Positions 1-28,427 of a DNA stretch of 28,427 nucleotides are shown piece by piece. The notes beneath the pieces are model-generated. The model ran no database searches and was not told the origin of the DNA. It saw only the letters and a list, made by a program, of their open reading frames with translations. Made by a program: the position numbers and the translations under genes. The stretch lies in the IMG/VR virus record IMGVR_UViG_3300017752_000107, positions 1-28,427 of that record; one strand, 5' to 3'. The first letter of the stretch is position 1. The number at the start of each line of letters is the position of its first letter. The DNA comes from a virus.

Positions 1-3000
1 GAGGGTGATTTTAATATAAAAGGTTTTACACAAAGTAATTTTTTAAACATTGGTACTTATACAGGTGACAAAATAAATAGTTCTACTTTACCAGACACGC
101 CATCTGAGCATTTAATAAATTTAGCACCGCCATCCGATACAAATTATTATGGTGGCGGTATTTCATGGAGTGAGAGTGCAAACACTGCGGCTAGTATTGG
201 AGTTTATGATGCTGGAGCAACTGGTGCTTTAGGTTTTTATATAGCTACTGGTAATAATTCAACTTTAACACAAGCATTAACAATTAATGATTCTCAAGAA
301 ATATTGTTAACTAATACACATTCAAAAAGCAAAATCAAACTTATTGGTAATGGTAATGAATGGATTGGAACATCAGCTGCAAGATTAGAATTATCTGGCG
401 CTAGTATTAGTTTAAATGGAGCAGCTGGTAGTGGAGCTACTAATTTATTAAATAATGGAATAACACATATTGACACAAACCATAATGTTTATGCAAATCA
501 ATATTTAAATAAAAATGCTACAACTCAGTTGGCTATTTACGGTTATGGTAACACAAATAAAGTTATAGATGGTGTTAGTGGAGCTACTTATTATAGAGCA
601 TCTGGAACTAGCACTTTATGTAGCACACATCAAGGTGGTTATATAATACTTGCTACTGGTTTAGCTTATGGTGCAGTAAATAATTATACACAAATAATAA
701 ATGGCTCATCTGGAGCTATTAGTGGAACATCAGCAACATTTAGCGGATCGGTTGGTATTGGCGGGAATACACCATCAAGTTTATTAATGGTCGGTGATGG
801 TGCTAATGCTCCAAATGGAATTGCAACAATATCACTAACTGGACCAAATACAGTTCCACAAATAGCATCAAAACCTGGTATGTATCATAGACATGGAATT
901 GGTTTAGGTTTATATTCTGATTATAAAATGACATTTGAGGTTGATGGTTCAACATCCTTAATAACAGCCATGACTATTGATGATGATGGTCAAGTAGGTA
1001 TTAATGATCCAAACCCTAGCTTTATATTAGATTCAAACATAACAAGCAGTAGAGCAAGGTTCAAAGCAAATACAGGAAATGCAAACATAGAATTATCTTG
1101 TATTGCTGGACACGATTATCTTATACAAAGTAAAACAGATAGTAGTTTTGCTATTTATGATGAAGATGCCGCATCAGATAGATTAATAATAGACAGTGAT
1201 GGAAATATTGGAATTGGAATTGATCCATCTTGTAAATTAGATGTAAACGGTATAATAACTCCAAGAGGTAATGCCATTAGATTAGCTGGTCCAACTGATG
1301 CAAACCACTTTTTACAAAAATTTAGCAGTGGTTATAGCGGTTATACAATAGATGGTCCAATGTTACAAGGGCATCAAGGCGGTGAGTTAACAACAAATCT
1401 TGGCGGTAATGAATGGGCGTTAAGATGGGCAACTGGCGGCAAGGTATATATTAACAATCAATTAGAAATTGGAACTGTTGGAGTTGGTGTTGTTGGGTTA
1501 GGAGTTTACACAAGTGGTGAATCAACAGCTCCAAATGTTAGATTTGGAAGAGATGCTGCACAATATATAGGATTTAAAGTTGGAGATAGAGTAAATACTG
1601 TTGTTTTTAGGCAAGATGAGGGTACTGGCAATCATGCAGCACATTTAGATTTATGGTCAAGTACTACTGGCAATAAAACATTTAGATTTAGAGAATGTGA
1701 TCAAAATGGTAATTCAATTGCTGATCGTGTAATTATTGAAAATGGTGATTTTGGTATTGGTGGCGAACCAAGTACGAAATTTCATGTTAACGCTTTTAAT
1801 TTACCTTACGACAATGCTGAAGGTTTAGCAATATTTGAAGATAATGGAGATAGAAAAATTGTAGTTGGTGGTTTAGGTTTGTTCAGATATGATACCAATG
1901 CCACTGCTGATTTGAGAATGAATTGGATAGGTTATAATGGTGGAATAACTCAACCTAGAGATTTAGATATTTACGATGGTAAAAAGAATCTAATAGCTAG
2001 ATTTGATGGATCGACACAAAGAGTGGGGATTGGTGTGAATGCTCCTTCACAAAAATTACAAGTAGATGGGGGTGTTACATCTGTTAATCAAGGAATACCA
2101 GCAACATCTGGCACATCACAAAATGGCATATTAAGATTAACACCCGGAGACCTTACTTATGGTGAAACTTTAGATTTTGGAATGAATGTTGGTCCAACGT
2201 ATGCTTGGATTCAATCAACAAATAGAGATGGTTTAAACACTAATTATTCTTTGGCATTAAATCCAAATGGGGGTGACGTTGGTATAGGTACGTCATCACC
2301 ATCACACAAATTAACAATAGGAAGTGGACAAAGTAATTATATAAGATTACATAATGCGGCAAGTGGTGATGTTTCATCTGGAATACTTATTGAAAGAGGC
2401 ACAGCAACTGGTTTACAGATTTATGATAATCCAGCTGATAATGCATCAACATTCTTAGCTGAGGGCATGATGAATTTTAGAACTAATGGATCACAAAGAT
2501 TAAGAATTGATACCTCTGGCAACGCCGCATTTGAACAAAATATAGGTATGGCAAATGGCAAGTCAATATATTTTGCAACATTATCTGATCCAAACTGGCG
2601 AATAGGTAGAAACATACATTCCTATACTAATTCAATAGTTACTGCTAACTCAATTGATATTCTGGCTCATGCTGGGAGTGCTCAAGGATTTTCAATAGGT
2701 GCAAATAATGCCACACATTCATCATTTGAAATTAAGCACAATACTAATAATGTTCATCAATTCTTAATGAGAGGTTATGTCGGAATTAATGAAACTGCAA
2801 CTTTAGCTAATAGAAAACTTTATACTGGCGGTGGTTATTTTATTGGTGGTGGTGGATATAATAGCGGTGGCTATACAGCAGATGGTTTATTTGGTTCAAC
2901 AGCAACCCCAAATGCTTTAACATTTGCAAGTGGTCGTAGGGTGTTATTAGGTTATACTGATAATGGTTCTGGTTTATATGCTGAAACAATGGCTATTGAA

Positions 3001-3732
3001 ACACATTCAACAGATGGTTTAAACAATACAGTTGAAAAAAATGCATTTCTTATAAAAAATATTAATAGTGGTAGTCATGTATTTACAGTTTCTAACTTAG
3101 GTACTGTCCATTGTGATAGTCGATTACAAGTTAATAATACAACCAGAACAGATGAGGCGTTAAATGTTAATGGTAGTATTAAAGGTGTTTCATCACAAGG
3201 TTACACTACATTTTTCCACAATGATCCATATCATGGAATTTGTTTAAGAGGTACGCCAACTGCTTATAATTCTACAACCATGACTCCAGGTGATGTTATG
3301 AGTTTTATGGAATATTCTGGTGATTTTAGGTTTTACCAGAAAAAATCTAATGGTATTTTGTCAGTACAAGGGAAATTATACACAGGTACTTGGACAGTTT
3401 CTGGTGATGTTATTGCTTTTGGTTCGCCATCTGATATATCATTAAAAGAAAATATTAAACCTATTGATTCAGCTTTAGACAAAGCCATAAAGTTACAAGG
3501 GGTTACATTTGACTGGAAAGAAAAAGAAGATAATATTTTAGATATAAAACAAGATATTGGGTTTATAGCACAAGATGTTCAGAAAGTAGTGCCAGAATTA
3601 GTTAGACAAAATGATAATGGTTTATTATCTTTAAGGCATCAAGGTATTGCACCAATACTTTTAGAAGCTATAAAAGAATTGAAAGCTGAGGTTGATAGTT
3701 TAAGAAACGAAATAAAAGAACTAAAAAAATGA
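1..3732 (+). CDS. Tail fibre with C-terminal S74 intramolecular chaperone (5' partial)
   Basis: The reading frame is open from base 1, so the N-terminus lies outside the window and 1243 residues are visible. The body is Gly/Asn/Ser/Thr-rich beta-repeat sequence typical of trimeric phage fibres, with degenerate GIG..PS.KL.V units. The end is a peptidase S74 (endosialidase-type) chaperone domain. Its SDISLKENI motif begins at Ser1144 (bases 3430-3432), with Lys five residues later, which matches the known Ser-Lys self-cleavage pair. GFIAQDVQ follows, then a terminal coiled coil with heptad-like LLEAIKELKAEV. In this family the domain drives trimer folding and cuts itself off before the Ser, which here would release about 100 residues. 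The stop overlaps the next start (ATGA), so the two genes are probably translationally coupled. The receptor and the N-terminal tail-attachment part cannot be judged. Confidence 0.87.
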   Translation, partial: EGDFNIKGFTQSNFLNIGTYTGDKINSSTLPDTPSEHLINLAPPSDTNYYGGGISWSESANTAASIGVYDAGATGALGFYIATGNNSTLTQALTINDSQEILLTNTHSKSKIKLIGNGNEWIGTSAARLELSGASISLNGAAGSGATNLLNNGITHIDTNHNVYANQYLNKNATTQLAIYGYGNTNKVIDGVSGATYYRASGTSTLCSTHQGGYIILATGLAYGAVNNYTQIINGSSGAISGTSATFSGSVGIGGNTPSSLLMVGDGANAPNGIATISLTGPNTVPQIASKPGMYHRHGIGLGLYSDYKMTFEVDGSTSLITAMTIDDDGQVGINDPNPSFILDSNITSSRARFKANTGNANIELSCIAGHDYLIQSKTDSSFAIYDEDAASDRLIIDSDGNIGIGIDPSCKLDVNGIITPRGNAIRLAGPTDANHFLQKFSSGYSGYTIDGPMLQGHQGGELTTNLGGNEWALRWATGGKVYINNQLEIGTVGVGVVGLGVYTSGESTAPNVRFGRDAAQYIGFKVGDRVNTVVFRQDEGTGNHAAHLDLWSSTTGNKTFRFRECDQNGNSIADRVIIENGDFGIGGEPSTKFHVNAFNLPYDNAEGLAIFEDNGDRKIVVGGLGLFRYDTNATADLRMNWIGYNGGITQPRDLDIYDGKKNLIARFDGSTQRVGIGVNAPSQKLQVDGGVTSVNQGIPATSGTSQNGILRLTPGDLTYGETLDFGMNVGPTYAWIQSTNRDGLNTNYSLALNPNGGDVGIGTSSPSHKLTIGSGQSNYIRLHNAASGDVSSGILIERGTATGLQIYDNPADNASTFLAEGMMNFRTNGSQRLRIDTSGNAAFEQNIGMANGKSIYFATLSDPNWRIGRNIHSYTNSIVTANSIDILAHAGSAQGFSIGANNATHSSFEIKHNTNNVHQFLMRGYVGINETATLANRKLYTGGGYFIGGGGYNSGGYTADGLFGSTATPNALTFASGRRVLLGYTDNGSGLYAETMAIETHSTDGLNNTVEKNAFLIKNINSGSHVFTVSNLGTVHCDSRLQVNNTTRTDEALNVNGSIKGVSSQGYTTFFHNDPYHGICLRGTPTAYNSTTMTPGDVMSFMEYSGDFRFYQKKSNGILSVQGKLYTGTWTVSGDVIAFGSPSDISLKENIKPIDSALDKAIKLQGVTFDWKEKEDNILDIKQDIGFIAQDVQKVVPELVRQNDNGLLSLRHQGIAPILLEAIKELKAEVDSLRNEIKELKK
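751..2826 (+). repeat. Degenerate GIG-x-PS-x-KL-x-V fibre repeats inside the tail fibre gene
   Basis: About seven copies of a protein-level motif are spread through the fibre: VGIGGNTPSSLLMV, VGINDPNPSFIL, IGIGIDPSCKLDV, FGIGGEPSTKFHV, VGIGVNAPSQKLQV, VGIGTSSPSHKLTI and the weaker VGINETATLANRKL. Spacing is irregular (roughly 250 to 550 bases). The motif is common in fibres that end in S74 domains, where it probably marks turns between beta-stalk segments. The DNA copies are too diverged to be simple tandem repeats. Confidence 0.65.
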
Positions 3733-4211
3733 GTTTAAATATAAGTAATACACAATATATAGATGGTTTGGATATTTATGAATCATCTATTAATGATTTG
3801 CCAAGTATTGATTATGCTAACATAAGTTATGATAAAAAAAATGATTTACAATATTTTTGTAATGACAAAAAAGTTATAAAACAAATAGAAAGTTATTTTA
3901 CAAATGATATTATAGCAAATAAAATAAGCGAACCATTTGACATTGATTTTGTAATACAAAAAAATCTACCAAATTTTGAGTTAATACCTCATTTTGACAA
4001 CAATGATATGCTAGGTGTAGTTTTAATTAATTTAGTTGACAGCAATACATCAACTGAATTTTATAATAATCAAAATATAAAAATTGGTCAAGCTCCAACA
4101 GATGTTAATAAAGGTATTATGTATTTAAATAATTTTGATTTTAAGCATGGATATAAAAACAATAGTAATAACAACAGATACATAGCAATATGTATGATAT
4201 ACAAAAAATAA
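3729..4211 (+). CDS. Small 2OG-Fe(II) oxygenase-like protein
   Basis: This 160-residue protein has the signature of a double-stranded beta-helix 2-oxoglutarate/Fe(II) dioxygenase. H88-x-D90 (PHFD) and H140 (FKHGY) would form the metal triad, and R150, ten residues after H140, would bind the 2OG carboxylate. Hydrophobic strands (MLGVVLINL, GIMYLNNF, RYIAICMIY) are spaced as in prolyl-hydroxylase-like members. Its start overlaps the tail fibre stop (ATGA), so the two are co-translated. The position suggests hydroxylation of a virion protein, perhaps the fibre, but that is only context. It is unlike the TET/JBP-type oxygenase near 19.1-20.0 kb. The substrate is unknown, and the assignment rests on motif spacing by eye. 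Confidence 0.6.
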   Translation: MSLNISNTQYIDGLDIYESSINDLPSIDYANISYDKKNDLQYFCNDKKVIKQIESYFTNDIIANKISEPFDIDFVIQKNLPNFELIPHFDNNDMLGVVLINLVDSNTSTEFYNNQNIKIGQAPTDVNKGIMYLNNFDFKHGYKNNSNNNRYIAICMIYKK

Positions 4212-4214
4212 ATT

Positions 4215-4751
4215 ATGGCTTGTCCTGACATATCGCAAGATGAAATTACAATGCTTAAAACTGCTAGAGAAAGGGTGGGTGCTGATTACGATTCTAATTA
4301 TAGTGTAACAAATCCAATTTATATGAGTGATTTACAAAGAATGACTGGCGGAAATTCTAGTGGCTCAGGGAATTCATTTTTAGCAGTCAACACTTTAAAC
4401 CCAATTAATAACCGACCAGATGGCGAAAATCCTTTGAGATTTGAAGAGTTTAGCGAATATAACCAAACTGTAACTAGAACAGCATTTAATTATGTTTACA
4501 GCACACAAAACAGCTCTAGTGCTTGTGCTGCTGCTATACCATCGCCATCACCTTATTTTCATACCGATACAGAAAATTTAGTGCCTGATGCTGGGGGCGG
4601 TCAATATACAGCATACACTACCATTGGTGGAGCGCAAGTTGCTGCTGCTGGTTACTATGCTATATATGAAACTGGTAACTTTCCATCTGCTAGTGGTAAA
4701 TGGATGCAAGTTGGAAACAATGGATCAATATTAGCTGTTGGAAGTTGTTAA
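4215..4751 (+). CDS. Probable tail-appendage accessory protein, unknown function
   Basis: This protein has 178 residues and starts three bases after the previous stop. It is rich in Ser, Gly, Asn, Thr and Ala and has no transmembrane segment. The C-terminal third has a YFH ... GGAQVAAAGYYAIY ... GNNGSILAVGSC pattern. This resembles a short Tyr/Gly-rich end module, closing on a Cys, that I associate with Bacteroidota phage fibres and surface proteins. The N-terminal half (to about residue 90) contains a PDISQDEITMLKTAR helix and then a low-complexity linker. Its place between fibre genes and a promoter suggests a minor virion protein. I do not recognise an enzymatic motif. Confidence 0.5.
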   Translation: MACPDISQDEITMLKTARERVGADYDSNYSVTNPIYMSDLQRMTGGNSSGSGNSFLAVNTLNPINNRPDGENPLRFEEFSEYNQTVTRTAFNYVYSTQNSSSACAAAIPSPSPYFHTDTENLVPDAGGGQYTAYTTIGGAQVAAAGYYAIYETGNFPSASGKWMQVGNNGSILAVGSC

Positions 4752-4769
4752 AATAAATGTTTAAATTTG
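4738..4769 (+). promoter_or_regulatory. Bacteroidota-type promoter for the 4783 gene
   Basis: TTG at 4738-4740 and TAAATTTG at 4762-4769 are separated by 21 nt. This fits the Bacteroidota -33 TTG / -7 TAnnTTTG layout. The next ATG lies 13 nt after the box. Confidence 0.6.
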
Positions 4770-4782
4770 TAAAAAAAAAAAT

Positions 4783-5127
4783 ATGAACTTAGATTATACT
4801 TGGGATATTACACAATTAAGTGCTAAAACACATGAAGATAATTTAAACAATGTGGTTTATGCTATTGATTTTAGATATATAGGAACTACAAATGATGCTG
4901 TTGAACCAGATAAAAATTATAGTTCTTTTTATTCAGCACAATTAATGGTTGAATATAACCCAGAAGATCCATTTACACCATTTGAAGATTTAACTAAAGA
5001 TCAAGTTACTCAATGGTTAATTGATGGTAGTGATATTGAATCAATGCAAGAATTTATTATAAAAAATATTGAATTACAAAAAAATCCAGTTGATGTTTAT
5101 TTAACACCACCATGGAAAGAAAATTAA
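4783..5127 (+). CDS. Short phage structural-region protein, unknown function
   Basis: This 114-residue protein begins NLDYTWDITQL. It has an FTPFEDLTKDQVTQWL segment in the middle and ends with KNPVDVYLTPPWKEN. The layout (an aromatic Y-x-W start, a TPFEDLT-x-DQV helix and a terminal PPW) matches a family of short proteins that I recall from marine and cyanobacterial phages next to tail fibre genes. That family has no known function. There is no signal peptide or membrane segment. A good TAnnTTTG promoter sits 13 nt upstream, so this gene may start a structural transcript running into the tail tube genes. The A-run before the ATG replaces a Shine-Dalgarno box. Confidence 0.6.
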   Translation: MNLDYTWDITQLSAKTHEDNLNNVVYAIDFRYIGTTNDAVEPDKNYSSFYSAQLMVEYNPEDPFTPFEDLTKDQVTQWLIDGSDIESMQEFIIKNIELQKNPVDVYLTPPWKEN

Positions 5128-5144
5128 TAATTAAATAAATAAAA

Positions 5145-5399
5145 ATGAGCAAACTAGAAAAAAAAGAATTAAAAGATTTACAAGAAAATCAAGGAAAAAT
5201 TAATCAAGCTGTATCTAATCTTGGTGTAATTTCTATTCAAAAAATTAACTTAGAAAAGTCAAAGGAATCTTTACTTGGTGAATTGAAAAAAATAGAAGAT
5301 GAGCAAAACGATCTTAAAAAAGAACTTGAGGAAAAGTACGGAAAAATCTCAGTTAATTTAGAATCTGGCGAATACGAAATTATCCCAGAACAAGAGTAA
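5145..5399 (+). CDS. Small coiled-coil protein, unknown function
   Basis: The protein has 84 residues and is very rich in Lys, Glu and Leu. From about residue 3 to 65 it is predicted to be a long helix with heptad-like hydrophobic spacing (KLEKKELKDLQ, ESLLGELKKIEDEQNDLKKELEEKYG). It then ends in a short acidic tail (SGEYEIIPEQE). It lies 17 nt after the preceding gene and 3 nt before the first tail-tube gene. Coiled-coil proteins of this size are often found in this position in marine phages. It could be a scaffold-like or trimerising virion component, but nothing specific can be claimed. Confidence 0.6.
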   Translation: MSKLEKKELKDLQENQGKINQAVSNLGVISIQKINLEKSKESLLGELKKIEDEQNDLKKELEEKYGKISVNLESGEYEIIPEQE

Positions 5400-5402
5400 A
5401 TT

Positions 5403-5861
5403 ATGTCAGTGATTAATTCGTCTAGTTTTTTATTATTAAAAGACGATGTAATAATTGGTCACAGCACTGAAACTACTTTTAACATTGAGGTCGATTTACC
5501 AGAAACTACTACAAAAGACAGTTTAGGTTGGAAGGAATATATTGCTTGTGTAAGAGGTGGCAATATGTCTGCGGCCGGATTAACTTGTTACAATGACACT
5601 TTAAATTTTAAACAATTTGCTGATTATGTTATTGGCAAATCTAAAGTTGTTTTTTATTTCAAACAAACTACGGATCCCGAGTTGATATGTAGAGGTGAAG
5701 GATATGTAACCAGTGTTGACGAAGTTGGAGATAATGAGTCAATAAGCGAATTTAATGTTGAAATAAATTTGACTGGAACAATAACAGCCGGGAACGATAA
5801 AAACTGGGAAAACATATTTGAGTTTTGGGAGGATATAGCAAGAAACTGGGAAAGTGTATAA
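5403..5861 (+). CDS. Tail tube-like protein, paralogue 1 with Trp-rich end
   Basis: The 152-residue protein has the pattern of the phage major tail protein (TP901-1-like) fold. It contains VIGHSTETTFNIEVDLPETTTKDS, then a W-x-E-x-I-A segment, an AAGL turn, and a closing GEGYVTSVDEVG ... NVEINLTGTI strand. It aligns by eye along its length with the product of the next gene (shared GHST/GHTT, DLPxxTTKxS, EGL/AGL and G-x-I-T). Unlike that paralogue, it ends in a short Trp-rich extension (NWENIFEFWEDIARNWESV, residues 134-152). A promoter separates the two genes, which suggests that this copy is made in a smaller amount and may be a minor or terminal tube subunit. The role split is inference. Confidence 0.7.
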   Translation: MSVINSSSFLLLKDDVIIGHSTETTFNIEVDLPETTTKDSLGWKEYIACVRGGNMSAAGLTCYNDTLNFKQFADYVIGKSKVVFYFKQTTDPELICRGEGYVTSVDEVGDNESISEFNVEINLTGTITAGNDKNWENIFEFWEDIARNWESV

Positions 5862-5873
5862 ATTATTTATTTG

Positions 5874-5881
5874 TATATTTG
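5874..5881 (+). promoter_or_regulatory. Candidate -7 box upstream of the second tail tube gene
   Basis: TATATTTG matches TAnnTTTG and lies in the 50-nt gap between the two tail-tube paralogues, 30 nt before the ATG at 5912. I found no well-placed -33 TTG, so support is partial. Confidence 0.45.
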
Positions 5882-5911
5882 TGTTAAATTAATAAATAAA
5901 AAATATAAATT

Positions 5912-6334
5912 ATGCCAACTACTGGAATATTTAACGGAACTAATTTAATTTTAAAATTTCATTCAACTGACGGGAGTGAAGTTGTTGTAGGGCACACAAC
6001 TAGCGCAAGCATGAGTTTGTCTGCTGATTTACCTGATGCGACAACAAAAAACTCGTCTGGTTATAATGAAGTAATTGCTGGAACTAGAACTGGCGAGATC
6101 TCATTTGAAGGTCTTGTAGCATACGATGATTCAAACAATGCCATTGAAGCTGCTGATTATTTATTAGCAAGAACAAAAGTTTACTGGACGTTTGGAACTT
6201 CTGTGTCAGGTGACGATGTTTACTCGGGTGCAGGTTTTTTAAACTCTGTAGAAATGAGTGCTGAGATGGAATCTCCTGTATCATTTAGCGGATCTATCAC
6301 TGTTACAGGTGCTATTGCTAAAACAGCAAACTAA
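5912..6334 (+). CDS. Major tail tube protein, paralogue 2
   Basis: At 140 residues this is the more canonical of the two tail-tube paralogues. It has LILKF-x-STDGSEVVVGHTT, SADLPDATTKNSSG, a GEISFEGLVAYDD turn, GAGFLNSVEMSAEMESPVSFSG and a final SITVTGAI strand. Such proteins stack as hexameric rings around the tape measure to form the non-contractile tail tube. The gene has its own candidate promoter upstream and an intrinsic terminator directly after it (6352-6380). That is the arrangement expected for a highly expressed structural gene. The following genes are the tail assembly chaperone pair and the tape measure, the normal siphovirus order. Confidence 0.8.
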   Translation: MPTTGIFNGTNLILKFHSTDGSEVVVGHTTSASMSLSADLPDATTKNSSGYNEVIAGTRTGEISFEGLVAYDDSNNAIEAADYLLARTKVYWTFGTSVSGDDVYSGAGFLNSVEMSAEMESPVSFSGSITVTGAIAKTAN

Positions 6335-6351
6335 TAAAAGTTAAATAAACA

Positions 6352-6380
6352 GGCACAGGTATTTCTTGTGCCTTAATTTT
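6352..6380 (+). terminator. Intrinsic terminator or attenuator after the tail tube gene
   Basis: GGCACAG (6352-6358) pairs with TTGTGCC (6366-6372), a 7-bp stem with one G-T pair, around a 7-nt loop. TTAATTTT follows. The T-run ends only 8 nt before the chaperone ATG at 6388, so it probably limits read-through into the chaperone and tape measure genes. Confidence 0.65.
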
Positions 6381-6387
6381 ATACATA

Positions 6388-6765
6388 ATGGCAAACAAGA
6401 AAAGAGGATACTACACTGTAGGAATGGGTGGTAAGCAACGCACACTACATTTCTCAATGAATTTTTGGTCAAACTTCACAGATATTTTAGACATACCATT
6501 AGAAGGTCTTGCTGACGTTTTTTCAGATGGAATTAAACTTTCCACAATTAGAACTTTAATTTATGCTGGTTTATTAGCGTACGATCAAGAAGAAGGAAAC
6601 GAAATTGATTACAATGAATTTAAAGTTGGAATGTGGTTGGAAGATTTTTCATCAGAAAAACTTGAAAGCATTGTATCAACTATGATGGAATCAAGAATAT
6701 TAGGCAATGATTTAAATGCTGGATTAAGTAGAAATGTTAAAAAATCTACAAAGCCGGGAAAGTAA
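6388..6765 (+). CDS. Tail assembly chaperone, short form (lambda gpG-like)
   Basis: The short product has 125 residues. It begins with a basic stretch, then KQRTLHFSMNFWSNFTDIL and helical segments (GIKLSTIRTLIYAGLLAY, FSSEKLESIVSTMMES). Its position between tail tube and tape measure, its size and its helical make-up match tail assembly chaperone short forms. The decisive evidence is at the end: the last codons read G-GGA-AAG-TAA, which is exactly the lambda slippery heptamer GGGAAAG followed at once by the stop. A 10-bp stem lies six bases downstream. In lambda the short and frameshifted forms coat the tape measure before tube polymerisation. Sequence similarity to gpG itself is not detectable by eye. 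Confidence 0.8.
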   Translation: MANKKRGYYTVGMGGKQRTLHFSMNFWSNFTDILDIPLEGLADVFSDGIKLSTIRTLIYAGLLAYDQEEGNEIDYNEFKVGMWLEDFSSEKLESIVSTMMESRILGNDLNAGLSRNVKKSTKPGK

Positions 6766-6818
6766 ACAGCCAGCTTGATTGGGAATCACTGATCGACTTT
6801 TACATTGGTCAAGTTGGC
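6756..6818 (+). promoter_or_regulatory. Programmed -1 ribosomal frameshift signal
   Basis: The slippery heptamer GGGAAAG (6756-6762) is read as G-GGA-AAG in the zero frame and is followed by TAA at 6763. After a 6-nt spacer, GCCAGCTTGA (6769-6778) pairs with TCAAGTTGGC (6809-6818). This gives ten consecutive pairs including one G-T, around a 30-nt loop. Heptamer, spacer and stem all match known -1 signals. The -1 frame is open from 6741 through to 7100. Confidence 0.85.
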
Positions 6819-7100
6819 ATTACGCCAGATAATTTTTGGATTCATACTTGGAAGGAAAATCATCTAATGGGCGAATCATACTTGATAAAACAAAATTTAG
6901 AATGGGAACGGATCCGGTATTTGTCAACTATGGTTTACAATGTAAATTGTCAAAAAAGATCTCAAATGTTAAAACCGGAAAAATTATTTCCACTGCCTCA
7001 AGACGCATTACTTGAACGAGGCAAGCCAAAATCTACTGTTGAACAATATATAGAATTTAAGAAAAAAACAGAAGATCGTCATTGGGAAACACTTGATTAA
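6762..7100 (+). CDS. Tail assembly chaperone, frameshifted T domain (GT fusion is 6388-7100)
   Basis: This is the -1 frame reached by slippage at 6756-6762, giving a fusion of about 237 residues (125 from the short form plus about 112 here). The first residues after the shift are VNSQLDWESLIDFYIGQVG, then TPDNFWIHTWKENHL and an arginine/tyrosine-rich helix. Starting this gene at the internal ATG at 6867 would discard about 35 residues (6762-6866) of convincing coding sequence, and that ATG has no promoter or distinct leader. The DWESLIDFYIG and FW-x-x-T-W-x-E segments resemble the small helical domain often seen in the downstream half of such pairs in Bacteroidota phages. In the family the T part contacts the tape measure protein. 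Confidence 0.8.
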   Translation, partial: VNSQLDWESLIDFYIGQVGITPDNFWIHTWKENHLMGESYLIKQNLEWERIRYLSTMVYNVNCQKRSQMLKPEKLFPLPQDALLERGKPKSTVEQYIEFKKKTEDRHWETLD

Positions 7101-7115
7101 TATTTAGTAAATTTG
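7082..7115 (+). promoter_or_regulatory. Bacteroidota-type promoter for the tape measure gene
   Basis: TTG at 7082-7084 and TAAATTTG at 7108-7115 are 23 nt apart. The tape measure ATG follows 15 nt after the box. The promoter overlaps the 3' end of the chaperone T reading frame. Confidence 0.55.
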
Positions 7116-7130
7116 TAAAAATTAATCTAT

Positions 7131-9545
7131 ATGGCAAAAGAAGAAGTAATAATTGTATTTGGCGCCGATGTCAAGAAACTTGAAAGCGGATTAAAGACAG
7201 CAAGTTCAAAGATTAAAAAGTTTGGTACAAGTGTCAGTAAAGTTGGCAAGAGCTTAAGCGTTAAGCTAACAGCTCCGCTTGTTTTTGCGGGCGGTATGGC
7301 TATAAAGCAAGCAGCAAAATTTGAGAAGCTTAGAACAACGCTAAATGTCTTAACCGGGTCAGCTGATGAAGGCGGGAAAGCTTTTAAAAGATTAGTTGAA
7401 TTTTCAGCTAAAACACCTTTTCAATTAGACGATCTAGTCAAGGCAAATAATACAATGATGGGGTTTGGTTTAAGTGCTGATCAAGCATACGGATCCTTGC
7501 AACAACTTGGTGATATTGCGGCAGTAGCAGGTGGAGATTTACAGAGAATTGCTGTTGCTTTTGGACAATCCGCAGCAGAGGGCCGTGTAATGACAAGAGA
7601 TATTTTACAGTTTATTAATAACGGCGTACCAATGTACGATTTGTTAGCAGATGTAACAGGTAAAAGCGCAAGTGAAGTAAGAAATTTAGCAACCGAAGGA
7701 AAAATTACTTTTGACGTTTTACAGGCGGCATTTAAAAAAGCTACATCAGAAGGCGGTAAATTTCATAAAGGAATGGATACATTAAGCGGTACTTTAAACG
7801 GCTTATTTTCCACTTTACAAGACAATTTAAACATAGCTTTTGCCGAACTTGGGCAAGAGATTGCCGAAGCTTTTAACTTGTCAGAAAACATACCTAAATT
7901 GATTAGTTTTATACAATCATTGGTAGAAAAATTTAAAGCGCTATCACCCGAATCAAAAAGATTTTTAGTCATAGCCACTGCTATTGCGGCAGCATTACCG
8001 CCACTGTTAATTGTATTAGGAACAATGATAACTAGCGTTGGAGCTATAACAGGTGGAATTGGATCTGCTATTGGTGTATTTGCTAAATGGCTACCAATTA
8101 TTAAAAAATCAAGATTGGGTATTTTAGCACTAAACTTAGCAATGAAGGCAAATCCAGCTATTTTATTTGCTTCAATTATTTTAGGGGCCGCAGCAGCACT
8201 GTTTAAATTAGGTAGAGCAAGAAAAGCGGCAGCGATGGAAAAGCTAAATGAAGAATTTAGCGCATTATCTATTGAAGATGCTGAAAAAAAATTACAAGAT
8301 TTAACAACAAGTTTTAACGCAAATAATGCTATACTAGAAAAAAACAATCAATTATCCTTTTCAAGAAGAAAAAACACACTTGAGGACGCAGAGGGTACAA
8401 AAATGCTAACTCGGAAAATATCATCAGCTAACAAAAAACGAGCTGAACAAATAGAGGTTTTAAAAAATGTTATAAAACAAAAAAAGGAACTCAGAGAAAT
8501 TGATAATTTAAAACCCGGCACAGACGCTCCTATTGATAGCGGTGGAACTATTGATTTAGATGATGGTAGCGAAGCAGCAGCACAGGCGTTAAAATTAAAA
8601 GAAGAAACGGCACAAGCTCTACTAACTACGGATCAAAAAAGATTTGAAAGCGAATACAAACAAACACAAGAGCATTACGACAGGTTAATTAAATTAAACA
8701 AAAATAACGCTGATCTTGTTAAAAAACTTGAAACATCTAAAGGTGAAAAATTAAAAAGCATTTCTGATAAGCATTATGAAGATTTATTAGGTGCGTTTGC
8801 TGAATATGGTGAAAAAAGGAAGGAAATGAAGACGGAAGTTGAAGATGCTAGCGCCGTCACAGATCAACAAAAAAAGGCATTAGAAATACAAAGAGCAACA
8901 CAGCATTTTACAAATTTAATTACACAAGCTAAAAAATTTAATTTAGATACAGCAGCATTACAAGAAGCACAAAAATTAAGAATAGCAGAAATAACAGCTC
9001 AATATACAGAATCTCAATCGACATTCGCTACAGCACAAGAAAATATAAATAGTGTTTTACAAGGCAGTTTTGCTAATTTAGGAAACTCAATTACAAACGC
9101 ATTCGCCGGATCAAAAACAGTTTTAGGCGCTTTTATGGGTGCTTTCATACAGACCGCAACAAGTATCATGGCGGCAAATTTAGCAACGTCTATGTCTGGC
9201 GCAGTTGATTCTGGTACAAAAACAGCAGCAAGCTTTGGGCCGGCAGCAGCATTTGTTTTACCCGGTCTAGTAGCTGGAGCAATGGCTGTTGTAAGTAAAG
9301 CTTTTAACAAAGTGCCTAAATTTGCACAGGGTGGTATTGTAAGTACACCAACTCTTGGTATGTTTGGAGAATATCCGGGTGCTTCTAGAAATCCAGAGGT
9401 TGTAGCGCCTTTAGACAAATTAAAAGGTATGTTGGGTAACAGTGGAGGATCTAGGGTACAAGTGGCCGGTGAATTTAGATTAAAAGGTCAGGACCTAGTT
9501 GTAGCATTACAAAGAGCAAACAATAACAGAAATAGAATTTTATAA
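7131..9545 (+). CDS. Tape measure protein
   Basis: The protein has 804 residues. The N-terminal part matches the tape-measure N-terminal domain: KLRTTLNVLTGSADEGGKAF at about 67-86, FSAKTPFQLDDLVKANNTM at 91-109, and ITFDVLQAAF near 192. Hydrophobic, probably membrane-inserting segments follow at about 278-320 and 341-362. The middle (about 365-680) is Lys/Glu/Gln-rich helix and coiled coil. The C-terminal segment FAQGGIVSTPTLGMFGE ... EVVAPLDKL is typical of the family. The protein sets tail length and is later ejected to help DNA pass the envelope. At the usual 1.5 angstroms per residue the tail would be about 120 nm. It has its own promoter and its stop overlaps the next start (TAATG). Long minus-strand frames in this gene are mirror artefacts. 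Confidence 0.9.
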   Translation: MAKEEVIIVFGADVKKLESGLKTASSKIKKFGTSVSKVGKSLSVKLTAPLVFAGGMAIKQAAKFEKLRTTLNVLTGSADEGGKAFKRLVEFSAKTPFQLDDLVKANNTMMGFGLSADQAYGSLQQLGDIAAVAGGDLQRIAVAFGQSAAEGRVMTRDILQFINNGVPMYDLLADVTGKSASEVRNLATEGKITFDVLQAAFKKATSEGGKFHKGMDTLSGTLNGLFSTLQDNLNIAFAELGQEIAEAFNLSENIPKLISFIQSLVEKFKALSPESKRFLVIATAIAAALPPLLIVLGTMITSVGAITGGIGSAIGVFAKWLPIIKKSRLGILALNLAMKANPAILFASIILGAAAALFKLGRARKAAAMEKLNEEFSALSIEDAEKKLQDLTTSFNANNAILEKNNQLSFSRRKNTLEDAEGTKMLTRKISSANKKRAEQIEVLKNVIKQKKELREIDNLKPGTDAPIDSGGTIDLDDGSEAAAQALKLKEETAQALLTTDQKRFESEYKQTQEHYDRLIKLNKNNADLVKKLETSKGEKLKSISDKHYEDLLGAFAEYGEKRKEMKTEVEDASAVTDQQKKALEIQRATQHFTNLITQAKKFNLDTAALQEAQKLRIAEITAQYTESQSTFATAQENINSVLQGSFANLGNSITNAFAGSKTVLGAFMGAFIQTATSIMAANLATSMSGAVDSGTKTAASFGPAAAFVLPGLVAGAMAVVSKAFNKVPKFAQGGIVSTPTLGMFGEYPGASRNPEVVAPLDKLKGMLGNSGGSRVQVAGEFRLKGQDLVVALQRANNNRNRIL

Positions 9546-11563
9546 TGGCATACGGTGTTAAATATCGTTTAGAATTTTCAGATGACAATTTAAAAGGTAA
9601 AAAAATTGAAATATGGAAAAAAAATTATACGTCATCTACAGTGTACGATATGGTTGGTACAAACGAACCTTGTATTATATCTTGGGAAGGCGATGACAAT
9701 TTTTATAAACCAATAAAAGGATCTGAATGTGAAATAAATTTATTTGTAACAGATGACGTTAATTATGACAATTTTTACGAGTACGATGAAAGAGAATATC
9801 AAGTAAAAGTATTTTATAAAGACACAAGTAATAATTACCAACTGTTTTGGATCGGCTGGCTTGTAAACGATCAATTTACAGAAGCTTTAAGAAGTAAACC
9901 ATATCCAATATCATTAAAAGCAATCGATGGCTTAGGAACGCTTAAAAACTTTGATATGACGCTGTATCAAGATAGCTACGGCCCGTTATCGGCAAGACAA
10001 TGGATTACATCAACACTGGAAAATTTAGATCTAGATTTGGATATTTATGTCAGTCAAGATATATATGTAAGAAATCCCACAAGCACACAATATAGTTTAT
10101 ATGATATAATGTTTATAAATCCTTATACATTTCAAAAATCTAAGCTAGATATAAACAACGCTTCTTATGTGTTAGAACAAATTTTAAAAATTACAAACGC
10201 AAGAATTTTTCAATCCTATGGTAAATGGTACATTGTAAATAATTCTAGTTATTCTGATCAAGCGGTTAAAAACGCAAGCGCATCAACTGCTCAAGGCGGT
10301 ACTGTTCCAACTAATATAATGGCATCAGAATCAACAAGCTTAATTAATAACGGCACTGAATCGCCTAAATTTGTAATTTATAATTATCAGGGAACATATC
10401 AATCAACATCTAATATTGATGTGTTAAAACAACTACCTAGCGATTTATTGCCTATTGGTAATGATCTTACAAGAGAATTTAAAAGACCTTTAAATGAGTT
10501 TTTTATAACGCACGAAACGTCACAATACAATGAAACTAATAATTTTCAAAATAGCGGATTTGAAAACGGTTTAACATTTTGGACAACATACACATCAACA
10601 AGCACAACATCACCCGGCGTTATATCAACTGATTTTAGTAAACAAGGCAATCAAAGTTTTAAAAACGTACAAACACAAACTAGCACAAACACAAGAAAAA
10701 CACTATCAAACTCAAGTGCCGGTTATGCAGTTAATTCAACGCATTTAGGTCATGTACTTAAAATAAACACATATTTTGATGTTAACAGCAATTACGGAAC
10801 TGTTAATTTTAGATGGCAATTAAAAGTTGGCCCAGATCCTAGTTCACCGCCCCCACAAGATCCAACTTATTATTGGAACAATACAACGGAAGCTTGGACG
10901 ACAACGAATACCGTAAACACACAAAACATAGATGAAGAACCGGATAAATGGCAAGAATTTAGTTATGATGTAGGATCTTTTCCAATAAATGGCGATATGT
11001 ACATTGATTTATACGAACCCTATGTTGCTAATAGTGGCGGTTTAAACGGTTTGTATTATGATAATATTACTATTGAATTTGATAGAAAAGACGGTGATAA
11101 CAGAGAACCTTTTTATGCCAAAATAAACGATTTTACATACACTAGAACAAGAACAACCGGATCAAATTTAACAGGTGTTTTAAAGCTTTCTGATTTATGT
11201 TTATCACATAACAATTACGGGAATGTTTTAAGTAGTACAACAAAAGTTATACGGCCCCGAGATGATAATGCTAATTTTGCTACAACATTAGAAAAAATAA
11301 TTACACAACAAGTTATAAACGATTACAGAAAAAATTTAGTAAATTACGAAGGCACATTGTATAATCAAGACACAAATCCAATTTCGCTACATAACAAAAT
11401 ATGGATTAATTTTGGAAATCCTGTAAGTGGTCATTTAAGGGAAAACGTAAGTTGTTACATTGATAGAATGTCATATAATGTAAAGCGTAATACATACGAA
11501 GTTACAATGCATGTTCCGAATCAAGATGACGATCAAACAAGCACTTTTAAAGCTAAATTTTAA
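9545..11563 (+). CDS. Distal tail / baseplate protein with carbohydrate-binding-like insertion
   Basis: The 672-residue protein starts directly at the tape measure stop. The N-terminus (VKYRLEFSDDNLKGKKIEIWKK) and the FWIGWLVNDQFTE region near 101 resemble the first protein after the tape measure in Bacteroidota siphoviruses, presumably part of the tail tip. From about residue 333 to 514 there is an apparent insertion starting NFQNSGFENGLTFW and ending GLYYDNITIEFDR. This is the N-x-FE-x-G-x-x-x-W to Y-x-D-N-I-x-I layout of jelly-roll carbohydrate-binding modules. The C-terminal 150 residues return to a tail-like pattern (WINFGNPVSGHL, YEVTMHV). The inferred role is host surface contact. A terminator follows 25 nt after the stop. 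Confidence 0.65.
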   Translation: MAYGVKYRLEFSDDNLKGKKIEIWKKNYTSSTVYDMVGTNEPCIISWEGDDNFYKPIKGSECEINLFVTDDVNYDNFYEYDEREYQVKVFYKDTSNNYQLFWIGWLVNDQFTEALRSKPYPISLKAIDGLGTLKNFDMTLYQDSYGPLSARQWITSTLENLDLDLDIYVSQDIYVRNPTSTQYSLYDIMFINPYTFQKSKLDINNASYVLEQILKITNARIFQSYGKWYIVNNSSYSDQAVKNASASTAQGGTVPTNIMASESTSLINNGTESPKFVIYNYQGTYQSTSNIDVLKQLPSDLLPIGNDLTREFKRPLNEFFITHETSQYNETNNFQNSGFENGLTFWTTYTSTSTTSPGVISTDFSKQGNQSFKNVQTQTSTNTRKTLSNSSAGYAVNSTHLGHVLKINTYFDVNSNYGTVNFRWQLKVGPDPSSPPPQDPTYYWNNTTEAWTTTNTVNTQNIDEEPDKWQEFSYDVGSFPINGDMYIDLYEPYVANSGGLNGLYYDNITIEFDRKDGDNREPFYAKINDFTYTRTRTTGSNLTGVLKLSDLCLSHNNYGNVLSSTTKVIRPRDDNANFATTLEKIITQQVINDYRKNLVNYEGTLYNQDTNPISLHNKIWINFGNPVSGHLRENVSCYIDRMSYNVKRNTYEVTMHVPNQDDDQTSTFKAKF

Positions 11564-11588
11564 ACTTTTTCTTTTCCTGTTTGCTGCT

Positions 11589-11627
11589 GGAATCCTCAAT
11601 GTTAATTCGTTGGGGGTTCCTTTTTTT
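11589..11627 (+). terminator. Strong intrinsic terminator closing the tail operon
   Basis: GGAATCCTCAATG (11589-11601) pairs with CGTTGGGGGTTCC (11608-11620). The stem has 13 bp with three G-T pairs, around the 6-nt loop TTAATT, and is followed by seven T. It separates the late tail genes from the early and replication block. Confidence 0.88.
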
Positions 11628-11688
11628 GTTAAAATATTTCTTTTTTTTTAAAATATATTTTATTAAATTAGCTGAAAATATATAAAAT

Positions 11689-11874
11689 ATGTTTAAATAT
11701 TACTTTGATGAAGATCTGAAAAAACTAGGTATAAAAAAATACATAGTTTGCGAGGTCTTAAATTGTACGATGCCTACATTGGCGTCAAGATTAAAAAATC
11801 CCGGAACATTCACAGTCGACGAAATCAAAAAGCTTCAAGAAATCGGGTTTGAAGCAATGACGCGTCTAATTTAA
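11689..11874 (+). CDS. Small helix-turn-helix regulator (Cro-like)
   Basis: A 61-residue basic protein. KKYIVCEVLNCTMPTLASRL and TVDEIKKLQEIG together look like a minimal five-helix lambda-repressor/Cro type HTH: a scaffold helix, then a turn leading to the recognition helix (TMPTLASRLKNP), then a closing helix. It is the first gene after the major terminator and heads the replication block, the place for an early regulator. The 60 nt ahead of it are A/T-rich, but I found no exact TAnnTTTG box. Operator sites cannot be assigned. It might also be a small DNA-binding accessory protein of replication. Confidence 0.6.
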   Translation: MFKYYFDEDLKKLGIKKYIVCEVLNCTMPTLASRLKNPGTFTVDEIKKLQEIGFEAMTRLI

Positions 11875-11891
11875 AAAAGTTAATTTAATTT

Positions 11892-12296
11892 ATGAATCAA
11901 TTTCACAAGAAGCTTTGGATATTGCAGCAAGAGATAGGGGCAATATCAAAAGACAGTAAAAATCCCTATTTCAAATCCAAGTATTTTGATATTAACAGTT
12001 TAATAAAATCTTTATTGCCACTGTTAAAAAAACACAGGATCTTATTGTTACAACCAATTATTAATAACGAGGTTTATACAATTTTACAAGATCTTGAGTC
12101 AGATGAACCGAAAATTATGTCATCAATACCGCTCGGTGACATAAAAGATCCCCAAAAGTTAGGTGGCGCCATTACTTATTACAGGCGTTATACTTTACAA
12201 TCATTGTTAGGTTTACAAGCCGAAGATGATGACGGGAACACAGCAAGCGGCAGACAGGTTGAAAATCAACCAAAATTTAATCAATCATTTATTTAA
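11892..12296 (+). CDS. ERF-family single-strand annealing recombinase
   Basis: The protein has 134 residues with clear ERF superfamily motifs. ISKDSKNPYFKSKYFDINSL (about 18-37) is the typical start, LLPLLKKHRILLLQP follows, then DPQKLGGAITYYRRYTLQSL (86-105) and the acidic AEDDDGN (110-116). ERF proteins bind ssDNA and anneal complementary strands, for example during recombination-dependent replication or genome circularisation. A small ssDNA-binding-like gene lies directly downstream and a RecE-like nuclease two genes further on. Annealing protein plus exonuclease is the standard phage recombination pair. It is shorter than many ERF proteins because it lacks a long C-terminal tail. Confidence 0.87.
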   Translation: MNQFHKKLWILQQEIGAISKDSKNPYFKSKYFDINSLIKSLLPLLKKHRILLLQPIINNEVYTILQDLESDEPKIMSSIPLGDIKDPQKLGGAITYYRRYTLQSLLGLQAEDDDGNTASGRQVENQPKFNQSFI

Positions 12297-12301
12297 TAAT
12301 T

Positions 12302-12547
12302 ATGGCAGAATCATTTAAACACAAACCCGGTAATGGAACCTTATTCAAAAATCAGTATAAGGAAAAAGACACGCAACCAGATTTTAATGGCACTATCGTT
12401 TTACAAGACGGTACTGAAAAGCAAATCGCAGGGTGGCGTAAAGAAGGAGCAAACGGCCCTTTTATCTCATTATCAATTTCTGATCCTTACGTTAAGGAAG
12501 AAAAAAAAGCGCAGAATGTTACAGTTGATGACTTAAATTTCGATTAG
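12302..12547 (+). CDS. Small DUF736-like / ssDNA-binding-like accessory protein
   Basis: An 81-residue protein starting 5 nt after the ERF stop. It contains GNGTLFKNQYKEKDTQPDF, then GTIVLQDGTEKQIAGW and GPFISLSISDP, and ends in a charged tail with VTVDDLNFD. The order (G-x-L-F-x-N, P-D-x-x-G-x-I, iagW, G-x-F-x-S-L-S-I) resembles short DUF736-type proteins with a small beta-barrel. The acidic end recalls tails of ssDNA-binding proteins. Placement next to ERF suggests a recombination or replication helper, but the fold is not proven. A second frame open at 12333-12536 is a shadow. An intrinsic terminator follows. Confidence 0.5.
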   Translation: MAESFKHKPGNGTLFKNQYKEKDTQPDFNGTIVLQDGTEKQIAGWRKEGANGPFISLSISDPYVKEEKKAQNVTVDDLNFD

Positions 12548-12565
12548 CAAGTGACAGGAAAAGAG

Positions 12566-12592
12566 GGCAGCCAATCGGTTGCCTTTTTTTTT
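12566..12592 (+). terminator. Intrinsic terminator after the ERF operon
   Basis: GGCAGCC (12566-12572) pairs with GGTTGCC (12577-12583). The stem has 7 bp with one G-T pair and the loop is AATC. Nine T residues follow. Confidence 0.85.
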
Positions 12593-12647
12593 GACTAATT
12601 TGGATTTATTAAAATTTATTTATAATTTAAAAAAAAATTTATAATTT

Positions 12648-12776
12648 ATGAAAAAACGTCAATACAGATCAAATCAAGGAAGGAATCCTAAAAAAGAAGA
12701 ACAAACCTTTACAGTGATAAAAGTAGCTTTTATTATTACTGTAATAGCGTTTTTAACACATTTAATAACAAACTAA
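12648..12776 (+). CDS. Small single-pass membrane protein, unknown function
   Basis: A 42-residue gene starting ATG AAA AAA CGT after an A/T-rich leader ending ATAATTT. The first 20 residues are strongly basic and polar (MKKRQYRSNQGRNPKKEEQT). The rest is one hydrophobic segment, VIKVAFIITVIAFLTHLI (about 23-40), long enough to cross the membrane. It lies between a terminator and the nuclease gene, with the next ATG three bases after its stop. The shape (short, basic N-terminus, one transmembrane helix) is compatible with an anchor for replication proteins or a toxin-like or holin-like peptide. There is no adjacent lysis gene to support the latter. Confidence 0.5.
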   Translation: MKKRQYRSNQGRNPKKEEQTFTVIKVAFIITVIAFLTHLITN

Positions 12777-12779
12777 TTT

Positions 12780-13544
12780 ATGAAAGTAGTAAAAGACAGT
12801 AATGAGATGTATCATTCTCATCAATCAATCAGCGCAAGCGGATTAAAAATAATAAGTAAAAAATCAGTTAAGCATTATTTAGAGATGGAATTTAAAGAAA
12901 CTGATTCAATGAGATTAGGCACAGCAGTACATCAAGCTATGTTAGAACCAGAGGTGTTTTATGACATATATTATCCGATGCCAAATATTGGAGATCTCAG
13001 AAAAAAGGAAAATAAAGAACTTAAAAGACAAGAAGAAGAAAAAGCCAAAGGAAAAATATGTTTAACTAACAATGAACACGAAGCTATTAAAACAATTCTT
13101 AAGAATTTAAGTAAAAATAAACTAGCACAGAAATACTGTAAAGGTGAAATTGAATTATCACATTATTTAAAACACGACGGAATTGATGTTAGAGTGCGCC
13201 CGGACGTGATAAACCGTGTATCGGGTTTTATAGCTGATGTTAAAACAACTCGTGATAATTCTCCAGAGGGTTTTAGATGGGAAGTAAAAAAATACGGTTA
13301 CCACATACAAGCTGCTTTTTATATGGATATGCTTGGTGTAGATACTTTTAAAATAATAGCAGTGGAAAATGTTAAACCTTATACAGTAAATGTACAGACA
13401 TTAGATGAAGAAACTATTGAAAAGGGCCGTGTTTTATATAAACAAGCCATTGAAGATTGGAAACTTTATGTGAGAAATAATTTAATAAAATCTTATAATT
13501 GGTCGAGAATAGCTGATGACGGATCCTATTTAATTAAAATATGA
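12780..13544 (+). CDS. RecE-like PD-(D/E)XK exonuclease
   Basis: The protein has 254 residues. It carries the order of motifs of phage RecE/Exo VIII-type nucleases: SISASGLKIISKKSVKHYL near the N-terminus, LGTAVHQAMLEP (47-57) with the conserved His, VRVRPDVIN with Asp142, IADVKTT with the D153-x-K155 catalytic pair, and YHIQAAFYMDM with Gln177. These would bind metal and degrade one strand of a dsDNA end, leaving ssDNA for the ERF protein two genes upstream. The inserted charged helix at about 72-92 is a family-variable region. Its stop overlaps the next start by four bases (ATGA). Size is normal for the domain alone. Confidence 0.85.
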   Translation: MKVVKDSNEMYHSHQSISASGLKIISKKSVKHYLEMEFKETDSMRLGTAVHQAMLEPEVFYDIYYPMPNIGDLRKKENKELKRQEEEKAKGKICLTNNEHEAIKTILKNLSKNKLAQKYCKGEIELSHYLKHDGIDVRVRPDVINRVSGFIADVKTTRDNSPEGFRWEVKKYGYHIQAAFYMDMLGVDTFKIIAVENVKPYTVNVQTLDEETIEKGRVLYKQAIEDWKLYVRNNLIKSYNWSRIADDGSYLIKI

Positions 13545-13960
13545 TAGTTATAAGAAATTTAGTTGAGAAGCATTTTAATATAGATATATCAAATAAAAGC
13601 CGAAAATTTGAATATGTTTTTGCTCGAGCTTGTTATTATAAAATTTGCAGAGATTTCGGCGGTTATACCTACATAAAAATAGCTAAAACTTTAAATAAAA
13701 ATCACGCAACAGTTTTACACGCTCTGAAAGAATTAGAGTTTATGGCAAAACATGATAAGTATTATTTAAAAAAATATAATTCATTAATGGCTAAATTCAA
13801 TTTAAATGTTTTTAAGACGCTTAATTACAACGATAGATATAAGGGCATGACTTTGCAACAATTAGTGCAAGATTACAACTTATTATTGCTAGAAAACGAA
13901 AATTTAAAGAGCGAAATCAAAGGATTAGAAAATTCAATATACTATTTAGCTGAATTATAA
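13541..13960 (+). CDS. DnaA domain IV-like DNA-binding protein with coiled-coil tail
   Basis: This 139-residue protein resembles the C-terminal DNA-binding domain of the initiator DnaA without its ATPase part. RKFEYVFARACYYKICRDF (21-39) corresponds to the first helices. YIKIAKTLNKNHATVLHALK (44-63) corresponds to the signature helix-turn-helix that reads DnaA boxes (DHTTVLHA in DnaA, NHATVLHA here). The C-terminal part (about 105-135, LVQDYNLLLLENENLKSEIK) is a Leu/Asn/Glu coiled coil that could dimerise it. It may mark the phage origin, compete for host DnaA boxes, or regulate transcription. No clustered DnaA boxes were seen nearby. Confidence 0.75.
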   Translation: MIVIRNLVEKHFNIDISNKSRKFEYVFARACYYKICRDFGGYTYIKIAKTLNKNHATVLHALKELEFMAKHDKYYLKKYNSLMAKFNLNVFKTLNYNDRYKGMTLQQLVQDYNLLLLENENLKSEIKGLENSIYYLAEL

Positions 13961-13990
13961 AAATTATTTTTAACTTTATAAAAAAATTTT

Positions 13991-14119
13991 ATGAAAGTAA
14001 ACGCATTTGAAAACGAAATATTTGAAGCTTTTAGAATTAACGAACGTAAAATCAACGAATCAAAAAAATTTTTAGAAAAAAACGGTTACGAAGTTAAAAA
14101 AGCTAATAAAAAAAACTAA
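13991..14119 (+). CDS. Small charged protein, unknown function
   Basis: The gene encodes 42 residues (MKVNAFENEIFEAFRINERK ...), all predicted helix, alternating acidic and basic with a Lys/Asn-rich end. It fills the gap between the DnaA-like and VRR-NUC genes, and its stop overlaps the next start (TAATG). This overlap and the leader ending AATTTT ahead of the ATG support it as a real gene. No domain is recognised. It may be a small partner of the downstream nuclease. Confidence 0.5.
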   Translation: MKVNAFENEIFEAFRINERKINESKKFLEKNGYEVKKANKKN

Positions 14120-14490
14120 TGAAAAGGAATCCATTTTTTAAATATTTAGGCAAAGAAGACATTATGCAGAATAAAATTATGAGATTTTTAGACATTAATT
14201 ATCCGGGCGCCCTTTACACTCATGTAGCAAACGAAGGTAAAAGAACACCTTTTGAACAATTTAAAATGAAATTTCTTGGAACGAAAGCCGGGATCCCGGA
14301 CATTTTAATATTTACTAGTAATAAACAATACAGTGGTTTAGCCATAGAGTTAAAGACCGGTTATAACAAACCGACACAAAATCAACAAAACTGGTTAGGA
14401 ATGTTAAATGACAATAATTGGTTAGCTTGTTGGCATAACGACTACGATAAATGTATATCAACAATTAAAACGTATTTTAACAACAAATAA
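14119..14490 (+). CDS. VRR-NUC domain nuclease
   Basis: The protein has 123 residues, the size of a stand-alone VRR-NUC domain (a PD-(D/E)XK nuclease type common in phages). KEDIMQNKIMRFLDINYPGA supplies the N-terminal helix. GTKAGIPDILIF carries Asp61, and LAIELKTG carries the E77-x-K79 pair. PTQNQQNWLGMLNDNNW is the conserved Q-x-x-W-x-x-x-L helix. Stand-alone versions act as structure-specific or nicking endonucleases, and Holliday-junction or flap cleavage has been suggested. It is linked to its neighbours by TAATG overlaps on both sides. The exact DNA substrate is not predictable. Confidence 0.83.
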   Translation: MKRNPFFKYLGKEDIMQNKIMRFLDINYPGALYTHVANEGKRTPFEQFKMKFLGTKAGIPDILIFTSNKQYSGLAIELKTGYNKPTQNQQNWLGMLNDNNWLACWHNDYDKCISTIKTYFNNK

Positions 14491-14738
14491 TGGCGATTAA
14501 AAAAATTTATTTTGAAGAAGAAGGTCAACGAGTAAGATGGACGCAAACCTCATCTGATGATTTTTCTTACGATTATAAATATGTTGGTAATGCTAGCGAA
14601 GCTGAATTTGAACTATTAATGGAACTACTTTGGTTTATGTACGAAGAAGATCCAATGACATATAATCAATTTTTTGACACTTTTAAAGAACTTAGGACCT
14701 TTATTGACGGTCTTAAGGGATTCATTGATAAACAATAA
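14490..14738 (+). CDS. Small acidic protein, unknown function
   Basis: An 82-residue acidic protein with many Glu, Asp and aromatic residues (EAEFELLMELLWFMYEED, NQFFDTFKELRTFIDGLKGF). It is probably two helices after a short beta N-terminus (IKKIYFEEEGQRVRW). Its start overlaps the VRR-NUC stop and it ends 7 nt before the winged-helix gene. No family is recognised. The charge would suit a DNA mimic or a protein-protein adaptor, but there is no positive evidence for either. Confidence 0.55.
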   Translation: MAIKKIYFEEEGQRVRWTQTSSDDFSYDYKYVGNASEAEFELLMELLWFMYEEDPMTYNQFFDTFKELRTFIDGLKGFIDKQ

Positions 14739-14745
14739 ATAATTT

Positions 14746-15621
14746 ATGAAATATAATTTAATTATCAAACCTAAAAAGTTTGATTTTTTCACTGTCATAC
14801 CTAGCTACATACTCAGGCACAAAGGTATATCTGTGGGAGCAACCGGTTTATACGCTTGGTTGTTTAGTCACAAGTCAGAACAACAAATAAACGTAGAGTT
14901 TATATGTGGGCATTTTAAGGAAAATCACAGCGCCGTTAGATCTAAAATAAACGAACTTATAAAGTTTGGATATTTAGAACGTAAAAGAATTTATGTCAAT
15001 GGTAAGATAGCTGGTATAAATTATATGTTATCTGATAAACCTCTTAAAGCGGATAATCTAATTTCAGAAAACCTTAATTTAGAAAACCTTAATCTAGAAA
15101 ATCAAGCACAAAGTAATATTAATAATAAAAGTAATATTATAAAAGAAAGTAATAATAAGAATTTTAATAAAACAATTTTAAATGCCTTTCCTCACTTTTT
15201 AAAATTATTTCCAACACGATACTTGCCCGAAACGCAAAGTCAAAAATTTAAATGGTTAGATTGCTTAGAGAAGCTTGAAAAGATCGAAAAAATAGATATT
15301 AAACAACTTTATTTAGTTGTCAAATTTATTAGAGAACATGAATTTTGGTCAGAACATTTCTTGACTTTATTAAAGCTTAGAAATAAAGATAAAAACGGAA
15401 TAAAATATGTACACAAATATTTTGAAACGTATAAAAACGCAAATAAACCTAAATTTTACTGGAAAATTAAAGGCATTATTAAATATTTTATATATGAAGA
15501 AAATGGATCTGAAAAAATAGGAGCCACTACAAAAACAGGTAAATTAAACTATTTTAATTTAAACCAGGTTTTTAATAAACATCAATTAAAAGAATTAAAA
15601 GAATATATTAAAAATGAATAA
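14746..15621 (+). CDS. Winged-helix replication protein (initiator / helicase-loader type)
   Basis: The protein has 291 residues. The N-terminal 95 look like a phage winged-helix replication domain: FTVIPSYILRHKGISVGATG, LYAWLFSHKSEQQINVEFIC, then ENHSAVRSKINELIKFGYL for the recognition helix and a YVNGKIAGINYML wing. Residues 104-120 are a short repeat (ISENLNLENLNLENQ, bases 15064-15105). This recalls the S/K-E-N-x linker repeats seen after this domain in many phage DnaD/replisome-organiser proteins. An Asn/Lys-rich linker and a C-terminal helical domain follow. It lies upstream of the primase-helicase gene and overlaps the next gene by 8 nt. Loading the helicase at the origin is the likely role. 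Confidence 0.65.
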   Translation: MKYNLIIKPKKFDFFTVIPSYILRHKGISVGATGLYAWLFSHKSEQQINVEFICGHFKENHSAVRSKINELIKFGYLERKRIYVNGKIAGINYMLSDKPLKADNLISENLNLENLNLENQAQSNINNKSNIIKESNNKNFNKTILNAFPHFLKLFPTRYLPETQSQKFKWLDCLEKLEKIEKIDIKQLYLVVKFIREHEFWSEHFLTLLKLRNKDKNGIKYVHKYFETYKNANKPKFYWKIKGIIKYFIYEENGSEKIGATTKTGKLNYFNLNQVFNKHQLKELKEYIKNE

Positions 15622-16114
15622 AGGAACAGTTTACACATTAGACAAGTACGAAAAACAAATTGTAGAATTATCATCTCATCACAGACATCAAAATAAAATT
15701 GACACTGGTTGGAACGGTCACGGTACAGTTAACAAAGAATCAAGTCATGAATTAGATCGTGACGGATTTGGTGCTGAATTTATATTTGCACGTGAGCTCA
15801 ATTTATACCCGGATTTTAAAATACACAATACAAGTAAAAGATTAGGCACAGATTATTATGACGCTAATTGGTGCGGAATGACAGTTGATGTCAAAGTAAA
15901 TAGAAACCCGGAAAACCCGTTAATGATACCCGAGTATTTAAAAAGCGAATGTCAGCTCTTCGCTTTGTTTTCTTGTAAATATCCAAAATACAGGTTTGAA
16001 GGTTTTGCTACTAAAAATATGATTTTTAAAAGGTCAAATTTAAGAATGACAAGAGTAATGGCATACGTTCTTGATAAAAGCAAATTATTAGATATTGAAG
16101 ACCTCGATATTTAA
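15614..16114 (+). CDS. Putative PD-(D/E)XK-fold protein
   Basis: This 166-residue protein has a plausible but distant PD-(D/E)XK core. Glu55 lies in the helix GFGAEFIFARELN, Asp80 in RLGTDYYDANW, and D92-V-K94 in GMTVDVKVNR. A strand FALFSCKYPKYRFEGFA and a C-terminal region end the protein. E helix, D turn and D-x-K strand occur in the correct order and spacing for a small nuclease such as a Holliday-junction resolvase or replication endonuclease. The N-terminal 50 residues are charged and His-rich (SSHHRHQNK). It lies between the winged-helix gene (8-nt overlap) and the primase-helicase. It could instead be an inactive homologue or a structural protein. Confidence 0.5.
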   Translation: MNKGTVYTLDKYEKQIVELSSHHRHQNKIDTGWNGHGTVNKESSHELDRDGFGAEFIFARELNLYPDFKIHNTSKRLGTDYYDANWCGMTVDVKVNRNPENPLMIPEYLKSECQLFALFSCKYPKYRFEGFATKNMIFKRSNLRMTRVMAYVLDKSKLLDIEDLDI

Positions 16115-16142
16115 AAAAAATTTTTATATTTAAAAAATATTT

Positions 16143-17825
16143 ATGAATCACATACAGGAATTACAAAATTTAGGCATTACAATAAAGCGGGGATCCGGGC
16201 AAACTAAAACAACTTGTCCTAACTGTTCGCATACTAGAAAAAACAAAAAAGATCAATGTTTGAGCGTTGATATTGACAGAGGTTTATATAATTGTCACAA
16301 CTGCGGTTGGGGTGGAAATGTAAAATTTAAGAAAAAAATTGACTATGTTTTACCGGAAAAAACCAACATTAATTTAAACGAAAAAGTAGTTAAATGGTTT
16401 AACAACAGAGGTATAAGTGAAACAACTTTAATACATTGGAAAATTGGCGAATCTTTAGAATATATGCCACAAGTACAAGCAAAAAGACGTTGTATAAATT
16501 TTAATTATTACAGAGATAATAAAATTGTAAATATTAAATTTAGAGATGGTCAAAAAAACTTTAAACTAGTTAGCGGAGCAGAACTGATATTTTATGGTTT
16601 AGATAACACAATAAAATCAACAAGCTGTTATATTGTTGAAGGTGAAATGGACGCATTAAGCTTACACGAATCCGGTTTATATAGCGTTTGTTCAGTGCCT
16701 AACGGAGCAAGTAAAGGATCTCAAAAATTAGAATATTTAGACAACTGCTATGAGTATTTTAAAGATAAACTTGAAATTTATCTATGTACTGATAATGATG
16801 ACGCCGGTTTACAATTAAGAAACGAGCTTGCAAGACGATTTGGCGCATATCGTTGTAAATACGTTGATTTCGGTGACTTTAAAGACGCAAATGAGGTTTT
16901 AATCACTAAGGGTGCAGAAACTCTCAGAAATATAATTAAAAACGCAAAAGATTTTCCGATTGAAGGCGTGATAAATATAAATAATATTTGGAAAAACGTA
17001 CTTAATTACAATGAAAACGGTGTAAAGAATTATAGTATTGGCTTGGAAGGATCTGATGAATATTTTAAAATGGAACTTGGAGAGTGGAGCGTTGTCAGTG
17101 GAATACCTAATAGCGGTAAATCAGATGTTTTAGATCAAGTATTGTGTAATATAGCTATAAATCACGATTTTAGGTGTGCTATGTTTTCTCCTGAGAGTTT
17201 TCCTTATGAAGGTCATATAAAGCGAATAGCAAACAAATTAGTTGGAAGAAATACAACAAGCGACGATCTTAATCAAGTAAAAGATTTTATTAAAGAACAT
17301 TTTTATTGGATAAAAATTGACTTAGAAAATTTAACTTTAAAAGCTATCCTTGATGCTTTCAAACAATTAGTTTTACAAAAAGGAATTAATGTATGTGTTA
17401 TAGATCCTTGGAATATGCTTGATCATTCGGCGCAAAGAGATCATAGCTACATTGGTAAAACTTTAAGTCAAATTACACAGTTTTGTCAGCAAACTAAAAC
17501 GCATATGTTTTTAGTTGCTCACCCTAGAAAAATTGAAAGTGAAGGCGGTCAATATAAAAAACCTACACTGTACGATATTAGCGGATCAGCAGATTTTTTT
17601 AATAAAGCTTACAATGGTTTAATTGTTTATAGATGTATCGGTCAAAAAACTAGTTACGGATCTGATGCTATTAAGATTTATATTGAAAAAGTTAAAAGAA
17701 AAGAAAATGGCCAACTTGGTTATTTTGAATTGGCTCCAGATTTTAAAAATGGTGGAGTATATAAATCAATCACTGAAAAAGATAAAAAATTTAAAATAAT
17801 AAAAGACAATGACATACCGTTTTAA
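16143..17825 (+). CDS. Bifunctional DNA primase-helicase (T7 gp4-like)
   Basis: The 560-residue protein joins three modules. A CHC2-type zinc ribbon has Cys25/Cys28 and Cys51/Cys54 (TCPNCS, NCHNCGW). A Toprim catalytic domain has YIVEGEMDALSLHESGL with Glu166 and CTDNDDAGL with Asp217 and Asp219. A RecA-like DnaB/gp4 helicase has Walker A GIPNSGKS (320-327), Walker B VCVIDPWN (417-424), VAHPRK at 458-463, and SGSADFFNKAY as the motif 4 region. It would unwind the fork and make RNA primers. Domain order and length match T7 gp4 and homologues. Upstream, a TATATTTA box (16125-16132) differs from TAnnTTTG at its last base, so independent promotion is uncertain. No DNA polymerase is visible in the window. 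Confidence 0.92.
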   Translation: MNHIQELQNLGITIKRGSGQTKTTCPNCSHTRKNKKDQCLSVDIDRGLYNCHNCGWGGNVKFKKKIDYVLPEKTNINLNEKVVKWFNNRGISETTLIHWKIGESLEYMPQVQAKRRCINFNYYRDNKIVNIKFRDGQKNFKLVSGAELIFYGLDNTIKSTSCYIVEGEMDALSLHESGLYSVCSVPNGASKGSQKLEYLDNCYEYFKDKLEIYLCTDNDDAGLQLRNELARRFGAYRCKYVDFGDFKDANEVLITKGAETLRNIIKNAKDFPIEGVININNIWKNVLNYNENGVKNYSIGLEGSDEYFKMELGEWSVVSGIPNSGKSDVLDQVLCNIAINHDFRCAMFSPESFPYEGHIKRIANKLVGRNTTSDDLNQVKDFIKEHFYWIKIDLENLTLKAILDAFKQLVLQKGINVCVIDPWNMLDHSAQRDHSYIGKTLSQITQFCQQTKTHMFLVAHPRKIESEGGQYKKPTLYDISGSADFFNKAYNGLIVYRCIGQKTSYGSDAIKIYIEKVKRKENGQLGYFELAPDFKNGGVYKSITEKDKKFKIIKDNDIPF

Positions 17826-17835
17826 ATAAAAAATT

Positions 17836-18015
17836 ATGAAAATATACTATTTTAAAAAGTTTTGTAAAACAGCAACAGAATTATCTAATAAAAGAAAAAT
17901 ACAACTTATCAGTGTAATTAGTAAATCTTTACAAGATGACAAATCAAAACTAGAAAACGCAATAATTAATACACATTTAATACAAGAAAAACATAATAAA
18001 AATAAAAATAAATAA
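17836..18015 (+). CDS. Small basic protein, unknown function
   Basis: A 59-residue protein starting MKIYYFKKFCKTATELSNKR, with a helical middle (QLISVISKSLQDDKSKLENA) and a repetitive Lys/Asn end (HNKNKNK). The leader AAAAATT ahead of the ATG resembles its neighbours, and the next ATG lies one base after its stop. Spacing (10 nt after the primase-helicase) supports it as an operon member. No motif is recognised. Confidence 0.5.
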   Translation: MKIYYFKKFCKTATELSNKRKIQLISVISKSLQDDKSKLENAIINTHLIQEKHNKNKNK

Positions 18016-18016
18016 T

Positions 18017-18355
18017 ATGGAAAAACATGAGCTTAAGAGGGTTAAAAAATATTTGTTAGAATTAGCCGATGAAATTATGACGGCTAAACAACCCGAATAC
18101 ACTAACAAAAATATAGACGTTTTAAACAACTTTAAAACTAGCGCCAAGTTAGTTGGCATAACACCCGAAGAAATATGGGCAGCGCATTTTATAAAGCACG
18201 TACAATCAATATTAAGTCATGCTCATAATCCGGGTATGGAAAAAGCGGAGCCAATACAAACAAGATATGCTGATGCAATAAACTATTTATTTTTAGGGTT
18301 TTGTCTAGTTGTAGAAAACGAAATCGACAATGATATTATAAGCGGAACAGAATGA
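18017..18355 (+). CDS. Helical phage protein, possibly DUF1599/Nmad1-like
   Basis: The 112-residue helical protein contains AKQPEYTNKNIDVLNNFKTS, a W-x-x-HF-x-KH segment (EEIWAAHFIKHVQSI) and a final RYADAINYLFLGFCLVVEN helix. K-x-x-x-Y ... D-x-x-x-NF ... KH ... R-x-x-D-x-x-NY is similar to the DUF1599 'nucleotide modification associated' family and related all-helical NTP-pyrophosphatase-like proteins of phages. If so, it may bind or hydrolyse modified or unwanted nucleotides. Position supports this: it is two genes upstream of the DNA modification cassette. The stop overlaps the next start (ATGA). The family call is tentative and based on a pattern of a few residues. Confidence 0.45.
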   Translation: MEKHELKRVKKYLLELADEIMTAKQPEYTNKNIDVLNNFKTSAKLVGITPEEIWAAHFIKHVQSILSHAHNPGMEKAEPIQTRYADAINYLFLGFCLVVENEIDNDIISGTE

Positions 18356-18579
18356 ATATTTATTTAGAGGCACAAAGCTACTGTTTAGCACAGGGAATTA
18401 AAATTTACATTGTAGCTCTTGAAAGAACAAAAGAATGTAAAATTGAGGTTGATAATAACGGAAAATTAATTAAATCTCCTAACACATATAAAAATCAAAA
18501 AATAGCGTCAGAAAAGATTTGGGATATTTATTTAAATTTGTATAAAAAATTAAACGATGATAAAAACAGTAAACATTAA
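18352..18579 (+). CDS. Small protein, unknown function
   Basis: A 75-residue protein: helix (NIYLEAQSYCLAQG), strand (IKIYIVALERTKECKIEV), a loop with KLIKSPNTYKNQK, and a C-terminal helix (ASEKIWDIYLNLYKKLN). It overlaps the upstream stop by four bases, and its own last 23 bases overlap the ParB-like gene. A TAnnTTTG promoter box for the downstream genes lies inside it at 18533-18540. No known domain is recognised. Confidence 0.5.
   Translation: MNIYLEAQSYCLAQGIKIYIVALERTKECKIEVDNNGKLIKSPNTYKNQKIASEKIWDIYLNLYKKLNDDKNSKH
18533..18540 (+). promoter_or_regulatory. Candidate promoter box for the DNA modification cassette
   Basis: TAAATTTG is an exact TAnnTTTG match, 16 nt before the ATG of the ParB-like gene, the same spacing as at 4762, 7108 and 26283. 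It lies inside the preceding small gene. No well-placed -33 TTG was found (TTTG at 18518 is too close). Confidence 0.5.
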
Positions 18580-19147
18580 GGAAGTTAAATCAAACCCGGA
18601 TAATCCGAGATTTATCAAAGATCACAAATTTAAAAAGTTAGTACAATCATTAAAGGATTTTCCAGAGATGTTAGAAAAACGTCCTATGGTAGTTGACGAA
18701 AATATGGTTGTTTTAGGCGGAAATATGAGGTTAAAAGCTTGTAGTGCAGCCGGTTTTGACAAAGTTCACATTGTAATAGCTAAAGGTTGGTCAGAGGAGC
18801 AAAAAAGACAATTTATAATAAAAGACAATGTATCATACGGTGAGTGGGATTACGATATTTTGGCAAACGTATGGGATAATCAAGATTTAATTTCTTGGGG
18901 ATTAGATCTTCCAAAATGGGATAATGACATTGAATTTGAAGTTGGAAACGACAATGAAGAAGATTATGAATACCCAGATGAAATAAACGATTCTCATGTA
19001 AAAATGGTACAATTATTTTTAACTACTGAAACCGAGCCACAACTCAGAAGAATGGAATTAGAATTAAGAGATTTTTTACAAACCGATAATTTAACAGATA
19101 GTATATTTCAAGCAATTAAAAAACTACACAATGATAACAGAGCATAA
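18557..19147 (+). CDS. ParB/Srx-like domain protein
   Basis: The protein has 196 residues. The first 120 form a ParB N-terminal-like (ParB/sulfiredoxin fold) domain: VKSNPDNPRFIKDHKFKKLV with N-P-R at 16-18, LKDFPEMLEKRPMVVDENMV, VLGGNMRLKACSAAG (GGNMR at 54-58), FIIKDNVSYGEWDYDILANV and LISWGLDLP. This version is usually found fused or next to DNA methylases or other DNA-modifying enzymes in phages. Here the methylase domain is absent; the last 50 residues are an acidic linker and a VKMVQLFLTT ... QAIKKL tail. It overlaps the TET/JBP-like gene by 17 nt. It may supply nucleotide binding, nucleolytic or targeting activity to the modification complex, but its biochemical role here is not known. 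Confidence 0.8.
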   Translation: MIKTVNIKEVKSNPDNPRFIKDHKFKKLVQSLKDFPEMLEKRPMVVDENMVVLGGNMRLKACSAAGFDKVHIVIAKGWSEEQKRQFIIKDNVSYGEWDYDILANVWDNQDLISWGLDLPKWDNDIEFEVGNDNEEDYEYPDEINDSHVKMVQLFLTTETEPQLRRMELELRDFLQTDNLTDSIFQAIKKLHNDNRA

Positions 19148-20024
19148 TGTAATGCCTAAAATGTCTGATAAAGAAGCTGCAAAATTATCTGGCAAATTAT
19201 TAGGTGATAAAGATTTTAATTTACTTATAAACTATGACGCTGACGTTATATGTGAAGAAAGCGGCAATATAATTGCGAAATTTAGAAAAAACATAATTCC
19301 GGGCAACATAGCTAAAGCAGGATTTGAAAACTTAAAAACGGCCGCAAAACACACTAACAACAGAGGGGTTAGCAGTGGAGATGTTGAAACTGATATTTTA
19401 AAAAGACGCCCGGTTAAAAAAGACGGAACAATGTCAAATACAAATAAAGCTTTACAAAAAGTAAACAGTGGTATAATTGGTTTTTTTGATCGCAACGCAA
19501 GATTTCCATATTGTCGTCAAACAGCATTTAATGAACATGAATTTAATAAATTTACAAAGGCATATCCAATTATAAAATTTGTTGACAAAAAATACTCTGA
19601 ACTAATGCCAGATCATTATAAGCTACAAAGAAAAATTGCTGATGAAACGAGTAAAGATTTTGTAATACCAGATACAGCGTTTACAACAGTGACGGTAAAT
19701 AAAAATTGGCAAACTGCCGTACACACTGATAAAGGCGATTATGAAAAAGGTTTTGGAAATTTAGTTGTGTTAAGAAAAGGGAGATACACTGGCGGTTATT
19801 TTGTTGTTCCTAAATGGGGAGTGGCTTTTGATATACAAAACTGTGATTTATTATTAGTTGACGTACATCAGTGGCACGGTAACACTCCAATTAATAAAAT
19901 AGATGAAAAAGCTACAAGAATATCATTGGTAATGTATTACAGGGAAAAAATGATTTCTTGTGGTTCAGCAGATGAAGAATTAGAAATTGCTAAAAATAGA
20001 TCTAAGGGCCAAAAAATTTATTAA
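19131..20024 (+). CDS. TET/JBP-type 2OG-Fe(II) dioxygenase, DNA base hydroxylase
   Basis: The protein has 297 residues. The catalytic half is typical of phage TET/JBP dioxygenases: TVTVNKNWQTAVHTD with H198-x-D200 as metal ligands, GDYEKGFGNLVVL, KGRYTGGYFVVPKWGVAFD, and LLLVDVHQWHGNTPI with His249 as third ligand. R263 in TRISLVMYYRE would hold 2-oxoglutarate. FPYCRQTAF near 125-133 is another conserved-looking patch. TET proteins oxidise 5-methylcytosine in DNA and JBP proteins oxidise thymine. The following amino acid:DNA transferase and kinase genes, whose known relatives act on 5-hydroxymethyl-dU, favour thymine. ATG at 19152 is an alternative start. The stop overlaps the next start (TAATG). 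No cytosine methylase is visible in the window. Confidence 0.85.
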   Translation: MITEHNVMPKMSDKEAAKLSGKLLGDKDFNLLINYDADVICEESGNIIAKFRKNIIPGNIAKAGFENLKTAAKHTNNRGVSSGDVETDILKRRPVKKDGTMSNTNKALQKVNSGIIGFFDRNARFPYCRQTAFNEHEFNKFTKAYPIIKFVDKKYSELMPDHYKLQRKIADETSKDFVIPDTAFTTVTVNKNWQTAVHTDKGDYEKGFGNLVVLRKGRYTGGYFVVPKWGVAFDIQNCDLLLVDVHQWHGNTPINKIDEKATRISLVMYYREKMISCGSADEELEIAKNRSKGQKIY

Positions 20025-20635
20025 TGTGCGGCATCATTGGTTACAGCTCAGAAAATCCTACTGAGGAACATTTTGATATTTTACAAAAATTAATATTACA
20101 ATCAAAAATTAGAGGTTTACACAGTTTTGGTTTTAGCTATGTAAAAGACGGATTAAAAACAGTCAAAAAAAAGAATGTTAGTGATATAAAATTACCATTG
20201 GTAAATAAATTAATATTCCACAACAGATATTCTACAAGCGGTGATTATAAAATTGAAAAAAACAATCAACCTATTATATCAAAAAACAATACAGTTGTAT
20301 TTAACGGAGTTCTTGATATGAGCTCAAAATTAGAAATGGAAAAAAAATACAATGTAAAGATGAACACAGAAAATGACGGCGAATTAATAAGCTTGTTATG
20401 TGGAACTGATAAAAGTAAAATTAAAGATTTTATTACAACCACTTCCGGGAGCATCGCAGGTATGCAACTAACAGATGAAAATAAACTTTATTTATTTAGA
20501 AACGAAAACCGGCCCGCTTGGATTTTAAAACATAAAAACGCAATATTTATAGCATCTACAAAAGACATTTTTCAAAGAGTTGATGCAAGCTACAACCCGG
20601 AAACCGTTACACCGTACGAAATACATGAACTATAA
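20024..20635 (+). CDS. Stand-alone class II glutamine amidotransferase (Ntn glutaminase) domain
   Basis: The protein has 203 residues and begins MCGIIGYSS, so after Met removal Cys2 is the N-terminal nucleophile as in GlmS, PurF and AsnB. Further conserved-looking elements are IRGLHSFG (29-36), HNRYSTSGDYKIEKNNQP (66-83), VVFNGVL with Asn94-Gly95 that stabilise the oxyanion, and ENDGEL with Asp118. The late segment LYLFRNENRPAW fits the last strands. It would hydrolyse glutamine to ammonia. No synthetase or sugar-isomerase domain is attached, so the acceptor must be another protein. Its place between the TET/JBP-like and amino acid:DNA transferase genes suggests that ammonia is used in making the modified base. 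The stop lies within the next gene (11-nt overlap). Confidence 0.85.
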   Translation: MCGIIGYSSENPTEEHFDILQKLILQSKIRGLHSFGFSYVKDGLKTVKKKNVSDIKLPLVNKLIFHNRYSTSGDYKIEKNNQPIISKNNTVVFNGVLDMSSKLEMEKKYNVKMNTENDGELISLLCGTDKSKIKDFITTTSGSIAGMQLTDENKLYLFRNENRPAWILKHKNAIFIASTKDIFQRVDASYNPETVTPYEIHEL

Positions 20636-21500
20636 TTACATAGATTATCACATAGAATCCTCAAAGGCAAAAGACATTGACCCGAGTAATGATTGTTTAA
20701 AATATATTTCAGACAGATTTGAGCTAAATATTGAACAGAGGTTTTGGCTAGCTTTTTTATATGGCACTTGCTATTCAGCTACAACGGTTTATTATATGTA
20801 CAATGAATTTCCTGATTACGAAAACGTCAATGTAAATAGATTAGAAAAATGGTGGAACGAAAACAAACAAAAAACAATATTTCAAACAGATAGATTAAGG
20901 ATAAAATCATCAAATAAATTAGTTGAAACATTTATTAGTTATAAAAAAATGCTTGGAAATATGAGTCAAGCTGATTACTTTTCTAGTTTAAAACAACCAA
21001 CACCGCAGATGACGTATGATAATTGTTTTACACAATTAAATAATATTAAAAATTTTGGAAGGTTTACTTTATTTATTTATATAGAAATGATAAATGTATT
21101 AACGGATTACAATTTAAAACCAACCTATTTAGACCTTAGGCAAGCCGAGAGCTGCCGAAATGGTTTAGTTGAACATTTAGGCAAAGAAGAATTATACACG
21201 CATAAAAACGACAGAAAATTGTCTAAAAATCAAATTAACTATTTACAGTATGAATTTAAGGAATTAATGAAAAACGTAAATAAATATGATATTCAACATA
21301 AAAATATATGGAATGTAGAAACTACTTTATGCGCTTATAAAAAATATAAACGTGGTAAACGATACATTGGATATTACATTGAAAGGCAAAAAAAAGAAAT
21401 ACTTAAAATACAAGATCTAGTGAAGACCGGTGTTGATTGGAATGTATTATGGGATTTTAGAAACGAAAACTATGAAAAAAAATGGCTAACAGAATATTAG
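20625..21500 (+). CDS. Amino acid:DNA transferase family protein (former aGPT-Pplase2)
   Basis: The preferred start, ATG at 20625 (MNYNYIDYHI), gives 291 residues; a TTG frame from 20580 would overlap the amidotransferase further. The sequence has the alpha-helical (DNA glycosylase-like) pattern of this family: FWLAFLYGTCYSATTVYYMY (40-59), EKWWNENKQKTIFQTDRLRI (74-93), IKNFGRFTLF (141-150), DLRQAESCRNGLVEHLG (170-186), ETTLCAYKKYKRGKRYIGYY (232-251) and LWDFRN. ET-x-LC-x-YKK and RYIGYY-x-x-R are especially characteristic. Members were predicted to work on thymine hypermodification and later reported to attach amino acids to phosphorylated 5-hydroxymethyl-dU in DNA. The kinase gene needed for that step follows and overlaps by 19 nt. 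Confidence 0.82.
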   Translation: MNYNYIDYHIESSKAKDIDPSNDCLKYISDRFELNIEQRFWLAFLYGTCYSATTVYYMYNEFPDYENVNVNRLEKWWNENKQKTIFQTDRLRIKSSNKLVETFISYKKMLGNMSQADYFSSLKQPTPQMTYDNCFTQLNNIKNFGRFTLFIYIEMINVLTDYNLKPTYLDLRQAESCRNGLVEHLGKEELYTHKNDRKLSKNQINYLQYEFKELMKNVNKYDIQHKNIWNVETTLCAYKKYKRGKRYIGYYIERQKKEILKIQDLVKTGVDWNVLWDFRNENYEKKWLTEY

Positions 21501-21997
21501 CACTGGGCGGTAAACCAGCAACAGGTAAAACAACTCTATTAAGAGATGTTATAAACACATATAAACCCTTTGTTAAATTCAATTTCGGATTAGTTAAAGG
21601 AATGTATTTTAGTAAACATTCACTGTATATAATAGGCATATATGATAAATCTGTATTTAGCGGCACTGATAAACTATCAATGGCTGTACAACCAGATTTT
21701 ATAAGATTTTGTAAAAAAATAGAAAACGGAAAAATATTGTTTGAGGGCGATCGTCTGTTTAATCAAAGTTTATTTGATAAAGTTAACTGTGATATAATGG
21801 TTATAGAAGTTAATGAAAAAATAGAAAAACAAAGACACAAAAAAAGAAATGACAGTCAATCGGCTAAATTTATTAAATCAAAGCAAACTAAAATTGAAAA
21901 TATTAAAAAAAATAACAGTGTAGATTTATTTAATAATAACACAAAAAAACAATATAAAGACATATTAAACAAAATAAAGTATTTTTGTACTAAATAG
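21482..21997 (+). CDS. P-loop kinase, probable 5-hydroxymethyl-dU DNA kinase
   Basis: A 171-residue P-loop NTPase. Walker A is GGKPATGKTTLL (9-20). FSGTDKLSMAVQP (59-71) is a substrate-side loop, and GKILFEGDRLFN (83-94) is a Walker B-like strand with Glu88 and Asp90. EKQRHKKRND (115-124) is a lid-like basic stretch. The small size and the GTDKLS/FEGDRL pattern resemble the P-loop kinases associated with phage base hypermodification. In the known pathway the kinase phosphorylates 5-hydroxymethyl-dU in DNA, making a leaving group for the amino acid:DNA transferase encoded just upstream. A general nucleotide kinase is the main alternative; the gene neighbours argue against it. The end is Lys/Asn-rich and ordinary for this genome. 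Confidence 0.72.
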   Translation: MANRILALGGKPATGKTTLLRDVINTYKPFVKFNFGLVKGMYFSKHSLYIIGIYDKSVFSGTDKLSMAVQPDFIRFCKKIENGKILFEGDRLFNQSLFDKVNCDIMVIEVNEKIEKQRHKKRNDSQSAKFIKSKQTKIENIKKNNSVDLFNNNTKKQYKDILNKIKYFCTK

Positions 21998-22003
21998 ACG
22001 ATA

Positions 22004-22360
22004 ATGGACAGTAAACTCACTAAAAAGGCATTTATTGACGCTTATACAAAGACGTTTGGCAATATAACAATGTCATGTAATAGAGTCGGTATTGCTCGAA
22101 GCACATATTATAATTGGATAAATAAAGACGATAAATTCAACGAAGAAATTAATGATATTCAGCCAAAGGAATTATTTTTAGATTTTGTCACAAGTAAATT
22201 AGTTGAAAAGATAAATGAAGGTGATAAAGCATCAATAATATTCGCTCTTAAAACCATTGGAAAGGAAAGGGGTTGGGTTGAAAGACAAGAAATACAGCAT
22301 GAAGCAAACCCACCGGAAAACCTACTTATTGAATGGACACCAGCAACAGAAAAAGATTAA
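22004..22360 (+). CDS. terS: Terminase small subunit
   Basis: A 118-residue protein with an N-terminal helix-turn-helix (NITMSCNRVGIARSTYYNWI, 20-39, followed by KDDKFNEEI). It then has a long helical oligomerisation stretch (FLDFVTSKLVEKINEGDKAS ... IIFALKTIGKERGW) and an acidic tail. The GIARSTYYNWI-x-x-D-x-x-F pattern is common in small terminase subunits that recognise phage DNA. The end overlaps the large subunit start by 28 nt. It opens the packaging module, 6 nt after the kinase gene. The packaging site (pac or cos) was not identified. Confidence 0.83.
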   Translation: MDSKLTKKAFIDAYTKTFGNITMSCNRVGIARSTYYNWINKDDKFNEEINDIQPKELFLDFVTSKLVEKINEGDKASIIFALKTIGKERGWVERQEIQHEANPPENLLIEWTPATEKD

Positions 22361-23511
22361 AAGAATATTGTAACAAACAATTTTATCAAGCAATAGATTC
22401 TAAACAAAGATTAAAGATTTTTCAAGGCGGTACTCGGTCCGGGAAAAGTTGGTCATTGATGCAATATTGTTTATATAGAATGTCAGTGGAAAAAGATCCG
22501 CTTACTATCTCCATTGTAAGAAAAACACTTCCGGCCCTTAAAAGATCTGTATTAAGAGATTTTTTACACATTAGCAAACAATTAGGTATTTATTGGCTCG
22601 GTAAACATAACAGATCAGATAATACTTTTATATACAATGGGCATACACTAGAAATGTTTAGTGCTGATGATGCTCAAAAAATAAGGGGATCCGCTCGTGA
22701 TATACTATGGATCAATGAAGGGAATGAACTGTTTTTTGAAGATTACCAGCAGTTAGCAATGAGAACTAGAAACGAGATTTTAATTGATTTTAACCCGTCG
22801 GATCCTATACATTTTTTATATGAGTTATCAGAGCGTGATGACGCTGATTTATTTATAAGTACCTACAAAGACAATAAGTTTTTACCAAAGGAATTAATAG
22901 ACGAAATTGAAAGAATCAGAGAGCGTGACCCCGATTATTGGCGTGTTTACGGTGAAGGACAAAGGGCCATATTTAGCAACAGGCAAATATTTACTAACTG
23001 GAAATACATACCACATAGTGAGTTCCCGGAATTTAACGAAACTGCGCTTGGTGTTGATTTTGGCTATTCAAATGATCCAGCAGTCGTTTTAGAAGTTGGA
23101 AAAGTTGGCGACAAATTATATGTACACGAGTGGCTTTATAATAAAGGAATGACAAACCGGGATCTAGCAGAGTTTTTAAAAAATAATAATTTAAACGATA
23201 CAATAATGTATTGTGACAGTGCTGAACCTAAATCAATCGAAGAACTTAGGCAAATGGATTGTTTAGCGAAACCATCTATCAAGGGACAAGGATCAATAAA
23301 TGCTGGAATTAGTTTAGTAAAGGAGTTTGAAATAATAATTTCCAATGAAAGTAAAAATATGAAAAAAGAACAATTAACATATTTTTGGGAAGAAATGAAA
23401 GATGGTACAATCATTAATAAACCTATATCAAAAAACGATCATTGTATGGACGCACTCAGATATTGTGTTTATTCTAGATATAAAAACAGATATGATTTTT
23501 TTGTAATATAA
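22333..23511 (+). CDS. terL: Terminase large subunit
   Basis: The protein has 392 residues. The ATPase domain has Walker A GGTRSGKS (32-39), the following IVRKTLPALKRSV region (61-73), and Walker B ILWINEGNE (124-132) with the catalytic Glu. FNPSDP (153-158) fits the coupling region. The RNase H-like nuclease has three acidic motifs: GVDFGYSNDP (Asp242), MYCDSAEPKSIEELR (Asp295) and NDHCMDALRYC (Asp373). These are typical of the PBSX/Terminase_3-like group. The enzyme cuts concatemers and pumps DNA into the prohead through the portal encoded next. It is slightly shorter than many TerL proteins but complete. Confidence 0.93.
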   Translation: MDTSNRKRLKEYCNKQFYQAIDSKQRLKIFQGGTRSGKSWSLMQYCLYRMSVEKDPLTISIVRKTLPALKRSVLRDFLHISKQLGIYWLGKHNRSDNTFIYNGHTLEMFSADDAQKIRGSARDILWINEGNELFFEDYQQLAMRTRNEILIDFNPSDPIHFLYELSERDDADLFISTYKDNKFLPKELIDEIERIRERDPDYWRVYGEGQRAIFSNRQIFTNWKYIPHSEFPEFNETALGVDFGYSNDPAVVLEVGKVGDKLYVHEWLYNKGMTNRDLAEFLKNNNLNDTIMYCDSAEPKSIEELRQMDCLAKPSIKGQGSINAGISLVKEFEIIISNESKNMKKEQLTYFWEEMKDGTIINKPISKNDHCMDALRYCVYSRYKNRYDFFVI

Positions 23512-23528
23512 AAGAATTTAATATTTTG
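23501..23528 (+). promoter_or_regulatory. Weak promoter candidate ahead of the portal gene
   Basis: TTG at 23501-23503 and TATTTTG at 23522-23528 are 18 nt apart. The second box is one base short of TAnnTTTG. The portal ATG follows 24 nt after it. The candidate overlaps the 3' end of terL. Confidence 0.3.
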
Positions 23529-23552
23529 TATTTTTACATAAAATTTTATTAA

Positions 23553-25463
23553 ATGGCATCAATCCTCGACAGATTTAAAAACCTCATTACTAAAAATTCA
23601 CAACAAACTGCTAAAGAATATAATCAAGCTATATATAATTGGCTCGGTGAAAGCATTGTTTGGAACCCGGAAAATGACGAAACGTATGTAAACGAAGGTT
23701 ACAGAAAAAACGCAACTATATATTCAATAATTAATCTTATTACAAAAGCAGCATCAACTATTCCAATATGTGTATATGAAAAAGTAAATGACAGCGATCT
23801 TAAAAGATATAAGGCGATGACTAGCGGTATGATAGACGGTACAATCATACATAAATCCAATATGCTTAAAAAAAGCGCTTTAATAGAATTAAAAGACACT
23901 GAACTACACGAAATATTAGAACGCCCAAACCCTGCGCAATCATACGCAAGTTTTATAAGCGAATTAATTGCCTTTGGTAAATTAACAGGCAACAGGTATG
24001 TATATGGCATAGGACCAGACACTGGGGATAATATTGGAAAATATAAAGAGCTTTATGTGATGCCAAGTCAAATAATGGAAATTGTATCTGGCGGAATGTT
24101 TGAGCCGGTAAAAGAATATAAAATACAATACAACGGTTCTTTTGCTATACCATCAGATCAAATATGCCATATAAAAGATTTTAACCCGTATTATGACGGC
24201 ACTGGATCACATCTTTACGGTCAATCTCCACTTAGAGCCGGTTTAAGATCTTTAACTACAAATAATGAAGCTGTACAAACAGGTGTTAAATATTTACAGA
24301 ATCAAACTGCTAGGGGTGTTTTAATGAGTGATGAAGGCGATCTTAACGAAGTACAAGCTCAACAATTAAAAGACAAATTTAGATCTACATATCAAGGATC
24401 TAATAATGCTGGTGATATAGTTATTACACCGAAAAAATTATCTTGGGTCAATTTTGGTTTATCTGCTGGCGATATATCATTGTTAGAACAATACAATGCT
24501 AGTATAAAAGATCTTTGTAACATATATGCTGTTCCTTCACAATTATTAAACAATGATAAGGCAAGCACATATAATAACATGAAAGAAGCAAAAAAAGCTT
24601 TATATCAAAATGCTGTTATACCAGAGATGCTAAAAATTAGAGATGAACTCAACAGATGGTTAGCGCCTAAATACGGTGAGAAATATTATATTGATTTTGA
24701 TTTTTCTGTTATACCCGAGCTTCAAGAAGAAATGGACAAAGTAGTTGATCAGATGAGCCGAGCTTGGTGGATTACGCCGAATGAAAAAAGAGCATCAATG
24801 AGTTATGCTGAGGAAGAAAACGAAGCTTTAAACGAATTTTATGTGCCTGCTAATTTAATGCCAATTAATGGTGTTGATATTGATTTACAGCCGTTACCAG
24901 CTTTACAAGAAGATGAAGAAGAAAAAACCGTTAACAATATAAATGTTCAATACAAAAGCGTTGTGCCGGGAATGACAGACGTTTACACTACAGAAGCAGA
25001 AGCAGAAGCAAGAGCAAGAGAGCTTGGCGGATCCGGTCACCACATACACGATTTCGATGGCGTTGATGTTTATATGCCGTTTAATAACCACGAAGAATAT
25101 CAGCAAGCTGTTAAAGGTTATAACGAAGAAAAAAAAAGTAAAGGTTACACTGACTATCCACAATCAGCATCTAATAACGCAAAAAGAATGATTAATTGGA
25201 AGAATAAATATGGAGATGAGGTAAAAGCTGGAACAAGCGTAGGTTGGACAAGAGCGGCCCAGTTATCAGCCAGAAAATCGGTTTCAAGAGATGTTATTTC
25301 AAGAATGGCACAATTTAATAGACATAGAAAAAACGCAACAATAGATCCTAAATATAAAGACACCCCTTGGAAGGACAACGGATATGTAGCTTGGAATTTA
25401 TGGGGTGGAACGAGCGGTGTTGATTGGGCAATTAGTAAAATAAAACAAATCGACAAAGAATAA
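23553..25463 (+). CDS. Portal protein (HK97-type) with unusual C-terminal extension
   Basis: The protein has 636 residues. Residues about 20-440 look like an HK97-family portal: YRKNATIYSIINLITKAAST, HEILERPNPAQSYASFISEL, KLTGNRYVYGIG, LYGQSPLRAG and the tail-side SWVNFGLSAGDISLLE and DLCNIYAVPSQLLN. The portal is the dodecameric DNA gate and joins head to tail. A long extension (about 450-636) follows. It has TDVYTTEAEAEARARELGGS, a His-rich HHIHDFDG (496-503), NNAKRMINWKNKYGDEVKAG, VGWTRAAQLS (563-572), RMAQFNRHRKN (584-594) and AWNLWGGTSGVDWA (613-626). The GWTRA-QL to WGG-SG-x-x-WA part is a module of unknown role that I recall also beside or fused to other phage head proteins. The stop overlaps the next start. 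Confidence 0.88.
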   Translation: MASILDRFKNLITKNSQQTAKEYNQAIYNWLGESIVWNPENDETYVNEGYRKNATIYSIINLITKAASTIPICVYEKVNDSDLKRYKAMTSGMIDGTIIHKSNMLKKSALIELKDTELHEILERPNPAQSYASFISELIAFGKLTGNRYVYGIGPDTGDNIGKYKELYVMPSQIMEIVSGGMFEPVKEYKIQYNGSFAIPSDQICHIKDFNPYYDGTGSHLYGQSPLRAGLRSLTTNNEAVQTGVKYLQNQTARGVLMSDEGDLNEVQAQQLKDKFRSTYQGSNNAGDIVITPKKLSWVNFGLSAGDISLLEQYNASIKDLCNIYAVPSQLLNNDKASTYNNMKEAKKALYQNAVIPEMLKIRDELNRWLAPKYGEKYYIDFDFSVIPELQEEMDKVVDQMSRAWWITPNEKRASMSYAEEENEALNEFYVPANLMPINGVDIDLQPLPALQEDEEEKTVNNINVQYKSVVPGMTDVYTTEAEAEARARELGGSGHHIHDFDGVDVYMPFNNHEEYQQAVKGYNEEKKSKGYTDYPQSASNNAKRMINWKNKYGDEVKAGTSVGWTRAAQLSARKSVSRDVISRMAQFNRHRKNATIDPKYKDTPWKDNGYVAWNLWGGTSGVDWAISKIKQIDKE

Positions 25464-26263
25464 TGCCGAAATATGATAAATACAAAAAAGCTTATCAGAA
25501 GAAATTAGAGGCATCAGAGAAAAAAATATTGCCAAAAATTTATAGATTCTACAAGCAAGAATACAACAAAGGTGTTGAAAATTTTATTTTAACAAATAAC
25601 ACTAATTATCAAAGCTTATTTCAATATGATTATGTAAAAAGGTTTTACACTGAATTATATAAGAGCATCGGTGTTGATATGTATAAATGGTATTTAAAAA
25701 ATTATAAAAAATACATTAAAAAAGAGGATCCGTTTTCAGAGGATCTAAATATTTGGAAAAACATATTTTCAGATTACGCAAATCAAGTTGCGGCAACTAA
25801 TGTAGTTCTAGTCAGTGGAACGGCCCAAAAAACATTAATAAAGATTACACAAAGAATATTAAGCGATCCCGAGTTGTCAATGTTAGGCGCAGATGAAAAA
25901 GCAAGAATATTAAGGAATCAATTTAATAAATACAGTAAAGTTCAAGCATTACGTCTTGTGAGAACTGAAAGCAACAGGATAGCAAACTATGCTACACAAC
26001 AAACTGCCTTAACAGTATTTGGGCCGGAAAACTTACAAAAAACTTGGTTACATTCTGGGGGTGCTAATGAAAGACCTACACATGTTGCTTTAGACGGTGT
26101 TACAATACCATATAAAGAACCTTTTAATGTAGGCGGTGAACCAATGCAAAGACCGGGTGAAGGATCTGCTGAAAACATTATAAATTGTAGATGTACAATA
26201 AATTATGAGCCAGCAGAACTGCCTGATGCCGATATATTAAGAGCTATTGGCGTTGTGATATAA
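25463..26263 (+). CDS. MuF-like head morphogenesis protein
   Basis: A 266-residue protein directly following the portal (TAATG overlap). The N-terminal half is basic, tyrosine-rich helix. The C-terminal half carries the MuF domain: LVRTESNRIANYATQQTAL (165-183), KTWLHSGGANERPTHVALDG (193-212) and the metal- or disulphide-suggesting INCRC (240-244). MuF/SPP1 gp7-type proteins bind the portal inside the capsid and some are ejected with the DNA. No toxin domain is fused at the C-terminus, which ends soon after the CRC motif. The position between portal and protease genes is standard. Confidence 0.85.
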   Translation: MPKYDKYKKAYQKKLEASEKKILPKIYRFYKQEYNKGVENFILTNNTNYQSLFQYDYVKRFYTELYKSIGVDMYKWYLKNYKKYIKKEDPFSEDLNIWKNIFSDYANQVAATNVVLVSGTAQKTLIKITQRILSDPELSMLGADEKARILRNQFNKYSKVQALRLVRTESNRIANYATQQTALTVFGPENLQKTWLHSGGANERPTHVALDGVTIPYKEPFNVGGEPMQRPGEGSAENIINCRCTINYEPAELPDADILRAIGVVI

Positions 26264-26282
26264 CATTGTTATTTTATTTTAT

Positions 26283-26290
26283 TATTTTTG
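26283..26290 (+). promoter_or_regulatory. Candidate promoter box for protease and capsid genes
   Basis: TATTTTTG matches TAnnTTTG and lies 14 nt before the ATG at 26305. TTG triplets at 26253 and 26266 are 27 and 14 nt away, outside the ideal spacing. The box lies inside the longer open frame, which supports the later start for the protease. Confidence 0.45.
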
Positions 26291-26304
26291 TAAAAAATAT
26301 TTAT

Positions 26305-26979
26305 ATGAATTTCTTATACAAAGCGTCACCACTAGGTGAATTAACAGATTACGATGAAAAAAATTCTATTGTAAAAGGTTATGGATCGTATTTTAATAAT
26401 CAAGACAGTGATGGCGATATAATAAGAATGGGCGCCTACAGAAAAACCATTGAGGAAAACGGAAACCGTGTTAAATACTTGTATCAACATAATATGATGC
26501 AACCGATCGGAAAAATGAAAGAATTATATGAAGATGAAAAAGGATTAGTATTTGTGGCCGAAGTTCCAAAAACCTCGCTTGGAAAAGACGTTATTGAATT
26601 AATGAAAGCCGGTGTAATAACTGAAAATTCAGTTGGTATTTTACCGATTGTAAAAGAAGACAAAGGACAATACAGAGAACTTAGAGAAGTTAAGTTGTTT
26701 GAAATATCTGCTGTTACAATGGCTGCTAATGATGAGGCAAAAATACTAGATGTAAAAGGAAATAAGAATATAAATAATGTGTATCAAAAATACGACAACT
26801 TGTGTAAGCTAATAAGAAAGGGCGATATAAGTGACGAAATGGGATATGCTATTGAATCTGAAATATACAAGCTAAAATCTTTATTTATTAACGCTACTCA
26901 GCCAACAGTTGTTACTGAGCCAGTACAGAAAAAAGAACAACTTGATGTTTATAAATATTTGTTAAATAATTTAAAATAA
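26305..26979 (+). CDS. Prohead maturation protease (HK97 gp4-like)
   Basis: I choose ATG at 26305 (MNFLYKASPLGEL, 224 residues) over the open frame from 26266: the earlier 13 residues are an A/T-rich hydrophobic stretch containing the promoter box. Motifs of the HK97 prohead protease family: IVKGYGSYFNNQDSDGDII (22-40), YLYQHNMMQPIGKM with catalytic His62 (59-71), VITENSVGI with Ser109, and LFEISAVTMAAND with Glu133. It would cut scaffold segments from the capsid subunits and itself. The last 70 residues are a helical tail with KKEQLDVYKYLLNNLK, probably removed or used for incorporation. The capsid gene follows 11 nt later. Confidence 0.88.
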   Translation: MNFLYKASPLGELTDYDEKNSIVKGYGSYFNNQDSDGDIIRMGAYRKTIEENGNRVKYLYQHNMMQPIGKMKELYEDEKGLVFVAEVPKTSLGKDVIELMKAGVITENSVGILPIVKEDKGQYRELREVKLFEISAVTMAANDEAKILDVKGNKNINNVYQKYDNLCKLIRKGDISDEMGYAIESEIYKLKSLFINATQPTVVTEPVQKKEQLDVYKYLLNNLK

Positions 26980-26990
26980 AAATTACTTCA

Positions 26991-28196
26991 ATGGAAGAAA
27001 ACGTAAAAAATCAGCTTGATCAGTTAGGAAACTTGATTGATTCCAAAATTGAAAAAGCTACTGGACAAGCACTAGAAAGTGCTAACGGAAAAGCAGATGA
27101 ATCACTGAAAGGTGAAATATCAAACTTGACCAACAAATTTAATGAGAGAATGGACGCAATGGAAGTTGCGAACAAAAAACACATGGAAGTTTTAGAAGGC
27201 AAAAAAGCTGATAAATCTTTCAAAGGTGGTTTAATCAAAAGTATCAATGACGGCGCTCTAAGTTCTATTAGAAACGGAAACGCAAGAAGTGCATCTTTTG
27301 AGATAAAAGCTGACATGACTGTAGCTGCTGATTTCACTGGTGAAGTTATACCAGCACAAAGAGTAAGCGGGTACAAGTATGATCCGGCAAGACCTCAGCA
27401 CGTCAGAGAATTAATCCCACAAGGGTCAACTAGTTCTGATGTAATAAGATTTGTAAAAGAATCTGGTTACAGTGACGGATCTGCTATGAAAGCAGAAGGA
27501 GCAACACTAGGTCAATCAGATTTTGATATGACTGCTAGCTCTGTAAATGTAGAAAAGTTAGGTGCTTATTTAAGAATTTCAGAAGAAATGCTTGCTGACA
27601 CACCACAGTTAACTAGCTACATTTCAAACAGAGTACCTTCAAAGCTTTTAACTGCTGAAGATGATCAATTATTAAACGGGAACGGAAGTGCGCCAAACTT
27701 ATCTGGTATTATCACTGACGCTGCTGATTTTGATACTACATCGGGTGGAGCTTTTTATCAATCAGTTAACGGAGCAAATCAGTTTGATGTTATCATCGCT
27801 GCTTTAAACCAATTATCATTAAGCAATTATGTTGCTGACAAGATTATTATGCACCCAACTGATTTTCACAAAATCTTATTATTAAAAGATTCTAACTTGT
27901 CTTATTTAAAAGATCAAGTGTTTAAAGGATTACAACCTGTATTTAATGGAGTACCTGTTATTCTTAACACAGCTATCGCTGCTGGATCTTATTTATTAGG
28001 AAACTTTGGACAAGGAACTCAACTATGGATTAGAGATAATGTATCAGTTGAATTCTTTAGAGAAGATGGAACCAATGTAAGAGATGGATTTGTTACTGTG
28101 AGATGTATGGAAAGAATTGCTTTAAGCAACTACTTGCCAAACGCTTTCGTAAACGGAACATTTGCTGCTGGTATCACTGCTCTAGAAACGCCGTAA
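26991..28196 (+). CDS. Major capsid protein (HK97 fold) with N-terminal scaffold domain
   Basis: The protein has 401 residues. Residues 1-75 are a coiled-coil delta (scaffold) domain (NQLDQLGNLIDSKIEKATGQ, NLTNKFNERMDAME). The mature part begins at about 100, after the likely protease cleavage region. It has TVAADFTGEVIPAQRVSG, HVRELIPQGSTSSDVIRFVK, VEKLGAYLRISEEMLADTPQ, LLTAEDDQLLNGNG, PNLSGIITDA and the late NYVADKIIMHPTDFHKILLL, all typical of the HK97-family capsid. It is preceded by its protease and followed by a terminator, as expected for the most abundant virion protein. Length is close to the 385 residues of HK97 gp5. Confidence 0.94.
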   Translation: MEENVKNQLDQLGNLIDSKIEKATGQALESANGKADESLKGEISNLTNKFNERMDAMEVANKKHMEVLEGKKADKSFKGGLIKSINDGALSSIRNGNARSASFEIKADMTVAADFTGEVIPAQRVSGYKYDPARPQHVRELIPQGSTSSDVIRFVKESGYSDGSAMKAEGATLGQSDFDMTASSVNVEKLGAYLRISEEMLADTPQLTSYISNRVPSKLLTAEDDQLLNGNGSAPNLSGIITDAADFDTTSGGAFYQSVNGANQFDVIIAALNQLSLSNYVADKIIMHPTDFHKILLLKDSNLSYLKDQVFKGLQPVFNGVPVILNTAIAAGSYLLGNFGQGTQLWIRDNVSVEFFREDGTNVRDGFVTVRCMERIALSNYLPNAFVNGTFAAGITALETP

Positions 28197-28220
28197 TAAT
28201 TATTATTATGTTTTTAAATT

Positions 28221-28247
28221 AAGGGGGTTTTTAAATCCCCTTTTTTT
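28221..28247 (+). terminator. Intrinsic terminator after the capsid gene
   Basis: AAGGGG (28221-28226) pairs with CCCCTT (28237-28242) around a 10-nt A/T-rich loop. The T-run continues to 28247. It lies 24 nt after the capsid stop. Confidence 0.8.
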
Positions 28248-28427
28248 ATGGCTTTTTTTGTCGTTTAAGCAACTTTACACCCTCTAAGGTATTTATACAT
28301 TCAAAATTTCTTTTCGTTTATTAGCGTAAAATCCCCACTGAGCTAAAAAAATAATTAAAAAATAACTTAAAATATTTTTTAAATATTAAAATATTTTTTT
28401 ATATATTCGTACTAACTAAAACGATAA
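28248..28427. other. Non-coding A/T-rich end of the window
   Basis: These 180 nt contain no convincing gene on either strand. The last 90 nt are very A/T-rich with short palindromes such as AAAATATTTT near 28370. TATATTCG (28402-28409) differs by one base from the TAnnTTTG box and could precede a gene starting beyond the window. On the minus strand TTAGCTCAGTGG (28346-28335) looks like a tRNA D-arm, but no cloverleaf follows. Confidence 0.5.

What the first reader, a model, noticed from the sequence alone, without database searches (positions are those of the whole stretch)
18557..21997. Compact phage DNA hypermodification cassette with five overlapping genes
Seen: the ParB-like, TET/JBP-like dioxygenase, class II amidotransferase, amino acid:DNA transferase-like and P-loop kinase genes overlap by 17, 1, 11 and 19 nt in one direction. 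Known: TET/JBP enzymes hydroxylate DNA pyrimidines; hmdU DNA kinases and amino acid:DNA transferases act in turn on 5-hydroxymethyl-dU in thymine-hypermodifying phages. Inferred: a pathway T to 5-hmU to 5-phosphomethyl-U to an aminoacyl-linked base, perhaps then amidated. I do not recall this exact five-gene order with a stand-alone amidotransferase as experimentally characterised.
Basis: partly seen in the sequence, partly recalled or inferred. Interest (0 to 1): 0.9.

Follow-up and report, generated by a model that had tools for sequence, protein, structure and literature searches.

The report
Ammonia-using variant of phage thymine hypermodification
A small phage carries five overlapping genes that probably rebuild the thymine bases of its DNA; an ammonia-making enzyme sits where better-known relatives use a glycine-attaching and glycine-trimming pair, and the same arrangement recurs in about a hundred uncultured viral sequences.

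Summary
The core ParB-TET-ADDT-kinase set upstream of terminase is already annotated in Gordonia, Rhodococcus and Mycobacterium phages. New here is the GATase. In 126 related loci, every uncut member of this ADDT clade (96 of 96) has the GATase beside it. GATase never co-occurs with the flavoprotein that partners another ADDT clade and resembles the solved flavin-dependent lyase of phage PaMx11, which makes 5-aminomethyl-dU from glycyl-thymidine. In a close relative of this phage the GATase+ADDT pair is exchanged in place for ADDT+flavoprotein, with ParB, TET and kinase kept. Acetyltransferases recur in several positions of GATase cassettes. Best reading: T to 5-hmU (TET), to 5-phosphomethyl-U (kinase), then direct amination on the ADDT by GATase-derived ammonia, giving 5-aminomethyl-U: a PurF-like shortcut avoiding glycine. 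The chemistry is inferred; nothing was assayed. New variant of a known kind.

The parts
18557..19147 (+). ParB-like protein (196 aa); probable DNA-binding/targeting partner, role unknown
   Evidence: PF02195 E 4e-4 (below cut-off), PHROG 940/620 E about 1e-24; first gene of the cassette in nearly all relatives and in Gordonia phage Wooper and Mycobacterium phage Heath
19131..20024 (+). TET/JBP 2-oxoglutarate/Fe(II) dioxygenase (297 aa); predicted thymine methyl hydroxylase
   Evidence: PF12851 94.7 bits, cut-off 34.9; H198-x-D200...H246 and R263 invariant in eight homologues
20024..20635 (+). stand-alone class II (N-terminal Cys) glutamine amidotransferase/glutaminase domain (203 aa); predicted ammonia source
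   Evidence: catalytic C2, R68, N94-G95 and D118 invariant in 47 representatives; nearest solved structures are PurF, E 4e-9; all 92 full-length homologues begin Met-Cys
20625..21500 (+). amino acid:DNA transferase homologue, GATase-linked clade (291 aa)
   Evidence: PF18724 62.2 bits; AlphaFold2 model pLDDT 96 matches PaMx11 5-PmdU glycinyltransferase 8z2m, Z 19.8 over 255 residues
21482..21997 (+). P-loop kinase (171 aa); predicted 5-hydroxymethyl-U DNA kinase
   Evidence: GGKPATGKTT P-loop; profile of six homologues against annotated 5-hmU DNA kinase of Gordonia phage Wooper: hhalign 95%, E 3e-8

Best explanation
This is a post-replicative thymine hypermodification cassette. (a) The TET/JBP enzyme hydroxylates the methyl group of selected thymines in phage DNA to 5-hydroxymethyl-U; the ParB-like protein may choose the sites. 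(b) The kinase makes 5-phosphomethyl-U (or the pyrophosphate). (c) The GATase hydrolyses glutamine and delivers ammonia to the neighbouring ADDT, whose nucleophile is then ammonia instead of an amino acid; it displaces the (pyro)phosphate, giving 5-aminomethyl-U directly, as PurF does with PRPP. (d) In many relatives, but not in this phage, a GNAT enzyme would acetylate the amine. Shown by sequence: gene content, active-site residues, GATase-ADDT pairing, in-place module exchange, acetyltransferase recurrence. Inferred: every reaction, ammonia as nucleophile, the product, and protection against host nucleases. My estimate is about 0.9 for a thymine hypermodification cassette and 0.6 for the direct-amination step.
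For: TET/JBP and ADDT above curated cut-offs. ADDT model matches the PaMx11 5-PmdU glycinyltransferase far above everything else (Z 19.8; next HhH DNA glycosylases at 8.7). GATase has all class II catalytic residues and no synthetase domain. In 126 loci GATase occurs with this ADDT clade in 96 of 96 uncut cases; flavoprotein occurs with the other clade in 13 of 13; GATase and flavoprotein never together; the kinase-led sample, not chosen for GATase, shows the same split, 26 GATase against 12 flavoprotein plus five cut loci; whole-record search found no GATase in 11 flavoprotein-type records while the positive control rang. The flavoprotein relates to Ab18 ORF10 (hhalign E 1.5e-9), which is almost identical to the PDB 'flavin-dependent lyase'. 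Contigs L009/L010 share with the window DnaD-like 71%, primase about 80%, ParB about 66%, TET 74% and kinase about 60% but carry ADDT+flavoprotein in place of GATase+ADDT. GNAT genes in 68 GATase loci and at unusual positions in L161, L065, L169 and L174-L176; the PaMx11 sister Ab18 also has ADDT-flavoprotein-GNAT-kinase. No C5-methyltransferase in 12 records.
Against: No biochemistry. The GATase-linked ADDTs group with transferases of ViI-like Vibrio phages and of Heath and Montesquieu rather than with the glycinyltransferases, so they might still use an amino acid. Heath has the same core without GATase. Loss of the glycine site could not be tested. The kinase is below Pfam's cut-off. The scans that fetched the loci started from these genes, so counts are not population frequencies.
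Confidence: 0.6

Rival explanations
1. The ADDT attaches an amino acid as in characterised phages, and GATase ammonia then amidates its carboxylate.
For: The ADDT belongs to the amino acid:DNA transferase family and is nearer to non-glycine transferases than to the glycinyltransferases.
Against: Amidation of a carboxylate needs ATP-dependent activation, and no ligase or synthetase is found in the cassette or consistently beside it; phage GATases that do sit with amidoligases or ATP-grasp enzymes (tf, Lyrsu01, Edmundo) are fused to other domains and have no ADDT. GATase is strictly tied to the ADDT, not to any ligase.
Confidence: 0.13
2. The class II domain works as a hydrolase on a glutamine-derived adduct, or supplies glutamate that the ADDT attaches, giving an alpha-glutamyl-type thymine.
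For: Alpha-glutamylthymine is a known phage base (established knowledge); weak aGPT-Pplase3 match of the ADDT, E 1.6e-5.
Against: The residues equivalent to those that bind the free alpha-amino and carboxylate groups of glutamine (R68, D118) are invariant, which fits free glutamine rather than an N-substituted one; recurrent acetyltransferases are not explained.
Confidence: 0.1
3. The TET enzyme acts on 5-methylcytosine and the cassette hypermodifies cytosine.
For: Phage TET enzymes acting on 5mC are known (Burke 2021, from memory; the paper is not held).
Against: No C5-cytosine methyltransferase in the window or in 11 other records including a 35.5-kb close relative (the control rang); kinase and ADDT are thymine-pathway families.
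Confidence: 0.07
4. The GATase is an unrelated accessory gene (for example nucleotide or cell-wall metabolism) that merely travels with the cassette.
For: Other phages carry class II GATases outside modification cassettes.
Against: 96 of 96 pairing with one ADDT clade across at least 38 clusters at 70% identity, kept when TET and kinase are exchanged for other types (L121, L159 groups) or TET is missing (L169, L174-L176).
Confidence: 0.05

Closest known systems
ParB-Tet/JBP-ADDT(aGPT-Pplase2)-5-hmU kinase cassettes of Gordonia phage Wooper, Rhodococcus phage Tonitrus and Mycobacterium phage Heath
   Same: Same four core genes, same order, immediately upstream of the terminase (PMC11955845)
   Different: No GATase; Wooper has a flavoprotein-like fifth gene, Heath none
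PaMx11/Ab18 5-aminomethyl-dU pathway (5-PmdU glycinyltransferase 8z2m, flavin-dependent lyase 8z2o; Wen 2024, title only, cited in PMC11946847)
   Same: ADDT fold and 5-phosphomethyl-dU chemistry; GNAT next to the pathway; predicted product 5-aminomethyl-dU
   Different: Here TET replaces the dUMP hydroxymethylase and GATase replaces the flavin lyase; the ADDT belongs to another branch
PurF amidophosphoribosyltransferase (class II GATase)
   Same: Nearest solved relatives of the GATase; ammonia displacing a pyrophosphate is the proposed analogy
   Different: PurF's glutaminase is fused to its acceptor domain; here it is a free 203-aa protein and the presumed acceptor is a DNA base
Phage TET + C5-methyltransferase cytosine hypermodification (Burke 2021, from memory)
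   Same: TET/JBP enzyme used as entry point
   Different: No methyltransferase found and thymine-type downstream enzymes

Membership tests
TET/JBP dioxygenases (PF12851) | profile match above curated cut-off | tested here: met
   94.7 bits against 34.9
TET/JBP dioxygenases (PF12851) | HxD...H iron ligands and 2-oxoglutarate arginine | tested here: met
   H198, D200, H246, R263 invariant in eight homologues
TET/JBP dioxygenases (PF12851) | oxidation of thymine or 5mC in DNA | not testable with these tools
   needs enzyme assay
Amino acid:DNA transferase (ADDT, PF18724) | profile match above curated cut-off | tested here: met
   62.2 bits against 26.2
Amino acid:DNA transferase (ADDT, PF18724) | fold of a characterised member | tested here: met
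   8z2m Z 19.8, rmsd 3.2, 255 residues aligned
Amino acid:DNA transferase (ADDT, PF18724) | transfers an amino acid | not testable with these tools
   the proposal is that this clade uses ammonia instead; ligand-site residues could not be compared
Class II glutamine amidotransferase (PurF/GlmS type) | N-terminal catalytic Cys after Met, Arg, Asn-Gly and Asp residues | tested here: met
   C2, R68, N94-G95, D118 invariant in 47 representatives
Class II glutamine amidotransferase (PurF/GlmS type) | profile relation to known members | tested here: met
   window protein 23.1 bits, under the PF13522 cut-off of 27, but homologues in the records of L012 and L133 reach 43.6 and 34.4 bits; family profile against PurF E 4e-9
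Class II glutamine amidotransferase (PurF/GlmS type) | fused synthase/acceptor domain | tested here: not met
   203-aa stand-alone domain; it is filed as a free GATase subunit, not as PurF or GlmS
5-hmU DNA kinase (PF18751 Ploopntkinase3) | profile match above curated cut-off | tested here: not met
   15.5 bits against 27; not filed as a member
5-hmU DNA kinase (PF18751 Ploopntkinase3) | distant relation to a PF18751 member | tested here: met
   profile of six homologues against Wooper gp4 hhalign 95%, E 3e-8; Wooper gp4 is PF18751 at 9e-59
PaMx11-type 5-NmdU pathway | flavin-dependent lyase beside the transferase | tested here: not met
   absent from the cassette; GATase in its place
PaMx11-type 5-NmdU pathway | phage dUMP hydroxymethylase as source of 5-hmU | tested here: inconclusive
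   no thymidylate-synthase-like family was noticed in the window's annotated genes; PF00303 was searched in relatives only (0 of 12, including a 35.5-kb close relative) and the window is incomplete
TET + C5-methyltransferase cytosine pathway | C5-cytosine methyltransferase | tested here: not met
   PF00145 0 of 12 records including the window, control rings in 10 of 14; window incomplete

The most novel reading that the evidence does not exclude
The GATase and its partner ADDT form an ammonia-channelling DNA aminase that converts 5-phosphomethyl-U in DNA to 5-aminomethyl-U in one step, an ammonia-dependent DNA base hypermodification that evolved in parallel to the glycine-plus-flavin route; in TET-less versions a radical SAM enzyme takes over the first oxidation of the thymine methyl group.
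Probability: 0.4. Interest if true: 0.82.

Novelty: new variant of a known kind. Interest (0 to 1): 0.63.

Why it matters
If the direct-amination reading is right, phages have two independent, interchangeable routes to the same aminated thymine, one through glycine and a flavin enzyme and one through glutamine-derived ammonia. The in-place exchange within one phage lineage makes it testable by expressing either module with the same TET and kinase. It would add glutaminase-driven amination to the chemistry known for DNA bases, give a compact five-gene set for installing a primary amine in DNA after replication (TET acts on finished DNA, so no altered nucleotide pool is needed), and predicts acetylated and free-amine versions by gene content alone.

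Tried and rejected
AlphaFold2 model of the flavoprotein from L009 was poor (pLDDT 40), so it was not searched; sequence profiles were used instead. A comparison of kinase alignment A8 with Wooper's kinase was circular, because A8 holds that sequence; it is discarded in favour. ADDT profile A6 against Ab18 ADDT by sequence was weak (E 0.003, 11%); the structural match carries that link. Kinase profile against PDB gave only generic P-loop matches, TET none of use, ADDT none by sequence. PF13522 is too insensitive to show absence of the GATase (it misses true ones), so the family alignment was used. Pfam does not recognise the L009 flavoprotein at all. The key papers (Iyer 2013, Lee 2018 and 2022, Burke 2021, Wen 2024) are not held, so priority for the GATase association could not be fully checked; two literature searches combining thymidine hypermodification or 5-hmU kinase with amidotransferase found nothing relevant in the held library. 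Gene overlap as such was considered and rejected as evidence (13 of 34 junctions overlap).
Full report
OBSERVATION. The five ORFs are present at the stated coordinates, all on the + strand, with overlaps of 17, 1, 11 and 19 nt. Overlap is common in this genome (13 of 34 junctions), so the interest lies in what the genes are and in their conservation. The window is a whole 28.4-kb IMG/VR record of a tailed phage: tail fibre with S74 chaperone, tape measure, Erf-like annealing protein, exonuclease VIII-like, primase/helicase, the cassette, then small and large terminase, portal, Mu F-like protein, protease and major capsid protein. It is incomplete: the first gene is open at the left end, and the usual genes between capsid and tail are missing. 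Its terminase is closest to Parabacteroides and Bacteroides phages at about 39% identity, suggesting a Bacteroidota host.

FAMILIES. The second gene is TET/JBP above Pfam's cut-off, with iron and 2-oxoglutarate residues intact. The fourth is ADDT above the cut-off; its AlphaFold2 model (pLDDT 96) matches the crystal structure of the 5-phosphomethyl-dU glycinyltransferase of Pseudomonas phage PaMx11 (Z 19.8, 255 residues), with helix-hairpin-helix DNA glycosylases next at Z 8.7 and below. The third is a free class II glutaminase domain with every catalytic residue, nearest in sequence to PurF. The fifth is a P-loop kinase distantly related to the annotated 5-hmU DNA kinase of Gordonia phage Wooper, although below Pfam's cut-off itself. 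The first is ParB-like.

KNOWN RELATIVES. Gordonia phage Wooper has ParB, Tet/JBP, aGPT-Pplase2 (ADDT), 5-hmU kinase, one more gene, then terminase. Rhodococcus phage Tonitrus is described with the same five and called a thymidine hypermodification system (PMC11955845). Mycobacterium phage Heath has ParB, a TET protein misnamed queuine tRNA-ribosyltransferase, ADDT and kinase before its terminase. The core is therefore already known as a prediction, and the added GATase is the feature that needs explaining.

COMPARATIVE EVIDENCE. Scans of viral contigs with ADDT, TET, GATase and kinase brought in 126 non-redundant loci after merging duplicates. GATase is present in 97. Of the 103 loci assigned to this ADDT branch, 96 have GATase; of the other seven, four are cut by the contig end (L004, L054, L055, L057) and three are distant ADDTs of large phages (L020, L023, L024). 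A second ADDT clade (13 loci) is always next to a flavoprotein-like gene and never has GATase; GATase and flavoprotein never co-occur. The kinase-led subset, which was not selected for GATase, shows the same split: 26 with GATase, 12 with flavoprotein, five cut loci. A search of whole records with the GATase profile found none in nine flavoprotein-type contigs, Wooper or Ab18, while the positive control rang. GATases fall into 57 clusters at 90% and 38 at 70% identity, so this is not one clone. GATase and ADDT are adjacent or overlapping, or separated only by a roughly 400-nt acetyltransferase gene.

MODULE EXCHANGE. Contigs L009 and L010 are close relatives of this phage: DnaD-like 71%, primase 79-80%, two small upstream genes 62-67%, ParB 65-66%, TET 74%, kinase 59-60%. 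Between TET and kinase, GATase+ADDT is replaced by the other ADDT plus the flavoprotein. This is a natural substitution of one complete module for another under the same first two chemical steps. The flavoprotein's best PDB matches are 'flavin-dependent lyase' 8z2o and 8z79 (E 0.014, colinear over about 215 residues). Its profile aligns end to end with ORF10 of phage Ab18 (E 1.5e-9), which is almost identical to 8z2o (E 2e-173); the gene before it in Ab18 is almost identical to glycinyltransferase 8z2m. The title of Wen 2024, cited in PMC11946847, and my memory of its abstract say these two enzymes make N-alpha-glycyl-thymidine and then 5-aminomethyl-dU. PMC11550810 lists 5-aminomethyluracil among natural phage bases.

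ACETYLTRANSFERASES. A GNAT gene lies between GATase and ADDT in most GATase cassettes (68 loci hold one, always with GATase). GNAT-family genes also stand before GATase (L161), as a distant form between GATase and ADDT (L065), between ADDT and kinase (L169) and after the kinase in Bacteroidota prophages (L174-L176). Ab18 itself has ADDT, flavoprotein, GNAT, kinase. Repeated recruitment of an acetyltransferase in both kinds of cassette is what one expects if both end in an amine. The window's own cassette has no GNAT, so its product should be the free amine.

MECHANISM. Taken together: thymine is hydroxylated by TET, phosphorylated by the kinase, and aminated on the ADDT by ammonia from the GATase. 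In PurF, the closest solved relative of the GATase, ammonia displaces pyrophosphate from an activated carbon; 5-phosphomethyl-U offers the same kind of leaving group. TET acting on 5mC is unlikely, because no C5-methyltransferase was found in the window or in 11 other records. All reactions are inferred. The tree puts GATase-linked ADDTs apart from the glycinyltransferase branch (99/97) and on the side of ViI-like Vibrio, Heath and Montesquieu transferases, which fits a different nucleophile but does not say which; long branches make the deeper order unsure.

MODULARITY. The GATase+ADDT pair stays together while other parts change: in the L121 and L159 groups the TET is divergent, follows the ADDT, and the kinase is another P-loop protein; in L169-L171 and L174-L176 no TET was found and a radical SAM gene of one family is present. 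This supports GATase+ADDT as one catalytic unit.

VERDICT. Observation confirmed, interpretation partly supported. It is a new variant of a known kind, with a specific and cheaply testable prediction. The main limits are the lack of biochemistry, the un-held primary papers, and a fetched sample that is not a census.

Noticed in passing
L174:7909-9153, L176:7862-9112, L169:8065-10167, L170:3660-5692, L171:3119-4546: GATase cassettes with long enough flanks but no detectable TET all carry a radical SAM protein of one family (PF04055; NCSFGCIYCFS in L174), found in none of the TET-bearing loci scanned. It might replace TET in activating the thymine methyl group. In L169 it is fused to a TET-associated glycosyltransferase domain (PF20691).
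   Followed up: partly
L171:1773-4546: The radical SAM gene of L171 is split into two ORFs, and the second starts with sequence ending FFANKILVHN-C just before the CxxxCxxC cluster, which looks like an intein C-terminus.
   Followed up: no
L121:5555-6016, L159:6803-7309: In a side group the usual kinase is missing and a different P-loop protein sits in the cassette, before GATase or between ADDT and TET; a possible second kind of 5-hmU kinase.
   Followed up: no
L182:785-1759 (Mycobacterium phage Heath gene 2): Annotated 'queuine tRNA-ribosyltransferase' but matches the TET profile at 6e-50; PHROG 6059, which the window's TET also hits, carries the same misleading name.
   Followed up: partly
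L014:6876-8449 and L018:6790-7548: TET relatives at about 44% identity are followed by glycosyltransferase-looking genes (two tandem in L014) instead of kinase/ADDT; probably a different, glycosylating pathway.
   Followed up: no
L017:6887-7585 (Pelagibacter phage HTVC112P): ParB and TET relatives followed by an FkbM-type methyltransferase and no kinase or ADDT; another possible downstream chemistry.
   Followed up: no
window 18017-18579: Two small genes of unknown function directly upstream overlap each other and ParB; they are conserved only in the closest relatives, so they are treated as phage backbone rather than cassette.
   Followed up: partly
window 1-3732: Tail fibre with C-terminal S74 endosialidase-type chaperone, open at the left end of the record.
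   Followed up: no
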